The position numbers and the translations under genes are program-made. 55,067 nt of DNA, from NCBI GenBank assembly GCA_016278515.1, contig JADQBR010000008.1, positions 1-55,067 of the forward strand. The letters are read 5' to 3'. Shown here one piece after another: positions 1-55,067 of this stretch. This DNA comes from Bacillota bacterium (GTDB lineage Bacteria > Bacillota > JADQBR01). The notes below the pieces were generated by a model. It had not been told where the DNA came from, did not search any database, and saw only the letters and a list, made by a program, of their open reading frames with translations. Every line of letters starts with the position of its first letter. The first letter of the stretch is position 1.

Positions 1-33
1 GCAAAGTTTGTCCTTGATGGTAATCTGCACCAT
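1..33 (-). CDS. N-terminus of an unidentified gene, cut by the window edge
   Basis: Eleven codons (starting MVQITIKDK) run off the left edge on the minus strand. The start is supported by an AAGGAGG ribosome binding site about 8 bases upstream of the ATG at 33. A second ATG at 38 is out of frame and too close to the Shine-Dalgarno. The gene lies downstream of the CoA-transferase operon and is probably its next member. Too little is present to assign a family. Confidence 0.35.
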   Translation of the reverse strand, partial: MVQITIKDKLC

Positions 34-96
34 ACCATACCCCTCCTTTAATTACTGTTAGAAACATCGGGCTTACGTCTAGTTGTCTTGTCCCAA

Positions 97-306
97 TCAG
101 CGATACTTTCGCTGGCACCGATGCTGTATTCTCAAAGCACTTTCTACCGCCTGCTGCACTGCTAAGTAGCCCGTTGTTTGTCCGTCAAACACAGACACGC
201 CATCCTTCTGAGACACTATCTCTTGTTCAGCTTTACTCTCAATAAGTATGTAAGTTTCAAAAGGCGTTGAAAAAACTCCAACACCTCTTTTTGCAAAAAA
301 TCTCAA
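97..306 (-). CDS. Small hypothetical protein, 69 aa
   Basis: This 69-residue reading frame lies 12 bases after the stop of the CoA-transferase gene and in the same direction. It would start with TTG at 306, and only a weak purine-rich stretch precedes it. The protein is soluble and mixed in composition, with a basic N-terminus and C-terminus (ends CQRKYR). I do not recognise a family. Tight spacing and co-direction with the operon favour a real gene. The poor ribosome binding site and non-ATG start argue against it, and it could also be the remnant of a longer gene. Confidence 0.3.
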   Translation of the reverse strand: MRFFAKRGVGVFSTPFETYILIESKAEQEIVSQKDGVSVFDGQTTGYLAVQQAVESALRIQHRCQRKYR

Positions 307-318
307 TTCTTTGTACGG

Positions 319-1566
319 CTAAATTACCCCTTTACTCTTCAGTTCCGCTAGTTTTTCTTTCGAGAAACCAAGATACTTTTGATAGACTGTTTCATTATCT
401 TCGCCCAATCCACGGCCACTGTGCTTTATCTTACCAGGTGTTCTAGAAAATCTTGATACGATATTAGGCATAGTAACGTCACCGAAATCTTTGTCCTTAA
501 CTTTAACCAAAGACTGGCGGAAAGCAAAGTGTGGGTCTTGAAAAATTTGACTCATGTCGTACATAGGGCCAATTATTGCCCCTGATTTATTAAATGTGCT
601 TATCACATCATCCATGTCATGTTCTGCAATCCACGAGCCAACAATTGAATCAAGTTCTACAACATTCTCCAACCGAGACTTATTGTCCTTGAAGCGAGGA
701 TCTGTAATTAATTCTTCTTTGCCTATGGCACGAAATACATTTTCTGCTATGGGCTGAGCACTGGCCGAAAGTGCCACCCATTTTCCGTCTCTAGTTAAAT
801 AAGAATTGCGCGGCGCTGCAGAGTCACTGCGATTTCCTTTACGGTGAGCAACTAATCCCAACTGATCATATTCAAGAATTTGGAATTCCATTAAACGCAT
901 TAGCGGTTCATATAGGCAGATATCAATGAACTGTCCTTTGCTACTACCTAGGATATCACGTTCATAAACCGCTGTTAAAACAGAAAGAGCACCGAATATA
1001 CTACATACTCCGTCGGCCAGTGGCAATGACGGCAGTGTTGGCGCCCCATCTGGTAAACCCGTAGAAGCTGCAAAACCACTCATTGCCTCTGCAATCGTCC
1101 CAAATCCCCCTCGTTTAGCATAAGGCCCGTCTTGGCCAAAACCGGTGGTACGCAACATTATTAGCCTTGGATTAATTTTAGTTAAAACATCCCAACCTAT
1201 ATTCCATTTTTCCAATGTTCCGGGACGAAAGTTTTCAATCAATATATCGCATTCTTTAATTAATTCTTTGAAAATTTCCTGCCCTTCAGGGACACTAAGT
1301 TTTAATGTGACAGTTTCCTTATTCCTCCCTATAGTCTTCCAGAAAAGGGGTATTCCATTTTTAGAACGCCCGAAACGGCGGGAATGGTCACCAAATTCAG
1401 GATGCTCGATTTTAATCACTTCAGCACCGAAATCGGCTAAATAAGTTGCTGCCCACGGCGCTGCCATCATGGTGGCTATGTCTAATACTTTTAAACCTTC
1501 TAATGGCAGATGTGTATTATCTTCTAGTTCTATAGTAGCATTACCTTCCCTTGGTTTTTTTTCCAT
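319..1566 (-). CDS. Family III CoA-transferase (CaiB/BaiF)
   Basis: Transfers CoA between an acyl-CoA and a carboxylic acid in the cytoplasm. The 415-residue length is normal for family III. The N-terminal block GLKVLDIATMMAAPWAAT followed by GAEVIKIE is characteristic, as are the NRNKETVTLKL and ENFRPGTLEKW blocks. The aspartate in SLPLADGVCS matches the catalytic Asp that forms the aspartyl-CoA intermediate. The ATG at 1566 is chosen because an AGGAG lies upstream and the family signature begins soon after; a longer frame to 1650 would overlap the tctA gene. The gene is the last large member of a TctABC/CitE-like operon, so it probably activates the imported organic acid as a thioester for the lyase at 3629-4600. 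The substrate is not readable from sequence; a di- or tricarboxylate such as citramalate or itaconate is inference. Confidence 0.88.
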   Translation of the reverse strand: MEKKPREGNATIELEDNTHLPLEGLKVLDIATMMAAPWAATYLADFGAEVIKIEHPEFGDHSRRFGRSKNGIPLFWKTIGRNKETVTLKLSVPEGQEIFKELIKECDILIENFRPGTLEKWNIGWDVLTKINPRLIMLRTTGFGQDGPYAKRGGFGTIAEAMSGFAASTGLPDGAPTLPSLPLADGVCSIFGALSVLTAVYERDILGSSKGQFIDICLYEPLMRLMEFQILEYDQLGLVAHRKGNRSDSAAPRNSYLTRDGKWVALSASAQPIAENVFRAIGKEELITDPRFKDNKSRLENVVELDSIVGSWIAEHDMDDVISTFNKSGAIIGPMYDMSQIFQDPHFAFRQSLVKVKDKDFGDVTMPNIVSRFSRTPGKIKHSGRGLGEDNETVYQKYLGFSKEKLAELKSKGVI

Positions 1567-1594
1567 CAATGAACACCATCTCCTATCAATTCTA

Positions 1595-3106
1595 TTAAGA
1601 GGACACTTTCCGTGATGAATCCCCTCCCGTTTTACGCATACCTTGTACAAAAGGTATTACGAGAGAAACAAGCGCTATCAGCATCAGCGCCAATGCAATT
1701 GGTCTCGTAAAGAAAATTGAAAAACTGCCATCAGAAAGAATTAAAGACTGCCTTAACGAGCTTTCTGCAAGTGGGGCCAGTACCACGGCCAGTATGAAAG
1801 GTCCGCCTGGGTAACTTAGTTTTTTCATGAAGTAACCTATAACTCCAAACAGAAGCGCTACCCAAATATCAAAAGTGCCATAATTTAAACTAAATGCACC
1901 CACTACGCAAATTAACGTTACCAAAGGGCTTAAATAATTTTGTGACACCCGAATGGCGTTGACAAAGAAGGGTATCAATACAATATTAGCAATTAAAAGC
2001 ATAAAGTTTGCCACAAACAGACTGGCAATAATTGTCCATACCACATCCGGGGCTTCTGTAAAAATGAGCGGACCTGGTCGCAGCCCAAATACAATCAAAG
2101 CGCCCAGAAGAACTGCAGTTCCCCCTGAACCGGGTACCCCCAAAGCAAGTAACGGCACCAGCGCTCCCCCCACTGAAGCATTGTTAGCAGATTCTGGAGC
2201 AGCCACCCCTTCTATGGCTCCTTTCCCAAACTTATCCGGATCCTTAGACATATTTTTCTCGCTGGAATATGCAATAAAAGTTGCCACTGTCCCTCCCGCG
2301 CCGGGTAGTATTCCCACAAGGGTGCCAATAATGGACCCTCGACCGGTAGCAGGTAATACTTTGCGAATGTCTGACCAAGTGGGAAAAAGTTCCTTGAACC
2401 GCAAAGTAACCTTCCCGAAATCCAAACGAACAGCTGTTTCTATGTTTATTAATACTTCACCCAGCCCGTATACGCCAATGATAATAGCTACGAAATCCAC
2501 GCCTTCAATTAATTCGGGAAATGGTGCAAACCGGACGAAGCCGGATACCGCATCAGAGCCCACCATAGCAACCACAACTCCTAAAAATGTCATTGCTAGG
2601 GCCTTTAACAAGGACTTACCAGCCATGCTGGAGATGGTTGCTAACCCCATAACCATTAAAGCAAAATACTCGGCCGGGCCAAAGTGAATGGTCCAACGTG
2701 CCACTGTAGGTGCTCCTATAGCTAGAACAATCATAGCAACTATGCCACCGAGAAAAGAGGCAATAGCAGAAATGCCCATGGCAACTCCGCCTTTACCCTG
2801 CAGCATTAGCGGATAGCCATCTGTCGCGGTCATTATTGCCGGTGCGTCACCCGGTACATTAATTAAAATTGCCGTAATCCTGCCCCCAAACATGGTACCC
2901 AGGTATATACTGGTAAGAAGTGCTAATGCACTTGTAGGAGACATACCAAAAGTAAGCGGCAGCAGCAGAGCAATTCCGGCAGAGGGACCCAGACCAGGAA
3001 GAGCACCCACCAAGGTACCGATAATGCTCCCCCCCGTGATTAGAAGCAAATTTTGCCAGCTAAAAATGATGTCAAAACCCATAAGGAGATTTTGCCAGAT
3101 ATCCAA
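1595..3106 (-). CDS. tctA: Tripartite tricarboxylate transporter large membrane subunit TctA
   Basis: Large polytopic subunit (503 residues, about 12 membrane segments) of a TTT-family secondary carrier that works with a periplasmic-type binding protein. The N-terminal region GGSIIGTLVGALPGLGPSAG and the later GTLVGILPGAGGTVATFIAY are the duplicated TctA signatures. The apparent start is TTG at 3106, placed about 7 bases after AAGGGGGT. It is followed 28 bases later by the CoA-transferase gene and preceded by tctB, so the order on the minus strand is tctC, lyase, tctB, tctA, CoA-transferase. Known TTT systems carry citrate and related carboxylates; the ligand here is unknown. Confidence 0.93.
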   Translation of the reverse strand: MDIWQNLLMGFDIIFSWQNLLLITGGSIIGTLVGALPGLGPSAGIALLLPLTFGMSPTSALALLTSIYLGTMFGGRITAILINVPGDAPAIMTATDGYPLMLQGKGGVAMGISAIASFLGGIVAMIVLAIGAPTVARWTIHFGPAEYFALMVMGLATISSMAGKSLLKALAMTFLGVVVAMVGSDAVSGFVRFAPFPELIEGVDFVAIIIGVYGLGEVLINIETAVRLDFGKVTLRFKELFPTWSDIRKVLPATGRGSIIGTLVGILPGAGGTVATFIAYSSEKNMSKDPDKFGKGAIEGVAAPESANNASVGGALVPLLALGVPGSGGTAVLLGALIVFGLRPGPLIFTEAPDVVWTIIASLFVANFMLLIANIVLIPFFVNAIRVSQNYLSPLVTLICVVGAFSLNYGTFDIWVALLFGVIGYFMKKLSYPGGPFILAVVLAPLAESSLRQSLILSDGSFSIFFTRPIALALMLIALVSLVIPFVQGMRKTGGDSSRKVSS

Positions 3107-3145
3107 AAAATTACCCCCTTTTTCTGTTAGATACCTAATATGGTT

Positions 3146-3601
3146 TTAGTAAGTGCTATAAAGCAACCCGCCCGGTAGCGGAATATTTAGCCACCATTGA
3201 AAGATAAAGTAGCTAATCACTGTTGCCGCCACTGCTACTCCTGCAGCAGAGCGCCATTTATGTCCATCCAAATATTTTGACACAATACCACAAAAAACAG
3301 CCATTGCTAGCAGCAACCCTGCACGTTCTAGAACAAGTACTGCAATCATCAACAAGACAAAATATGACAGAATGCGTTTTAGTCCCTCTGAAGTAATAAA
3401 CTCTTTAGTCGCTTGCGTAAACTTGAACGATTTAACAATCAGACCCAGAGAAACCGCCAACAAAATAATCGCGCTCCACATAGGCAAAAAGCCCGGTCCT
3501 GGGCCAAACTCAGTGAAATAAGGCATCTGTAAGCTGCCATAGATTATATACGCAGACAGTGTAGCAAGAAATATCGCAAAAATTTGTTCTGCTCTTTTCA
3601 A
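3146..3601 (-). CDS. tctB: Tripartite tricarboxylate transporter small membrane subunit TctB
   Basis: Small membrane subunit of about 151 residues with four predicted hydrophobic segments, the normal TctB form. The GPGPGFLPMW block after the first helix is typical (family pattern GPGFFP). The start is taken as TTG at 3601, which sits about 8 bases after AAAGGGGTGAT; a GTG at 3610 lies inside that Shine-Dalgarno and is less likely. It sits between the CitE-like lyase gene and tctA with short gaps, consistent with one transcript. It is expected to form the membrane complex with TctA. Confidence 0.85.
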   Translation of the reverse strand: MKRAEQIFAIFLATLSAYIIYGSLQMPYFTEFGPGPGFLPMWSAIILLAVSLGLIVKSFKFTQATKEFITSEGLKRILSYFVLLMIAVLVLERAGLLLAMAVFCGIVSKYLDGHKWRSAAGVAVAATVISYFIFQWWLNIPLPGGLLYSTY

Positions 3602-3628
3602 AAATATCACCCCTTTAAAAGTGGGTTA

Positions 3629-4600
3629 TTAAAGAATCTTCTTGGCATCCACGCCGTTAATGGAAAGTGCTCTGGCCTTAACTTCATCTTTAGCCCTTAT
3701 TAACTCGGCTCTGACTAACAGCTTCTTGGCCCTTTCCACGATAGGAATGTCTATCATCTTTCCGTCCATAGAAGCGGATGCACGCCCATCTTTAACGGCT
3801 TGCTCAAATAAATCTACCATCTTTTGAGCGTAGGCAACTTTCTCCGGATCAGGTGAAAAACTGGAATTCAGAACCCGCACTTGAGCCGGATGAATACAAC
3901 TAGCTCCCTTATAGCCTTGTATCGCAGCCTGCTTAGCATTGTTAGCAAGGCCTTTGAGGTCCGCAAAATCTGCCATGCTGGCAATTAAACCAAGTGGCTG
4001 AATACCTGCCGCTACGACAGCCATAATCACTTGGGATTTCGCCCACAAAGTTTCGGAACCGACGGGAGTGGGCATTACGCCCAAGTCATAGGTGAAGTCT
4101 TCAACACCCAATGTCAAACTTACGATACGACTAACTGCTTTTGCTATTTGGTTTGCTTTAACCAGACCGCTACAGGTTTCAATCAGCACTCCTATTTGAA
4201 TAGACCCAGCCTCTAAGCCCCGCTCCATTTCCAAAAATGAAATTACCGCGTCCGCCGCAATAATATCCTCGGCAGTCTCAACTTTGGGAAGCACGATGCC
4301 GGTTAGACCCGGATAAATGCAAGCTTGAAGATCTTTAATGGTTTCACCAAAAGGCTGATTAACCCTTACTAAAACATCACTGCCACCTTTAGCAGCAGTT
4401 AAGATTGCTTGCTGGGTAACTTTTCTGGCATTTTCTTTTTCTGAAGGTGGTATGGAATCTTCCAAATCCAGCTGAACGGCATCAGCACCCCGCCTCCATG
4501 AGGCATCCACAAACTTAGGCACGTTTACTGGTGTGATTAAAACAGAACGCCGCACCAAACTATCAGTAAGTTTTAGTCTATCGAACTTTTCATGCATCAT
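3629..4600 (-). CDS. HpcH/HpaI aldolase family, CitE-like (citramalyl/malyl-CoA lyase type)
   Basis: Predicted Mg-dependent C-C lyase of 323 residues that cleaves a 3-hydroxy-dicarboxylyl-CoA into an acyl-CoA and a 2-oxoacid. Family blocks in order are LDLEDSIPPSEKENAR, VLVRVNQP (substrate Arg), IVLPKVETAEDI, IGVLIETCSGL (metal Glu) and LTLGVEDFTYDLG (metal Asp). There is no CitD or CitF subunit nearby, so this is not a complete citrate lyase; stand-alone homologues act on CoA thioesters. The adjacent CoA-transferase fits this. The ATG at 4600 has GGGAGAG about 9 bases upstream; the frame continues to 4621 only through a TTG. It sits between tctC and tctB. Malyl-CoA, citramalyl-CoA or a homologue are the likely substrates. 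Confidence 0.85.
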   Translation of the reverse strand: MMHEKFDRLKLTDSLVRRSVLITPVNVPKFVDASWRRGADAVQLDLEDSIPPSEKENARKVTQQAILTAAKGGSDVLVRVNQPFGETIKDLQACIYPGLTGIVLPKVETAEDIIAADAVISFLEMERGLEAGSIQIGVLIETCSGLVKANQIAKAVSRIVSLTLGVEDFTYDLGVMPTPVGSETLWAKSQVIMAVVAAGIQPLGLIASMADFADLKGLANNAKQAAIQGYKGASCIHPAQVRVLNSSFSPDPEKVAYAQKMVDLFEQAVKDGRASASMDGKMIDIPIVERAKKLLVRAELIRAKDEVKARALSINGVDAKKIL

Positions 4601-4696
4601 AAATTCATCTCTCCCATACAAATTAGCGTGCGCTTTATTGGGAAGGCCCCGGCAAGACCGCCGGGACCCTTATCTTAAACAACCGAACTGATACCC

Positions 4697-5740
4697 TTAT
4701 TCAATAATACCTAACTCCCTCAGCTTATCTTCATAAACCTCATTCATTTCGCCCAGATATTGAGTAAACTCTTCACTTCCCATGAATTTCTCTTTTACGA
4801 AATACTTGTCCAAATAATCTGTTTTCCATGAATCACTTTCACTCAGCTTACGCAGGTTATCTTCCCACCATTTAACTGCTTCCTTCGGCATATCGGGCGG
4901 ACCGACAATGCCTCGAAATAAGGTCCACTCTAAATCAATCCCGCTTTCCTTTAAAGTAGGCACATCCGGTAAAGCAGGCAGACGTTCGTTCGTACTAACC
5001 GCCAACGCTTTTAAGTCGCCGCTCTTAACATATTCCAGAGCACCACTAACGTTATTCATGGTACCTTGAATGTGATTGCCCAGAAGCGCAGTAGTTACAG
5101 CCCCGTCACCATCAAAGGGAACATAATCAAACTTGGTACCCGTCTTCTCTACGATTTGCATCAACAGCAGTTGCTCCCCGCCGGCAGCCGCCGTGCCGCC
5201 AAATTTTAGCGTTTTACCCGAATAATTAAGTAACTCTTCCATAGTATTAAATTCTGAATCCGAACGCACCATCACCACATATGGGTCTAATCCTAGTAAG
5301 GCAATAGGAGAAAAATCCTTGTAGTTCACGTCTATACCACCCCTAAGAGGAGTAGTTAAAAAGGTGGAGGTTTGTGACCCAATATAATGCGGCTCTCCTT
5401 TTTTACCTGCTAAGTAACCTAAGCCAACCGCCCCGCTGCCGCCAGGCTTATTAACAACGGTAATTGGCGTTGTAATGATGTTCTCTTTAGTCAAAACAGC
5501 CTGCATGGTTCTTAATAAAGTATCATGACCGCCCCCAGGTCCGTAGGAAGCCACAAATTCTAAATTGCGGCTAGGCTCCCACCCTTGTGCTTCACTACTT
5601 TCATTACTTGCATTGGAGTTATCCGCTTCTTGAGTATTCTGTGCTGCATCACCTTCAGGTTCATTAGAAGAACATCCGACAATAGCAACTGTTAATACTA
5701 AAAGTACTAACATCAATAATGCTAACGTTCTCTTTTTCAT
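4697..5740 (-). CDS. tctC: Tripartite tricarboxylate transporter substrate-binding lipoprotein TctC
   Basis: Extracytoplasmic solute-binding protein (347 residues, Bug family) that delivers its ligand to TctAB. The N-terminus has a basic MKKR start, a hydrophobic stretch and a lipobox ending VGCSS, so it should be lipid-anchored after cleavage before Cys. An acidic, Asn/Ser-rich linker follows. The Bug domain starts at PSRNLEFVASYGPGGGHDT and contains the typical FGGTAAAGGEQLL and TLKESGIDLEW blocks. The start ATG has GGGGG 8 bases upstream. It is upstream of the lyase and tctBA genes, so the binding protein leads the transporter genes in the operon. Confidence 0.92.
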   Translation of the reverse strand: MKKRTLALLMLVLLVLTVAIVGCSSNEPEGDAAQNTQEADNSNASNESSEAQGWEPSRNLEFVASYGPGGGHDTLLRTMQAVLTKENIITTPITVVNKPGGSGAVGLGYLAGKKGEPHYIGSQTSTFLTTPLRGGIDVNYKDFSPIALLGLDPYVVMVRSDSEFNTMEELLNYSGKTLKFGGTAAAGGEQLLLMQIVEKTGTKFDYVPFDGDGAVTTALLGNHIQGTMNNVSGALEYVKSGDLKALAVSTNERLPALPDVPTLKESGIDLEWTLFRGIVGPPDMPKEAVKWWEDNLRKLSESDSWKTDYLDKYFVKEKFMGSEEFTQYLGEMNEVYEDKLRELGIIE

Positions 5741-5852
5741 GTTTATAACCCCCTATATTCTTTTTCATTTGAGTACCGGCAAAAACCAGAAACTAGTTCT
5801 TCTAAGCACCTCCACCTCCTTCTTTTTCTATTTCAAGCTAGCTCCACCCCCA

Positions 5853-6482
5853 TTACTTTCCTGTGTCCGCAATTTCTTGAAGAATACGGGCTGCACGCAC
5901 CACGTTAAAGATAGCGCAGTGGCAGGGTCGGGCCAGTTCTTCTGCAGCTTTCCGGGGGTCTTTGCCCCGTTTTATATCCTCCACCATGGCTCGAACGGCA
6001 TTAGCCGCCACCATGCCATGTCCGCACATAGTAGTTACAGACAGCACCCTTTCTTCAGGAAGTTTCTCGGTTTTACCCCAAATGCCCAAAGAAAAGTTTG
6101 CCGTATGAGGCTGCAAGCCAACTTTATGGCAACATTCTTTTGTTGTTTCCAAAAGACCGGAGATGACCACGGATAAACCTAGCTCCTCTTCTTTCAATTC
6201 CTGCAAAATCTTTGTTATTTCCCCTTGATTCGTAAATACTCCGTTAAAAGTAGATGGTGCGTCAGGCACCCCATCAATTATTTCCTGAGCGCTTTTCATG
6301 TAAAGGTTCCGTACCTTTAGGCCTCCTAAGTTGACTGGATTATGGTGATTTAGTAAGGCCAAGTGTCTCTTAACTTTAGGCGCCGAACCTTCATCATTTA
6401 TGCCCTTAGACGGCATGGACATGACAACAAAATCGTCCTGTAAGTCTTCTTTGGGACCAAGACGGTGCAAACTATGGGTCAT
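5853..6482 (-). CDS. Unrecognised Cys/His-rich protein, 209 aa
   Basis: I do not recognise this family. The 209-residue protein is soluble. It has three Cys/His groups that could bind metal or a cluster: C117-C118-H119, C153 and H155 in MCGHGM, and C187-H188-C189 in PCHCAIFN. It starts at ATG 6482 and overlaps the stop of the preceding Fe-S protein gene by one base, so the two are almost certainly translated together and may form a complex. Downstream are tctC and the lyase gene. A role in the same organic-acid pathway, perhaps as a subunit of an Fe-S enzyme, is inference from position only. Confidence 0.75.
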   Translation of the reverse strand: MTHSLHRLGPKEDLQDDFVVMSMPSKGINDEGSAPKVKRHLALLNHHNPVNLGGLKVRNLYMKSAQEIIDGVPDAPSTFNGVFTNQGEITKILQELKEEELGLSVVISGLLETTKECCHKVGLQPHTANFSLGIWGKTEKLPEERVLSVTTMCGHGMVAANAVRAMVEDIKRGKDPRKAAEELARPCHCAIFNVVRAARILQEIADTGK

Positions 6483-7207
6483 TATGCCAACACCTTCCCT
6501 TCCGATATTTTACCTAAACCCACGTTAGTTTTGGTACTGGGTGCAGGATTGAACCCCTCGTGCCTTGCAACTTCCAGTGTAGGACTAAAGCAATTTTCAT
6601 CCAGACGGGCTATCATATCCAAGCTAAATACAGTATCTATCTCTTGGGAAACCTGCTTAACAGCACGTAGCACTTCCGTAAGTTTTTCCTCAGGAATAAG
6701 AAATTCCACTATTGCAGATAACACTTTTTCCTGCAGTACATCTGATCGGATATCACCGGTTTGTACATTCATCAGCTCAGTGACCGGGTTTTTCGGTTCA
6801 AACTGCACTCCAAGCGCCGCCACTGCCCGAGAAACTTTCTGAACGTCATAAAAATAAGCACCGGTGCTGGGACGACCGAGTTCGATAGCTATCCCTACCT
6901 GCCCGAAGTCAAATCTTCCAGTTACATCGTTAGTTTTCATTTCTTCCGTTCCACGTCCGGTAATGCCTGTTCCCGGATGCTTAGACAAAGGATTGCTGAA
7001 AACACTGCGAATAGCCCTGGACCCTGTCAATTTCTGTTGATAAATTGCTCCCGTGGGACACTCCCAACCCTCAATACAAATTCCGCATTCGACACATACT
7101 TCCAAATCCACCTGACATACGTCTTCATCGTTCAACGAGATTGCTCCCATAGGACACGTGGAAACGCAATCCTCACAGCCAATACAAGTTTCAATATAGA
7201 TTTGCAG
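6482..7207 (-). CDS. Ferredoxin-domain protein with unrecognised C-terminal domain; non-ATG start
   Basis: About 241 residues. The N-terminus holds two 4Fe-4S motifs: C8/C11/C14/C18-Pro and C38/C41/C44/C50-Pro. The remaining 180 residues, beginning near GRFDFGQVGIAIELGRPSTG, form a domain I do not recognise. The first ATG in frame (7150) lies after the first cluster and would remove it. Upstream the frame stays open, and an AAGGGGGT Shine-Dalgarno sits just before an in-frame ATT (7210) and CTG (7207); no ATG, GTG or TTG is suitably placed. I therefore annotate the CTG at 7207, with ATT at 7210 as an alternative. Its stop overlaps the start of the 209-residue gene. It probably passes electrons to, or carries a cluster for, that partner. 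Confidence 0.75.
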   Translation of the reverse strand: MQIYIETCIGCEDCVSTCPMGAISLNDEDVCQVDLEVCVECGICIEGWECPTGAIYQQKLTGSRAIRSVFSNPLSKHPGTGITGRGTEEMKTNDVTGRFDFGQVGIAIELGRPSTGAYFYDVQKVSRAVAALGVQFEPKNPVTELMNVQTGDIRSDVLQEKVLSAIVEFLIPEEKLTEVLRAVKQVSQEIDTVFSLDMIARLDENCFSPTLEVARHEGFNPAPSTKTNVGLGKISEGKVLA

Positions 7208-7265
7208 AATTATTACCCCCTTTTTCTTAGTAAAATATAGCTTTGAGAACTGTTAGAACATTTAT

Positions 7266-7925
7266 CTAAGAACTCTCGCTTTTAATTACCTGTTGTATGG
7301 ATTTCAAATGTTTGCGTAATACTTTTTTTGCTGTAGCTGCATCACGATTCTTAATGGCTAAGAAAATTTCCATATGTTCCTGAGGCATCTGTACAGACCT
7401 GGATGCTGTTCCCAATACTTTCTGCCTGGTCTCTGCCATCAGCTCAAGGTTATAGCGCATAATATTATAAAATGCATTATTATGGCTTGCCTCTGCCAGT
7501 GCCAGATGGAATTTATTATCGTTGACATAAACATCAGCACTTTGCTCCAACGCTTCCTTGATAGAAGCCAAATCTTCTTCGCCGGCCCGTTCCAAAACAA
7601 GATCTATAATCCTCATTTCTATGACTTCACGCATTTCCAACAAGTCAAGCAGATCCGCTTTCCCAAGTGCTTCAATTATTTCTCTCACATTAACTTTAGT
7701 CTTAAAAAACCTTCCGCCTCCCATTTTGGATACAATCATTCCATTAACTTCTAAAATTCTAAAAGCTTCTCTGATGACCGCTCGGCTGATTCCCAGTCTT
7801 TCTGCCAAGTTCCTTTCTGTTGGCAGCCTATCTCCCGATTGAAGGCCATTGCTATCAATAATTTCTTCGATCTGCAGTATAACATTTTTGTATAAACGTT
7901 TTTCTGATTTTCTGCTCTCATTCAT
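7266..7925 (-). CDS. GntR-family transcriptional regulator, FadR (FCD) subfamily
   Basis: 219 residues. The N-terminal winged helix carries the GntR signature LPTERNLAERLGISRAVIREAFRILEVNGM (quoted here in part as LPTERNLAERLGISR and VIREAFRILEVNG). The C-terminal all-helical FCD domain contains the LLEMREVIE entry helix and HLALAEASHNNAF, with the His residues that usually bind a metal near a carboxylate effector. It is the first gene of the minus-strand organic-acid operon, 56 bases before the Fe-S protein gene. A perfect 17-bp palindrome at 8022-8038 upstream fits an FCD operator and suggests autoregulation of the whole operon. Confidence 0.9.
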   Translation of the reverse strand: MNESRKSEKRLYKNVILQIEEIIDSNGLQSGDRLPTERNLAERLGISRAVIREAFRILEVNGMIVSKMGGGRFFKTKVNVREIIEALGKADLLDLLEMREVIEMRIIDLVLERAGEEDLASIKEALEQSADVYVNDNKFHLALAEASHNNAFYNIMRYNLELMAETRQKVLGTASRSVQMPQEHMEIFLAIKNRDAATAKKVLRKHLKSIQQVIKSESS

Positions 7926-8021
7926 TTAATGGCCTCTCAGACAGTGAGTGTTTTCTTAATCCTCACTAGATGTTAGTTGCACTAATCCAGGTGATAAGCG
8001 TCGGCTAGCTATCAGCAAACT

Positions 8022-8038
8022 AATTGGGTTACCCAATT
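8022..8038. promoter_or_regulatory. Candidate FCD-regulator operator
   Basis: A perfect inverted repeat with 8-bp arms AATTGGGT and ACCCAATT around one central base, about 100 bp upstream of the regulator gene at 7925. The form ATTGG-N-CCAAT is typical of operators bound by FadR/GlcC-type FCD regulators. Binding by the adjacent regulator is inference. Confidence 0.5.
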
Positions 8039-8165
8039 TATTCTACTGTTTTATCCATAATCCTTCTTATTTGTAAAAAATTACATTTTTTTATTATCTT
8101 AATAGTTTCATCGTTGTCACTATAACCAAGATTATATATAAGGCATAGTCCTTTTAATGATAAAA

Positions 8166-8204
8166 AAACAAACTTACCATAAACTTAATTGGAGTAAGTT
8201 TGTT
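8166..8204 (-). terminator. Intrinsic terminator after ilvD
   Basis: Inverted repeat with arms AACAAACTTAC and GTAAGTTTGTT, followed on the minus strand by a run of T. It lies about 120 bases downstream of the ilvD stop. Confidence 0.7.
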
Positions 8205-8322
8205 CTGATTGTAAACAGCTATATCATAAACTAAAAACGCTTGCTATGCATGCACCCCATTTTTACATTATTTTCTGATCCAACTCTTCCTGCAACCAAA
8301 TGCTATCCACAGAAATGTGGGT

Positions 8323-9978
8323 TTACCATAGCGTTGCTCCTTCATCAGCAGCACTCACTATTTTACTATAGACTTTTAAAAAGCCTTTTACTTCTTTCTG
8401 AGGCTTTTCCCAATTTTTTAAGCGCTGTGCTATTTCCTCTGGTGACACTTCCAATGTTAACGTTCTATTCGGAATATCCACGGTTATTATGTCACCATCT
8501 TCAACAATGGCTAAAGGACCTCCGTCGGCTGCTTCAGGAGTCACATAACCAACGCAAGGGCCTCTTGTAGCGCCTGAATATCTTCCATCCGTTATCATAG
8601 CAACCGAGTCACCGAATCCCATACCAACCAGCAATGCAGCTGGTATAGACAGTTCACGCATGCCAGGACCACCTTTGGGGCCTTCATAACGAATGACCAA
8701 CACTTCACCATGACGCACTTTTCCTTCAAGCAGCATATCCCTAACCTCTTCTTCAGAATTTGCCACCCGCGCCGGTCCAGCATGCACCATCATCTTTGGT
8801 GAAACACCACTTTGTTTTACTACAGCCCCACGAGGGGCCAAATTCCCTTTCAATACTGCTAGCCCACCTTCAGAAGCTAGAGGATTATCAAGAGTTTTAA
8901 TTACATCTGTTTTACTGTATTCAATCTGACTCAACTGTTCACCAATGGTTTGCCCTGTTACAGTTACTACGGATGTATCGAGTTGAGGTGCTAATATTTT
9001 TAATAATGCCTGCACTCCGCCTGCTTTATGAAAGTCACTCAACGTATAAGGGGAAGCTGGTTTAAATTTAGCTAGCAACGGCGTCTCTTTACTCAGCTTG
9101 TCAAAAAGGTCTAGTGGAATTGTTATTGCTTGTTGTTTAGCAATTGCCGGAATATGCAGTACTGCATTAGAAGAGCCTCCAACTGCTAAGGTATATTTAA
9201 TAATATTTTCATAATTATTTTTTGTCATTATTTGGGATGGTTTTAAGTCCTCTTTCACCATATCAACAATCCGCTCTCCCGATTGCTTGGTTAATCGTTT
9301 CCTTTCTGCAGCAACAGCACTCAATGTGCCACATCCAGGCAAAGATAAACCCATAGCTTCAACTATGGTACTCATAGTGTTAGCAGTTCCCATCATGCCA
9401 CAAGCGCCACAGGTTTGACATGTCCGGTCCTCAATTTCTTTAAATTCCTTTTCGTCAATTTCGCCAGCTTTATATCTTCCCATGGCCTCTTTGACATCAC
9501 TCAATACAAATTTGTACCCGTTCAATTCGAGAGACTCCATCGGGCCACCGGTTACAAAGATAGTTGGTATATCCAAACTAGCCGCGGCCATAAGCATGCC
9601 TGGAACAATTTTGTCACAGGAACACAACATTACTAATCCGTCAAATCTGTTGGCCTCAACACTTAACTCTACGGAAGCAGCAATTATATCTCTACTGGGA
9701 AGAACATAATGCATACCCTTTCCTTGGGCTATCCCATCGCAAAGAGCTATAGTATTAAACTCAACTGGTGTTCCACCGGCAGCCCTTACGCCATCTTTTA
9801 CATAATGACTTAATTCCCGCAAATGTATATGTCCGGGATTTGCTTCTGTCCATGAATTAGCTATCCCAATTAATGGTTTTTTTATATCGTTATCTGTAAA
9901 CCCCATGCCTTTGTATAAACTTCGGGGATATGCTCCCGCCAACCCTTCAAACATCTCGGAACTTCTCCTTTGTCTCAT
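8323..9978 (-). CDS. ilvD: Dihydroxy-acid dehydratase IlvD
   Basis: Fe-S dependent dehydratase of the IlvD/Edd family (551 residues); in branched-chain amino acid synthesis it converts 2,3-dihydroxy-isovalerate to 2-oxoisovalerate. Cluster cysteines appear in MLCSCDKIVPGM and CQTCGACGMMGTANTM, and the C-terminal block DGRYSGATRGPCVGYVTPEA is diagnostic. The frame continues to ATG 9990, but that codon is part of the GGAGG ribosome binding site of the ATG at 9978, so 9978 is the start. No other ilv genes adjoin it. The related sugar-acid dehydratases share the fold, but the sequence reads as a standard IlvD. Its own terminator and a long upstream region suggest a single-gene transcript, possibly with the small ORF at 10263-10397. 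Confidence 0.93.
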   Translation of the reverse strand: MRQRRSSEMFEGLAGAYPRSLYKGMGFTDNDIKKPLIGIANSWTEANPGHIHLRELSHYVKDGVRAAGGTPVEFNTIALCDGIAQGKGMHYVLPSRDIIAASVELSVEANRFDGLVMLCSCDKIVPGMLMAAASLDIPTIFVTGGPMESLELNGYKFVLSDVKEAMGRYKAGEIDEKEFKEIEDRTCQTCGACGMMGTANTMSTIVEAMGLSLPGCGTLSAVAAERKRLTKQSGERIVDMVKEDLKPSQIMTKNNYENIIKYTLAVGGSSNAVLHIPAIAKQQAITIPLDLFDKLSKETPLLAKFKPASPYTLSDFHKAGGVQALLKILAPQLDTSVVTVTGQTIGEQLSQIEYSKTDVIKTLDNPLASEGGLAVLKGNLAPRGAVVKQSGVSPKMMVHAGPARVANSEEEVRDMLLEGKVRHGEVLVIRYEGPKGGPGMRELSIPAALLVGMGFGDSVAMITDGRYSGATRGPCVGYVTPEAADGGPLAIVEDGDIITVDIPNRTLTLEVSPEEIAQRLKNWEKPQKEVKGFLKVYSKIVSAADEGATLW

Positions 9979-10581
9979 ATAAACCTCCATTCCGCCGCTA
10001 CCGCTGGCGGCACAAATAGTAATGAAAAATGGTGTGCGGTTTCCACCACTTGGTTATAATTTATTCTAAGGAGAAGATATACTACAAAGCACGGCTGGGT
10101 GAGTCGTAGATTACTTCTCAGTTCAAAACAGTATATTAACCAGTATAAGACTTTTCTCGTAGCCACACTTATTACTTCACAAGTGATTACCCCCTCTTAT
10201 AATACATTTTTGATTAATATAGTTGCTTGTGACACAAAGACTCCTTCCTACCCAAGTTTTGTCTAATCTGTAGTGGGCCCTTTTTTGTAAGGATCCATAG
10301 AATAAGCAGGGGTAACTACATTCCCTACCGGCCCAATTGTCAGCACCAGGGCTAATATTAATATTTTAGTTATTACACCTTGTGTCGTCTGATTCAAATT
10401 TATGCTACCTCCTCTGACATTTTCCAACACTATTCTTCATTACCACAAATTGTTCCTGTCTTTTCCTTTAATACAAATCATTGGTCAGGTTAAAACTAAT
10501 CCGGAGGAAGGATATTAAGGAGATATGTCAAAACTAGTATGAATGTAAAATTTTCCAAGCTTAGGTAGGAGGAATGTTTAA
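9979..10581. other. Long intergenic region upstream of ilvD
   Basis: About 600 bases between divergent ilvD and the phosphohexomutase gene. It contains the 44-codon small ORF (10263-10397). A second, 12-codon ORF after AGGAAGGAGT at about 10200-10240 is too short to judge. A GC-rich inverted repeat lies just before the ilvD ribosome binding site (about 9995-10010). I looked for a T-box antiterminator (TGGNACCGCG) and found none; a stretch near 10040 resembles it only partly. Confidence 0.5.
10263..10397 (-). CDS. Small ORF, 44 aa, hydrophobic leader or exported peptide
   Basis: A TTG-started frame of 44 codons with a strong GAGGAGGT ribosome binding site 9 bases upstream. The product begins MNQTTQGVITK, has a hydrophobic core rich in Ile, Leu and Val (ILILALVLTIGPVGNVV), then TPAYS and a polar tail MDPYKKGPTTD. 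Two readings are possible. It may be a small exported peptide with a signal sequence cleaved near PAYS. Or, because it is rich in branched-chain residues and lies upstream of ilvD in the same direction, it may be a leader peptide for attenuation. I did not find a clear alternative-hairpin terminator. Family unknown. Confidence 0.5.
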   Translation of the reverse strand: MNQTTQGVITKILILALVLTIGPVGNVVTPAYSMDPYKKGPTTD

Positions 10582-11970
10582 ATGAGTGGAATAAATAAGG
10601 AAGTTTTTCGGCAGTACGACATCCGCGGCTTAGTGGGTGAAGAATTAAGTGATGAATTCGTCAATCTGTTAGGTAAAGCTATGGGTACATATTTACTACG
10701 CAAGGGCTTTCAGGAAGCCATTATTGGCCGAGATAATCGAGAAAGTTCTCCGGTTATTCGTGACCAATTGGTTGACGGCATTAGGTCCACGGGCTGTAAT
10801 GTAATAGATATCGGTGAAGTGATCACCCCGATTTTTTATTACGCCAGAGTGCTTTATGATATTCCCGGCGGGGCCATGATTACCGGCAGTCATAATCCAT
10901 CGGAGTATAATGGTTTTAAGATTGCCGCCGACCGTGGGCCAGGCACAATCTATGGAGAGGAAATTCTCAAATTATATGAATTAATGCAGGCCTTAGACTT
11001 TGAAAATGGTTCAGGCAGCCTGACGGAAAAAGATCCGGTGGATGCATATATCGACATGCTGTGCGACAAGGTTACCCTTGGGCCAAAGAGGCTAAAAGTA
11101 GTTGTAGACTGCGGAAACGGTACGGCCAGTAACTTTGCCGTGGCTTTTTTAGAGAAGTTGAACTGCGATGTAGTGCCTTTATATTGCACTTCCGACCCTT
11201 CTTTTCCAAACCATCATCCGGACCCGATCAAAACCAGTAATTTAACTGATTTGATTGCTAAAGTGAAGGAAGAGAAAGCGGATGTGGGCGTTGCCTATGA
11301 TGGTGATGCAGATAGAATTGGTGCTGTGGACGAAAAAGGCAGTATCATCTGGGGTGACACCTTGATGATCCTTTATTGGCGGGAGATTATTAAGAAGTAT
11401 CCTGGCGCCGACGTCATTATCGAAGTTAAATGCTCCCAATCACTGGAGGATGAAGTTAAACGGCTGGGGGGGAATCCAATATTTTATAAGACGGGCCATT
11501 CCTTGATTAAGGCCAAGATGAAGGAACTGGGTGCAGTTTTTACCGGTGAAATGAGCGGTCATATGTTTTTTGCCGATGAGTTTTTCGGTTTTGACGATGC
11601 CCTTTATGCCACGGCGCGGCTGCTCCGCATCCTCTCTCACGAAGATAAGACTTTCTCGGAACTGCTGGCGGATGTACCAAAGTATTACGCCACGCCAGAG
11701 ACAAGGATAGGCTGCCCGGACAGTCAAAAGTTTGACATTGTTGACCAATTGGTGGAAGAATTTAAAAAGGATTATGAAGTAATAGATATCGACGGGGCCC
11801 GGGTACTATTTCCAGGCGGCTGGGGCCTAATCCGCTGCAGCAATACCCAGCCGGTCATCGTTGCCCGCTGTGAAGGGAAAACCGAAGAAGACTTAAAAAC
11901 CATCACCACCATCGTCAAAGACAAACTACTCCAATTCCCAGAAATTAACAACTTCAACTGGGGAGATTGA
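10582..11970 (+). CDS. Phosphomannomutase/phosphoglucomutase
   Basis: Alpha-D-phosphohexomutase (462 residues) interconverting hexose 1- and 6-phosphates for sugar-nucleotide synthesis. Signatures in order are VFRQYDIRGLVGEEL at the N-terminus, the phosphoserine loop TGSHNPSEYNGFKI, the metal loop YDGDADRIG, the substrate loop GEMSGHMFF, and the C-terminal phosphate-binding RCSNTQPVIVARCEGKT. The length and the GEMSGH motif fit the PMM/PGM (ManB/AlgC-like) subgroup rather than GlmM. ATG 10582 follows TAGGAGGAATGTTTAA. It is alone on the plus strand and converges on the phosphate transporter gene with 5 bases between stops. Confidence 0.93.
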   Translation: MSGINKEVFRQYDIRGLVGEELSDEFVNLLGKAMGTYLLRKGFQEAIIGRDNRESSPVIRDQLVDGIRSTGCNVIDIGEVITPIFYYARVLYDIPGGAMITGSHNPSEYNGFKIAADRGPGTIYGEEILKLYELMQALDFENGSGSLTEKDPVDAYIDMLCDKVTLGPKRLKVVVDCGNGTASNFAVAFLEKLNCDVVPLYCTSDPSFPNHHPDPIKTSNLTDLIAKVKEEKADVGVAYDGDADRIGAVDEKGSIIWGDTLMILYWREIIKKYPGADVIIEVKCSQSLEDEVKRLGGNPIFYKTGHSLIKAKMKELGAVFTGEMSGHMFFADEFFGFDDALYATARLLRILSHEDKTFSELLADVPKYYATPETRIGCPDSQKFDIVDQLVEEFKKDYEVIDIDGARVLFPGGWGLIRCSNTQPVIVARCEGKTEEDLKTITTIVKDKLLQFPEINNFNWGD

Positions 11971-11975
11971 AAAAT

Positions 11976-13583
11976 TCAAATGATGCCGATGGTGGCTTGG
12001 GCGATGCTGAGGGCGTGGCCGTTGATGCGCAGCAGGTTGTTTATTAAGTCCATGTGGACGGAGCTAGTCTCAAGCGTCTTTTCGTTTTGCTGCAGGCGGT
12101 TGAAATGGGAATAACGGAGGCTTTTTTCCATCTTTGCCACTTCAGGATTTAAGCGGATAACTTGTCTTGCCAGATCTTCATCTTCTTTTTCAAAAGCTTC
12201 AACTGCGTTTTCGAAGTTCCGCTTGATTGATTGATGCATCATACTTAACTCCTGCCAGCCTTCGGTACTAAGCTGCATCCCCTGCTGATCCATCTTTTCG
12301 GCAATCTGAATCATACTCATCATGACATCTCCTGCATGCTCCATATCATTGCAGACATAAAGGAGGCGAACCTGCTGTTCGGATTGTCCTTCGGACAAAT
12401 TTCTTTGGGAAATGCGGGCCAGGTAGCGGGTGACGGACTTATATAAAAAATCTATGGTTAATTCTGATTCTCTTATCTTGTTTTTGACAGATTCCTCACC
12501 GGTTTTAACCAAATCTAATAGCTCAGGCAGCATCCCATCTCTGATGATTTTAGCCATGCGTAATACTTCATTCTTGGCCTGATTAATAGCTAATTCGGGG
12601 ACATCCAACACTTCGTCATCTAGATAATGGGCTCTCCGCTCCATCTTTTCCGTATCTGGTAAAATACGCTTAACCAGAGAGCCAAATTGTGTGGTAAATG
12701 GCAAAAAAATCAACAGATTGACTATGTTGAAAATCGAATGGCTGTTTGCAATTTGTCGTTGGACGTTGTCCGAAGTCATTGCTACTAACTCGGTAAATAA
12801 ACCGACAAAGGGAAGGAAAATCAAAACGCCAATGCTCTTAAATATTAGGTGGGCTAACGCTACCCTTTTAGCAGCCCTGGAAGAGGCCATGCTGGATAGT
12901 AATGCTGTCGCCGTAGTGCCAATATTAGCACCTAATACCATGGGAATGGCAGCATTAAAATCAATAACTCCTTGGCTGGTTAAGGACATGGCCAAAGCTA
13001 TTGAAGCCGCACTGCTCTGAACTACTGCCGTAAACAACGCTGCAACAATGATTGCTAATAATGGGTTAGACGTAACACTTACTAATAAATCCACAAACCC
13101 GGGAAAAGAGCGTAGCGGACTCATGCTGCTGGACATTAAGGACATACCATAGAAAACAAAGCCAAACCCCAGCACCGCCTGACCAATGTGCTTTAGTTGA
13201 GGACGTTTAGCAAATAAATAAATTGGTATGCCAAAAGCGATTATAAAAAGCGCATAGTCAGTCACTTTAAAAGCTATTAATTGCACCGTTAAAGTCGTAC
13301 CTATGGCAGAACCGAGAATTACTCCCAAGGCTTGACCTAGACTCATCATTCCGGCATTGACCAAGCCAACTAGTAAAACCGTGGCAGCACTACTGCTCTG
13401 CAATAAGACGGTTAAAACGATACCAACAAAAACAGCCAGCAAACGGTTACTAGTTAAACTGGCTAAAATATATTTCATCCTGTGGGCCGAGGCTTTCTGT
13501 AATCCATCGGAGGTTAACTCTATTCCGTAAACAAAAATACCCAAGCCTCCCATGAGGCCCATCATTAACATTACTAGGTCCAT
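11976..13583 (-). CDS. Na/Pi cotransporter family protein with C-terminal PhoU-like domain
   Basis: Sodium-phosphate symporter of the NptA/PNaS family (about 535 residues). The membrane half has two inverted repeats with the signature LLQSSSAATVLLVGLVNAG and VVQSSAASIALAMSLTSQG (QSSS/QSSA motifs). The C-terminal 200 residues form PhoU-like helical bundles (KNEVLRMAKIIRDG; YVCNDMEHAGDVM). The frame extends to TTG 13589, but GGGGAG lies immediately before it, so ATG 13583 with 6-base spacing is preferred. It follows phoU closely, so the pair is probably one transcript for phosphate uptake and its control. No Pst ABC genes are in the window. Confidence 0.92.
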   Translation of the reverse strand: MDLVMLMMGLMGGLGIFVYGIELTSDGLQKASAHRMKYILASLTSNRLLAVFVGIVLTVLLQSSSAATVLLVGLVNAGMMSLGQALGVILGSAIGTTLTVQLIAFKVTDYALFIIAFGIPIYLFAKRPQLKHIGQAVLGFGFVFYGMSLMSSSMSPLRSFPGFVDLLVSVTSNPLLAIIVAALFTAVVQSSAASIALAMSLTSQGVIDFNAAIPMVLGANIGTTATALLSSMASSRAAKRVALAHLIFKSIGVLIFLPFVGLFTELVAMTSDNVQRQIANSHSIFNIVNLLIFLPFTTQFGSLVKRILPDTEKMERRAHYLDDEVLDVPELAINQAKNEVLRMAKIIRDGMLPELLDLVKTGEESVKNKIRESELTIDFLYKSVTRYLARISQRNLSEGQSEQQVRLLYVCNDMEHAGDVMMSMIQIAEKMDQQGMQLSTEGWQELSMMHQSIKRNFENAVEAFEKEDEDLARQVIRLNPEVAKMEKSLRYSHFNRLQQNEKTLETSSVHMDLINNLLRINGHALSIAQATIGII

Positions 13584-13627
13584 GTACAACTCCCCTTGAA
13601 AGACACTGAACTCTTAAGAAAATAAAG

Positions 13628-14305
13628 CTATTCTTGATGAACTCTTTCGAATGGGCGGCGTTCACCAGTAGTCATGTAAATAGTCATCTCTGCAATGTTT
13701 ACCGCGTGGTCCCCTATCCGTTCGAGATATCTAGCCACCAAGGATAGGTAGCTGGCTTGACCTATCAGACTGCTGTCCTTTTTCATAAACTCTATTAGTT
13801 CATCATAAAGATACTCAAATAGTTTATCTACTTGATCATCATCCCTATCTATTTCTAAGGCTTTATCTGCGTCTCTTTCAGTAAAGGCTTCGAGGCTCTT
13901 AGTTACCATAGCCTGGGCCAACTCAGCCATCCGCGGGATATCTACCAATGGTTTAAAATATTGTCCCTTTTCTTTTAACCGCAAGGAGACTTGTGCAATA
14001 TTAACGGCAAAATCCCCGATTCTCTCTAACTCCTTAATGATGCGCAGAACGCTGGCTAAGGTGCGTAAATCATCAGCCATCGGTTGCTGAAGAGAAATTA
14101 GTTCCAATGCCTTCTCTTCAATCTCATAATCCATATCATCAATTTCATTATCCATATCCATTACCTGTTGGCACTTACATTGATCCTGGTTTTTCAAGCC
14201 TTCCATAGCTAATTCAAGTATCCTATTAACCTTGTCACCCATACTTAAAATATCCTGCTGTAAAGACTGGATTGCTCGGTCATATGCGTTCATGCGTTTT
14301 ATCAT
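13628..14305 (-). CDS. phoU: Phosphate signalling protein PhoU
   Basis: Cytoplasmic protein (225 residues) made of two PhoU three-helix repeats. Both repeats carry the metal-binding E/D-xxx-D pattern: IIKELERIGDFAVNIA in the first and VARYLERIGDHAVNIAE in the second. PhoU normally links phosphate transport to PhoR signalling; here it precedes a Na/Pi symporter rather than pstSCAB, so it may modulate that carrier. ATG 14305 is preceded by AGAGGT. The gene is first in a two-gene minus-strand operon with the symporter, 44 bases apart. Confidence 0.93.
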   Translation of the reverse strand: MIKRMNAYDRAIQSLQQDILSMGDKVNRILELAMEGLKNQDQCKCQQVMDMDNEIDDMDYEIEEKALELISLQQPMADDLRTLASVLRIIKELERIGDFAVNIAQVSLRLKEKGQYFKPLVDIPRMAELAQAMVTKSLEAFTERDADKALEIDRDDDQVDKLFEYLYDELIEFMKKDSSLIGQASYLSLVARYLERIGDHAVNIAEMTIYMTTGERRPFERVHQE

Positions 14306-14508
14306 GCTATATCTTACCTCTCTACATTATATTATTATCCTGGGTTGATATTCAAATAACGCCCCGGATCAGCAACGGGGCTTTAGTATCACTCAAACTC
14401 TTTAGATTCATAAATGTAACCATATTTCAAAGCTATTATGTAAAAGCCCTAAGGGTCTATCGTTTTTAGAGTGTATAAACACATACATCATAAGGCCAAA
14501 TGTTCATG

Positions 14509-14625
14509 TAAAGCGAAACTCGCATCAGGTGGGGTTTTATACCTGATGTTTAGTTAAGCAGATCAAGGAACTAGCGCTATTTATCCTTACATCGAGGATA
14601 TTAGTGGCTATTAGTTATCGGATAA
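14509..14625 (+). ncRNA. Candidate structured RNA element, copy 1
   Basis: About 117 bases, homologous to a minus-strand segment at 40786-40912. Both begin TAAAGCGAAA. They share a hairpin with arms CATCAGGT/ACCTGATG around a GGGGTTTT loop, a conserved TTAGTTAAGC segment, a second long stem (GCGCTA with TTAGTGGC) and a small 3' hairpin TTAT-CGG-ATAA. Compared with copy 2, stem changes are compensatory: G-C to A-T in the first hairpin and T-A to C-G in the last. This argues for selection on RNA or hairpin structure. It lies about 140 bases upstream of the promoter of the NifX operon. I do not match it to a known riboswitch. A mobile MITE-like element is the main alternative. Confidence 0.45.
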
Positions 14626-14761
14626 CATCCAGCTATTACAATATTATAGCAGAAAAAACGCTAATAAAATAGTAACAAAAGGCAAACGGTTAAACCTCAT
14701 CCGTTTTCTTAACAATTTCACCCTGTACAGTAAAATAATTTTAAAATTAATTCATAGTTTA

Positions 14762-14806
14762 TTGACATATGCTCAAAATAACTAATATAATGATAGTGAG
14801 CATATG
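14762..14806 (+). promoter_or_regulatory. Sigma-A type promoter flanked by a 10-bp inverted repeat
   Basis: TTGACA (14762-14767) and TATAAT (14786-14791) with an 18-base spacer, about 40 bases before the zinc-ribbon gene. A perfect inverted repeat CATATGCTCA (14766-14775) and TGAGCATATG (14797-14806) overlaps the -35 and the start region, as expected of a repressor site. The DUF134 protein encoded at the end of the operon is a candidate binder; that link is inference. Confidence 0.7.
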
Positions 14807-14829
14807 ACCATAATAAGAGGGGGTTGCAA

Positions 14830-15060
14830 ATGAGATTATTCAAGTGTCAGTCCTGTGGTTTTGAGTTTGAAGCAGCTTACGGCAGTGGTTCTTGTCAAGA
14901 ACTCTCATGTCCGAAATGCCAGGAACAAATTGCCTACCGCGTCAACCCAGGTCCAAAACGTTCATCACAGGGGAAATATCAAGGTCGTCAAAGGAGGCTC
15001 CGTTGTCAAAATGAAACTAGCGGTTTCAGCAAAAGGTCCCAAGCTAGAAGATCCCGTTGA
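14830..15060 (+). CDS. Small zinc-ribbon protein
   Basis: 77 residues. The N-terminal half is a zinc ribbon: CQSCG at the start and CPKCQ later, with a further Cys in GSGSCQELSC. The C-terminal half is basic (KRSSQGKYQGRQRRLRC) and probably disordered. ATG 14830 follows GAGGGGG with 6-base spacing; the TTG at 14824 is too close. The last 50 bases overlap the next gene in another frame, indicating translational coupling. It is the first gene of the NifX/MinD operon. Small ribbons like this commonly accompany NifX-like genes in anaerobes; the function is not established. Confidence 0.7.
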   Translation: MRLFKCQSCGFEFEAAYGSGSCQELSCPKCQEQIAYRVNPGPKRSSQGKYQGRQRRLRCQNETSGFSKRSQARRSR

Positions 15061-15370
15061 CCCGCGATTTGGCCGTGCAAAATGGATTATTGTTTACGAT
15101 GATGAAACAGGTAATTTTGAGCCGCTTGATAATGCAGTGAATTATAACGCAGCAGAAGGTGCAGGTATCAAGGTTGCTGAACTGGTACTTAATAACCACT
15201 GCCAGGCCGTAATAACCGGCTATCTTGGCCCTAAGGCGTTTAGAGTGCTAAGTGCCGCTGATATTAGAGGTTATGTTAACGCCAAGGGCTCTGTCAAAGA
15301 AGCTATCGAAGCTTTTAAAAATGAACAACTACCGGAAACCAGCGAACCTACAGTTAAAGGGCATTGGTAA
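15011..15370 (+). CDS. NifX/NifB-C-terminal-like (dinitrogenase FeMo cofactor biosynthesis domain) protein
   Basis: 119 residues of the small NifX/NafY-like domain that binds metal-sulfur clusters or carries them. Typical features are the MKLAVSAKG start, DPRFGRAKWIIVYD, NAAEGAGIKVAELVLNN and AVITGYLGPKAFRVL. The ATG at 15011 is chosen because AAGGAGG lies upstream and the domain begins there; the frame is open further upstream but that part is a shadow of the zinc-ribbon gene. It overlaps that gene by 50 bases. No nitrogenase genes are near, so a general Fe-S or Mo/W cofactor role with the downstream ATPases is more likely. Confidence 0.85.
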   Translation: MKLAVSAKGPKLEDPVDPRFGRAKWIIVYDDETGNFEPLDNAVNYNAAEGAGIKVAELVLNNHCQAVITGYLGPKAFRVLSAADIRGYVNAKGSVKEAIEAFKNEQLPETSEPTVKGHW

Positions 15371-15399
15371 AAAATAATTATACTTGAAAGGACGAAATA

Positions 15400-15771
15400 A
15401 TGATGAAAAAAAGAATTGCAGTACCATCTATGTCTCCTGGCGGATTAGAGGCTCAACGATCAGGGCATTTCGGCCGCTGCGACGTATTTACTCTCGTGGA
15501 TATCGAGGATAATGAAATCAAAGAAATTAGCAGTGTAGAAAATGTGGAACATGAACAAGGTGGATGCTTAAGACCAGTTGAACTGCTGCTGATGCAGGGT
15601 GTTAAAGCTATTGTAGTTGGCGGCATGGGATATAATCCTTTAATGGGCTTCCGTTCAGCCGGCATCGACGTACTTATTGGAACAGGCACAACCGTACAAG
15701 AAGCTGTAGATGCGTATCTAGCTGGGAATGTGCCGCAAATGACAGATAACCATGTCTGTGGTGGGCACTAA
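15400..15771 (+). CDS. NifX/NifB-C-terminal-like protein, second copy
   Basis: 123 residues. It has the same domain as the preceding gene, with RSGHFGRCDVFTLVDI, GCLRPVELLLMQGVKAIVVGGMG and a His/Cys-containing tail (NHVCGGH) that could bind metal. It starts at tandem ATGs after AAAGGA. Two bases separate its stop from the next ATPase gene. In Clostridia and archaea such proteins are usually linked to MinD-like ATPases with ferredoxin inserts, suggesting joint work in Fe-S or metal-cofactor assembly. The exact role is not known. Confidence 0.87.
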   Translation: MMKKRIAVPSMSPGGLEAQRSGHFGRCDVFTLVDIEDNEIKEISSVENVEHEQGGCLRPVELLLMQGVKAIVVGGMGYNPLMGFRSAGIDVLIGTGTTVQEAVDAYLAGNVPQMTDNHVCGGH

Positions 15772-15773
15772 AC

Positions 15774-16670
15774 ATGTATAAAATCGCCATTGCCAGTGGT
15801 AAAGGGGGCACAGGTAAGACTTCCGTTGCAGTAAATCTTGTTAATAGATACCAAAAGCAAATACAATATGTCGACGTAGATGTTGAAGAACCTAACGGCC
15901 ATATTTATTTAAAGCCGCATTGGCATGTAAAAAAATCTGCGCTTGTTGATGTCCCGGAAATTGACGATCACTGGTGCACGCTCTGTGGTAAATGCAAGGA
16001 TGCGTGTCAATTTAACGCATTAGCAGTAATACCCGACAAGGGCGTAATGGTGTTTCCTGAACTCTGCCATGGTTGCGGCGCATGTTTGTTGGCCTGTCCT
16101 CAAAAAGCCATTTCTGATACAAGCAGATTAATTGGTAAGGTCTGTCTGGGTGTTTCAGACGTGAAAAATAGCATTAAAATAGTTCAAGGGGTAATTAATG
16201 AAGGCGAAGCGAAGTCCCCTCCTTTAATTAAGGCTACCAAAAAAGAAATTTCTGATGATACTATAGCCATCATAGACGCACCGCCGGGCACTTCCTGTCC
16301 AGTAGTGGATTCTGTAAAAGGCGCAGATCTGGTAGTATTAGTAACTGAACCTACTCCAATGGGACTTAACGACTTAAAGCTTGCTGCTACAATGAGCATA
16401 AAAATGGGCCTTCCCATTGCGGCGATTATTAACAAAACTGACATTACTGATTTTCCTGATACAGAACACTATCTAAAAGAAGGCGGAATTCCAATTTTAA
16501 TGAAACTACCTTTTAACAGGAACCTTGCCGAAGCTAGTGCTGCAGGAGAATTAATAACCGCCAGTTCTAAGTTGTTCCAAGGATATTTTGATCAATGTTG
16601 GGAGAACCTATTAGGCTTATTAGAACAGCAAAAAGGGGTGATTGGCCATGAAACAAATAGCCGTAGTTAG
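15774..16670 (+). CDS. MinD/Mrp-type ATPase with two 4Fe-4S motifs, first copy
   Basis: 298 residues. A deviant Walker A (ASGKGGTGKTSVAVNL) opens the protein. A ferredoxin-like insert follows, with CTLCGKCKDAC and CHGCGACLLACP. The switch region DAPPGTSCPVVDSVKGADL and the base-recognition LPIAAIINKTD motif come next. This is the ParA/MinD-NBP35-like class often found beside NifX-like proteins. It should hydrolyse ATP while binding or transferring Fe-S clusters. Its 3' end overlaps the second ATPase gene by 23 bases; the two are paralogues and may form a heterodimer. Confidence 0.9.
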   Translation: MYKIAIASGKGGTGKTSVAVNLVNRYQKQIQYVDVDVEEPNGHIYLKPHWHVKKSALVDVPEIDDHWCTLCGKCKDACQFNALAVIPDKGVMVFPELCHGCGACLLACPQKAISDTSRLIGKVCLGVSDVKNSIKIVQGVINEGEAKSPPLIKATKKEISDDTIAIIDAPPGTSCPVVDSVKGADLVVLVTEPTPMGLNDLKLAATMSIKMGLPIAAIINKTDITDFPDTEHYLKEGGIPILMKLPFNRNLAEASAAGELITASSKLFQGYFDQCWENLLGLLEQQKGVIGHETNSRS

Positions 16671-17514
16671 CGGTAAAGGCGGCACCGGTAAAACTACAAT
16701 CACCTCTCTCCTAGCCCAAACTTTAGACAATAAAATAATGGTAGACTGTGATGTGGACGCCGCCAATTTGCACCTACTATTAAAGCCTAACATCATTCAG
16801 TCTACTGACTTTTACAGCGGCAAAAAGGCTGCAGTTAACCCGTTTAAGTGTACAGAGTGCGGCCGTTGTGAGTATGTCTGCCGTTTTGATGCCGTAAATA
16901 GGCAGCAGGAAGGCGGCTATAAAATTGATGATTTAAGCTGCAACGGATGCGGAGCTTGCACTATTACTTGTAGATATGAAGCTATTACCTTAGAAAATAA
17001 CCTAGCCGGCAAATTCTTTATATCTGATACAGAACAAGGTGATTTAGTGCATGCTGCATTGGGCATTGCCGAAGATAATTCCGGCAAATTAGTGGCCCGG
17101 ATTCGGGAGGAAGCATTTGTTCTTGCAGATGAAAAAGGCATTGACCTAATACTTATCGACGGACCGCCGGGAATTGGCTGCCCCGTTATTTCCTCTATCA
17201 CGGGCGTTGATTTATTACTGATTGTAACTGAACCATCTTTAACAGGCCTTCACGATTTAAAAAGACTACTTAAGCTTGCCCAAGGCTTCAAGCTGCCTAG
17301 TGTGGTGATAATTAATAAATGCGATCTAAATTCAGACCTATGTTCTCAAGTAGAAGCCTTTTGCAAGGATCAAGGTATCCCTATTATAGCTAGCATCCCC
17401 TTTGAAAAAGAGCTGGTGAGCATTGCCCACGAAAAGGATGTTGTTTTCCAGACAAAAGCTTTTAACATAATAAAAGATAGCCAAAAAGAGCTTATAAGCC
17501 GGCTGAATTTGTAA
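16648..17514 (+). CDS. MinD/Mrp-type ATPase with two 4Fe-4S motifs, second copy
   Basis: 288 residues, paralogous to the preceding protein. It has Walker A VSGKGGTGKTTITSLL, DCDVDAANLHLLL, ferredoxin motifs CTECGRCEYVC and CNGCGACTITC, and the switch DGPPGIGCPVISSITGVDL. The second motif ends CRY rather than CP. ATG 16648 follows AAGGGGTGATTGGCC; the in-frame TTG at 16642 is less likely. It overlaps the previous gene and is followed after about 50 bases by the DUF134 gene. A paired arrangement of these ATPases is common in Clostridia, and their substrate is not known. Confidence 0.9.
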   Translation: MKQIAVVSGKGGTGKTTITSLLAQTLDNKIMVDCDVDAANLHLLLKPNIIQSTDFYSGKKAAVNPFKCTECGRCEYVCRFDAVNRQQEGGYKIDDLSCNGCGACTITCRYEAITLENNLAGKFFISDTEQGDLVHAALGIAEDNSGKLVARIREEAFVLADEKGIDLILIDGPPGIGCPVISSITGVDLLLIVTEPSLTGLHDLKRLLKLAQGFKLPSVVIINKCDLNSDLCSQVEAFCKDQGIPIIASIPFEKELVSIAHEKDVVFQTKAFNIIKDSQKELISRLNL

Positions 17515-17566
17515 TGGTTGGTGGAGAAGTATATAATATTAGTAAAAACTGTGTGGGAGAGTGACC

Positions 17567-17953
17567 ATGCCAAGACCAACCAAATGCCGCAAGGTAAGTG
17601 AAATTCCAAAAGAATGTTATTTTAAACCTGCGGGCATTCCAATGTCTGAGCTAGAGGAAATAAATCTCCTGATAGAAGAGCTGGAGGCCATTAGACTAAA
17701 AGACTTGGAAGGCTTAAATCAGGAAGAATGTGCCCTGCGCATGCATATATCGCGACCTACTTTTCAACGTGTTCTTACTAAAGCCAGGGAAAAAATCGCA
17801 ATTGCTCTGGTTCAGGTAAAAGCCATAAAAGTGGAGGGCGGCAATTTTCACATGACAGATGGTTTTCTAAAATGTAATAATTGCAAACGCTGGATTAAGG
17901 AACATAAGAATAATTGTCCCAAATGCGGGCATAATTTCGAAGAAAAATCTTAA
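17567..17953 (+). CDS. DUF134 family DNA-binding protein with C-terminal zinc ribbon
   Basis: 128 residues. The N-terminus MPRPTKCRKVSEIP and the segment EAIRLKDLEGLNQEECALRM are typical of DUF134, a family with a sigma-region-4-like helix-turn-helix (MHISRPTFQRVLTKAREKIA). The C-terminus adds a zinc ribbon, CNNCKRW and CPKCGHNF. The family start supports ATG 17567 over GTG 17561. It closes the NifX/MinD operon and is the natural candidate regulator of the palindromic promoter at 14762-14806. A terminator follows immediately. Confidence 0.88.
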   Translation: MPRPTKCRKVSEIPKECYFKPAGIPMSELEEINLLIEELEAIRLKDLEGLNQEECALRMHISRPTFQRVLTKAREKIAIALVQVKAIKVEGGNFHMTDGFLKCNNCKRWIKEHKNNCPKCGHNFEEKS

Positions 17954-17966
17954 TAAGAGATAATCA

Positions 17967-18001
17967 AGAGAACTACAATTAATTAGTAGTTCTCTTTTTT
18001 G
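17967..18001 (+). terminator. Intrinsic terminator of the NifX/MinD/DUF134 operon
   Basis: Perfect 10-bp stem AGAGAACTAC/GTAGTTCTCT with a 9-base loop, followed by six or more T, 14 bases after the DUF134 stop. Confidence 0.92.
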
Positions 18002-18120
18002 TGCCGTCTTTAGAGAAAGATTGATGCATTGTATTCGGACTTAAACTGTTAATTTTTGTCCAGCTTGTTAATTTGTAGCAGGGGACTTTGAAACTCTACT
18101 TGGCCTTTAATATTTGTTGG

Positions 18121-18798
18121 TTACAATACATGCTGAGGGTCTCCTGTTTTAACTATTCGACCTTCATTTAGCACTATTACTCTATCAGCAATAACCTGAG
18201 CGTCCTCTTTATCATGGGTTACAAAAACACAAGTAGTCTTAGCTTGCTTTAAAATCTTTTTTAATTGTTTCCTTATTTTTGTCTGTAAGTTTGCATCTAA
18301 ATTACTAAAAGGCTCATCAAGGAGTAATAATGCAGGTTTAGGGGCTAATGCTCTAGCTAAAGCTACCCTTTGCTGTTGCCCGCCGCTTAACTCATATGGG
18401 TACCTATGCGCATATTCTTCTAGACCGGTCAAATTTAATACTTGCTTTAATCTATCATCTTTTTCTGCTTTAGTCAGTTTCTTTAATCCGAATTTTATAT
18501 TCTTGGCAACCGTCATATGGGGAAAAAGTGCATAGTCTTGAAAAACCATACCGACACCCCGTTTTTCCGGTGGTAAAAATGTATTTCTATCTACTACAGT
18601 ACGATTATCTATCTTAATCAATCCACTAGTAGGCACTTCCAGCCCTGCTATTAATCTAAGAACGGTACTCTTTCCACTACCGCTTTCTCCTAAGATTGAT
18701 ATTATTTCTCCCTGTTCAATGGAAAAGTTAAAATCTTGGACTGCTGCTTCCCGGGAGTTTTTATATCTAAAGCTTAGGCTTTTAATATCAACATACAT
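18121..18798 (-). CDS. fbpC: Iron(III)-type ABC transporter ATP-binding protein
   Basis: 225-residue ABC ATPase with Walker A GESGSGKSTVLRL, the signature LSGGQQQRVALARAL, Walker B ALLLLDEPFSNLD and the switch His in VFVTHDKEDA. It is shorter than full-length FbpC/PotA-type ATPases (about 350) and lacks most of the regulatory C-terminal domain. ATG 18798 overlaps the permease stop (TAATG), so translation is coupled. Together with the two-domain permease and FutA-like binding protein upstream, it makes a complete importer. Iron is inferred from the binding protein. Confidence 0.88.
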   Translation of the reverse strand: MYVDIKSLSFRYKNSREAAVQDFNFSIEQGEIISILGESGSGKSTVLRLIAGLEVPTSGLIKIDNRTVVDRNTFLPPEKRGVGMVFQDYALFPHMTVAKNIKFGLKKLTKAEKDDRLKQVLNLTGLEEYAHRYPYELSGGQQQRVALARALAPKPALLLLDEPFSNLDANLQTKIRKQLKKILKQAKTTCVFVTHDKEDAQVIADRVIVLNEGRIVKTGDPQHVL

Positions 18799-20438
18799 TA
18801 GGCCTCCCCCTCTCCTAATTTATGAAAAAAATAAATTGATGCTGTACTAATAATGATAATAATAATGGAAGGTATCGCGGCCTCGTAAATCATTTCATTA
18901 TTGGCATATTCAAATGCCTTAGTAGCTAAAGTATTAAAATTAAAGGGACGCAATATTATTGTCAGCGGCAGTTCTTTTAGTATATCGATAAAGACTAGAA
19001 TGAATCCGCTGACAATCGCAGGTCTTAACATGGTAAAATCTACTTTAAAAAAGGTTTGCGTTACATTCATTCCTAAAGTTCTAGATGCTTCAAAGAAAGT
19101 CTTGCCTACTTTTTCGAACCCCGCTTGGATGGAGTTATAACCGATTGCCAAGAATCTGATGATATAGGCAAATATCAGCATGAAAATACTAGTGGTTAAT
19201 ATTAACTTACTTGGCTGGTCATTAATCAATCTATAAAGCCAAGACATGTTCTTATCAATACTCACGAAAAAAACTATTACTCCCATCGCAATTACTGCTC
19301 CCGGGATGGAATACCCTAAAGTTGTAACTTTAGAATATATTTTCGCGGTTACCCCTTCACTGATACGACAATAGTTAGCAATCACTACAGCAATGACAAC
19401 AATCATCACGGAGGCGCTTAGCGCCACAGACAAAGAATTGACCATTAACTCCCAAAATTCTATATTTAAGATCTTTTTGTAAGTAAGTGCACTCCAATGG
19501 ACTAGCTGCAGCAGGGGAACCATAAAACCGAAACTAAAAATTATTAGACAGTATCCTAGCGCTCCTATGGCTTGGATACCTGTTAGTTTTTGAGGCTTTA
19601 TCGGCGTAACTTTTGAAGTTGTGTAACTATATTTTTTTCTCCCCCTAAAAAAGTTTTCCAACAGCAGGATTGCAAATACTAAAAACATTAGCATGGCGGA
19701 CAGCTTAATTGCTGAATCTGTATCTCCCATAGCAAACCATGTCTTAAAAATCGCAGTACTAAATGTTGGAATGCCAAAGTACTTGACTAAACCAAAATCA
19801 TTTAATACTTCCAATATAACTAGACTGACACCACCGACAATTGCGGTTCTTGATATTGGCAATATAATGTAAAAAAAGATCTCCAAGGAATTTCTTCCCA
19901 GTAACCTGCTATTTTCTACTAGTGCTGCAGACTGCTTTTCCAAAAATGATCTAGTAATAATATAAACATAGGGGTATAGAAACATGGTAAAAATAAATAT
20001 TGCCCCTTGTATGGACATGATGTCAAAATATGCTTGGTTAACTTTAATATCTAATGAATTACGCAAAAAAGATTGTAAGACTCCTGTGTAATTGAACAGC
20101 CCATTATATGTGTAAGCTGCAATGTATGGTGGGATGGCAAGGGGTAGTACTAATCCCCATTTAAAAAAGTTTTTTAATGGAAAGTCATAAATAGAAATTA
20201 TCCAAGAGAGACTGGTCCCAATAAACACAGTAAATATTCCCGTAAATATAGTTAATATTAAGGAGTTGATAATATAATCCTTTAAGAGATAGTCCTTAAT
20301 ATGCTGCCAGTTTTCATTGCCCTCCTGAAAGGCATTTAGCAAGATATTAACATTTGGCGCAATAATAAGGAGGATGAAGATTAAACTTAACAGCGCCCAA
20401 ATATTCAAGTTAGATGCTAGTTTATTAACTGTTTTCAA
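18798..20438 (-). CDS. fbpB: Iron(III)-type ABC transporter permease, fused two-domain
   Basis: 546 residues with about 12 membrane segments in two MetI-type permease halves, the usual FbpB architecture. Coupling-helix (EAA-like) segments are seen in each half: LVENSRLLGRNSLEIFFYIILP and FFEASRTLGMNVTQTFFKVD (shown in part). TTG 20438 is the start, 8 bases after AAGGAGG. It lies between the binding-protein gene and the ATPase gene in one minus-strand operon. A terminator-like hairpin at 20503-20529 separates it from the binding-protein gene and may make the binding protein more abundant than the membrane parts. Confidence 0.9.
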   Translation of the reverse strand: MKTVNKLASNLNIWALLSLIFILLIIAPNVNILLNAFQEGNENWQHIKDYLLKDYIINSLILTIFTGIFTVFIGTSLSWIISIYDFPLKNFFKWGLVLPLAIPPYIAAYTYNGLFNYTGVLQSFLRNSLDIKVNQAYFDIMSIQGAIFIFTMFLYPYVYIITRSFLEKQSAALVENSRLLGRNSLEIFFYIILPISRTAIVGGVSLVILEVLNDFGLVKYFGIPTFSTAIFKTWFAMGDTDSAIKLSAMLMFLVFAILLLENFFRGRKKYSYTTSKVTPIKPQKLTGIQAIGALGYCLIIFSFGFMVPLLQLVHWSALTYKKILNIEFWELMVNSLSVALSASVMIVVIAVVIANYCRISEGVTAKIYSKVTTLGYSIPGAVIAMGVIVFFVSIDKNMSWLYRLINDQPSKLILTTSIFMLIFAYIIRFLAIGYNSIQAGFEKVGKTFFEASRTLGMNVTQTFFKVDFTMLRPAIVSGFILVFIDILKELPLTIILRPFNFNTLATKAFEYANNEMIYEAAIPSIIIIIISTASIYFFHKLGEGEA

Positions 20439-20502
20439 CTATTGCGCCTCCTTATGCCGGTTTTTAAAGTCCGGCAATATTGATCTTAATAAACTATGTA
20501 TG

Positions 20503-20529
20503 AAAAGGCAGCCTTAGAGGCTGCCTTTT
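20503..20529 (-). terminator. Hairpin after the iron-binding protein gene (partial terminator)
   Basis: Perfect 11-bp stem AAAAGGCAGCC/GGCTGCCTTTT with a 5-base loop, 7 bases downstream of the fbpA stop and before fbpB. The position inside the operon suggests attenuation that favours the binding-protein mRNA. Confidence 0.75.
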
Positions 20530-20535
20530 GGGGTA

Positions 20536-21636
20536 TTACTTCCAGCCTATCTCATTGAATATCTTCATCGCTTCCTCGTTATACTCACCCAACTTGGATA
20601 ATTGGAGGCTTTGGGGCTTAAAATCTCCCCAGGACTTTATAAGATCAGAAGGTTCAACTTTAGAGTTTGCCGGGTATTCATAGTTGGCTTGAGCAAAAAG
20701 TTCTTGTGCTTGTTCACCAGTTAAAAATTCTATCAGCTTAACAGCATTTTCTTTATTTTTTGCGTGCTTTGTGAGCCCGATACCACTAACATTAATATGG
20801 GTTCCGGTAGTATCTTGGTTGGGAAAAAATACTCCTACACTTTTAGCCACTTTTACCTCTTCCGGGTTAGATGAATTTAACATATTACCAATGTAGTAAG
20901 TATTCATAATTGCAATATCACCTATACCAGCGGCGACAGCTGTTGCCTGGGCCCGGTCGTTACCTTTAGGATCTCTTGCCATGTTAACTGATACCCCTTT
21001 TGCCCACTCCTTAGCTGCATCCCTGCCGTTTAATTCGATAAAAGACGCTAGCAGAGACTGGTTGTAAATATTAGAAGAAGACCTGACCAGTATCTTACCG
21101 TTCCACTTTGGATTAATTAAGTCTTCGTAAGTAGATAGTTCAGAGGGGTTTACCCTATCTTTTGAGTACACAATAACCCTGCCCCTGACTGTTAATCCAA
21201 CCCAATGATTATCTTTATCCCTCAAGTTCTCGGGAATATTGTTAGATACAACTTCACTTTCAATAGACTGGAGCAACCCCTGTTCTTTTGCTCTAGATAG
21301 TCTACCTGCATCAGCAGTTATCAGCAAATCAGCTTCTGTGTCTTGGCCTTCCGTAGCAAGCCTTTCAATTAGTTCGTCTGCCCCACCCTTAACAACATTT
21401 ACTTCTATGCCTGTCTCATCAGTAAACGCGTCAAACAACTGTTGGTCCGCATCATAATGCCTATTAGTGTAAAGGTTAACGACCCCTTTTTCAGCATTGC
21501 CTTCCGGCTCTGAATCGTTAAGAGCATTTTCCTGGCTGTCGGCATTACTCTGCTGATCGCCTGTACAACCTGCCAAAAGACCTACAGATAGTAGTACTAC
21601 GAGAATTAGGATTGTGAGAGAAAAAAGTTTTTTCAT
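20536..21636 (-). CDS. fbpA: Iron(III) ABC transporter substrate-binding lipoprotein (FutA/FbpA type)
   Basis: 366 residues. MKKLFSLTIL and a hydrophobic stretch lead to the lipobox LLAGC. The binding domain starts VVNLYTNRHYDADQQLFDAF, the classic FutA/FbpA opening (Y-T-x-R-H-Y). NTYYIGNML supplies the paired tyrosines that coordinate ferric iron in this family. The frame runs on to 21738, but a GGAGGT just upstream of ATG 21636 and the lipoprotein signal fix the start. The leader has a 10-bp stem-loop and a Fur-like site, consistent with iron repression. Confidence 0.93.
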   Translation of the reverse strand: MKKLFSLTILILVVLLSVGLLAGCTGDQQSNADSQENALNDSEPEGNAEKGVVNLYTNRHYDADQQLFDAFTDETGIEVNVVKGGADELIERLATEGQDTEADLLITADAGRLSRAKEQGLLQSIESEVVSNNIPENLRDKDNHWVGLTVRGRVIVYSKDRVNPSELSTYEDLINPKWNGKILVRSSSNIYNQSLLASFIELNGRDAAKEWAKGVSVNMARDPKGNDRAQATAVAAGIGDIAIMNTYYIGNMLNSSNPEEVKVAKSVGVFFPNQDTTGTHINVSGIGLTKHAKNKENAVKLIEFLTGEQAQELFAQANYEYPANSKVEPSDLIKSWGDFKPQSLQLSKLGEYNEEAMKIFNEIGWK

Positions 21637-21658
21637 GCTATGACCTCCTTTAATGTAT

Positions 21659-21687
21659 CCACAAATGAGAAATATTATCATTTGTGG
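21659..21687 (-). other. Stem-loop in the fbpA leader
   Basis: Perfect 10-bp inverted repeat CCACAAATGA/TCATTTGTGG with a 9-base loop, about 25 bases upstream of the fbpA start. It may stabilise the mRNA. The loop region also resembles half of a Fur site (ATTATCATT). Confidence 0.55.
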
Positions 21688-21713
21688 GGTAAAAAATAAA
21701 CAAGCCTTATATA

Positions 21714-21736
21714 GATAATAATTGAAAACTATTATC
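21714..21736. promoter_or_regulatory. Fur-like operator upstream of the iron transporter
   Basis: AT-rich inverted repeat GATAATAATT and CTATTATC, matching the GATAAT...ATTATC pattern of Fur boxes, about 80 bases upstream of fbpA. Fur itself is not in the window. Confidence 0.6.
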
Positions 21737-21815
21737 ATGTCAATAGTTATTTTTATCTTTTGTTTATTGAGAAAATTAATACTTATAATGCCTTGGCATA
21801 AAACTGTTTAAACAA

Positions 21816-21961
21816 GGATATGCCCCCTGCGGGTATAGCAAAACTCTTAGCAACTTGTTGCTTTAGAGTTTTGGATATGCTCCTTGCGGGTATAGCAAAA
21901 CTCTTAGCAACTTGTTGCTTTAGAGTTTTGGATATGCTCCTTGCGGGTACCCCAAATTCAA
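21816..21961. repeat. 57-bp tandem repeat, 2.5 copies
   Basis: Two full units (21816-21872 and 21873-21929) and a partial third. Each contains GGATATGC(C/T)CC(C/T)TGCGGGTA and a hairpin with arms AAAACTCTTAGCAAC and GTTGCTTTAGAGTTTT. The partial unit ends GGGTACCCCAAATTCAA, and this tail provides the TGA stop of the MqnA-like gene on the minus strand. A related copy is at 29821-29889 and an inverted fragment at 31357-31388. Confidence 0.88.
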
Positions 21962-22791
21962 GATTCGCCCCAGATTTTTAGGGTGACTTTAGGTGGGATG
22001 ATGCCGCAGATCTGGGCGTGGGCAAAGTAGCGCAGTAAGGCTTTGCGGCAGGATTGATCAAATTTAGTTTGTGATGACGCGAAATACTGCTCAATTATTT
22101 CGCCTGATAGGTTATAGCGTTCTTTTGCTTTCTCCACTAAACGGTAAATATTTTTCATCCCTAACTCCATGGAAGCCTGCAGTGCCTTGGCTATGAGTTC
22201 CAGTTGCACCGGATTACGTGCGGCATAATCCTCCCGGGCAAGCCATAATGCAGCTACGAATGGCTCTTTAGTAAAGTCCTGCCACAGTTTACCCAGCTCC
22301 AATAGATGATATGAAGTGTACTGCTCTTTAGCAATCAATGCACTGTCTGCATCCAGCAAGGCAGCGTCTGCCTGTTCCAGCATTTTTTCTAAATTAGGTT
22401 CTAGCCAAACGTAATTTACATCAACTTCATAATAATGATCCATCAGGATATGAAGCAGGGCCTTAGTTCCTTCGGCGGCATTAGAAATAGCAATAGTTTT
22501 TCCCTGCAGTTGGCTTACGGGCACTTTACTGAATAACAGTAAATCCGCGGCCGCTCCTATATTAGTCAGGGAAAGGTCAGGAAGAATTACGCACTGGTTA
22601 AAATGTTCTGCATATTCGATAGGCGGCAGAGGAGCGATGTCGATCTCACCAGCCAAAAACTTGTCATGCAAACCTTTGTAGCTGTCTTTAATGAGATTTA
22701 CCCCCATCAAAATATCACCGGATTCTATCGCTTCAATTAACGGCATATAATCCAAGTTGTCGACAATTCCTAGGTTTAGGTTTTCCCCCAT
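21958..22791 (-). CDS. MqnA/MqnD-family protein (chorismate dehydratase-like)
   Basis: 277 residues resembling MqnA, the first enzyme of the futalosine route to menaquinone, which dehydrates chorismate. The start LNLGIVDNLDYMPLIEAIESG and the segments LLLFSKVPVSQLQGKTIAI and VEKAKERYNLSGEIIEQYF fit the periplasmic-binding-like fold of this family. ATG 22791 follows GGGAGAG; a longer frame to 22848 lacks a good ribosome binding site. No mqnB-D genes are adjacent, although a prenyl-synthase-like gene lies 0.7 kb upstream, so a quinone link is suggestive. A different ligand-binding role is possible. The stop codon lies in the intergenic repeat. Confidence 0.65.
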   Translation of the reverse strand: MGENLNLGIVDNLDYMPLIEAIESGDILMGVNLIKDSYKGLHDKFLAGEIDIAPLPPIEYAEHFNQCVILPDLSLTNIGAAADLLLFSKVPVSQLQGKTIAISNAAEGTKALLHILMDHYYEVDVNYVWLEPNLEKMLEQADAALLDADSALIAKEQYTSYHLLELGKLWQDFTKEPFVAALWLAREDYAARNPVQLELIAKALQASMELGMKNIYRLVEKAKERYNLSGEIIEQYFASSQTKFDQSCRKALLRYFAHAQICGIIPPKVTLKIWGES

Positions 22792-22927
22792 TGAGCTTCT
22801 CTCCCTTTTAACTGAATACATTTCTTGAATTGTTTTTATTTTTCTCACTATTCTATTTACTTTCTCTATTCTATTTTGAGCTTCTAGAATCCTTTGGTAA
22901 ATGATGGTCTAACAGCGGTAAGTAAAA

Positions 22928-22948
22928 GAACGGCCCAAGGGGCCGTTC
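22928..22948 (-). terminator. Intrinsic terminator of the Gln-rich protein gene
   Basis: Perfect 9-bp stem GAACGGCCC/GGGCCGTTC with a 3-base loop; the minus strand continues TTTTACTT. It lies just after the Gln-rich gene stop. Confidence 0.85.
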
Positions 22949-22961
22949 TCATTTAGAGGGA

Positions 22962-23342
22962 TTATTGATATCTTGTTGAAATTGTTTGCTGCGGTTGATA
23001 TTGCTGATACTGTTGACCTAACTGCTGCTGGGGCTGTTGCTGGGAATACTGCTGCATCTGCGGCTGAAACTGTTGAGATTGTTGTTGCTGCTGTACTTGA
23101 CTTGTCAGTTGCTGGGAAATCGAGCTTAACTGCTGTAAATCCTGAGCTGCTTTGCTGGCTAACTGCTGTAATTGCTGCAATTGCTGGCCGGCTTGCTGTT
23201 CTCTTTGCTGAATTTGCTGTAGTTGATTAGCATTCTGTTTTTCTTGCTGCTGCATTTGGCTGGACATTTGGTTTAGTTGACCCAATTCTTGCTGAAATCT
23301 CTGGATTAATTGGTTCAATTGTTCTTGTTGCTGCTGTTGCAT
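22962..23342 (-). CDS. Glutamine-rich coiled-coil protein
   Basis: 126 residues, roughly half glutamine. The first 80 residues have leucine/isoleucine spacing typical of a coiled coil (QLNQLIQRFQQELGQLNQM). The last 40 are Q/P/Y-rich and look disordered and prion-like (QQYQQYQPQQ). There is no signal peptide and no Cys. A GAGGAGG ribosome binding site precedes ATG 23342, and a strong terminator follows, so it is a single-gene transcript. The opposite-strand frame is a shadow. Function unknown; a structural or spore-coat role is a guess from composition. Confidence 0.75.
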   Translation of the reverse strand: MQQQQQEQLNQLIQRFQQELGQLNQMSSQMQQQEKQNANQLQQIQQREQQAGQQLQQLQQLASKAAQDLQQLSSISQQLTSQVQQQQQSQQFQPQMQQYSQQQPQQQLGQQYQQYQPQQTISTRYQ

Positions 23343-23478
23343 TTAGTGGAAATCCTCCTCTTTAAAAAGTAGTCTGCTGCTCTAAAGACGTATAAGAAAC
23401 AAGCCTTTCCGAGCATACAATACTAGCATTTGCCATATTAGACGGGAAGATACATGTAATGATTTACCAATGATGCCT

Positions 23479-24216
23479 CTAACCTACCATAAACTTTTCC
23501 GTTTTGTAGTAACTTAATATATCGTCGATTGCCAACGCCAACAGCTTCCGCTCAGAACCATCTGGCAGACCGTAAGTGCATGCTTTGGCTTGCTTTAAAT
23601 ACTTGTCAGGAGATATTTTCTTATAACCGCTATGCAGCAGTCCCCATGCGGTACCGAAATTCCTGCCAAAAGCATAGGCAGTTTCTTGCATCTCACCTAA
23701 CTCCCCTGCGAGTTGAGCACCTATTCTGCAGGCCTCCCCCAGCAAGATGCCATACTCTTTTTCCGCCACTGCAATAAAATCATTATTGCCGGCCTTTCCA
23801 TTTTCTATTTTTTCTTTCTTAATAATGCCGCCTTCATGTATCTGACAAATAGATGCTGCTAATGGTTTTAACTGATCCACGGCTTGATATTTGCTGAGAT
23901 AAAAAAAGAAGTTGCTGTATAAGTAATCCCCAATTAAAACGGGAAATTGAGGCTGTTTTCCATCATAGCTATGTACAAAGGTAGCATATCGGATAAACTG
24001 AATTACACAGGCCATAGGAACTGACTTCTTTGCGCCAACGATGCCGAACATCCGGGAAAATAGCAGGAGCATTGCCGGGTATAAATACTTGTCCACTCTA
24101 TCCAATTCCAGGGATACAAACCGAGAAACGCGGCCTGACCGAAGTTGGAATTCCCGTTCCATCATGCTTTCCATTTGTTGTAAATCGGGCTGCATTGTTT
24201 CTATAAATTGAAACAT
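23479..24216 (-). CDS. Degenerate polyprenyl synthetase-like protein
   Basis: 245 residues with the general helical pattern of trans-prenyl diphosphate synthases, including RVDKYLYPAMLLLFSRMFG and LIGDYLYSNFFFYLS (compare the usual GDYL block). The two catalytic aspartate motifs are missing: the first DDxxD position reads HSYDGKQP and the second region (GTAWGLLHSGYKK) has no Asp pair. It may therefore be a non-catalytic partner, like the small HepS subunit of heptaprenyl diphosphate synthase, or have another role. ATG 24216 lies 9 bases after GGGGAGG. The proximity to an MqnA-like gene hints at quinone side chains. Confidence 0.6.
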   Translation of the reverse strand: MFQFIETMQPDLQQMESMMEREFQLRSGRVSRFVSLELDRVDKYLYPAMLLLFSRMFGIVGAKKSVPMACVIQFIRYATFVHSYDGKQPQFPVLIGDYLYSNFFFYLSKYQAVDQLKPLAASICQIHEGGIIKKEKIENGKAGNNDFIAVAEKEYGILLGEACRIGAQLAGELGEMQETAYAFGRNFGTAWGLLHSGYKKISPDKYLKQAKACTYGLPDGSERKLLALAIDDILSYYKTEKFMVG

Positions 24217-24427
24217 ATACAAATTCCTCCCCACAACCTGCGCCTAGTCGCCTAATCAAGGGCAGGTTTTACCTCATTCATAGTTATATTCGTGGCTGAG
24301 AGAAAAATTCCTGCTAAAATACATTGAGTGCAAATAACGTAGACTAAAGGCTACCTTTCCAATCTTATCACAAAGTATCAAGGCAGCTCATGCCTTTCGA
24401 CTTAAATAGATATCCCATATATTTAAA

Positions 24428-24466
24428 GACCTTACGTTTTTCGATTTTTTTCGAAAACGTAAGGTC
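24428..24466 (-). terminator. Terminator after speH
   Basis: Long stem with arms GACCTTACGTTTT and AAAACGTAAGGTC around a T-rich loop; the minus strand continues TTTAAAT. It lies about 50 bases downstream of the speH stop. Confidence 0.65.
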
Positions 24467-24513
24467 TCATTGAAATACTGTACTTTTATTATGGGGTAAA
24501 ATAAATATCCCTC

Positions 24514-24897
24514 CTATAAATTCACCGCACAGTCAGGAGCGTGTTCGGCCATACTGATACCCCGTTTAACTTCTTGAGCATTTATATGTTGAGCTCCAAA
24601 CATTTCTTTGAGGTAATTTACTGCGTCCCACGGATTCACTCTGTCTCCACATGTAAAAACATCTACTGCAGCGTACCCTAATTCGGGCCAGGTATGAATT
24701 GCTAAGTGTGATTCAGAAATCACTACTACTCCGCTGACTCCTTGGGGACTAAATTTGTGAAAGGTATACTCTCTCACTTCGGCTCCTGCTTCCAGAGCCG
24801 CGTTTACCATAGTTTCTTCCACTTTCTTAAGGTCATTTAAAAGAATAAAATCACATCCGTAAATCTCAGCCAATATGTGTCGTCCCAATGCATTCAA
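24514..24897 (-). CDS. speH: S-adenosylmethionine decarboxylase proenzyme
   Basis: 127 residues, the bacterial class 1B form. It supplies decarboxylated AdoMet for spermidine synthesis. The processing site is [14 protein letters not shown]: self-cleavage between E62 and S63 would leave pyruvoyl-S63, and H68 and C83-type residues (VDVFTCGD) complete the site. ATG 24897 follows GGAGGAATG. It is a single-gene transcript with a terminator. No speE is adjacent, though a class III diamine-type aminotransferase lies 5 kb away. Confidence 0.93.
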
Positions 24898-25047
24898 TTA
24901 TCATTCCTCCTCATTGTCCGTTATACTCAAGCGACATATTTCATAACAATACAATTTTAAAGTCTGGCAAATTAATTGTCAATAAAAATATCTTCCTTAA
25001 TTAATTTTTATTTCATTAATGGGCATATCTAAGCATTTGGGTTTCCG

Positions 25048-27234
25048 CTAAGAGTCTGCTTTTATGCTCACTGCTACATAGAGAAGAGGGGCTGCTGCAA
25101 AAATCATCATAGTTGCAGCGGCTACAATACCGGAATCGTTGGCAACCAGTGCAACTCCGCTGCCCACCGTAACCGCAACCAATCCTCGATAAAAGTAAGG
25201 GTATTTATTTGCAATACGTCTCAGTATTCCCACAGGCCGCAGGGATAAAACGATAATGGTAATTAAGATGGCCAAAAAGACCCTGCTCCAAATGGTCCAC
25301 TTAATCAGCTTAATATTCATATTAATTTTTCTCATGGCAATTTCTGCCAATACCTCTGGACCGTTGGATAAGACCAGCCCTATTGTCCTGCCAAAATGCG
25401 ATTGGGCACTGGTCGGTCTCGCCAAATCATAAAGGCCTAAGGCCAAAACCGCTGTCAAGCTGACTAAGGCTAAAATAAGCATCCAACGATAGTTAATCCT
25501 TTGGCGCCAGATACCGAATATGGCCACGGAGAATGCTGCCAATGATGCCAGTGTACCACCGAAATTGGTTCCAAGCTGTGGAGCAGCAATTATACCCACT
25601 ATGAACAAGTAGAGGGCGGCCAAGCTCAATAGACCCCCACTACTTACCTTGCCAACCCGCTGTAATAATGAAGTGGTACCTACTATCACCGCACCTACCA
25701 ACACACCCATATATTCATTCCCAATTCCGTAATAGCGCGCCCCTGCCATAGCATCATAACCTAAGGTGGATTGTTTCATCAACGATGCTCCAAAAATGAG
25801 ATCTCCGGCAATCAATAATCCCGTCAGTAAAGAGAGCAGAATAATTCCATCCAATTCATGAGCAGAAAGCCTTGAGGCTAGTATCACCAAGCCTGACACC
25901 AACAGTGTTATGGTTAAGCCGTAGCTTATTATATTGCCTACGGTTAATAAAGAGACTGCAAGCAGACTGAAAGGAACCGCCATTAATGCCAGTAAAAGCG
26001 GCCTCAGCCAGCGTCGAATGGGAATAGGAAGCAGTAATGCTGCCAAAGTTAAGAATATGATTACTATTTGTGAAAATACATAGCTTTTTACAAGTAGCGG
26101 TCTTATATTATAAACAAAAACTGCCTTTTCGTTCAGCTGTGCCAACCATTCCAGTTTATTGCTGCCGGGAACTGCGGTGAGCAGGCGACCGGTAAAACCT
26201 CCGGGAGGCGAAACATTCAACCATTCCAAGAAACTTGCCGTTATATCCGTATTGACCACAATTCCACGTCTACGGGTGGTGCCGCTGGTGAGGATGCCTT
26301 CTAACTGCTGTCCCCTGATAACCAATGGCGTAAAATAATTTTTGGATTTTTGCGAAGCTGTTGAAGGTCGGGGAGACATTACCACCAATGTGTGATTTTT
26401 TAATTTAGGCTGTTCCAGCAGCCGGCCGATATATTTATCAATTCTTTTAAGGGCCTGTTTTCTTTCCTCCCTCCATACAACGGGCAGTACCTCATCCTTC
26501 ATTATTTCTAACCGGGTTAGATCTCCTGTCTCTACTAGGAGCAGGTCCTCTTGACTAAACCGGAGAGTTGCCTGATAAACTTTAGAAAAATCTGTACGCC
26601 ATAACAAAGTGCTGCCGCCGGTGACTAGTTCCTTTCCCACCATTCCATTCTCAACCCGTCCCCATTTATCCATAACCATAGCGACTGCTTCCCGATGATA
26701 TTCCCCCGGAAGATCTGCATTGCCGATAATAGCAGCGGACAAACCGGCTTGTTTGAGGGTCTCACCCAGCAATCCTGGGATAGAGCCGGTCTTATATCGC
26801 TGATTAAGCTCAAGGTTGGGCTGCACCGGCAGATAAACAATACCACCATCGGGTGCTTTTTTGCTAGTGCGAGAAGTATAAACTTTGTCCGCGTCAATAT
26901 TTCCAACCTGCTCCTTAGTTTCAAAAGCCATGCCGCTTTCTTTGTGCCCGACCGAGGGCCTTCCGGCCCCTAATGTCATGAATACATGCTCCCGGTCATA
27001 GCGAGACGCCGTCTTCGGATTCATCAACCCAAGGGCATTTTTTTCAGCCAAAACATATAAATTCGGCATTTTTGTTGCATTAATATCATTTATGGTTAGT
27101 CCTTCTACGGAAATAACAATAATTTGCGAAGTTTCTTGAGCATAAGCTTGGGGAGGCAGCAACCCGCATAAAAGCAATAATAAGAATGGCAAAAAAAAAT
27201 TTCTCAATTTAAACGGATAATTCACATTATTCAT
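25048..27234 (-). CDS. Membrane protein with N-terminal alkaline-phosphatase-like domain
   Basis: 728 residues. A signal peptide or anchor (LPFLLLLLCGLLPPQAYA) is followed by an extracytoplasmic domain of about 330 residues resembling the alkaline phosphatase/sulfatase superfamily (VISVEGLTINDINATKMPNL; HTLVVMSPRPS). About 11 membrane helices fill the C-terminal half, including a GARYYGIGNEYMG block. The metal-site residues are incomplete on inspection, so activity is uncertain. Its start overlaps the 3' end of the glycosyltransferase gene by 8 bases, so both are probably co-expressed and act in cell-surface polymer metabolism. That role is inference. Confidence 0.7.
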   Translation of the reverse strand: MNNVNYPFKLRNFFLPFLLLLLCGLLPPQAYAQETSQIIVISVEGLTINDINATKMPNLYVLAEKNALGLMNPKTASRYDREHVFMTLGAGRPSVGHKESGMAFETKEQVGNIDADKVYTSRTSKKAPDGGIVYLPVQPNLELNQRYKTGSIPGLLGETLKQAGLSAAIIGNADLPGEYHREAVAMVMDKWGRVENGMVGKELVTGGSTLLWRTDFSKVYQATLRFSQEDLLLVETGDLTRLEIMKDEVLPVVWREERKQALKRIDKYIGRLLEQPKLKNHTLVVMSPRPSTASQKSKNYFTPLVIRGQQLEGILTSGTTRRRGIVVNTDITASFLEWLNVSPPGGFTGRLLTAVPGSNKLEWLAQLNEKAVFVYNIRPLLVKSYVFSQIVIIFLTLAALLLPIPIRRWLRPLLLALMAVPFSLLAVSLLTVGNIISYGLTITLLVSGLVILASRLSAHELDGIILLSLLTGLLIAGDLIFGASLMKQSTLGYDAMAGARYYGIGNEYMGVLVGAVIVGTTSLLQRVGKVSSGGLLSLAALYLFIVGIIAAPQLGTNFGGTLASLAAFSVAIFGIWRQRINYRWMLILALVSLTAVLALGLYDLARPTSAQSHFGRTIGLVLSNGPEVLAEIAMRKINMNIKLIKWTIWSRVFLAILITIIVLSLRPVGILRRIANKYPYFYRGLVAVTVGSGVALVANDSGIVAAATMMIFAAAPLLYVAVSIKADS

Positions 27235-28378
27235 TCCTTGCTAACTTCTGCTTAATCAGGCCTTCGTATACGGACTGGGTGGCAGATACCATTTTGTTTA
27301 CGGAAAAACGTTTTTCCACATCCTGCCTTGCTTGAAGTCCCAGAATTTCAGCAAAAAAAGGCCGCTCCAGGATAGTAACAATTGTTTTTGCTAACGCCGC
27401 AGGTTCATTAGGCGGCACCAACATACCGGTTTTGCCGTGTCTTAACAATTCCGGTAACCCCCCAACTTTACTGGCCACAATAGGCCGTCTGGCGGCCATA
27501 GCCTCCAGTGCACCTATAGATAGCCCTTCGGATATTGAAGGAATGACGAAAATATTTATTAATGGAAGCAGCTTTGGAACATCAAAGCGAAAGCCGGCAA
27601 AGAGGACTTTCTTCAGACCCAGAGACACAGCTTCCTGTTCCAAGCTTAAGCGGGCAGGTCCGTCTCCCACAATTAAAAACTGGACATTGGGGATATGTTC
27701 TTGCACTATTTTGGCGGCTTTCAAAAAGCAGGATACTCCTTTTTGTGGAATCAGCCTAGCCACAACCCCAACCACCGGTGCATACTTTTCTAGACCCAAT
27801 TCACGTTTCTTTCGAGTTACTTCAGTTATTTGATTAAACTTGTTCAAATTTATTCCATTATATATGGTAGTTACCCGTTGATCCGGGAAACGCTCAACCC
27901 TTTTAATTTCGTTACCTAATGCTTCAGAGACAGCAATTGCATAGTCCGTGTGCCTTGCTAACAAACGCTGTATCATGGCGAAACTGTTTCTTTTCCACAA
28001 TGGATGTTCTTCACCATAAATGAAATTATGAAAGGTAGCGATACTTATTGGCACACCGGCTCGGCGGCCTGCCAAACGGCCTACTAAACCAGCCTTTGCC
28101 CCATGAGTATGTATGATTTTCACCGCGTGCTGCCTCAGCAATTTAATTAATTGCATAATCACCTGAACATCCTGAAAAGGGTTGAAACTACCTTTTAAGG
28201 CCAAGGAGCAAGTGTGTATTCCCATGTTTTGCAGCTGTTTCATTATATCACCGTAATCAGGTCCACAAACCATCAGGTTATATCGCTGCCGATCAAAGTT
28301 CTCTGCTAAAGTTAAGACATGCTCCTTCATTCCCCCTTCAGCGGGTCTTAGAACATGCATTACATTTATCTGATTCAT
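27227..28378 (-). CDS. Glycosyltransferase family 4
   Basis: 383-residue GT-B glycosyltransferase. The N-terminal domain shows VMHVLRPAEGGMKEHVLTLA and IIHTHGAKAGLVGRLAG. The C-terminal domain has VGVVARLIPQKGVSCFLKAA, FLIVGDGPARLSLEQ and the nucleotide-sugar site PSISEGLSIGALEAMAARRPIVAS (shown in part), with the E-x7-E pattern of GT4. It is cytosolic or membrane-associated. It overlaps the phosphatase-like membrane protein gene, suggesting a shared envelope or exopolysaccharide function. Donor and acceptor sugars cannot be read from sequence. Confidence 0.9.
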   Translation of the reverse strand: MNQINVMHVLRPAEGGMKEHVLTLAENFDRQRYNLMVCGPDYGDIMKQLQNMGIHTCSLALKGSFNPFQDVQVIMQLIKLLRQHAVKIIHTHGAKAGLVGRLAGRRAGVPISIATFHNFIYGEEHPLWKRNSFAMIQRLLARHTDYAIAVSEALGNEIKRVERFPDQRVTTIYNGINLNKFNQITEVTRKKRELGLEKYAPVVGVVARLIPQKGVSCFLKAAKIVQEHIPNVQFLIVGDGPARLSLEQEAVSLGLKKVLFAGFRFDVPKLLPLINIFVIPSISEGLSIGALEAMAARRPIVASKVGGLPELLRHGKTGMLVPPNEPAALAKTIVTILERPFFAEILGLQARQDVEKRFSVNKMVSATQSVYEGLIKQKLARNE

Positions 28379-28466
28379 TAAGCCTCATCGCTCCTGCAGC
28401 GTATTATCTTTCATTAGCTTTACCCTTTCAAACTAAACTAATGCATAAGCAGAGCAAAAGCATTAA

Positions 28467-28493
28467 AAAGCCGGAGCTTTTCGCTCCGGCTTT
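28467..28493 (-). terminator. Intrinsic terminator of the HD-GYP gene
   Basis: Stem AAAGCCGGAGC/GCTCCGGCTTT with a 5-base loop and A/T tails on both sides, just after the HD-GYP stop. It could work in both directions. Confidence 0.85.
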
Positions 28494-28516
28494 GAATACA
28501 CATTCTGTTTCCACTG

Positions 28517-29668
28517 TCAACCATTGTTGTTTGTCAGTTTCTCCATTTGACTACTACCGTTCTTGTAAATTTTGCCGGTAGCAATTAACTTCTCAACCTC
28601 GTGGTCAGGAACAAGTTCTTTGACGGTTATTGTCAATTCTTCCGCCAGTCTCCGTTCGAAAGGTTGTTTTAACATACCCTCTTCCGTTGTAGAAATGACC
28701 CTGACAGTAGGGTTGAGAGGTAAACCTGTCGGTGTTTCCACGACCCCGGCAATTTCTCCATTGCTTAATCTTATGTAAGAGCCGCTAGGGTAGACTGCTA
28801 CTCTTTTATAAAAGCATTGAATTACCTTAAAATCAAATTGACTACCGGCCCCATTCATGATAATCCCAAGCCCCTTGTCTGGCTGCATTGACTTCCTATA
28901 AACCCGATCTGACGTAACCGCATCAAAAACGTCGGCTACGGCTGCTATTTTTGAATAAATCGATATCTTGTCTTCACTATAACCATTTGGATAACCGCTG
29001 CCGTCATATCTTTCATGATGCTCCAGCACTACCTGAGATGCACCGTCACCTATTCCTTTTAGGCTGGAAATAATACTGCAACCATCACGAGGGTGCTTCT
29101 GCACCTCCTGAAACTCCTGTTCAGTCAGTCTTCCAGGTTTATTAAGAATATGTATGGGAACAACTACCTTACCAACGTCATGCAGCATCGCACCCATGCC
29201 CAATTCCATCAGTTGGTCTCTCCTCAATCCCAATTCCTTTCCTGTCAATAACGATAAAATACAGACATTGACCGAATGATTAAAGGTATAATTGTCTATG
29301 GTGTTAATGTCACTTAACTGAGCCATACTAAAGGGGTTATCCATAATATCTTCTATCATCTTAGTAATTACGTCCTTAAATTCTTCACCTTTCTTATCTG
29401 GCAATTTGTTCGCCCTGCTTGACATAACTTGGTGTACCAATGTATTTGCCATAACTCTTGTTTGTTCTGTTATAACCTCATCTATTTCAATATCGGAAAG
29501 CAGCCCATCATCTACATATATGGCCGGAAAGCCCAATTGCTTTAACCGTTTAACCATAACACTGGATACTCCAACGCCAGGGCGAATAAGAATACTTCCA
29601 TTAGCAGAGTAGATGCATTTTGCCACTTTCATTCCTTGCTTCACCTTACTAATAGGAACGCGTCGCAT
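28517..29668 (-). CDS. HD-GYP domain protein, probable cyclic-di-GMP phosphodiesterase
   Basis: 383 residues. An N-terminal region (residues 1-110) shows RVPISKVKQGMKVAKCIYS and a putative small beta domain. The HD-GYP domain follows with NHSVNVCILSLLTGKE, MLHDVGKVVVP (HD), HPRDGCSII, EHHERYDGSGYPNG (HHE and GYP) and AAVADVFDAVTSDRVYR. All metal ligands expected for activity seem present. There is no receiver or membrane domain. ATG 29668 follows AAGGTGG. It is monocistronic with its own terminator and acts in second-messenger turnover. Confidence 0.92.
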   Translation of the reverse strand: MRRVPISKVKQGMKVAKCIYSANGSILIRPGVGVSSVMVKRLKQLGFPAIYVDDGLLSDIEIDEVITEQTRVMANTLVHQVMSSRANKLPDKKGEEFKDVITKMIEDIMDNPFSMAQLSDINTIDNYTFNHSVNVCILSLLTGKELGLRRDQLMELGMGAMLHDVGKVVVPIHILNKPGRLTEQEFQEVQKHPRDGCSIISSLKGIGDGASQVVLEHHERYDGSGYPNGYSEDKISIYSKIAAVADVFDAVTSDRVYRKSMQPDKGLGIIMNGAGSQFDFKVIQCFYKRVAVYPSGSYIRLSNGEIAGVVETPTGLPLNPTVRVISTTEEGMLKQPFERRLAEELTITVKELVPDHEVEKLIATGKIYKNGSSQMEKLTNNNG

Positions 29669-29820
29669 CAATACCACCTTGACCTTTCGATTTCTCAGTA
29701 ATTTCTCAGTAATTTTGCATTTCTCTTTTCTTTCTTTGCATATGTCATAATTCCTTTTTTAAAAGGACAATTAGTCGAAAAAAGAACTTTGAGATAATAA
29801 AAATTCAACTTGAGAACCGT

Positions 29821-29889
29821 TAGCAAAACTCTTAGCAACTTGTTGCTCTAGAGTTTTGGATATGCCCCCTGCGGGTACCCCAAATTCAA
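29821..29889. repeat. Intergenic repeat, single copy
   Basis: Nearly identical to the unit at 21816-21961: it has the AAAACTCTTAGCAAC/GTTGCTCTAGAGTTTT hairpin, then GGATATGCCCCCTGCGGG and GTACCCCAAATTCAA. Its right end overlaps the stop of the class III aminotransferase on the minus strand. Confidence 0.88.
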
Positions 29890-31271
29890 CTTCTTTTGAA
29901 TAAGGAGTTGAGGGTTGTTTTGGCGCTGCCGAAGGCTGCATTAAGAAAGCCTTTGTTATGGGAGATGATGTTTTCCAATGCATCCGCCACGTAATCAAGA
30001 TCCTCGTAGGATACGGTCAGAGGCGGTTCCAGCCTGATCACATTGGGATTATTAAGGGTGAAGCCGCTGATTATTCTATGTTTGTTTAACATTTCTCCCT
30101 GTACTAGTGCGCCGGTAAACTCCTGGGCCAGCTTGTCAACCATGCCGCCGGACAGTTTGTTTGCCAGGTTTGCCTGCTGGGGATGAAATTCCAGGCCAAT
30201 CATTAAACCGCGGCCTCGTACCGCTTTTAAAATAGGGTATTTTCCCACCATTGGCAGCAATTTATTTAGCAGGTGCTGTCCTTTTTCCCGGGACTGGTGC
30301 GCCAATTCTTCCTCTACCAAAATTGATATTGTCTCCAAACCTGCTGCCGCCGCGCGGGTATTTCCACCAAAGGTAGATGTATGGAGCAGGTATTTGTCTG
30401 TCGTACCGTAAGCCTTGTTCCACAGGTCTTTGGTAGTACTAAAAGAACCGATAGGCATCACCCCGCCGCTAAGGGCCTTTGCCAGGCAGATAATATCCGG
30501 CACTACCTTGTCATGCTCGCATGCAAAGTTATAGCCCGTCCGCCCTAAACCGGTCTGAATTTCGTCTAAAATGAGAAGCGCCTGGTATTTATTGCATAAT
30601 TGGCGCACCTGGGGTAGATAATCTGCTGGAGGCAAAATAACGCCTCCCTCGCCCTGTATAGGCTCCAGTATCACTGCTGCCACGTCTTTGGCAGCAAGGG
30701 CTTTTTCCATAGACTCAAGATCTCCATAGGGTACCTGTTCAACTTGTGGTACTAACGGCTGGAAAGGCCGCTGATAGCTTTCCTTACCGGTGACTGATAA
30801 AGCTCCCATGGATTTGCCGTGAAATGCTCCCAAGGTGGAAATTAACTTTTCTTTGCCAGTTGCTATTCGGGCCAGCTTCAAAGCGCCCTCAACGGCTTCC
30901 GCCCCGCTGTTGCAGAAAAAACTATGTTCTAACTCCCCGGGCATAATCTCAGCTAGATTATGGGCCAAGGCCGCAGCCACAGCATTTGTATTTACCTGCA
31001 GATAATTTGGCAGCTGATTAACCTTATTAACAGCTTCAATCACCCTAGGGTGATTATGACCTAAGGACAAAGCTCCGAATGCCCCGAGGAAATCCAAATA
31101 TTTCTCTCCCTTGTCATCCCACACATAAACGCCCTCCGCTTTCACAAAGCGTCTATCATAGCTTAATAAGGTAAGCATCTGCACAAAAACAGGGTTTAAA
31201 TGATTTTTGTATTCCTGCCTGGTTTTCTTAACATCCCAAGCCAATGCTTGGTCTAATGACACCAAATTCAT
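29886..31271 (-). CDS. Class III aminotransferase (putrescine/ornithine/GABA type)
   Basis: 461-residue PLP enzyme that moves an omega-amino group to a 2-oxoacid. Motifs in order: FLGAFGALSLGHNHPRVIEAV, FFCNSGAEAVEGALKLAR, AFHGKSMGALSVTGK, ILDEIQTGLGRTG (PLP Asp), the Schiff-base Lys in CLAKALSGGVMP, and STFGGN. The sequence and about 40-residue N-terminal extension fit putrescine aminotransferase-like enzymes, but acetylornithine or other diamines cannot be excluded. The stop codon lies in the intergenic repeat. The gene stands between the HD-GYP gene and a two-component system with no obvious partner. Confidence 0.88.
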   Translation of the reverse strand: MNLVSLDQALAWDVKKTRQEYKNHLNPVFVQMLTLLSYDRRFVKAEGVYVWDDKGEKYLDFLGAFGALSLGHNHPRVIEAVNKVNQLPNYLQVNTNAVAAALAHNLAEIMPGELEHSFFCNSGAEAVEGALKLARIATGKEKLISTLGAFHGKSMGALSVTGKESYQRPFQPLVPQVEQVPYGDLESMEKALAAKDVAAVILEPIQGEGGVILPPADYLPQVRQLCNKYQALLILDEIQTGLGRTGYNFACEHDKVVPDIICLAKALSGGVMPIGSFSTTKDLWNKAYGTTDKYLLHTSTFGGNTRAAAAGLETISILVEEELAHQSREKGQHLLNKLLPMVGKYPILKAVRGRGLMIGLEFHPQQANLANKLSGGMVDKLAQEFTGALVQGEMLNKHRIISGFTLNNPNVIRLEPPLTVSYEDLDYVADALENIISHNKGFLNAAFGSAKTTLNSLFKRS

Positions 31272-31356
31272 CTTAAAATCACACCTCTCCTATAAGTTTG
31301 CCAAAATAAATAAAACATTTATAATATATCCCTTATCAGGAAAATAATTCCTAAAG

Positions 31357-31388
31357 TTGAATTGGGGGCACCCGCAAGGAGCATATCC
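31357..31388. repeat. Intergenic repeat fragment, inverted
   Basis: TTGAATTGGGGGCACCCGC followed by AAGGAGCATATCC is the reverse complement of the right half of the repeat at 21816-21961. The hairpin half is missing. It lies between the response regulator gene and the aminotransferase gene. Confidence 0.75.
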
Positions 31389-31403
31389 CGGGTTTTACGG
31401 ACT

Positions 31404-32051
31404 TCAAAGGCGGAAGCGATTGCGAACAGCGAAAGCTGCTGCTTCGGCGCGGTTGCTGAGGCCCAACTTAGCTAGGACATTGCTGACGTAGTTTTTGATG
31501 GTTTTATAACCAAGGAATAGCTCTTGGGCAATTTCTTTATTGGTTTTTCCTTCCGCTATTAAAAGCAGAATACTTTTTTCAGTATCGTTCAGCTTATGAA
31601 GCCCTGGCTGCTCTAATTGTTCCGGGTGCCGAAGCATTTCTAAAACCTGGTGGGTCAGTGCCGGGTCCAAAATAGTTTCTCCGGAATGCACCTTGACAAT
31701 CGACTCTGCCAATTTGGATTTTCCGATCTGCTTTAAGACATAACCGCTGGCTCCAGCCAGGATGGAAGCAACAACGGCTTCGTCCTCGGAATAAGAAGAC
31801 AGCATCAATACGTTGATACTTTTATCATATGCCTTAATATCTCTGCAAGCCTCAATACCATTGCCTTCCGGAAATCTGACATCCATAAGAACTACTTCCG
31901 GATGAAACTTTTTTGCCTTTTCCAGTGATTCTTCAGGATTTGCCGCTTCTCCTACCAGTTCTAAATTGGACTGTGCCTTGATAATGAAGCTTAAGCCCAA
32001 CCTCACCATTTCATGGTCGTCAACTATCATAACCCTTATTTTATCAGTCAT
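31404..32051 (-). CDS. NarL/LuxR-family response regulator
   Basis: 215 residues. The receiver domain has VMIVDDHEMVRLGL, the phospho-acceptor Asp in VVLMDVRFPEG, and the switch K in GYVLKQIGKSKL. The C-terminal LuxR-type helix-turn-helix reads LNDTEKSILLLIAEGKTNKE followed by IAQELFLGYKTIKNYVSNVL. ATG 32051 has GGAAGG 8 bases upstream; the GTG at 32060 is inside that site. It overlaps the kinase stop by 8 bases, so kinase and regulator are co-translated. Target genes are not identifiable. Confidence 0.93.
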   Translation of the reverse strand: MTDKIRVMIVDDHEMVRLGLSFIIKAQSNLELVGEAANPEESLEKAKKFHPEVVLMDVRFPEGNGIEACRDIKAYDKSINVLMLSSYSEDEAVVASILAGASGYVLKQIGKSKLAESIVKVHSGETILDPALTHQVLEMLRHPEQLEQPGLHKLNDTEKSILLLIAEGKTNKEIAQELFLGYKTIKNYVSNVLAKLGLSNRAEAAAFAVRNRFRL

Positions 32052-33471
32052 CTCTGTCACCTTCCGTTGGGATTGTAATCTTCACTGTTGTTCCCTTGCC
32101 TGTTTCACTAGCAATTTCAATCTGCCCATTTAACTCTTTTACCCGTTCTTTCATACTACGCAGTCCCTGTTTTCCCCACTTGTAAGTTTCGGAAACATTA
32201 AACCCTCTGCCATTATCCTTGACAACTACTTCTATATAACTCTTCTTAACCATAACTTCTAACCATACCTTTTTAGCCATAGCATGTTTACGAATATTAT
32301 TAAGAGCCTCTCGCACAATATAGTAAAGCTGAGTTCGCTGATTAGGGGTCAGCATAAATGTGGCTTCTTCCCGATATACATACTCAGGAAATGTGTCGGT
32401 TGTCGCCCTAAATTCCTGAACCAGACCCTGCAGGTCTACTCTTAAAGATGTCTCTCTAAAGTGCAAATGCCGTAAATTCATAATATATGCCCTGATGTTG
32501 GTGATAGTTTCAGCCAGATGTTCGACAGCGTAATCCAAGTGCTCTTTAGCCCACGCAGTCTCCCCCTCGTCAACTTGACTTTGAGCCAGCTCAAGCCTGA
32601 GACCCATACCATAAAGAGATTGAATGGTACCGTCATGGATTTCTCGACTGATTCGTTCCCTTTCTTTTAAGATCGCTTCTCCTTTTTCCGCCTCTTCAAT
32701 CCGGCGCCTTCGCTCAATGTCGAATAATTCCAGACTGCGCATAATGTTGATACCCATGAAAATACCAGCAGCCAATCGAAAAATAAGAATAGGTATTCCG
32801 GTAGTAGAAGTGAAATTATCATAGTTAAAAACATTAGCCGGGAAAAAGTTAGCACTTTCAACCACTAACCCGGTAAGCAACCCGAAAATAACTAGAAACA
32901 GAGCACTCCAACGCATGGCTCGGGTTAAGCGCGGTATTCCCAAATGCTCTAGATCATCTGCCTGCTTGAGAAAGGCAAAGGCACTGACAAGACCTGCTGG
33001 AAGACCTAACATATAGCGAGACAATGCAGAAGCCGCAACCAACCATTCTGTAAACTCTGAATGATTGGATTTTAAGACAGTAATCGAAATGCCTGCCCAA
33101 ATCAATAACAAACAGGCGGGAATAACATAATGTACCGGCCATTTAAGCAGTCGTGCAAAGGCTACTTTCAATCCAAAGACCAACAGCAGCAAAAATGACA
33201 GACCTAGCAGGGCGTGAAAAGTAGTAAGTAATAATAAATGAAAATTGGCTGTCCAAGGGTGATGACTGGGGACAAAGCCTGCTGCCGCCCAATATGCTAT
33301 TCCATGTATGAATGCAAAAGCAGTAAAGAGTCTAATATCCCGGCTCCAACCAAAATCACTTTGCCGCGAATTTTTCATAGAAATAGCAAACCCTATTAAA
33401 AAGTACACCAAACCATAAATAAAGAATATCAATTCATTTTCTGGAGTTAATATATTGCTTATGAAAGTCAT
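32044..33471 (-). CDS. Membrane sensor histidine kinase (HisKA_3 type)
   Basis: 475 residues. Seven predicted membrane helices occupy residues 1-240, followed by a short coiled linker. The dimerisation domain carries the phospho-His in ERISREIHDGTIQSLYGMGL, and the HATPase domain shows NNIRKHAMAKKVW (N box), VKDNGRGF (G1) and ETGKGTTVKITIP. There is no separate sensor domain, so it may sense a membrane or intramembrane signal. It is the cognate kinase of the downstream NarL-type regulator. It is not obviously linked to neighbouring metabolic genes. Confidence 0.92.
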   Translation of the reverse strand: MTFISNILTPENELIFFIYGLVYFLIGFAISMKNSRQSDFGWSRDIRLFTAFAFIHGIAYWAAAGFVPSHHPWTANFHLLLLTTFHALLGLSFLLLLVFGLKVAFARLLKWPVHYVIPACLLLIWAGISITVLKSNHSEFTEWLVAASALSRYMLGLPAGLVSAFAFLKQADDLEHLGIPRLTRAMRWSALFLVIFGLLTGLVVESANFFPANVFNYDNFTSTTGIPILIFRLAAGIFMGINIMRSLELFDIERRRRIEEAEKGEAILKERERISREIHDGTIQSLYGMGLRLELAQSQVDEGETAWAKEHLDYAVEHLAETITNIRAYIMNLRHLHFRETSLRVDLQGLVQEFRATTDTFPEYVYREEATFMLTPNQRTQLYYIVREALNNIRKHAMAKKVWLEVMVKKSYIEVVVKDNGRGFNVSETYKWGKQGLRSMKERVKELNGQIEIASETGKGTTVKITIPTEGDRDD

Positions 33472-33558
33472 CTTAAGTCTCCATTTCAGTTATTAGACCA
33501 TTTAAGACAAATTCTACAAAAGTAAAAATAATTCCTGTTAAGTTCAGCTAATAAAAAA

Positions 33559-33580
33559 AGGAGCCGATCTCTCAGCTCCT
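33559..33580 (-). terminator. Terminator at the end of the B12-mutase gene cluster
   Basis: Stem AGGAGC/GCTCCT with a 10-base loop; on the minus strand it is followed by seven T. It lies just after the first transporter gene, the last gene of the cluster. Confidence 0.85.
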
Positions 33581-33586
33581 GCTTCC

Positions 33587-34975
33587 TTACATCAAGAATA
33601 ATACTGCGAACACTGTACTGACAAACAGTCCCGATAAAACAGGAATTAAGTTCTTGCGTACCAAATCCAGTACCGGCACCCCGGATATACCAGCTACGGC
33701 TACCAAAGAGCTCCAGGCCACCAGAGTTCCACCACCAAACCAGATACTGCCCATTTGTCCTACGGCAGCTAATGTAGCAGTAACATTAGTATCGCCGCCA
33801 GACATAGCAGCTGCCAGTGTACCTACTACAGGCAGTCCTGAAAACCCTGAGCCGTCTAATCCGGTAATTGCGCCTAAGCCAAGCAGACCAAACGCGGCAA
33901 AAAACCCTGTAGGCGGAATTACCTCAGCAACAATTTCACCCACGTCAAAGAGAAAACCCGGAGCACCCTCTCCCAAAATAATGGGTGATGTCTCGCCATT
34001 TCCTAAGAAGAAAAATCCAGCAATGGGGATAATAGGACCCATGACTTTAAATGCAAATACCAATCCCTCGGCAATGTAATCAGCAATTGTGTCAAAGCCG
34101 ACAATACCGTCGGTTAAGAGGGCTGCAAATATCATCAGCAGTATGGCCACGCCGCCTAGCAGTGCTGATGCATCCCCTCCCTTAATGTCAAAAGCAAATA
34201 GAGATATTACGACAGCCAGCATGGAAATTGCCAGTGCCCAAACTAGTATTTTGCCTTTGCCCGAATCAGTGGTCTTGTTTGGATCACTGTCAGTAATACC
34301 TTCGTTACTATTCATATATTCATCTATTTCTTTACTGCCAAATGCCGCAATTTCTTTTCGATTAAGAATCCAAGCTAGTGTCAATGCAATAACCCCGGAT
34401 ATTACCGCCAACAGACCACCCTTATAGGTAATCATTTCAATAGGTACACCGGCGGAACCGGCTGTTAAACCTGGTGCTCCTTGAATAATAACGTCACCAG
34501 CCAATGTCATGCCCTGACCTGCCAAGGCCAAAGCCACGGCACCCATCATTGGCGGCAAACCCGCACGTACTGCAGGCGGCAGCAACAATGCCCCAATCAA
34601 CGGTACCGCTGGAGTAGGCCAGAAAAACAGTGAAATCAAAACGGTACCTGCAATAATAACACAATAACTTATTAATGGTGAACCCATAAGCTTACGCATT
34701 GGCTCAACCATCATCTTATCGGCACCAACTGCGGTGAGGGATTTTAAGAGTGCCACCATCAGACCGATAATAAGAAAGATACTAAATAACTCTTTAGCTG
34801 CCACAAGACTGGCATTAAAGACTACCTGAACACCGCCAACAACGCTTCCCAAGTAATACCATCCTATTAGGAAAGTAAAAAAGACACAGGGAATAACTAC
34901 ATTGCGGCGAAAAATCATAGTGAGTACAACTAAAAGAACACCAATTACATACATCCAATGTGATACTGTTAACAT
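33587..34975 (-). CDS. Polytopic secondary transporter, paralogue A (family uncertain)
   Basis: 462 residues with about 12 hydrophobic segments. I do not recognise the family with certainty; the layout resembles ion-transporter-superfamily carriers for organic anions (two halves, FWPTPAVPLIGALLLPPA and GLDGSGFSGLPVVGTLAAAM as half-site-like loops). It is clearly paralogous to the carrier at 44986-46368: long blocks such as DYIAEGLVFAF, VMGPIIPIAGFFFLG and LVRKNLIPVL are shared. ATG 34975 follows GGGAGGTGCATT; the upstream frame to 35005 lacks a site. It ends the cluster that contains the B12 mutase, so it probably imports the pathway substrate or exports a product. Confidence 0.8.
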   Translation of the reverse strand: MLTVSHWMYVIGVLLVVLTMIFRRNVVIPCVFFTFLIGWYYLGSVVGGVQVVFNASLVAAKELFSIFLIIGLMVALLKSLTAVGADKMMVEPMRKLMGSPLISYCVIIAGTVLISLFFWPTPAVPLIGALLLPPAVRAGLPPMMGAVALALAGQGMTLAGDVIIQGAPGLTAGSAGVPIEMITYKGGLLAVISGVIALTLAWILNRKEIAAFGSKEIDEYMNSNEGITDSDPNKTTDSGKGKILVWALAISMLAVVISLFAFDIKGGDASALLGGVAILLMIFAALLTDGIVGFDTIADYIAEGLVFAFKVMGPIIPIAGFFFLGNGETSPIILGEGAPGFLFDVGEIVAEVIPPTGFFAAFGLLGLGAITGLDGSGFSGLPVVGTLAAAMSGGDTNVTATLAAVGQMGSIWFGGGTLVAWSSLVAVAGISGVPVLDLVRKNLIPVLSGLFVSTVFAVLFLM

Positions 34976-35099
34976 AATGCACCTCCCAAAGAATTTCTTG
35001 AACAATTTTTAGTATGCAGTAAGCATGGTAAAATTATTCTCTATTAAGCTTAATATTTAGGAGGCGGCTAAGAAACATAACAATCAAAAAACCACCATA

Positions 35100-36200
35100 T
35101 TAAATGGCGGCCGTTTCTAAATCTCTATTGTCTAATTTTTTCAGCAGTTCCAAATATATTTGATCAACCGAAGTCTCCATTACATCCACGACCGGTATCC
35201 TTAATTTCATGTTTAAAGCTTCTTTTAATTTATTTTTATCCACAAACGCGGAAGAATAACTTTGGTCTTTAAATGAATAGGCAGGGTAGAATGGATTAAA
35301 AGTAATTAATAATAGTGGAAGCTTATTTACCACCCTAATAGCTAAACCCAAATCGTTAGCCCGGTTGATTAATTGACTAACTTCTATGGGATTGCCTCCT
35401 ACCAAAATTTTTATGGAGTCTTGGACAATTAAAGTTTTCCCAAATAGTTTTTCACCGCAAATGTCCAAAAACTTCTTAAAGCTGCCATAGTCAACTACAC
35501 CAGGAATAACAATATTTTTTGTATCAGCTTTGATTTTTTCCGACAGCTGTTCAGAAACACTTATGGCTGCCAATGAGTTGGTAGTTAGATAATCCTCACT
35601 ACCCTGTTTGGAGACTATCGTTATGCCATCTTGTTTAACCTTTTTCGCCACAATACCCACGGCCTTAGGCAGATTTAGAATTGTATCCAGAGAACCGGTT
35701 TCTAAAGCTAATCTTTCTATATCCGTATTGCGGGCTGCTCCGGTTGCTATGACAATTCCCTGAGTACGCACCATAGGGGCAATACGATTTAAAGCACCAT
35801 CCACAATAAATACATCTACACCGTACCCAGCAATTTTTTCTATAACTTTAGTTAAATTGGACCCTTTGTTTGGACCGGCGATAACCACCGTGCCGGGTTC
35901 AATTACTTTGGCTATACACATTTTGCCCAGGGGAATACGGATATCATCTAACGGCTCTACTATTTCCAGTTTAGCAGTACCCCAGGGTATGCACTTTTTT
36001 GCGGTAACAACTAAACTCCCCTCGGCCATTGTAATACGAGGCTTCGGTAAACCGGTGACGTTATCTAAATTCTCACCGTCATAACCAATACTGGTTAAGG
36101 CGACCTGATGTCCGACTCTGTCGGCAGCAGCCAATAAAGCCATAGTAGTTGTTGTTTTACCTGTGTTTTTAGCAGTCCCAGCTATGCCCAAAACATACAT
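35100..36200 (-). CDS. P-loop protein resembling aminomutase reactivase KamB
   Basis: 366 residues. The N-terminus is a P-loop, GIAGTAKNTGKTTTT (residues 5-19), followed by ALTSIGYDGENLDNVTGLPKPRI and VVIAGPNKGSNL. In amino-acid fermenting Clostridia, P-loop proteins of this form accompany B12-dependent aminomutases as reactivating factors (KamB of lysine 5,6-aminomutase and its ornithine counterpart). I base the resemblance on recall, not on alignment. It lies directly downstream of the PLP-enzyme gene and close to the B12 mutase, which suits a chaperone that exchanges damaged cobalamin. A MutS-like KamC partner is not in the window. ATG 36200 follows AGGAG. Confidence 0.65.
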   Translation of the reverse strand: MYVLGIAGTAKNTGKTTTTMALLAAADRVGHQVALTSIGYDGENLDNVTGLPKPRITMAEGSLVVTAKKCIPWGTAKLEIVEPLDDIRIPLGKMCIAKVIEPGTVVIAGPNKGSNLTKVIEKIAGYGVDVFIVDGALNRIAPMVRTQGIVIATGAARNTDIERLALETGSLDTILNLPKAVGIVAKKVKQDGITIVSKQGSEDYLTTNSLAAISVSEQLSEKIKADTKNIVIPGVVDYGSFKKFLDICGEKLFGKTLIVQDSIKILVGGNPIEVSQLINRANDLGLAIRVVNKLPLLLITFNPFYPAYSFKDQSYSSAFVDKNKLKEALNMKLRIPVVDVMETSVDQIYLELLKKLDNRDLETAAI

Positions 36201-36251
36201 ATGTATTTTGCTCCTTTACAATAGAAATATAAGTTAAAAGAATGTGCAAAA

Positions 36252-36273
36252 GCCCCCTATGGAGCCAGGGGGC
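36252..36273 (-). terminator. Terminator-like hairpin after the PLP-enzyme gene
   Basis: Perfect 7-bp GC stem GCCCCCT/AGGGGGC with an 8-base loop, then TTTTGC on the minus strand. It lies between the PLP-enzyme and reactivase genes and could lower expression of the downstream genes relative to the mutase, RidA and PLP genes. Confidence 0.75.
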
Positions 36274-36296
36274 AAATGCAATAAATAACTAGACTA

Positions 36297-37760
36297 TTAG
36301 ATGATGCCAGCGTACTTGGCAATAATCTCCATTAGTTTAACTAATGCTTTAACGCCATAACGTACTCTGTCTTCAATAATCTGACCATTTTGGTCTGTAG
36401 TACCAAGACCAGGTGACATGTATATGTTACCGTCATAAGCAACTGTTGGGATAACGCCCATCTGCTTAAGACCAACCTGTAATAAGTGGCTTCCGCCGTA
36501 CATATCTTCAATGGAGAAGATAGGCAGACCCATCTTGCCATCTTTCCAAGTCTTTTCGTAGTTCACTTCTACAGCTGTGCTGTTATAAGACTTGCTGATG
36601 ATAATACCTTCTTTTAATGTTGGATGAATTTGTGCAAATTCTTCTTCAACAATCTTATACATATCATCAACAGGCTTAGTAAGAACTTCAGGCTTATCCT
36701 TCAATACTCTTAATGCTTGAACGGCACCTGCAAGAGCTTCTTTACCAGGATCCTGAGTTACATACGCTGCTTTGCCGTATGAGTTAGGAGTTCCCCAACG
36801 CTCACCATGCATACCTAATGCACGACGAATGGGAACCATGTATTCTTCTTTACCGATAATCAAACCACACAACGGAGAACCGGTAGCTTTATCCATACTA
36901 TAAATCATAACATCGGCACCAGTTTTTCTTGGGTCAGTACCTACGAAAGGAAGTCCCCATGCGTTATCAGTTACGTATGGTACGTTGTACTTATGAGCAA
37001 CGTCTGCTGCTAATTTTTGCAGTAATGGAGTTCCGTCTGCATCTTTTTCACCGTAACCATAACCAGGAGTCTCATAACCTAAGCCTGTAATACCTGTTAA
37101 GTTAGCAGCATGAATGGCAGCAGCTTCTTCAATTTTCTTAGCAGAAGCTTTAGCATCTACCTCGGCAAGCATTGGTACCGGGTGATACTTAATACCATGA
37201 ACATCATACTTTGCACCTTCTAATGGAACAATCACCGTATCAGTATTGTTCTGTCTCTTACCATAGAAACCTAATTCACCAGTAGTAGATCCTCTATCGG
37301 CAAAGATATCCTTATAACGGGGAGGAACCGGACGACCGTAGGATCCTTGATGGTGTAAGTGTTTCTCGTATGGAGCAATATAACGAGCTCTATAGTTGTC
37401 ACCACGGCCAAGATTTGGTGGTGTAAACAGGCTGTCAAAAGTTACCCACAAACCTGCTTCACAGGTGTTTGTTGGAGCTACATCGTACTCGTCGCCATAT
37501 ACTTCCTTAACCAATTCACGCATTTGCTCGACATAAACTGCAAGCGGTACTACTTTTCTAGCTTCCGCTTCGCCGGCAGCTAAGATGTCATCTCTTAAGG
37601 GTGCCGGGCAGCCGGAAATAGCACCAGTTAAACCAAAAGTACCTCTAATTTCTGCCGGAATACCAATTTCATCGGCAGCTTTACGGGCCTCTGCATAAAT
37701 CTCAGCAGTTTTTGCATGTAAATCTTTATACATTTGAAATTTAAATTTATACTTGGACAT
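36297..37760 (-). CDS. Fold-type I PLP-dependent enzyme of unknown substrate
   Basis: 487 residues. The region around residues 260-300 has the hallmarks of a fold-type I PLP enzyme: VTDNAWG, where D265 would pair with the pyridine nitrogen, and MIYSMDKATGSPLCGLIIGK, where K291 would form the Schiff base. The K-x-x-G-x-P-x-x-G spacing recalls SelA and class V enzymes. The N-terminus (residues 1-120) with GLTGAISGCPAPLRDDIL and NTCEAGLWVTFDSL is distinctive, and I do not recognise it as a named family. It lies between RidA and the KamB-like gene. A lyase that yields an enamine for RidA, or an aminotransferase acting on the mutase product, would both fit. ATG 37760 follows AAAAGGAG. Confidence 0.75.
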   Translation of the reverse strand: MSKYKFKFQMYKDLHAKTAEIYAEARKAADEIGIPAEIRGTFGLTGAISGCPAPLRDDILAAGEAEARKVVPLAVYVEQMRELVKEVYGDEYDVAPTNTCEAGLWVTFDSLFTPPNLGRGDNYRARYIAPYEKHLHHQGSYGRPVPPRYKDIFADRGSTTGELGFYGKRQNNTDTVIVPLEGAKYDVHGIKYHPVPMLAEVDAKASAKKIEEAAAIHAANLTGITGLGYETPGYGYGEKDADGTPLLQKLAADVAHKYNVPYVTDNAWGLPFVGTDPRKTGADVMIYSMDKATGSPLCGLIIGKEEYMVPIRRALGMHGERWGTPNSYGKAAYVTQDPGKEALAGAVQALRVLKDKPEVLTKPVDDMYKIVEEEFAQIHPTLKEGIIISKSYNSTAVEVNYEKTWKDGKMGLPIFSIEDMYGGSHLLQVGLKQMGVIPTVAYDGNIYMSPGLGTTDQNGQIIEDRVRYGVKALVKLMEIIAKYAGII

Positions 37761-37833
37761 TCTAGTCACTCCTTTTTATTTAAAACTTTATATGAACAGT
37801 AGCTTGTCATTACACTAAATTATCAAGTTACTA

Positions 37834-38286
37834 TTATTTTAATTTTACTATCATTTCCACTTCAACTGCAGCATCCATGGGTAATTCGCTGACACCCACT
37901 GCGGAGCGAGCATGCTTGCCTGCTTCGCCAAAAACCTCACCTATCAGTTCGGATACACCGTTAACCACCTTAGGCTGAGCGTTGAAACCTTCAGCACTGT
38001 TTACAAAACCGGTAACTTTAACAACCTTTTCGATTTTGTCCAAGTCAGCAACAGTTTTAATTGCCGCTAAACAGTTTAATGCACAAATCTTAGCAGCCTC
38101 ATACCCATCTTCCACACTGAAATCTTTACCTAATTTTCCTTGGTATTTCAGTTCACCGTTAAGCAACGGGATTTGTCCGGCAGTGTAAACATAACCATCC
38201 ACCTCAACCGCAGGTACATAAGCCGCTAAAGGCATAGCAGCCTCAGGTACATCCAGACCTAGTTCCTTTAATTTCTGTTCAATCAT
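37834..38286 (-). CDS. RidA/YjgF family enamine/imine deaminase
   Basis: 150 residues. The family start IEQKLKELGLDVPEAA is followed by YVPAVEVDGYVYTAGQIPLL and by a C-terminal block GKHARSAVGVSELPMDAAVE. The Arg in ARSAVG matches the conserved substrate-binding Arg of RidA; the usual CxxCE-like signature is replaced by the GVSELPMDAAVEVEM form of the longer subfamily. RidA proteins hydrolyse reactive enamines and imines made by PLP enzymes to ketones and ammonia. Its place between the mutase and PLP-enzyme genes makes a dedicated step in this pathway likely. ATG 38286 follows GAGGAGGTG. Confidence 0.9.
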   Translation of the reverse strand: MIEQKLKELGLDVPEAAMPLAAYVPAVEVDGYVYTAGQIPLLNGELKYQGKLGKDFSVEDGYEAAKICALNCLAAIKTVADLDKIEKVVKVTGFVNSAEGFNAQPKVVNGVSELIGEVFGEAGKHARSAVGVSELPMDAAVEVEMIVKLK

Positions 38287-38393
38287 AAAAGACACCTCCT
38301 CATTTTTTTGAAAATTGGGAGGTTGGAAAGCTGGAATAACCTGTTTCCAACCTCTAACTAAATATATTTAAAAGGGTATAACCCTTAAAAACC

Positions 38394-40205
38394 CTATTCT
38401 ATCGTAATAGTGCCGCGCCCTGAGCGCCCGGGATAAGCTCCGTCCTCTTTGCTGCCCAATATGCCGTCATAAAGTGCCTGAACAAAACATCCTTTGTCCA
38501 GAACATTCTGCAGCACCTGCTCGATACCACTGACCAACGTGCTTACCATTTCTTCTGCTTTGACGGTAGGTTGAATACCTGCTGAACCAAAGAAGCGGAA
38601 GGCCTCTTTAGTAGCTCTCAGAGTATCTATTCGAGATGAGGCAATAATGGGTCCACCAGAATAAGCCTCATCTGAAGATGCAATGCTAATGGCATCTACA
38701 TTTAAGGAAGCCGCTAGACTGGCATGTAATGCCGTAGTCATAGCGGACTGAACCCGGTCTTCATCTTGGGTTAAGAAACCAATTGGCGCACCAGGCCAAA
38801 TTGGCGCATCAATCACCTGACGCAGCGCCATAATTTTAGCTGCATTGAAATCAATGTAATTATCATCCATTCCACCGTTAATCATCATTTCAGGCGAGTA
38901 GCAGAACAATGGCTGCAGAACAGTACTAGCACCTAAACGACGGGCCAAATGGTTTACTATCAACATACCGGCAAAAGCTTTATGAGCTGGCACGCCGCAG
39001 AGTTCTTCGTTAGTAACAATGTCAAAGGGCATACCGAATTTGGCTGCATATTTTATGGCGGCGATAGCATCCACTGTCATTCTTTCGGGGTCTGTTCCTG
39101 CGCCCAGCGAACCGTAGACGATATTGATCTTAGTCATGTCTGCACCTAAGTGACCGGCTAACAGTACTGTCTCGGGGGTGTTTAATCCCCTATGGGCTCT
39201 AACCTGCCAAATAGTGGACGGTTGAAGGTGTTTCTTAGTCTGCGCTAAGTTTTCCAACGTGATAATGGAACCGTCCTGTTCGTGGGTAAGATACCCGCTT
39301 AAAAAACCTTCGGTCCTAGCTGCCCATGACGGGTCAAAATGAACGGCACCATCGGCGCCCCATGCTTCCGAAGTTTTAATGTGAGCAATGTCCATAAAGG
39401 GACAGCCTGTTCCGTACTGAATAAATACTACTGGGTTATCTTTAACATGCTGCAGTTTTTGTGCAGACATGCGTTCTTTGGTTGCCTCAACATAACGTTC
39501 AAGAGAATCTATCTCATCCTGACCCAGCGGCCTGCACTTATCAGGTATTTTTCTATCATTGTAAAAATCTTGAACCATCTCGTCACTGTATCCCAAATAT
39601 TGGCTAAGCAGCTCTAAGTTTTCTGCTTCCCCCTGATTAATGAGCATCTTTTCTCGAATTGCCGCTCTCTTAACAGCCGGTGAAGTTTTACCTTCAGCCC
39701 AGTTCATTATCGAATCGACAATCTGGTCTAACATCCGTTCCATACCTTGGTGTTTGTACTGGTATGTATAGCCTTCAGTAAGATTACTTTTCTCTTTTAC
39801 TGCACTGCTCTTATCAGGCACATACTCTTTATTCTCTATAAATGCCAGTAGTTCTTCGGGCTTTGTTCCGGGCCCAAATCCTGCGTCGAATCCTAACTCT
39901 GCCGCTAATTCCGGCCGAACAGCCATGCCGCCGATAGCGAGCTTAACTTTATCTCTAATACCTGCTGCTTCGGCTAAGTCAACAAAGTTTGCCAGAAGAT
40001 CAGCAACACCGTACCCAAGGGTACGACTAATTAGAATAGTATCTACGTCGTTTCCCATTGCTGTATTAATTATTTCCCCTGCTTTGTAATCAGGAGGCAA
40101 CAGAATAGTCTCAAAGCCTGCTTCATCTAAGCTGCGCTTCATGATTTTTAAGCCAATATCATGAACCGGATCTAGAGGTGCAAGCAGTATCGGTTTTTGT
40201 TGCAT
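38394..40205 (-). CDS. Adenosylcobalamin-dependent mutase: MutS-like B12 domain fused to MutE/OraE-like barrel
   Basis: 603 residues. Residues 1-130 form a B12-binding domain: LDPVHDIGLKIMKRSLDEAG (D12, H15, G18), the SRTLGYG loop, then KLAIGG and GFGPGTKPEELLAFI, as in glutamate mutase MutS. Residues 230-600 resemble the catalytic barrels of glutamate mutase E and D-ornithine aminomutase OraE: FIQYGTGCPF, WQVRAHRGLN, SSDEAYSGGP, IDTLRATKEAF, and a C-terminal CFVQALYDGI with GAYPGRSGRGTI. The motif is DxxHxxG instead of DxHxxG. The PLP lysine that lies 11 residues after the His in KamE and OraE is Leu26 here, so a carbon-skeleton mutase is more likely than an aminomutase. ATG 40205 follows GGAGGGGG; an earlier ATG at 40259 overlaps the upstream stop. 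Substrate unknown. Confidence 0.78.
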   Translation of the reverse strand: MQQKPILLAPLDPVHDIGLKIMKRSLDEAGFETILLPPDYKAGEIINTAMGNDVDTILISRTLGYGVADLLANFVDLAEAAGIRDKVKLAIGGMAVRPELAAELGFDAGFGPGTKPEELLAFIENKEYVPDKSSAVKEKSNLTEGYTYQYKHQGMERMLDQIVDSIMNWAEGKTSPAVKRAAIREKMLINQGEAENLELLSQYLGYSDEMVQDFYNDRKIPDKCRPLGQDEIDSLERYVEATKERMSAQKLQHVKDNPVVFIQYGTGCPFMDIAHIKTSEAWGADGAVHFDPSWAARTEGFLSGYLTHEQDGSIITLENLAQTKKHLQPSTIWQVRAHRGLNTPETVLLAGHLGADMTKINIVYGSLGAGTDPERMTVDAIAAIKYAAKFGMPFDIVTNEELCGVPAHKAFAGMLIVNHLARRLGASTVLQPLFCYSPEMMINGGMDDNYIDFNAAKIMALRQVIDAPIWPGAPIGFLTQDEDRVQSAMTTALHASLAASLNVDAISIASSDEAYSGGPIIASSRIDTLRATKEAFRFFGSAGIQPTVKAEEMVSTLVSGIEQVLQNVLDKGCFVQALYDGILGSKEDGAYPGRSGRGTITIE

Positions 40206-40255
40206 TGTTCTACCCCCTCCATTGTACTTTTTCACAGTGCGCTGTCGTGAAACTC

Positions 40256-40486
40256 TCATGTTTTACTATTAAGCCACCCGTAATTGGCACCGGGTTTATG
40301 GACGTAGCCTCTAACCCTTACTCTGGCTCCGGGACCTTGGTACTGAATAAATACAATGTCAGCATCTTGAATTCCCATATCTTTTACCATGCGAATTGCC
40401 AGTTCCTTGCCTTCCGATTCACTGGAACAAACCAAAAAAGTTTCGATATCAATAGCATCCATTACATTCTTAAATACTGCACTCAT
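40256..40486 (-). CDS. Small protein preceding the B12 mutase, 76 aa
   Basis: 76 residues, not recognised. It is soluble, with an alternating alpha/beta look (FKNVMDAIDIETFLVCSSES; GIQDADIVFIQYQGPGARV) and a basic, aromatic C-terminus (RGYVHKPGANYGWLNSKT). The start has GAGGAGAGAGG upstream. Its stop overlaps an ATG in the mutase frame (ATGA), and the mutase site is 50 bases further on, so the two are translationally linked. It might be a small mutase subunit or an assembly factor, by analogy with the small OraS subunit, but I see no sequence evidence for homology with OraS. Confidence 0.65.
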   Translation of the reverse strand: MSAVFKNVMDAIDIETFLVCSSESEGKELAIRMVKDMGIQDADIVFIQYQGPGARVRVRGYVHKPGANYGWLNSKT

Positions 40487-40503
40487 ATTAGTCCTCTCTC
40501 CTC

Positions 40504-40520
40504 ACTCATTACGGATGAGT
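40504..40520 (-). other. Leader hairpin before the 76-residue gene
   Basis: Inverted repeat ACTCAT/ATGAGT with a 5-base loop, directly upstream of the GAGGAGAG ribosome binding site on the minus strand. It could affect translation initiation. Similar CATC/GATG hairpins occur in the 42.7-42.8 kb leader. Confidence 0.5.
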
Positions 40521-40585
40521 ATGTAGTGGCATACCCGAACCCTTTAGGGGGGATTGCTAATGTCCGGGGTCGGATACACCGATAT

Positions 40586-40615
40586 ATTATATTGTATCTA
40601 ACACAACAGTTGTAA
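40586..40615 (-). promoter_or_regulatory. Sigma-A type promoter of the mutase operon
   Basis: On the minus strand TTACAA (40615-40610), an 18-base spacer and TATAAT (40591-40586). It would give a leader of about 95 bases before the 76-residue gene. The -35 is weak, which fits a promoter needing activation. Four tandem 8-bp repeats lie immediately upstream. Confidence 0.55.
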
Positions 40616-40620
40616 AATTG

Positions 40621-40652
40621 TTGGTCAGTTGGTCAGTTGGTCAGTTGGTCAG
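40621..40652. repeat. Four perfect tandem 8-bp repeats upstream of the mutase promoter
   Basis: The unit TTGGTCAG occurs four times head to tail, ending 5 bp from the -35 hexamer of the mutase operon promoter. It may be a regulator-binding array or a slippage-prone repeat that varies expression. Confidence 0.85.
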
Positions 40653-40785
40653 GATTCCGCTGCCTATTTTTCTACTTTCCAACTTTCTACTTGGGCTGGG
40701 CCCGAACCATCCTCATTACTACGCAAACTCATAAATCACGCTGTAGTGCTAGGGGATTTATCTTAAATTTATGCTAAATCTATCC

Positions 40786-40912
40786 GATAGCTAACCGCCA
40801 CTAATACAGTTAGGTAATGCCCCCGATTCAAAGGGATAAGTGGCGCTAAGCTCCTGGATAGGCTTAACTAAGCATCAGATGAAAACCCCATCTGATGCAA
40901 GTTTTCGCTTTA
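40786..40912 (-). ncRNA. Candidate structured RNA element, copy 2
   Basis: About 127 bases on the minus strand, homologous to copy 1 at 14509-14625. It starts with the stop codon of the FAD-protein gene (TAAAGCGAAA). Stems are CATCAGAT/ATCTGATG with a GGGGTTTT loop, a long stem CGCCACT/AGTGGCG, and a last hairpin CTAT-CGG-ATAG. Differences from copy 1 in the stems are paired, while the GGGGTTTT and TTAGTTAAGC segments are unchanged. It lies upstream of the mutase operon promoter and in the same direction. It could be a small RNA processed from the upstream transcript, a cis element, or a mobile repeat. Confidence 0.45.
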
Positions 40913-42193
40913 TACCAGCTTTTGATTGTAAATTCCAGTCAATCCGGCCTTTTCAACCCTATCCTTAATTTCATTTACGTCGGTGGTATACAAATTCTCT
41001 TTCTGCATGTGCTCAAAATAGACCGAGCCGGAGAATGTATACTTAAACTTTAGGCCTTCTTCAGTGGCCATTTGAGCGCCCACGTAGTCAATCGCATCAC
41101 CAATTGCTAATTCAGTAGGAATGGTTAAAAGTTCCTTACCTACTGCAAATCTTACTGCGTTACATCCAGCCAATAATCCAGTGACAATAGCCTCAGTATG
41201 GCCTACCAAAAGGCCGGCCTTTTCGCCGCCGCAGAACAAGTTATTTACGCCATCTACCTTAAGCTCGTTGTTGCGTGGTGAAAGAGCAAGATAACGCATC
41301 GAGTTCCCTATACCGCCAGAATATGGATCTTCGTAACGGGCATTTTCAAAACCGGGAATTTGACGTAAGGTTTCCAACGGATAAAACGGGCTCATTAACT
41401 TGGCATGTCCGGTATCAAGCAGTATCACGTTTTCAGCAAATTCTTTGAGAGCATACTGCTGACAAGCTTTTTTGCTAAGTGCATCATCGCCTTTTCGAAG
41501 ACTCTCCGGGATCGGCACAACGCAAACACCGCTTTCATTAAGCTCCTGTTCAATCTCTTTGGAAAGAGATTCTTTATGCAATTTGCAAGAGCCGCTCATG
41601 GCACCGTAAGAACCATCAGCTTTTTTACCCATAAATTCTTTAGCGCCTGCTTTGGCACCCATGCTCACTCTGCCGCCAAACGTTGGGCAACGCAGGACAC
41701 ACATTGCACATCCGTTGCCATACTTGGAGCAATTTCCGGTAGGACCAGCAGTACCAGTGGTTTCAACGAATACGTCGCCTTTGACCACTTGACCGTCCTG
41801 CAATACGATGCCGATTATTTTGTCGCCGTCCATTTCGACATCCTTAGCCCTGGCCTGGAGCTTTATTTCAACTCCTGCATTCAAAAGAACTTTTTTAATA
41901 GCAGGTTCGATTTTTGCAACATCATAAAGGGTAGCATGCTTATGCCCAGGAAAATCAATGTTTTTATGACGCGCTACTTCGTCAACTGCTTCAAAAATTT
42001 CGTTTCCTCCCATTGCAATAGCTTCCTCTGTTGCTGGGAATCGTCCATTATTACGCATAATACCGCCAACTAATCCAGTTCCAAGCAACATGTCAGTTCT
42101 TTCCAGCAAAGTCACCTCAGCGCCAGCCTTAACAGCAGACAGTGCAGCTCCCGAGCCAGCCCATCCTCCACCAATGATAACAACTTTAGCCAT
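40910..42193 (-). CDS. FAD-dependent oxidoreductase with a four-cysteine cluster motif
   Basis: 427 residues. The N-terminal dinucleotide fold VVIIGGGWAGSGAALSAVKAG binds FAD. A C-terminal LFCGGEKAGLLVGHTEAIVTGLLAGCNAVR (shown in part as GGEKAGLLVGHTEAIVTG) is like the FAD-closing segment of MnmG/TrmFO-type flavoproteins. Residues 155-169 hold C-x6-C-x2-C-x3-C (NCSKYGNGCAMCVLRCP), a likely Fe-S or structural metal site that is not part of standard MnmG. It is probably an enzyme of its own rather than a tRNA-modification protein. It follows the 143-residue gene by 72 bases and lies upstream of the mutase operon. Oxidation or reduction of the pathway intermediate is inference. Confidence 0.75.
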   Translation of the reverse strand: MAKVVIIGGGWAGSGAALSAVKAGAEVTLLERTDMLLGTGLVGGIMRNNGRFPATEEAIAMGGNEIFEAVDEVARHKNIDFPGHKHATLYDVAKIEPAIKKVLLNAGVEIKLQARAKDVEMDGDKIIGIVLQDGQVVKGDVFVETTGTAGPTGNCSKYGNGCAMCVLRCPTFGGRVSMGAKAGAKEFMGKKADGSYGAMSGSCKLHKESLSKEIEQELNESGVCVVPIPESLRKGDDALSKKACQQYALKEFAENVILLDTGHAKLMSPFYPLETLRQIPGFENARYEDPYSGGIGNSMRYLALSPRNNELKVDGVNNLFCGGEKAGLLVGHTEAIVTGLLAGCNAVRFAVGKELLTIPTELAIGDAIDYVGAQMATEEGLKFKYTFSGSVYFEHMQKENLYTTDVNEIKDRVEKAGLTGIYNQKLV

Positions 42194-42264
42194 GATTATT
42201 ACCTCCCCAAAATTTTTAAAACTAAACTAGTTCCTAAAGGGTTCTCTTTACGCTTTTGGAACAT

Positions 42265-42696
42265 TTATTTAATAAATGAGATACTCATGCCGGTGTCAAA
42301 GCCCAACTCAAGCCCTGAAATAAACTTTTCAGACTTAATAACAATGTTTAAATGATTTGGCATATGCGTCTCATCAAAACCCGCAATTTCTCCAATGCAC
42401 CGTTCATCCCAATATAGCTTGTCCCCTGCAACCAAAACGCCGCCGTTTAATATTTCTACAAATCCACCATAGGCTACCCGGTCAACTTTTTCTCCGGGTT
42501 TGGCACCAGTTTCATCCGTAAAAATCAGTTCATGTATGTCATACTTTTTTACTGCCCTGGAAATAGCCGTCATAAGCTTCAATTCACGGTTATCTAGTTT
42601 ACTATCCAGCACCACCGCCAAGCGGCTGTCTACTGAAACTTTTTTTGCGTAAGGATTACTTTTAAACAATCCCGCTTTGTAAGGATCCTTAGCCAT
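42265..42696 (-). CDS. Conserved-looking protein of unknown function, 143 aa
   Basis: 143 residues, soluble, no membrane segment or obvious metal motif. The N-terminus DPYKAGLFKSNPYAKKVSVD is followed by RLAVVLDSKLDNRELKLMTA and by an alternating beta-rich C-terminal half (GGFVEILNGGVLVAGDKLYW; IGEIAGFDETHMPNHLNIV). I do not recognise the family. It is first in the FAD-protein transcript, with GGAGGAATATT before ATG 42696, and lies just downstream of the FCD regulator. The position suggests a part in the same pathway. Confidence 0.65.
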   Translation of the reverse strand: MAKDPYKAGLFKSNPYAKKVSVDSRLAVVLDSKLDNRELKLMTAISRAVKKYDIHELIFTDETGAKPGEKVDRVAYGGFVEILNGGVLVAGDKLYWDERCIGEIAGFDETHMPNHLNIVIKSEKFISGLELGFDTGMSISFIK

Positions 42697-42711
42697 AATA
42701 TTCCTCCTAAC

Positions 42712-42843
42712 CTCATCATAGATGAGGGGTCTTAGTAAGATATTCGATATTTAGAAAGCATTTCCTGCTGCTATTGATAATTTCTTTCATTAAAAGGAAA
42801 AATTTTTTATGAGCAACTTTCGCTCATCATTTGTGATGGGTCT
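42712..42843 (-). repeat. Two similar 21-bp hairpin repeats in the leader of the FAD-protein transcript
   Basis: Minus-strand copies at 42843-42823 (AGACCCATCACAAATGATGAG) and 42732-42712 share 17 of 21 bases and both fold (CATCA/TGATG and CTCATC/GATGAG). The second sits just before the ribosome binding site of the 143-residue gene. They may be operators for the adjacent FCD regulator or RNA structures that affect translation. Confidence 0.5.
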
Positions 42844-42954
42844 TTAGGAAAGATTTCTCTACTAAATTAGAAATTCCTTCCTTAATGATAACTTTTTTCA
42901 GCATTTTTCATTCTTTTTTTCAATTCTTTCCTAATACTTATTCTACTTCTGGAT

Positions 42955-43665
42955 TTAGGCTTTATGATAGTACTTTTCGACATCGGCCATTAGGTTTTCT
43001 ATATGCCTTACCATAGCCTGATCAGCAGCATCTGGATCACGCTTAACAATAGCCTCTATGATCTTCTTATGATCGATAGCAATTACACTACGTACTTCGG
43101 TGCGAATATATTCCAGCACAGGACTTAACTGTCCATTTTCTCGAATTAATTCCATAGCAGCCTGCAATACTTTATTCTTAGCCGCTTGGGCAATATAACG
43201 ATGAAACTTAACATCTTCTTCTGGAGAAGTACCTACTTCTCCGTAACGTTCTTCCTGAAGTTTTGTGATTCTCGATAGCTCTGCTATTTCCTCATCCGTA
43301 GCGTTAAGTGCTGCTAAACGAGCTAATTCCCGTTCGATAGCTCGACGAGCTACCAATAGCTCCAGCAGATTATCATGGCCTTTTTCCTGTAATAAACTTA
43401 GCAGTTCCCTGCTCTGCATGTGTCTGTTATTTTCTTTCTTAAGATTTAGTAAATGAGTATCACCCTGATTCGTAAGCTTTCGACCCTGATATCCAACTTT
43501 TTCAGTTAATCCCTGCTCGTCCATCTCACTTAGTATTCGACCCACTGTTGCCTCACTTAAATTGATTTCCTTTAGACGCAGTTCCTTACTTAAGGTACCT
43601 GCACCAACCGGATCAATTCTATTAGCCATGTTAGAAAGTATTTGATATTCGTATTTCCGGTTCAT
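42955..43665 (-). CDS. Transcriptional regulator: non-GntR winged helix fused to an FCD domain
   Basis: 236 residues. The C-terminal 150 residues are an FCD ligand domain: LLELLVARRAIERELARLAA, EDVKFHRYIAQAAKN with the metal-site Asp/His, and IDHKKIIEAIVKRDPDAADQ. The N-terminal domain differs from GntR: it reads NLSEATVGRILSEMDEQGLT and KVGYQGRKLTNQG, like the winged helices of NrpR-type regulators. FCD domains usually follow GntR helices, so the pairing is uncommon. ATG 43665 follows GGGAGGG. It lies between the cation-exchanger and 143-residue genes and probably controls the B12 cluster in response to an organic or amino acid. Confidence 0.85.
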   Translation of the reverse strand: MNRKYEYQILSNMANRIDPVGAGTLSKELRLKEINLSEATVGRILSEMDEQGLTEKVGYQGRKLTNQGDTHLLNLKKENNRHMQSRELLSLLQEKGHDNLLELLVARRAIERELARLAALNATDEEIAELSRITKLQEERYGEVGTSPEEDVKFHRYIAQAAKNKVLQAAMELIRENGQLSPVLEYIRTEVRSVIAIDHKKIIEAIVKRDPDAADQAMVRHIENLMADVEKYYHKA

Positions 43666-43736
43666 AGAGGGCCCTCCCAAGTGTTTACTTCAATCATAAT
43701 ATATATTTCACTAAAACCACTTAACAATTAATTAGA

Positions 43737-44741
43737 TTATATTCCAAATCCTGATAATACCATTATTACGAATACGGCATAAACCAACCCAGAGCTAATA
43801 AGTACCCGCGGGTTTAACTTACCGCTAAACCGCACCAAAATATATACTGTTGCCGGCATAATAAGAGCCATTATTCCATTAATAAGTGCTGCACCGCTCA
43901 ATTCCCAAGGAGTTAGAAGCATTCCAATAGCAGGAATGACAGAACTCTGAAAAACCATCGCACCGGTTATGTTTCCTAAAGCCAACGTATCTTTTCCGCG
44001 GCGTATCCATGTAACACTGTTAAATTTCTCTGGTAATTCCGTTGCTACCGGCGTAATTAAGACTGATAATATAAACGCTGAAATACCAAAGTGTTCGGCA
44101 ACTACTTCAATTCCACCGACAAACAGGTTCGCGCCGTAAACAATTGCCGCCATTGCAATGGCCACCTGCAGCAATATCATTGATGTCGCCGGTTCAGCTT
44201 TCTTTTTGGCTAAGAATAAGGGATGCAGTTCCTCTTCTTCATCAGCTTCGTCGTCATCGGTAATTGTCTTATATGCATACCAACCGTAAAGGGCAAACAA
44301 ACTAATTGCAACTACTACCTTTATTGAATGGCTTGGGATAAAAGCTGCCAATATGGCTAGTGTATAGACTTTCAGAAAGAAAGATAGATCTCTTAACATG
44401 ACTTTTTTATTTATTGTTATTTTGGGAGCCCTCTTGCCGCGGCGGGAAAATACTAAAACGGCAATGCCAGTGACACAGAAGGCTAGTGTTCCAAGCATAA
44501 AGGGCGCACCCAAAATTGCACCTGTTCCGATTTCGTGTCCGCTTTCCCCTTCACTAAAAACTATAGCAATGATAGGTACCATTGTCTCAGGCAATGCGGT
44601 AGCAACTGCCGCCAAAAGACTTCCAACCGCTCCCTCAGGCAGTCCAAAACGTTTTCCAACCCATTCAATTGCGTTAGTAAAAAGTTCTGCACCAGCCATA
44701 ATGAAGCCGAAACTCACGACCAGCACCAACGCTGTGATCAA
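43737..44741 (-). CDS. Sodium/calcium exchanger family (CaCA) membrane protein
   Basis: 334 residues with about 10 membrane helices in two halves. The alpha-repeats are present: GAVGSLLAAVATALPETMVP with GTGAILGAPFMLGTL, and SVLITPVATELPEKFNS with LALGNITGAMVFQSSVIP. An acidic loop (DDDEADEEEE) separates the halves. The start is TTG 44741, 9 bases after AAGGAGGT. It faces the FCD regulator gene with a 71-base gap on the same strand. In this context it may move cations, or a charged metabolite coupled to them, for the neighbouring catabolic system. Confidence 0.85.
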   Translation of the reverse strand: MITALVLVVSFGFIMAGAELFTNAIEWVGKRFGLPEGAVGSLLAAVATALPETMVPIIAIVFSEGESGHEIGTGAILGAPFMLGTLAFCVTGIAVLVFSRRGKRAPKITINKKVMLRDLSFFLKVYTLAILAAFIPSHSIKVVVAISLFALYGWYAYKTITDDDEADEEEELHPLFLAKKKAEPATSMILLQVAIAMAAIVYGANLFVGGIEVVAEHFGISAFILSVLITPVATELPEKFNSVTWIRRGKDTLALGNITGAMVFQSSVIPAIGMLLTPWELSGAALINGIMALIMPATVYILVRFSGKLNPRVLISSGLVYAVFVIMVLSGFGI

Positions 44742-44894
44742 TTTATACTACCTCCTTGTATGTCACCCATATCTAATCATGTCAACATTATTTGGGCACT
44801 TCTCTTAAAATGCAAAAATAGATGTTCAATTAATAAAACTTAGCTTACGCCAAGTCTTTAGATGCCGGCGAAAGCCTTAATTGCATTTATGCTA

Positions 44895-44917
44895 ATCAGA
44901 AAGTTATACTTTCTGAT
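44895..44917. other. Inverted repeat upstream of the cation-exchanger gene
   Basis: Perfect 10-bp arms ATCAGAAAGT/ACTTTCTGAT around 3 bases, between the terminator of the second transporter gene and the exchanger gene. It could be an operator or a leader hairpin. Confidence 0.5.
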
Positions 44918-44932
44918 AGTGTAAAAAAGAAT

Positions 44933-44962
44933 ATGAGCGGAGGAAGCTATTCCTCCACTCAT
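44933..44962 (-). terminator. Terminator of transporter paralogue B
   Basis: Long stem ATGAG-N-GGAGGAA paired with TTCCTCC-N-CTCAT, followed on the minus strand by ATTCTTTTTT, 24 bases after the transporter stop. Confidence 0.85.
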
Positions 44963-44985
44963 ACTCATATGATTTGAGTTTATTA

Positions 44986-46368
44986 CTACATCATAAAGAC
45001 GACTGCGATGACAGTTGCCACAAACAATCCTGTTAAGACCGGAATTAAGTTCTTACGAACCAACTCTAAAACAGAAACCCCGCAGATACCAGCTACTGCA
45101 ACCAAAGAACTCCACGCGACCAATGCGCCGCCGCCGAACCAGATTGCACCTAACTGTCCAATTGAACCAAGGGTAGCTGCTACGTTGGCATTACCGCCAG
45201 CCATAGCACCAGCAAGTGTACCAACTACGGGCAGACCGGAGAAACCAGAGCCGTCCAAACCAGTAATTGCACCAAGAATTAATATGCCAAATGCAGCAAA
45301 GAAACCAGTAGCCGGAATTGCAGATGCTATTATTTGACCAACGTCAAACAAAAAGCCCGGTGCACCCTCACCTAAAATCACCGGTGCAAAATCATTACTT
45401 CCTAAGAAGAAGAAACCGGCAATCGGAATAATTGGGCCCATTACGTTAAAGGCAAATACTAAACCTTCTGCAATATAATCAGCAACACTATCGAAACCGC
45501 CAATACCGTCACTAATAATAGCAGCAATAGAGATGACGATAATCGCTACACCACCAAGCAGGGCGGAAGAGTCTCCACCTTTGATGTCAAAGGCAAACAT
45601 GGAGAAGATAACGGCTGCCATAGAGATGCCTAATATCCAAACCAAAGCTTTTCCTTTTGCAGGATCTTTCGCCTTTCCTTCAACTAATTCATCTTCTGCT
45701 GACGCTGCCAATTCACCTTGGTATGCAGCAGAATCAAATTCGCTGATTTCTTTTCTATTCATGTACCAAGCCAGAACGAGAGCAATAATACCAGCAATTA
45801 AAGATAAGATTGTTACTTTAGAAGTAACTAACTCAACAGGTACACCTGCTGCTCCAGCTGTAATACCAGGTGCTGCCTGAATTAGAGTATCAGCAGCAAG
45901 GGTCATACCTTGACCGGCAAGTGCTAATGCTATTGCAGCCATCATAGGTGGTAGCCCTGCAGCAATAGCCGCTGGAATTAACAACGCACCTAATAGCGGA
46001 GCTGCCGGAGTAGGCCAGAAGAATAGCGAAATAATAACAGTTGCAATGACTAAAACGACATAACTGATCAAAGGACCGGACATTAAGCCTTTCATAGGCT
46101 TAATAATCATTTCATCAGAGCCTTCTCTTTGCAACGCCTTAAGCAAGGCAACCATTAAACCAATAATTAAGAAAATACTAAAAAGTTCTTTTGCCGCTAC
46201 CAAACTTGCGTTAAATACTACTTGTACTGCACTTACGGGACTGCCAAGGAAATACCAACCGATACCGAAAGTAAAAAGTACGCAAGGGATAACAACGTTG
46301 CGACGGAAAATCATTGTAGCAACAACAACCAGAACGCCAATCACATATAGCCAGTGAGCAGTAGTCAT
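44986..46368 (-). CDS. Polytopic secondary transporter, paralogue B (family uncertain)
   Basis: 460 residues, about 12 membrane segments, closely related along its full length to paralogue A at 33587-34975 (shared HWLYVIGV/HWMYVIGV start, FWPTPA, ITGLDGSGFSGLPVVGTLA, and LVRKNLIPVL). Differences concentrate in the central hydrophilic loop. It has its own long leader with a 10-codon ORF and its own terminator, so it is transcribed separately. ATG 46368 follows GGAGGTGCAAT. The pair brackets the B12 cluster, suggesting one imports the substrate and the other a related compound or the product. Confidence 0.8.
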   Translation of the reverse strand: MTTAHWLYVIGVLVVVATMIFRRNVVIPCVLFTFGIGWYFLGSPVSAVQVVFNASLVAAKELFSIFLIIGLMVALLKALQREGSDEMIIKPMKGLMSGPLISYVVLVIATVIISLFFWPTPAAPLLGALLIPAAIAAGLPPMMAAIALALAGQGMTLAADTLIQAAPGITAGAAGVPVELVTSKVTILSLIAGIIALVLAWYMNRKEISEFDSAAYQGELAASAEDELVEGKAKDPAKGKALVWILGISMAAVIFSMFAFDIKGGDSSALLGGVAIIVISIAAIISDGIGGFDSVADYIAEGLVFAFNVMGPIIPIAGFFFLGSNDFAPVILGEGAPGFLFDVGQIIASAIPATGFFAAFGILILGAITGLDGSGFSGLPVVGTLAGAMAGGNANVAATLGSIGQLGAIWFGGGALVAWSSLVAVAGICGVSVLELVRKNLIPVLTGLFVATVIAVVFMM

Positions 46369-46580
46369 ATTGCACCTCCATAGATTTTAAATCTTTAACT
46401 CGAATAAGTGCCAGTGATTAAGAAACTAAACGCTTCTTTCTTATACTGTTATCACCTCCCCAAAAAATCTAAAAAGATGGTTCGAAAATCCGCTTAGAAA
46501 TTACCCAAAATCTCAGATATTTCCCTAAAGTTCTTAGATCTAATAAGCATCTTTTCGAAACTAAAGTTATAAAATAATTT

Positions 46581-46613
46581 CTAAAACTTTATTAAAAGTA
46601 AATCGCCCCTCAT
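46581..46613 (-). CDS. Ten-codon leader ORF upstream of transporter paralogue B
   Basis: ATG with a perfect AAGGAGGT 8 bases upstream opens a 10-codon frame encoding MRGDLLLIKF, then TAG. It lies about 210 bases before the transporter start, on the same strand. The ribosome binding site is as strong as any in the window, so the frame is probably translated. A leader peptide is more likely than a functional protein. I see no run of a single amino acid that would name the regulating signal. Confidence 0.4.
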   Translation of the reverse strand: MRGDLLLIKF

Positions 46614-46762
46614 CAGTGACGACCTCCTTGCTTTTGTTATTCACCCTTCTATGCAGAGATTCCTGCATAAAGTTAAAAAAATGTCGGATAATTTCATTTT
46701 TTTATAGAAGGCAGGGTACTTTCATGATTATATATGGTAATGGCAGATTGTAAGCGCAAGCA

Positions 46763-46796
46763 AAAGAGACATCCCTTATAAAAAGAATGTCTCTTT
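46763..46796 (-). terminator. Terminator of the ferritin-like gene
   Basis: 10-bp stem AAAGAGACAT/ATGTCTCTTT with a 14-base loop, then TTTTGCTTG on the minus strand, 27 bases after the ferritin-like gene stop. Confidence 0.8.
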
Positions 46797-46822
46797 GATA
46801 ATCCGTACGAAAAATATAAAGC

Positions 46823-47281
46823 TTATTGCTTAACGCCTGCCATTGCAGCTAACTCTTCAACCTTTCTGGCAAACCAAGCCGTGTGTAAATCTTCATCAAT
46901 TAGATTAGACCACAGCAGATTGAATAAATCCTTGTCGGATACCTTAAGAACCAAGTCTTGATAGTCCGCTATTGCCTTCTGTTCCAGAATTATATCAGAC
47001 TTTAGCATATTAATAATTCCTGCCCAACCGCTTACCCTTCCGGCAATCACACCGGTTACGGGTGCAGCCACCTCCCCTAACAGCGTCGGCTTGCCACCCA
47101 ATTTAAATATATAATCGGATATATTATCGACGTGCCCCTGCTCAATTTTAGAAACCCTTTCCAAAAGATTTTTTAAATATATATCATTAACAGTTTTGCT
47201 CTGTGTTTGATAAAGTTCCACCTGATTTAACTCTAGACTGTAAAACCAATTTAATTTTTTTATTAGTTGTTGTGTGTTCAA
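46823..47281 (-). CDS. Ferritin-like (four-helix, possible di-iron) protein
   Basis: 152 residues. Paired Glu/His patterns are spaced as in ferritin-like bundles: FYSLELNQVELY, SKIEQGHVDNI, DIILEQKAIADYQ and NLIDEDLHTAWF. The E-x-x-H pairs (EQGH and EDLH) could hold a di-iron site. A glycine-rich middle stretch (GEVAAPVTGVIAGRVSG) recalls the COQ7/DUF-type subgroup rather than storage ferritin. The start is TTG 47281, 8 bases after AAGGAG. It is a single gene between the B12 cluster and the racemase operon. A role in redox or oxidative stress is plausible but not shown. Confidence 0.7.
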   Translation of the reverse strand: MNTQQLIKKLNWFYSLELNQVELYQTQSKTVNDIYLKNLLERVSKIEQGHVDNISDYIFKLGGKPTLLGEVAAPVTGVIAGRVSGWAGIINMLKSDIILEQKAIADYQDLVLKVSDKDLFNLLWSNLIDEDLHTAWFARKVEELAAMAGVKQ

Positions 47282-47385
47282 GTCACCAGCTCCTTGAAAA
47301 ACTATCGAGGCAATTAACCTACGCCAGATTATTATTGTCTATTTTAAAGATTCCCCCAAGAGGGCCTTTATATACAATCTAATTT

Positions 47386-47405
47386 GAGTTCATAATCTTG
47401 AACTC
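47386..47405. promoter_or_regulatory. Inverted repeat, possible enhancer site 1
   Basis: GAGTTCA/TGAACTC, perfect 7-bp arms with a 6-base spacer, about 290 bp upstream of the -24/-12 promoter. The distance is large but allowed for sigma-54 enhancers. A T-rich stretch follows it on the plus strand, so a terminator-like hairpin is an alternative. Confidence 0.4.
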
Positions 47406-47550
47406 TTTTTACCAACTTACCCCCTTCTTTCTTATCTAGGACATTTTTGGCTTTCCAAATGGGTGTTTTTTGCTGCGAATATCGTATTTATGGGCACCCA
47501 CATCTCTGTTTTCGTTGAGATGAATAACAATGTTCACAATCCCGAACTCA

Positions 47551-47570
47551 TGGTTCTAATTTTTGAACCA
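47551..47570. promoter_or_regulatory. Inverted repeat, possible enhancer site 2
   Basis: TGGTTC/GAACCA, perfect 6-bp arms with an 8-base spacer, about 110-125 bp upstream of the -24/-12 promoter. This is the usual distance for the upstream activating sequence of a sigma-54 activator; the activator gene lies at 50840. Confidence 0.5.
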
Positions 47571-47585
47571 TTTTTCTGTCTTTTC

Positions 47586-47614
47586 AAATAAATCCTAAAA
47601 TTTAGGATTTATTT
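47586..47614. other. Long AT-rich palindrome
   Basis: AAATAAATCCTAAA and TTTAGGATTTATTT, perfect 14-bp arms around one base, about 65 bp upstream of the sigma-54 promoter. It could be a bidirectional terminator or an operator. No gene ends here, which favours a regulatory role. Confidence 0.5.
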
Positions 47615-47677
47615 TTAGCAACTTAAATGCCAACATACTAGTCTTTTGCCCCATGTGCCCTCTTATTAATTGTAGCC

Positions 47678-47692
47678 TGGCATACATATTGC
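47678..47692 (+). promoter_or_regulatory. Sigma-54 (-24/-12) promoter of the racemase-antiporter operon
   Basis: TGGCAT-N5-TTGC, with GG and GC separated by exactly 10 bases as required for sigma-54. It lies about 170 bases upstream of the dapF-like start and on the same strand. The sigma-54 activator encoded at 50840-52732 contains the GAFTGA loop that contacts sigma-54. Confidence 0.75.
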
Positions 47693-47860
47693 TTCATACT
47701 TATCTATATGCTAGCGCACTTAGAATTGAAGTGATGGTTGCCACGACTAGATTAATTAATACAGATATTCCGCTGTTTTGTGGTACTGGAATCTTTAATC
47801 GATTTTCTTACTGATAGTGATAAAAACAAAATACTTAACAGATAACTTAGGGGTGATCTA

Positions 47861-48739
47861 GTGGTTATGACGTCGATACCATTTACAAAAATGAACGGCT
47901 GCGGCAACGACTTTATTATTATCGATAATAGGACAAGACATCTTCAAGAATCTGACTTGACTGATTTTGCCAAAGCCATCTGCACACAAAACTTCGCCAT
48001 TGGTGCGGACGGTTTGTTATTATTAACCGAATCTAAAGGAAATGACTTTAAAATGCGATTGTTTAATCCCGATGGCAGCGAAGGTGAAATGTGCGGTAAT
48101 GGTGCGAGATGCATTGCTTGGTTTGCCTTCGCCAAAGGGGTTGCCGGGAAAACCATGACCTTCGACACCAAAGCGGGGGAAATTAATGCTTATATAATTG
48201 AATCAAACCAAGTTAGGCTAACCTTACCCGAAATGATAAAGAGCCAAGAAATCCACACCGGGAATATTTCTGGACAAGATGGAAGCTATAATTATCAGTA
48301 TAGCAGCCTTTTTTTAGGGGTTCCCCATTGCATCATATTTCTACCAGAAAAGATTTCAACGGAGCAACTCTTTAACATTGGTAGAGAAATTAGATTTAAT
48401 CATAAGCATTTCCCGAATGGTACTAACGTTAATTTCGTAGAAATTGCTGGAAACAATACCATATCTGTCCGTACTTACGAAAGGGGCGTAGAAAAGGTAA
48501 CCTTAGCCTGCGGTACAGGGTCTGCTTCCAGTATAGTGGTAGCAGCCTCCAAGCAGTTGGTCACCTCACCGGCAACAGTGCAAACGCTGGGGGGAAACCT
48601 TACTATTGATTTTTTGCAGGACGCCACATATATTAAAGCAATTTCTCTACAGGGGCCGGTAAATGTGGTTGCACAAGGGGAATACTATCCTTCCTCATTT
48701 AATAGTAACCTTATACACTTAGACAAGGATGGTAGATGA
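47861..48739 (+). CDS. dapF: Diaminopimelate epimerase-family amino-acid racemase
   Basis: 292 residues of the DapF fold, a cofactor-free two-base racemase. The first catalytic Cys is C78 in EMCGNGARC and the second C217 in LACGTGSAS; KMNGCGNDFIIID opens the protein. DapF makes meso-diaminopimelate for lysine and cell wall. Here it is the first gene of a sigma-54 operon with an NhaC-type antiporter, which is odd for a housekeeping gene and suggests a catabolic racemase acting on an imported amino acid. The start may be GTG 47861 or ATG 47867, both after AGGGGTGAT. The second motif ends SAS where many DapF have ACA. Confidence 0.85.
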   Translation: MVMTSIPFTKMNGCGNDFIIIDNRTRHLQESDLTDFAKAICTQNFAIGADGLLLLTESKGNDFKMRLFNPDGSEGEMCGNGARCIAWFAFAKGVAGKTMTFDTKAGEINAYIIESNQVRLTLPEMIKSQEIHTGNISGQDGSYNYQYSSLFLGVPHCIIFLPEKISTEQLFNIGREIRFNHKHFPNGTNVNFVEIAGNNTISVRTYERGVEKVTLACGTGSASSIVVAASKQLVTSPATVQTLGGNLTIDFLQDATYIKAISLQGPVNVVAQGEYYPSSFNSNLIHLDKDGR

Positions 48740-48849
48740 TAATTTTAGAATTAACCAAATTTAAAGGGGGTGATCATTAGGGAAGGGTAACTTTATAGCC
48801 ATCCAACTACTTGACGCTTATGACTGTTTTAAAAAAAGGAGGTAAAAAA

Positions 48850-50541
48850 ATGTTGGGTAAACGATATTCAATTAAAAAAATATTGCTAGTAGCCACAGTT
48901 GTCACCTTAGCCTTACTTTTCTCTGGAGTAGCCTTAGCTGCAGATGCAGCTGACAGTAAACCTGATTTTGGTATTCTGTCACTGCTTCCTCCAGTAGTAG
49001 CAATTGCATTGGCTATGATCACAAGACAGACTGTCCCTGCACTTTTTGTGGGCGCGTGGGTAGGCGGTACCATGCTTGCCGGCGGAAACCCTATATCGGG
49101 TTTTGGTAAAGGTGTAGAATTCGTCTGGAACAGCCTGGGTGACCCTTGGGGAGCAAGAATTGTACTGACCAGTCTGACAATGGGTGGACTCGTAGGTATT
49201 ATGCGGGTTGGCGGCGGAATTGATGCCGTAGTCCGCTGGATTACCTCAAAAATCAGAAACGCAAAAGGCGCTATGTTAGCTACTTCAGCAGCCGGTCTTA
49301 TCATTTTCTTTGAAGATTACGTTAACACTGTGGTTGTGGGAACTGCCATGACCCCCATTACCGATAAGTACAGAATATCTAAAGAAAAACTATCATATAT
49401 AGTCGATTCTACGGCCGCCCCAGTAGCTTGTGTTGCTGGAATTTCATCTTGGATAGCTTTTATGGTGGGCCAAATTGAAACACAATTTACCAGTTTAGGA
49501 ATATCTTATTCAGGTTACGGTGCTTACTTACAATCTATTCCCTTTATTCTATATAATCTAGCTGCAATTGTCTTGGTTTTTGTTGTATCTGGAAGCGGCC
49601 GGGACTTTGGGCCTATGCTCAAGGCAGAAAGAAGAGCTAGGGAAACAGGGAAACTACTCGGTGATGATGCTACACCACTTTTAAATACTGAATCAGACAA
49701 CTTGGCGCCAGCTGATGATACTCCGGCAAAAATGATGAATTTTATCGTTCCGCTGGTTGTATTGGTAGGGTTAATCTTCTTCCTAATGCTTAATACTGGA
49801 GGATGGCCAGGCGTCTCTATCCAAACAGCCATTGGCGCTGCCAGCAGTTCCCACTCTTTGGTTTGGGGATCATTTGGCGCAATTTGGATTACCCTTATCT
49901 TCTACAAAATTCAAGGTATTGCTACATGGTCAGCCCTCTTTGAAGGTTACATTGAAGGTATGCGCTCCATCTTCATGGGAACGTTAATCTTAATTTTTGC
50001 CTGGACCATAGGCTCTGCTATCAAAGGCGTGGGCACTGCCGACTTCCTAGTGGGGTTAAGTGAAGGCCTCCTCAGCCCGGCTTGGATTCCACTAATCGCA
50101 TTTATTATTGCGGCTGTGGTTTCATTTAGTACCGGAACTTCTTATGGTACTATGGGAGTTGTTATTCCAATAGTGATACCTTTGGTACATGCAACGTCTG
50201 GATTAACTGGGATTGACCCTATGACCTTTATGTTCCCAGCAATTGGTTCGGTTTTTGCTGGTGCGGTCTTCGGAGACCACTGCAGTCCCATTTCTGATAC
50301 TACAGTTATGTCATCCATGTTCACCGGCTCTGACCACATTGACCACGTCAAAACTCAAGTTCCATATGCACTAGTTGCTGCTTGTGGCGCAGTTGTCGGC
50401 TATATTGGTGTAGCCTTAGGCCTGCCGGCAATCATTAACTTAATACTTTCTATAGGCAGTGCAGTTGGACTGTTCTGGATTCTTTCCAAACCCATTGAGG
50501 AGAGCACACCAGCCTCAAGTGATGTAAGCAGCAATACGTAA
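48850..50541 (+). CDS. NhaC-family antiporter with an N-terminal signal-like segment
   Basis: 563 residues with about 12 membrane helices. The motifs EDYVNTVVVGTAMTPI and GDHCSPISDTTVMSSM are typical of the NhaC family. Members act as Na/H antiporters or as amino-acid or malate/lactate exchangers. The first 35 residues (YSIKKILLVATVVTLALLFS, ending GVALAAD) look like a cleavable signal peptide before the usual first helix. ATG 48850 follows AAAAAAGGAGGT; the frame to 48811 lacks a site. It is the second gene of the sigma-54 operon with the racemase, so amino-acid exchange is the more likely function. Confidence 0.85.
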   Translation: MLGKRYSIKKILLVATVVTLALLFSGVALAADAADSKPDFGILSLLPPVVAIALAMITRQTVPALFVGAWVGGTMLAGGNPISGFGKGVEFVWNSLGDPWGARIVLTSLTMGGLVGIMRVGGGIDAVVRWITSKIRNAKGAMLATSAAGLIIFFEDYVNTVVVGTAMTPITDKYRISKEKLSYIVDSTAAPVACVAGISSWIAFMVGQIETQFTSLGISYSGYGAYLQSIPFILYNLAAIVLVFVVSGSGRDFGPMLKAERRARETGKLLGDDATPLLNTESDNLAPADDTPAKMMNFIVPLVVLVGLIFFLMLNTGGWPGVSIQTAIGAASSSHSLVWGSFGAIWITLIFYKIQGIATWSALFEGYIEGMRSIFMGTLILIFAWTIGSAIKGVGTADFLVGLSEGLLSPAWIPLIAFIIAAVVSFSTGTSYGTMGVVIPIVIPLVHATSGLTGIDPMTFMFPAIGSVFAGAVFGDHCSPISDTTVMSSMFTGSDHIDHVKTQVPYALVAACGAVVGYIGVALGLPAIINLILSIGSAVGLFWILSKPIEESTPASSDVSSNT

Positions 50542-50604
50542 AATACTTAAAAATAAAGTTTAATAGACTCTTTGAGCAGGAGTTTGTTAAAGCACTTCTA
50601 TTTG

Positions 50605-50641
50605 GTTGAACTCACTAAAGTTTAGTGAGTTCAACTTTTTT
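50605..50641 (+). terminator. Terminator of the racemase-antiporter operon
   Basis: Perfect 15-bp palindromic stem GTTGAACTCACTAAA/TTTAGTGAGTTCAAC followed by six T, about 60 bases after the antiporter stop. Confidence 0.9.
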
Positions 50642-50839
50642 ATGCTACCAATAGTATCTCTTTTTGGCACAAGGCAACTAACTATCCAACTGGAGAATAA
50701 GCGGCTACTTATAAAAAAGAGTGCTCATTAAGCTTAGTCCGCTATACCAACTCACATCAGATATGGTGCCTATAAGAAAGATAAATTATCTGCTATAATG
50801 GGACAAACAGTTAGTTTGATGAGGTGAGGAGAAACTGCT

Positions 50840-52732
50840 ATGCATAATTTAAATAAATACCTATCTGCATGTATAGACAGTATTGAAGAGGGATTAATAA
50901 CCATTGATAGGACAGGTCAAATAAAGATATGCAACGATAGAGCCTGCCAGTTCTTTGGAATTGACCCGAGAATTGGGCCCGGTCACACCGCCGGAAAAAT
51001 AAACCCTGCTGATATTGTCATACTTGCCGACAATTGTTTAGGTGCCGATGACGGAAACCTGACTCCACAAAACTTAGGGATAATTGGCGTTAACCCATCC
51101 CACATTCGACCAGGCATAGGTATCATAGCAATTGGCAGCTACAATACCGGCGCACCTGCTAATTATAAGATTTCATCCGAGGAAAATGGTGTTGTCCACC
51201 TGGAGAAAACCATTGATAATATACCCATATCTGCTGCCATCGACTATAATAATAAAAATTTGGTTATTAAAGTGCAGGAACAACAATATAATTTCTTTTA
51301 CTCAATTGCAGCCGGTCATCTGGTTATCCTTGATGCTAAGACACTTAACATTAAATTTTACCAATGCAAAGGCTATACCGCCAGAAGAGAAAGCATCAAA
51401 TCCATTTTAAGTGGTAATACTTACACTCGCAAAGGACCCGGCGCACCTATGCCTAAACTTTTCAATAAACCGGTTCAAGAAATTTTTCCGGATTCAGAAA
51501 TAATTGATCAGTTAATTAGTGATGCAAAAGGCATCTCCAAAGAAACCGCCGATAAAGAAACCATCGTAAACGGTATACCCATTAGATGCTCTATAGTAAA
51601 GGTTAAACAGCAAAATCTAATTATTGGTGCAACCTTAATATTTAAAGACGTGACAGAAATAAAAACATTGTTAAAACAAAGGGACCAAGCTTTGGCCTCA
51701 AAGGAATATTTGGAAGAGGAATTAAAAAGAAAAAGAATCCAAACTAATGCTTTAAAAGAAATAATAGGTGAGAGTGATTGCCTAAAACAAACCATTAATT
51801 TAGCTATGAAAGCGAGCGATACTAACTCAAACGTGCTGCTTTTAGGCGAAAGCGGGACCGGGAAAAATCTATTTGCAGAGGCTATTCATAAAGCCAGCAC
51901 ACGAAGAAAAGGTCCTTTTGTGTATATAAACTGTTCTTCAATACCCGAGAATCTGATCGAGAGCGAATTATTCGGTTATGAAAAGGGGGCATTTACAGGC
52001 GCCCTAGCCTCAGGTAAAATTGGAAAGTTTGCGTTGGCACACCATGGAACTATTTTTTTAGATGAAATAGGAGAACTCTCTATCAATCTCCAGGCTAACT
52101 TATTACACTTCCTGCAAAATAAGTCTTTTACCAGAGTAGGAGGTCTAGAACAAATAAACGTTGATGTGAGGGTTATCGCAGCAACTAATAAAGACCTTGA
52201 AAAATCGATAGAAAACAATGAATTTAGGGAAGATCTTTATTACCGCATTAACGTGATGGCTATTACTATTCCACCCTTAAGGGACCGCAAAGATGATATT
52301 AAGCCTCTGGTAGAGCACCTCCTCCCGAAAATATGTAGAAAATTGTCCAAAAAAGTAAAGAATATAGATCAGGACGCCATCAACATATTAAAAAGTTATC
52401 ATTGGCGAGGCAATGTAAGAGAACTAGAAAATGTGTTGGAAAGGGCAATAAATCTCGCCTCAGGTTCCACCATTTTTATCAAGGACCTACCCAAAGACGT
52501 GATAGAAAATCTGAAGGAACCTGTTTGTGATAATATCGTTGAGGTGATGCACGCAGGACCGGTAAAAGAAACCCTCAGGCAGGTGGAAAAACAACTGCTT
52601 TTGAAAGCCCTTGAACTAAGCAAAGGCTCTCGCAAAGAAGCTATGGAACTGTTGCAACTGAAAAAAACAAATTTTTACGGAAAACTGAAAGAACATGGCA
52701 TAAATACCAGTGAAACTGAAACCATCAGTTAA
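50840..52732 (+). CDS. Sigma-54-dependent transcriptional activator with PAS domains
   Basis: 630 residues. An N-terminal PAS-like domain (residues 1-110, SIEEGLITIDRTGQIKICND), a middle region and a second PAS-like segment (residues 200-290) lead to a coiled linker. The AAA+ domain (about 315-550) has Walker A GESGTGKN, GAFTGA near residue 383, Walker B GTIFLDEIGEL and the arginine-finger region FREDLYYRINVM. A Fis-type helix-turn-helix ends the protein (SRKEAMELLQLKKTNFYGKL). Similar regulators control amino-acid fermentation genes in Clostridia. It lies just after the sigma-54 operon and likely activates it, through the inverted repeats at 47.4-47.6 kb. The promoter of this gene itself is not clear. 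Confidence 0.92.
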   Translation: MHNLNKYLSACIDSIEEGLITIDRTGQIKICNDRACQFFGIDPRIGPGHTAGKINPADIVILADNCLGADDGNLTPQNLGIIGVNPSHIRPGIGIIAIGSYNTGAPANYKISSEENGVVHLEKTIDNIPISAAIDYNNKNLVIKVQEQQYNFFYSIAAGHLVILDAKTLNIKFYQCKGYTARRESIKSILSGNTYTRKGPGAPMPKLFNKPVQEIFPDSEIIDQLISDAKGISKETADKETIVNGIPIRCSIVKVKQQNLIIGATLIFKDVTEIKTLLKQRDQALASKEYLEEELKRKRIQTNALKEIIGESDCLKQTINLAMKASDTNSNVLLLGESGTGKNLFAEAIHKASTRRKGPFVYINCSSIPENLIESELFGYEKGAFTGALASGKIGKFALAHHGTIFLDEIGELSINLQANLLHFLQNKSFTRVGGLEQINVDVRVIAATNKDLEKSIENNEFREDLYYRINVMAITIPPLRDRKDDIKPLVEHLLPKICRKLSKKVKNIDQDAINILKSYHWRGNVRELENVLERAINLASGSTIFIKDLPKDVIENLKEPVCDNIVEVMHAGPVKETLRQVEKQLLLKALELSKGSRKEAMELLQLKKTNFYGKLKEHGINTSETETIS

Positions 52733-53543
52733 CTCCCTCACTTAATCTCAGCATCAACAGAAATATTTTAAATACGGCTAAGTAGTCGTCACCATTATAT
52801 GCTACCGTTCTGCAGTCTCTCAAAAAACATCCAGGTATTGCAGAACATACCTTTGCCATTTCAGCCACCGTAAAGGTTACTTCAAGTTGCACTTCACCTT
52901 CTGCCTTTGTCGGTGGTAACTGTTTTAGAACGCTCATGGCCTGGGAAACCCCTGCGGTCAATTGGTCCTCTAACACCTTGGCAGGAAGAATTTTTGCCGC
53001 ATACCGGCCGATAGCATTCTTTACTATGACACCTACAGGTCCGTCCAGTTCTTCTGCTGCGCTTTTTATAGTCGCCTGGTCACCGGAAACAAAAGCAACA
53101 GGCACATTGAAGTAACCGGCAACCCGACCGTTGATGCCCATTTCCCCCATCGGCTGACCATTAATCTTAACATCCGACATCCTAAAAGCATAAGTGTGGT
53201 CAAATACAGCGCTGCTTGTCCCGGCTCTAGCATGATAACCGACGAGAAACACTCCGTCAAATGTTTCATCAATGCCCTGCATCATACTTAACGGATTATA
53301 CTGACCCCTGATAAGAGACGCATACGGATAAAGCTCCTCAGCAATTATATTTGTACCGGCATCATGTGCATCGTTAACAACTACTTCCTGTGCTCCGTTG
53401 TCAAAAGCAGCTTTTATAATTTGATTAACTTCTTTAGTCATGATTTTTACCGCGCTTTGATACTCGGGACCACCATGTGATATTTGGTTTGGCGATACAA
53501 TGCTTGAGATACCTTCCATGTCAACCGATATGTAAATTTTCAT
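52725..53543 (-). CDS. D-aminopeptidase, M55 (DppA) family
   Basis: 272 residues, close to the 274 of Bacillus subtilis DppA. The zinc ligands fall at nearly identical positions: D8 and E10 in VDMEG, H60 in NDAHDAG, H104 in GYHARAG, and E134 in MGEMG (E133 in DppA). H116 matches the nucleophile-region His. It releases N-terminal D-amino acids, notably D-Ala, from peptides. It would supply free D-amino acids next to an amino-acid racemase. It converges with the sigma-54 regulator, overlapping its 3' end by 8 bases. ATG 53543 follows GAGGAGG; aspartate kinase lies upstream. Confidence 0.93.
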   Translation of the reverse strand: MKIYISVDMEGISSIVSPNQISHGGPEYQSAVKIMTKEVNQIIKAAFDNGAQEVVVNDAHDAGTNIIAEELYPYASLIRGQYNPLSMMQGIDETFDGVFLVGYHARAGTSSAVFDHTYAFRMSDVKINGQPMGEMGINGRVAGYFNVPVAFVSGDQATIKSAAEELDGPVGVIVKNAIGRYAAKILPAKVLEDQLTAGVSQAMSVLKQLPPTKAEGEVQLEVTFTVAEMAKVCSAIPGCFLRDCRTVAYNGDDYLAVFKIFLLMLRLSEGVN

Positions 53544-53580
53544 TTAGCAGCCTCCTCATTAAAAGTTGGTTTAGTTAGTC

Positions 53581-54795
53581 CTATCCGTGTCCCAACTGCA
53601 ATTTGTTGTGTATAATACGGACAATATCCTTTACTTTATCAACATCTACAATACAGGACATCCATATTTCTGTAGTGCTTATCATCTGTACGTTGGAGCC
53701 CACTTCTGTAATAGCTTGAAATACTTTTCCCATTACCTGAGAGTCGGCCAAATGCCCGGAACCAACTATAGACACTTTGGCGACGTTTTCATTGTAAAAA
53801 AAATTCTCGTTTAATGAAACTTCTTCTAGGCCCTGCAGGGCCCGTAGCGCTTTCTGCAAATTGTCCTTGGTAATAACAATACTGACACCGTTAATGTTGT
53901 TTCTTGTCGTACTATGGGTAATAATATCCGCGGTAATGCCGTGGGCAACAAGACTATCAAATATTTTATTATATATCAGCATATCATTAGGAAACACATA
54001 AAGCAGCAGATTTGCAACATTTAAATCATAAGCTATGCCGCTGATGGAAACCCCTTTTTGTACGGGTTCTGCCCCCTGTACTATTGTACCAGGTTTATGC
54101 GTAAAGCTGCTACGCACATGCAGCTTTATATTATGTTTCTTGGCAAATTTTACAGACTGCGGCTGCAGGACGCCTGCGCCAAGACTAGCCAATACCAACA
54201 TTTCATCATAGGATATGCTTTCTAGCTTACGTGCTTCGGGAACCATCCACGGATCAGTTGTATATATTCCTTCTACATCGGTGAATATTTCACATAAATC
54301 GGCATGCACCGCCGCAGCCAGAGCGACAGCAGTTGTATCCGAACCGCCCCGCCCGAGAGTTGTAATAGCGCCTGTGTCACTAATACCTTGAAAACCGGTA
54401 ACCACGGGAATATGCCCAGCCTCAAGTTCCTTATGCAACCGGGTCGGATTAATTCTGGTAATTCTGGCATCACCGTGACAATCGTCGGTGGCAATACCGA
54501 CTTGAGAACCGGTCAGAGAGACTGCTTGTTCTCCAAAATCGCTTATTGCCATAGCCAGTAGTGCCGCAGACACCTGCTCCCCCGTAGATAGAAGCACATC
54601 CATCTCCCTTGTTGATGGTACGTCGGTTATTTCTCCTGCTAATTTTATCAACTTGTCAGTAGTGTCATCCATGGCTGAAACCACTACCAGTACGCTATTA
54701 CCTTGTCTCTTTGTTTCTACCACCCTGGCCGCCGCATTGCATATCTTTTGCGTATCTGCTAAGGAAGTTCCTCCAAACTTATGTACCATTAGCAT
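53581..54795 (-). CDS. lysC: Aspartate kinase
   Basis: 404 residues, monofunctional. It phosphorylates aspartate as the first step to lysine, threonine, methionine and diaminopimelate. The kinase part has VHKFGGTSLADTQKI, GRGGSDTTAVALAAAVHAD and LLSTGEQVSAALLAMAI; the C-terminal third holds two ACT domains (KVSIVGSGHLADSQVMGKVF), the site of feedback inhibition. ATG 54795 follows GAGAGG with 8-base spacing; the frame to 54831 has no site. It is 37 bases upstream of the D-aminopeptidase gene, so the two probably share a transcript. A dedicated link with the DapF-like racemase is possible. Confidence 0.94.
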   Translation of the reverse strand: MLMVHKFGGTSLADTQKICNAAARVVETKRQGNSVLVVVSAMDDTTDKLIKLAGEITDVPSTREMDVLLSTGEQVSAALLAMAISDFGEQAVSLTGSQVGIATDDCHGDARITRINPTRLHKELEAGHIPVVTGFQGISDTGAITTLGRGGSDTTAVALAAAVHADLCEIFTDVEGIYTTDPWMVPEARKLESISYDEMLVLASLGAGVLQPQSVKFAKKHNIKLHVRSSFTHKPGTIVQGAEPVQKGVSISGIAYDLNVANLLLYVFPNDMLIYNKIFDSLVAHGITADIITHSTTRNNINGVSIVITKDNLQKALRALQGLEEVSLNENFFYNENVAKVSIVGSGHLADSQVMGKVFQAITEVGSNVQMISTTEIWMSCIVDVDKVKDIVRIIHNKLQLGHG

Positions 54796-55013
54796 TGTCT
54801 TTACCTCTCCCTTTGTGGATTTACTGAACAAGAATTAAATGGTAGGGTTTTCAATCAACCTTCTCCATGTTCATATTACTCAGCGGGAGGGAAAAATGTG
54901 AGCTATACCGAGGAGGTAGACAGGTTAAGTTCTACAAGTTCTTTTAAAATACTGCCTAAATCTATGCCATACTTATCTCTATATTGTCAATACTGTTACG
55001 TTACTTTAGCAAT

Positions 55014-55067
55014 ATAGAGTAGGGAAACCACTCACATGGCTTCCCCCTCATCGAACCGCACGTGCCC
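55014..55067 (-). mobile_element. 3' end of a group II intron (domain V half and domain VI)
   Basis: Read on the minus strand, the edge starts with GGGCACGTGCGGTTCG, the 3' half of a domain V hairpin, then ATGAGGGGGAAGCC and GGTTTCCCTACTCTAT, which form a domain VI stem. In that stem an A is unpaired between CCCT and CTC, 7 bases from the proposed 3' end, as expected for the branch point. The intron 3' boundary is placed at about 55014. The body and any reverse transcriptase lie beyond the window. Confidence 0.6.

Follow-up and report, generated by a model that had tools for sequence, protein, structure and literature searches.

The gene module around the mutase

The window analysed here, a stretch of 55,067 nucleotides from a bacterium living without oxygen, carries on its minus strand, at positions 38394-40205 as the first-pass annotation had placed it, a gene for a 603-residue protein (P0001) that fuses a B12-binding domain to a TIM barrel. 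Its start is the ATG at 40205, with the ribosome-binding site GGAGGGGG ahead of it, and the assignment draws on the gene call, PF02310, an AlphaFold2 model and structural comparison (VIA). The gene sits within a run of minus-strand genes, of which those for the FCD regulator, DUF6917, the FAD protein, the mutase, RidA, the PLP enzyme and KamB make up a conserved module. Upstream of the mutase, in order of transcription, lie a membrane transporter (transporter B, 44986-46368), a CaCA-type sodium/cation antiporter (43737-44741; TIGR00367, 88 bits, below the cut-off), an FCD-domain transcription regulator (42955-43680; PF07729, 84.6 bits), a DUF6917 protein (42265-42696; PF21891, 155 bits) and a GidA/TrmFO-like FAD protein (40910-42193; PF01134, 123.6 bits). 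The mutase is followed by a RidA-family imine/enamine deaminase (37834-38295; PF14588, 95.8 bits; PF01042, 68.6 bits), a fold-type-I PLP enzyme (P0002, 36297-37769), a KamB-type reactivase ATPase (P0003, 35100-36200) and an unclassified membrane transporter (transporter A, 33587-34969).

The KamB-type protein scored 220.6 bits against the equivalog model NF052386, whose cut-off is 210, and is 29% identical to the KamB-like protein encoded at the kamDE locus of the same genome. The PLP enzyme was recognised from its structural model (pLDDT 87.6), the invariant K290 and its co-occurrence with the mutase; a fold search returned broad fold-type-I matches with tied Z values of 21-22.6 (threonine aldolase, GABA aminotransferase, PhnW and SHMT), so that no specific family was picked. 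For DUF6917, neither a solved structural relative nor a paper was recognised. The FAD protein has four cysteines (155, 162, 165 and 169) that are invariant in 24 homologues and look like the ligands of an iron-sulfur cluster in a flavoprotein of the GidA/TrmFO type. The two transporters, which flank the module, are 71% identical to each other, and homologues of transporter A occur in 26 of 80 loci. Transporter A had no match in Pfam and neither transporter had one in NCBIfam, and the name GntP was dropped for this reason. Between the genes for the FAD protein and the mutase, which are 704 bp apart, the 8-mer GTTGGTCA occurs four times in perfect tandem (40620-40651), and no cobalamin riboswitch or other Rfam RNA was found within the window.

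Further genes surround the module. A second DapF paralogue (DapF2; 47861-48739, plus strand; TIGR00652, 239 bits) diverges from the operon; it lies 7.7 kb away from the mutase and is not the housekeeping DapF, which the genome encodes separately. DapF2 adjoins genes for an NhaC/Tet(35)-like antiporter and an apparent sigma54-type regulator (47861-52732, opposite in strand to the module), and a homologue of the M55-type D-aminopeptidase DppA lies at 52725-53543 (221.8 bits, below the cut-off of 430). The other downstream genes (speE/speB, BshB/BshC, PBP/MreC and glycolysis, judged by eye from the sequence) are lineage-variable and housekeeping-like, and were set aside as not belonging to the pathway.

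Fold, nearest relatives and cofactor sites

The N-terminal domain (residues 1-127; 39825-40205, minus strand) is a B12-binding Rossmann domain, matched by PF02310 at residues 12-119 with 47.5 bits (cut-off 32.1) and superposable on several B12 domains with a VIA Z of about 18. An AlphaFold2 model built from 30 homologues (mean pLDDT 85.5, pTM 0.81) places a TIM barrel at about residues 149-603 (38397-39761, minus strand). P0001 therefore has the make-up of an AdoCbl mutase, a TIM barrel together with a B12 Rossmann domain carrying an axial histidine. Pfam and NCBIfam covered the B12 domain only, in NCBIfam through sub-threshold matches to KamE, OraE, MutS and other B12-protein models, and the barrel part of approximately 470 residues had no curated family in either collection. 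The first-pass annotation had named a high-identity match to a characterised mutase as one result that would overturn its reading, and Pfam, NCBIfam and profile searches yielded no characterised or named family covering P0001. The protein belongs to a conserved enzyme family without a name and without a characterised member.

Both halves of the protein are closest to lysine 5,6-aminomutase (KamD and KamE; 1xrs, 8t0v, 9q1a). The barrel matched KamD with a VIA Z of 31.4 over 386 residues at 17% identity (8t0v_A), compared with 25.6 for glutamate mutase E and 25.0 for OraE. Taking hhalign E-values as the single comparisons that they are, the barrel aligned with KamD at 2e-6 locally (210 columns) and 3e-9 globally (442 columns), with OraE at 9e-4 at the end of the barrel, and with glutamate mutase E at 0.15. 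The homology to KamD in profiles includes the N-terminal helices as well as the barrel. KamE was the best profile match of the B12 domain (E 1.6e-19, 8t0v_C), with about 33-38% identity over 82-136 residues. Thus, a KamE-type B12 domain appears to have been fused ahead of a KamD-type barrel, and, as with KamDE, a KamB reactivase is encoded nearby. The mutase differs from KamDE in being a single fused chain that begins with the B12 domain, in reading DPVHDIG where KamE has DAHTVG, and in the replacement of the PLP lysine, the two phosphate-binding arginines and the serine at the PLP ring nitrogen.

Other known systems are more distant. D-ornithine 4,5-aminomutase (OraE, 3kow) shares the barrel fold (Z 25), the weak profile match at the barrel end and a B12 domain, whereas its own B12 domain is C-terminal, its PLP is bound by Lys629 and it works with an OraS subunit. 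Glutamate mutase (MutS/MutE; 1cb7, 6h9e) resembles the mutase in barrel fold (Z 25), probably in working without PLP, and in a QVR-type motif, but its barrel showed no detectable profile homology, its subunits are separate and its cobalamin motif is the canonical DxHxxG. PF06368 had no match in P0001 (Pfam, E 0.1), and glutamate mutase E was rejected as a relative of the barrel, since the likeness is one of fold with no profile signal. Fused isobutyryl-CoA mutase (IcmF, 4xc6) also has an N-terminal B12 domain before a mutase barrel, although its sequence similarity to P0001 is weak and confined to the B12 domain (IcmF match at chain residues 53-139). IcmF carries an internal G-domain and acts on an acyl-CoA substrate.

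These comparisons modify the first reading of the gene. The fusion of an N-terminal B12 domain to a barrel stands, but the domain, described as MutS-like, is nearest to KamE by sequence; of the two relatives proposed for the barrel, OraE is retained, with KamD closer, and glutamate mutase E is not. The domain order is unusual against OraE, MutS and MutE, but the precedent of IcmF means that order alone does not make the protein unique. KamDE, which had been cited for its lysine only, proved by fold and profile comparison to be the nearest relative. The conserved operon with its KamB-type reactivase and co-occurring PLP enzyme, the second copy in the genome and the linked DapF and DAP-dehydrogenase homologues are additions to that annotation.

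The cobalamin motif, D12-P-V-H-D-I-G18 (40152-40172, minus strand), departs from the DxHxxG of PLP- and B12-dependent aminomutases in that the aspartate stands one residue farther from the histidine. Residues D12, P13, V14, H15, D16 and K20 were identical in all 105 distinct homologues, and column 18 held glycine in 97 and alanine in 8. Eleven residues past the axial histidine, where KamE has the PLP lysine K144, the mutase has L26 (40128-40130, minus strand); this column was leucine in 101 of the 105 sequences, phenylalanine, methionine or valine in 4, and lysine in none. The shifted motif and the non-lysine column, both reported in the first-pass annotation, are thus real and, being conserved across 105 homologues, represent constrained features of the family rather than chance.

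In lysine 5,6-aminomutase, PLP forms a Schiff base with K144, its phosphate is contacted by R184, R268 and S189, its ring nitrogen by S238 and its phenolic oxygen by N299, and Y263 stacks on it (PMC3958899). With KamD numbering checked against the KamD sequence and contact roles taken from that study, a profile alignment at 17-20% identity, which is not a superposition of coordinates, places F290/D291 at R184, R339 at S238, A369 at R268 and Y364 at Y263. Columns 290, 291, 339 and 364 were invariant over the 105 sequences, and column 369 was alanine or glycine in a 30-sequence alignment. KamD R184, S238 and R268 and KamE K144 are therefore replaced across the family, and of the residues so compared only Y263 is retained. 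The loss of the lysine, the phosphate arginines and the ring-nitrogen serine makes it unlikely that the family holds PLP as KamDE or OraE do, in agreement with the earlier proposal, which had argued from the lysine.

Distribution and clues to the substrate

The module recurs across two sets of loci, one of 30 and one of 80. Within 8 kb of the mutase, the 80 loci encoded the PLP enzyme in at least 70 cases, KamB in at least 64, DUF6917 in at least 55, the FAD protein in at least 54, the FCD regulator in at least 52 and RidA in at least 40, counts that are lower bounds because some contigs are short. The mutase was present in 38 of 398 Bacillota genomes sampled, and the PLP enzyme was found in 37 of the 37 other mutase-positive genomes versus 0 of 40 mutase-negative ones (Fisher p 8e-23, a value that overstates independence because the genomes share ancestry). 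Both genes also occurred together in ten further genomes, Thermotogota and Atribacteria among them; a first impression that the PLP enzyme was absent from the Thermotogota and Atribacteria loci was wrong, as the gene lies farther out on the same contig. Members of the family were found in the cultured organisms Sporomusa malonica, Sporomusa acidovorans, Heliobacterium mobile, H. chlorum, Heliorestis acidaminivorans, Fervidicola ferrireducens and Thermovorax subterraneus.

The module is present twice in the genome of the window, the second time on a different contig, and the two mutases are 61% identical. Each copy has a counterpart in the relative G038 and the two fall in different clades of the tree, which marks them as old paralogues. 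This genome further encodes a kamDE locus and a separate glutamate mutase E. The latter homologue (locus L223, contig C114, about 4678-5991, minus strand) has alanine (GGGISANIPY) at the position of Y177, the substrate tyrosine of glutamate mutase, and keeps R66, R100 and R149, and it may have a different specificity, judging from this substitution.

Genes of diaminopimelate (DAP) metabolism provide the clues to the substrate. In a tree, the DapF2 of the window grouped with mutase-linked DapF proteins with support of 100/100, and the remaining members of this clade adjoin the mutase in Thermotogota and Atribacteria, together with a diaminopimelate-dehydrogenase homologue. The clade keeps both cysteine motifs and most DAP-binding motifs, but valine replaces the asparagine of GNPHC (GVPHC), so that its substrate may differ from DAP. 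In Pseudothermotoga and one Atribacteria genome, the DapF homologue and the diaminopimelate-dehydrogenase homologue precede the mutase and KamB, and the dehydrogenase homologue exceeds the NCBIfam equivalog cut-off. In Pseudothermotoga, the mutase and KamB end a long same-strand array that includes RidA, DUF6917, the PLP enzyme, a TAXI-type TRAP transporter, a gene of the Asp/Glu-racemase family and genes for sarcosine-oxidase-like flavoproteins. Moreover, a DapA-like gene (245 bits, against a cut-off of 206) lies within the run in one Atribacteria locus, and one Bacillota locus has a DapA-family gene alongside, below the cut-off. Overall, a DapF homologue lies near the mutase in 5 of 80 loci and a DAP-dehydrogenase homologue in 3 of 80, and most loci show neither. 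Our best guess, a weak one given that the link occurs in few loci, is that the substrate is an amino-dicarboxylate, perhaps diaminopimelate. Separately, UASB270 has a mutase-adjacent DapF-like gene (L151, 4707-5567) with serine for cysteine in both catalytic motifs; it was rejected as a DapF2 because it has no catalytic cysteine motifs and does not group with the DapF2 clade.

Candidate reaction and alternative explanations

We consider it likely that the fused protein represents a new family of AdoCbl radical mutases, related to lysine 5,6-aminomutase, that does not use PLP in the mode of that enzyme and that serves an undescribed pathway of amino-acid catabolism. Judging from the sequences, the mutase probably rearranges an amino acid by an undescribed route, and it probably has a new specificity. 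AdoCbl would be bound base-off/His-on through H15, and homolysis of the Co-C bond would generate a 5'-deoxyadenosyl radical at the barrel mouth. The radical would abstract a hydrogen from the amino-acid substrate, whose carboxylate or carboxylates may be anchored by basic residues that are invariant in the family, for example R336, R339 or K359, and a 1,2-rearrangement would follow without the lysine-bound PLP of lysine 5,6-aminomutase. The product would then be handed to the co-occurring PLP enzyme, RidA would convert the resulting enamine or imine to ammonia and a keto acid, the FAD protein may perform a redox step, and the KamB-type ATPase would swap out damaged cofactor. The module would be catabolic, for an amino acid, and the recurring DapF2 and DAP-dehydrogenase homologue, with the DapA-like gene found once, point weakly to diaminopimelate or a similar amino-dicarboxylate. 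Judged from sequence, the migrating group may be carbon or nitrogen, and the reaction may instead be an elimination.

A narrower form of this explanation, and not its opposite, is that the protein rearranges a carbon skeleton as glutamate mutase does, with a longer or D-configured amino-dicarboxylate as its substrate; the first-pass annotation had suggested that it may be a carbon-skeleton mutase. The arginine claw of glutamate mutase includes R149 (PMC9545868), and R336 of the mutase lies in a QVR motif as R149 does; judged by motif rather than by superposition, R297 might fit R100, no arginine was seen at R66, which lacks a clear counterpart, and Y364 fits Y177 by spacing. Beyond R336, the claw is not clearly reproduced. 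The absence of the PLP site agrees with such a reaction, as does the retention of carboxylate-side motifs in DapF2 without the asparagine of GNPHC, but profile similarity to glutamate mutase E was nil, PF06368 was absent and a separate MutE is already present in the genome. We regard this form as one possibility, held tentatively and with somewhat less than even confidence, and its sole positive hints in the mutase are R336 in the QVR motif and the loss of the PLP site. Alternatively, the protein could be a fused and rewired KamDE that still depends on both PLP and B12, with an internal aldimine formed through another lysine (K359, where barrel strand 4 ends, or K409 or K457), and that moves an amino group, for example on diaminopimelate or some other diamino acid. 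Of these lysines, K359 and K457 are invariant in the 105 homologues and K409 nearly so, so a lysine at one of these positions could in principle bind PLP; moreover, KamD and KamE are the nearest relatives in fold and sequence, Y364 aligns with the PLP-stacking Y263 and a KamB reactivase belongs to the module. The replacement of KamD R184, S238 and R268 and of KamE K144, however, and the fact that the constant partner is a separate PLP enzyme, make such an aminomutase unlikely.

Ethanolamine ammonia-lyase removes an amino group through radical chemistry that needs no PLP, and an AdoCbl-dependent ammonia-lyase or eliminase working in this way would accommodate both the loss of the PLP site in a protein whose kin are aminomutases and the presence of RidA as a partner. 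The fold match is to KamD, however, and an eliminase is without direct support, so we judge this reaction quite improbable. Still harder to credit is a corrinoid methyl-transfer protein with a methyltransferase as its barrel: the B12 motif, in its HDIG form, is reminiscent of 1y80 and similar corrinoid proteins, but the Z of 31 to KamD over 386 residues far exceeds the 16-18 obtained for ThiC and dihydropteroate-synthase folds, and the linkage to a KamB reactivase speaks against a methyl carrier.

Returning to the mutase related to lysine 5,6-aminomutase, a more specific proposal is that it catalyses an AdoCbl radical rearrangement unlike those already known, with an amino-dicarboxylate (for instance the diaminopimelate of peptidoglycan) as substrate, within an undescribed amino-acid degradation pathway that would include the PLP enzyme, RidA, the FAD protein and DUF6917 and would operate in Bacillota, Thermotogota, Atribacterota, Spirochaetota and Thermodesulfobacteriota. 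We find this proposal doubtful in its full extent, although conceivable. Among the papers searched, judged by titles and abstracts, none was recognised as dealing with the family or with mutase-based anaerobic degradation of diaminopimelate.

To our knowledge, few kinds of AdoCbl mutase have been described, each serving a single route of fermentation or assimilation. The present family is conserved, its cobalamin motif is altered, its aminomutase barrel lacks the PLP site and a PLP enzyme strictly co-occurs with it, which together point to a reaction and a pathway that are so far undescribed and, since the family is present in cultured organisms, directly testable. The family is also relevant to the divergence between aminomutases and carbon-skeleton mutases.
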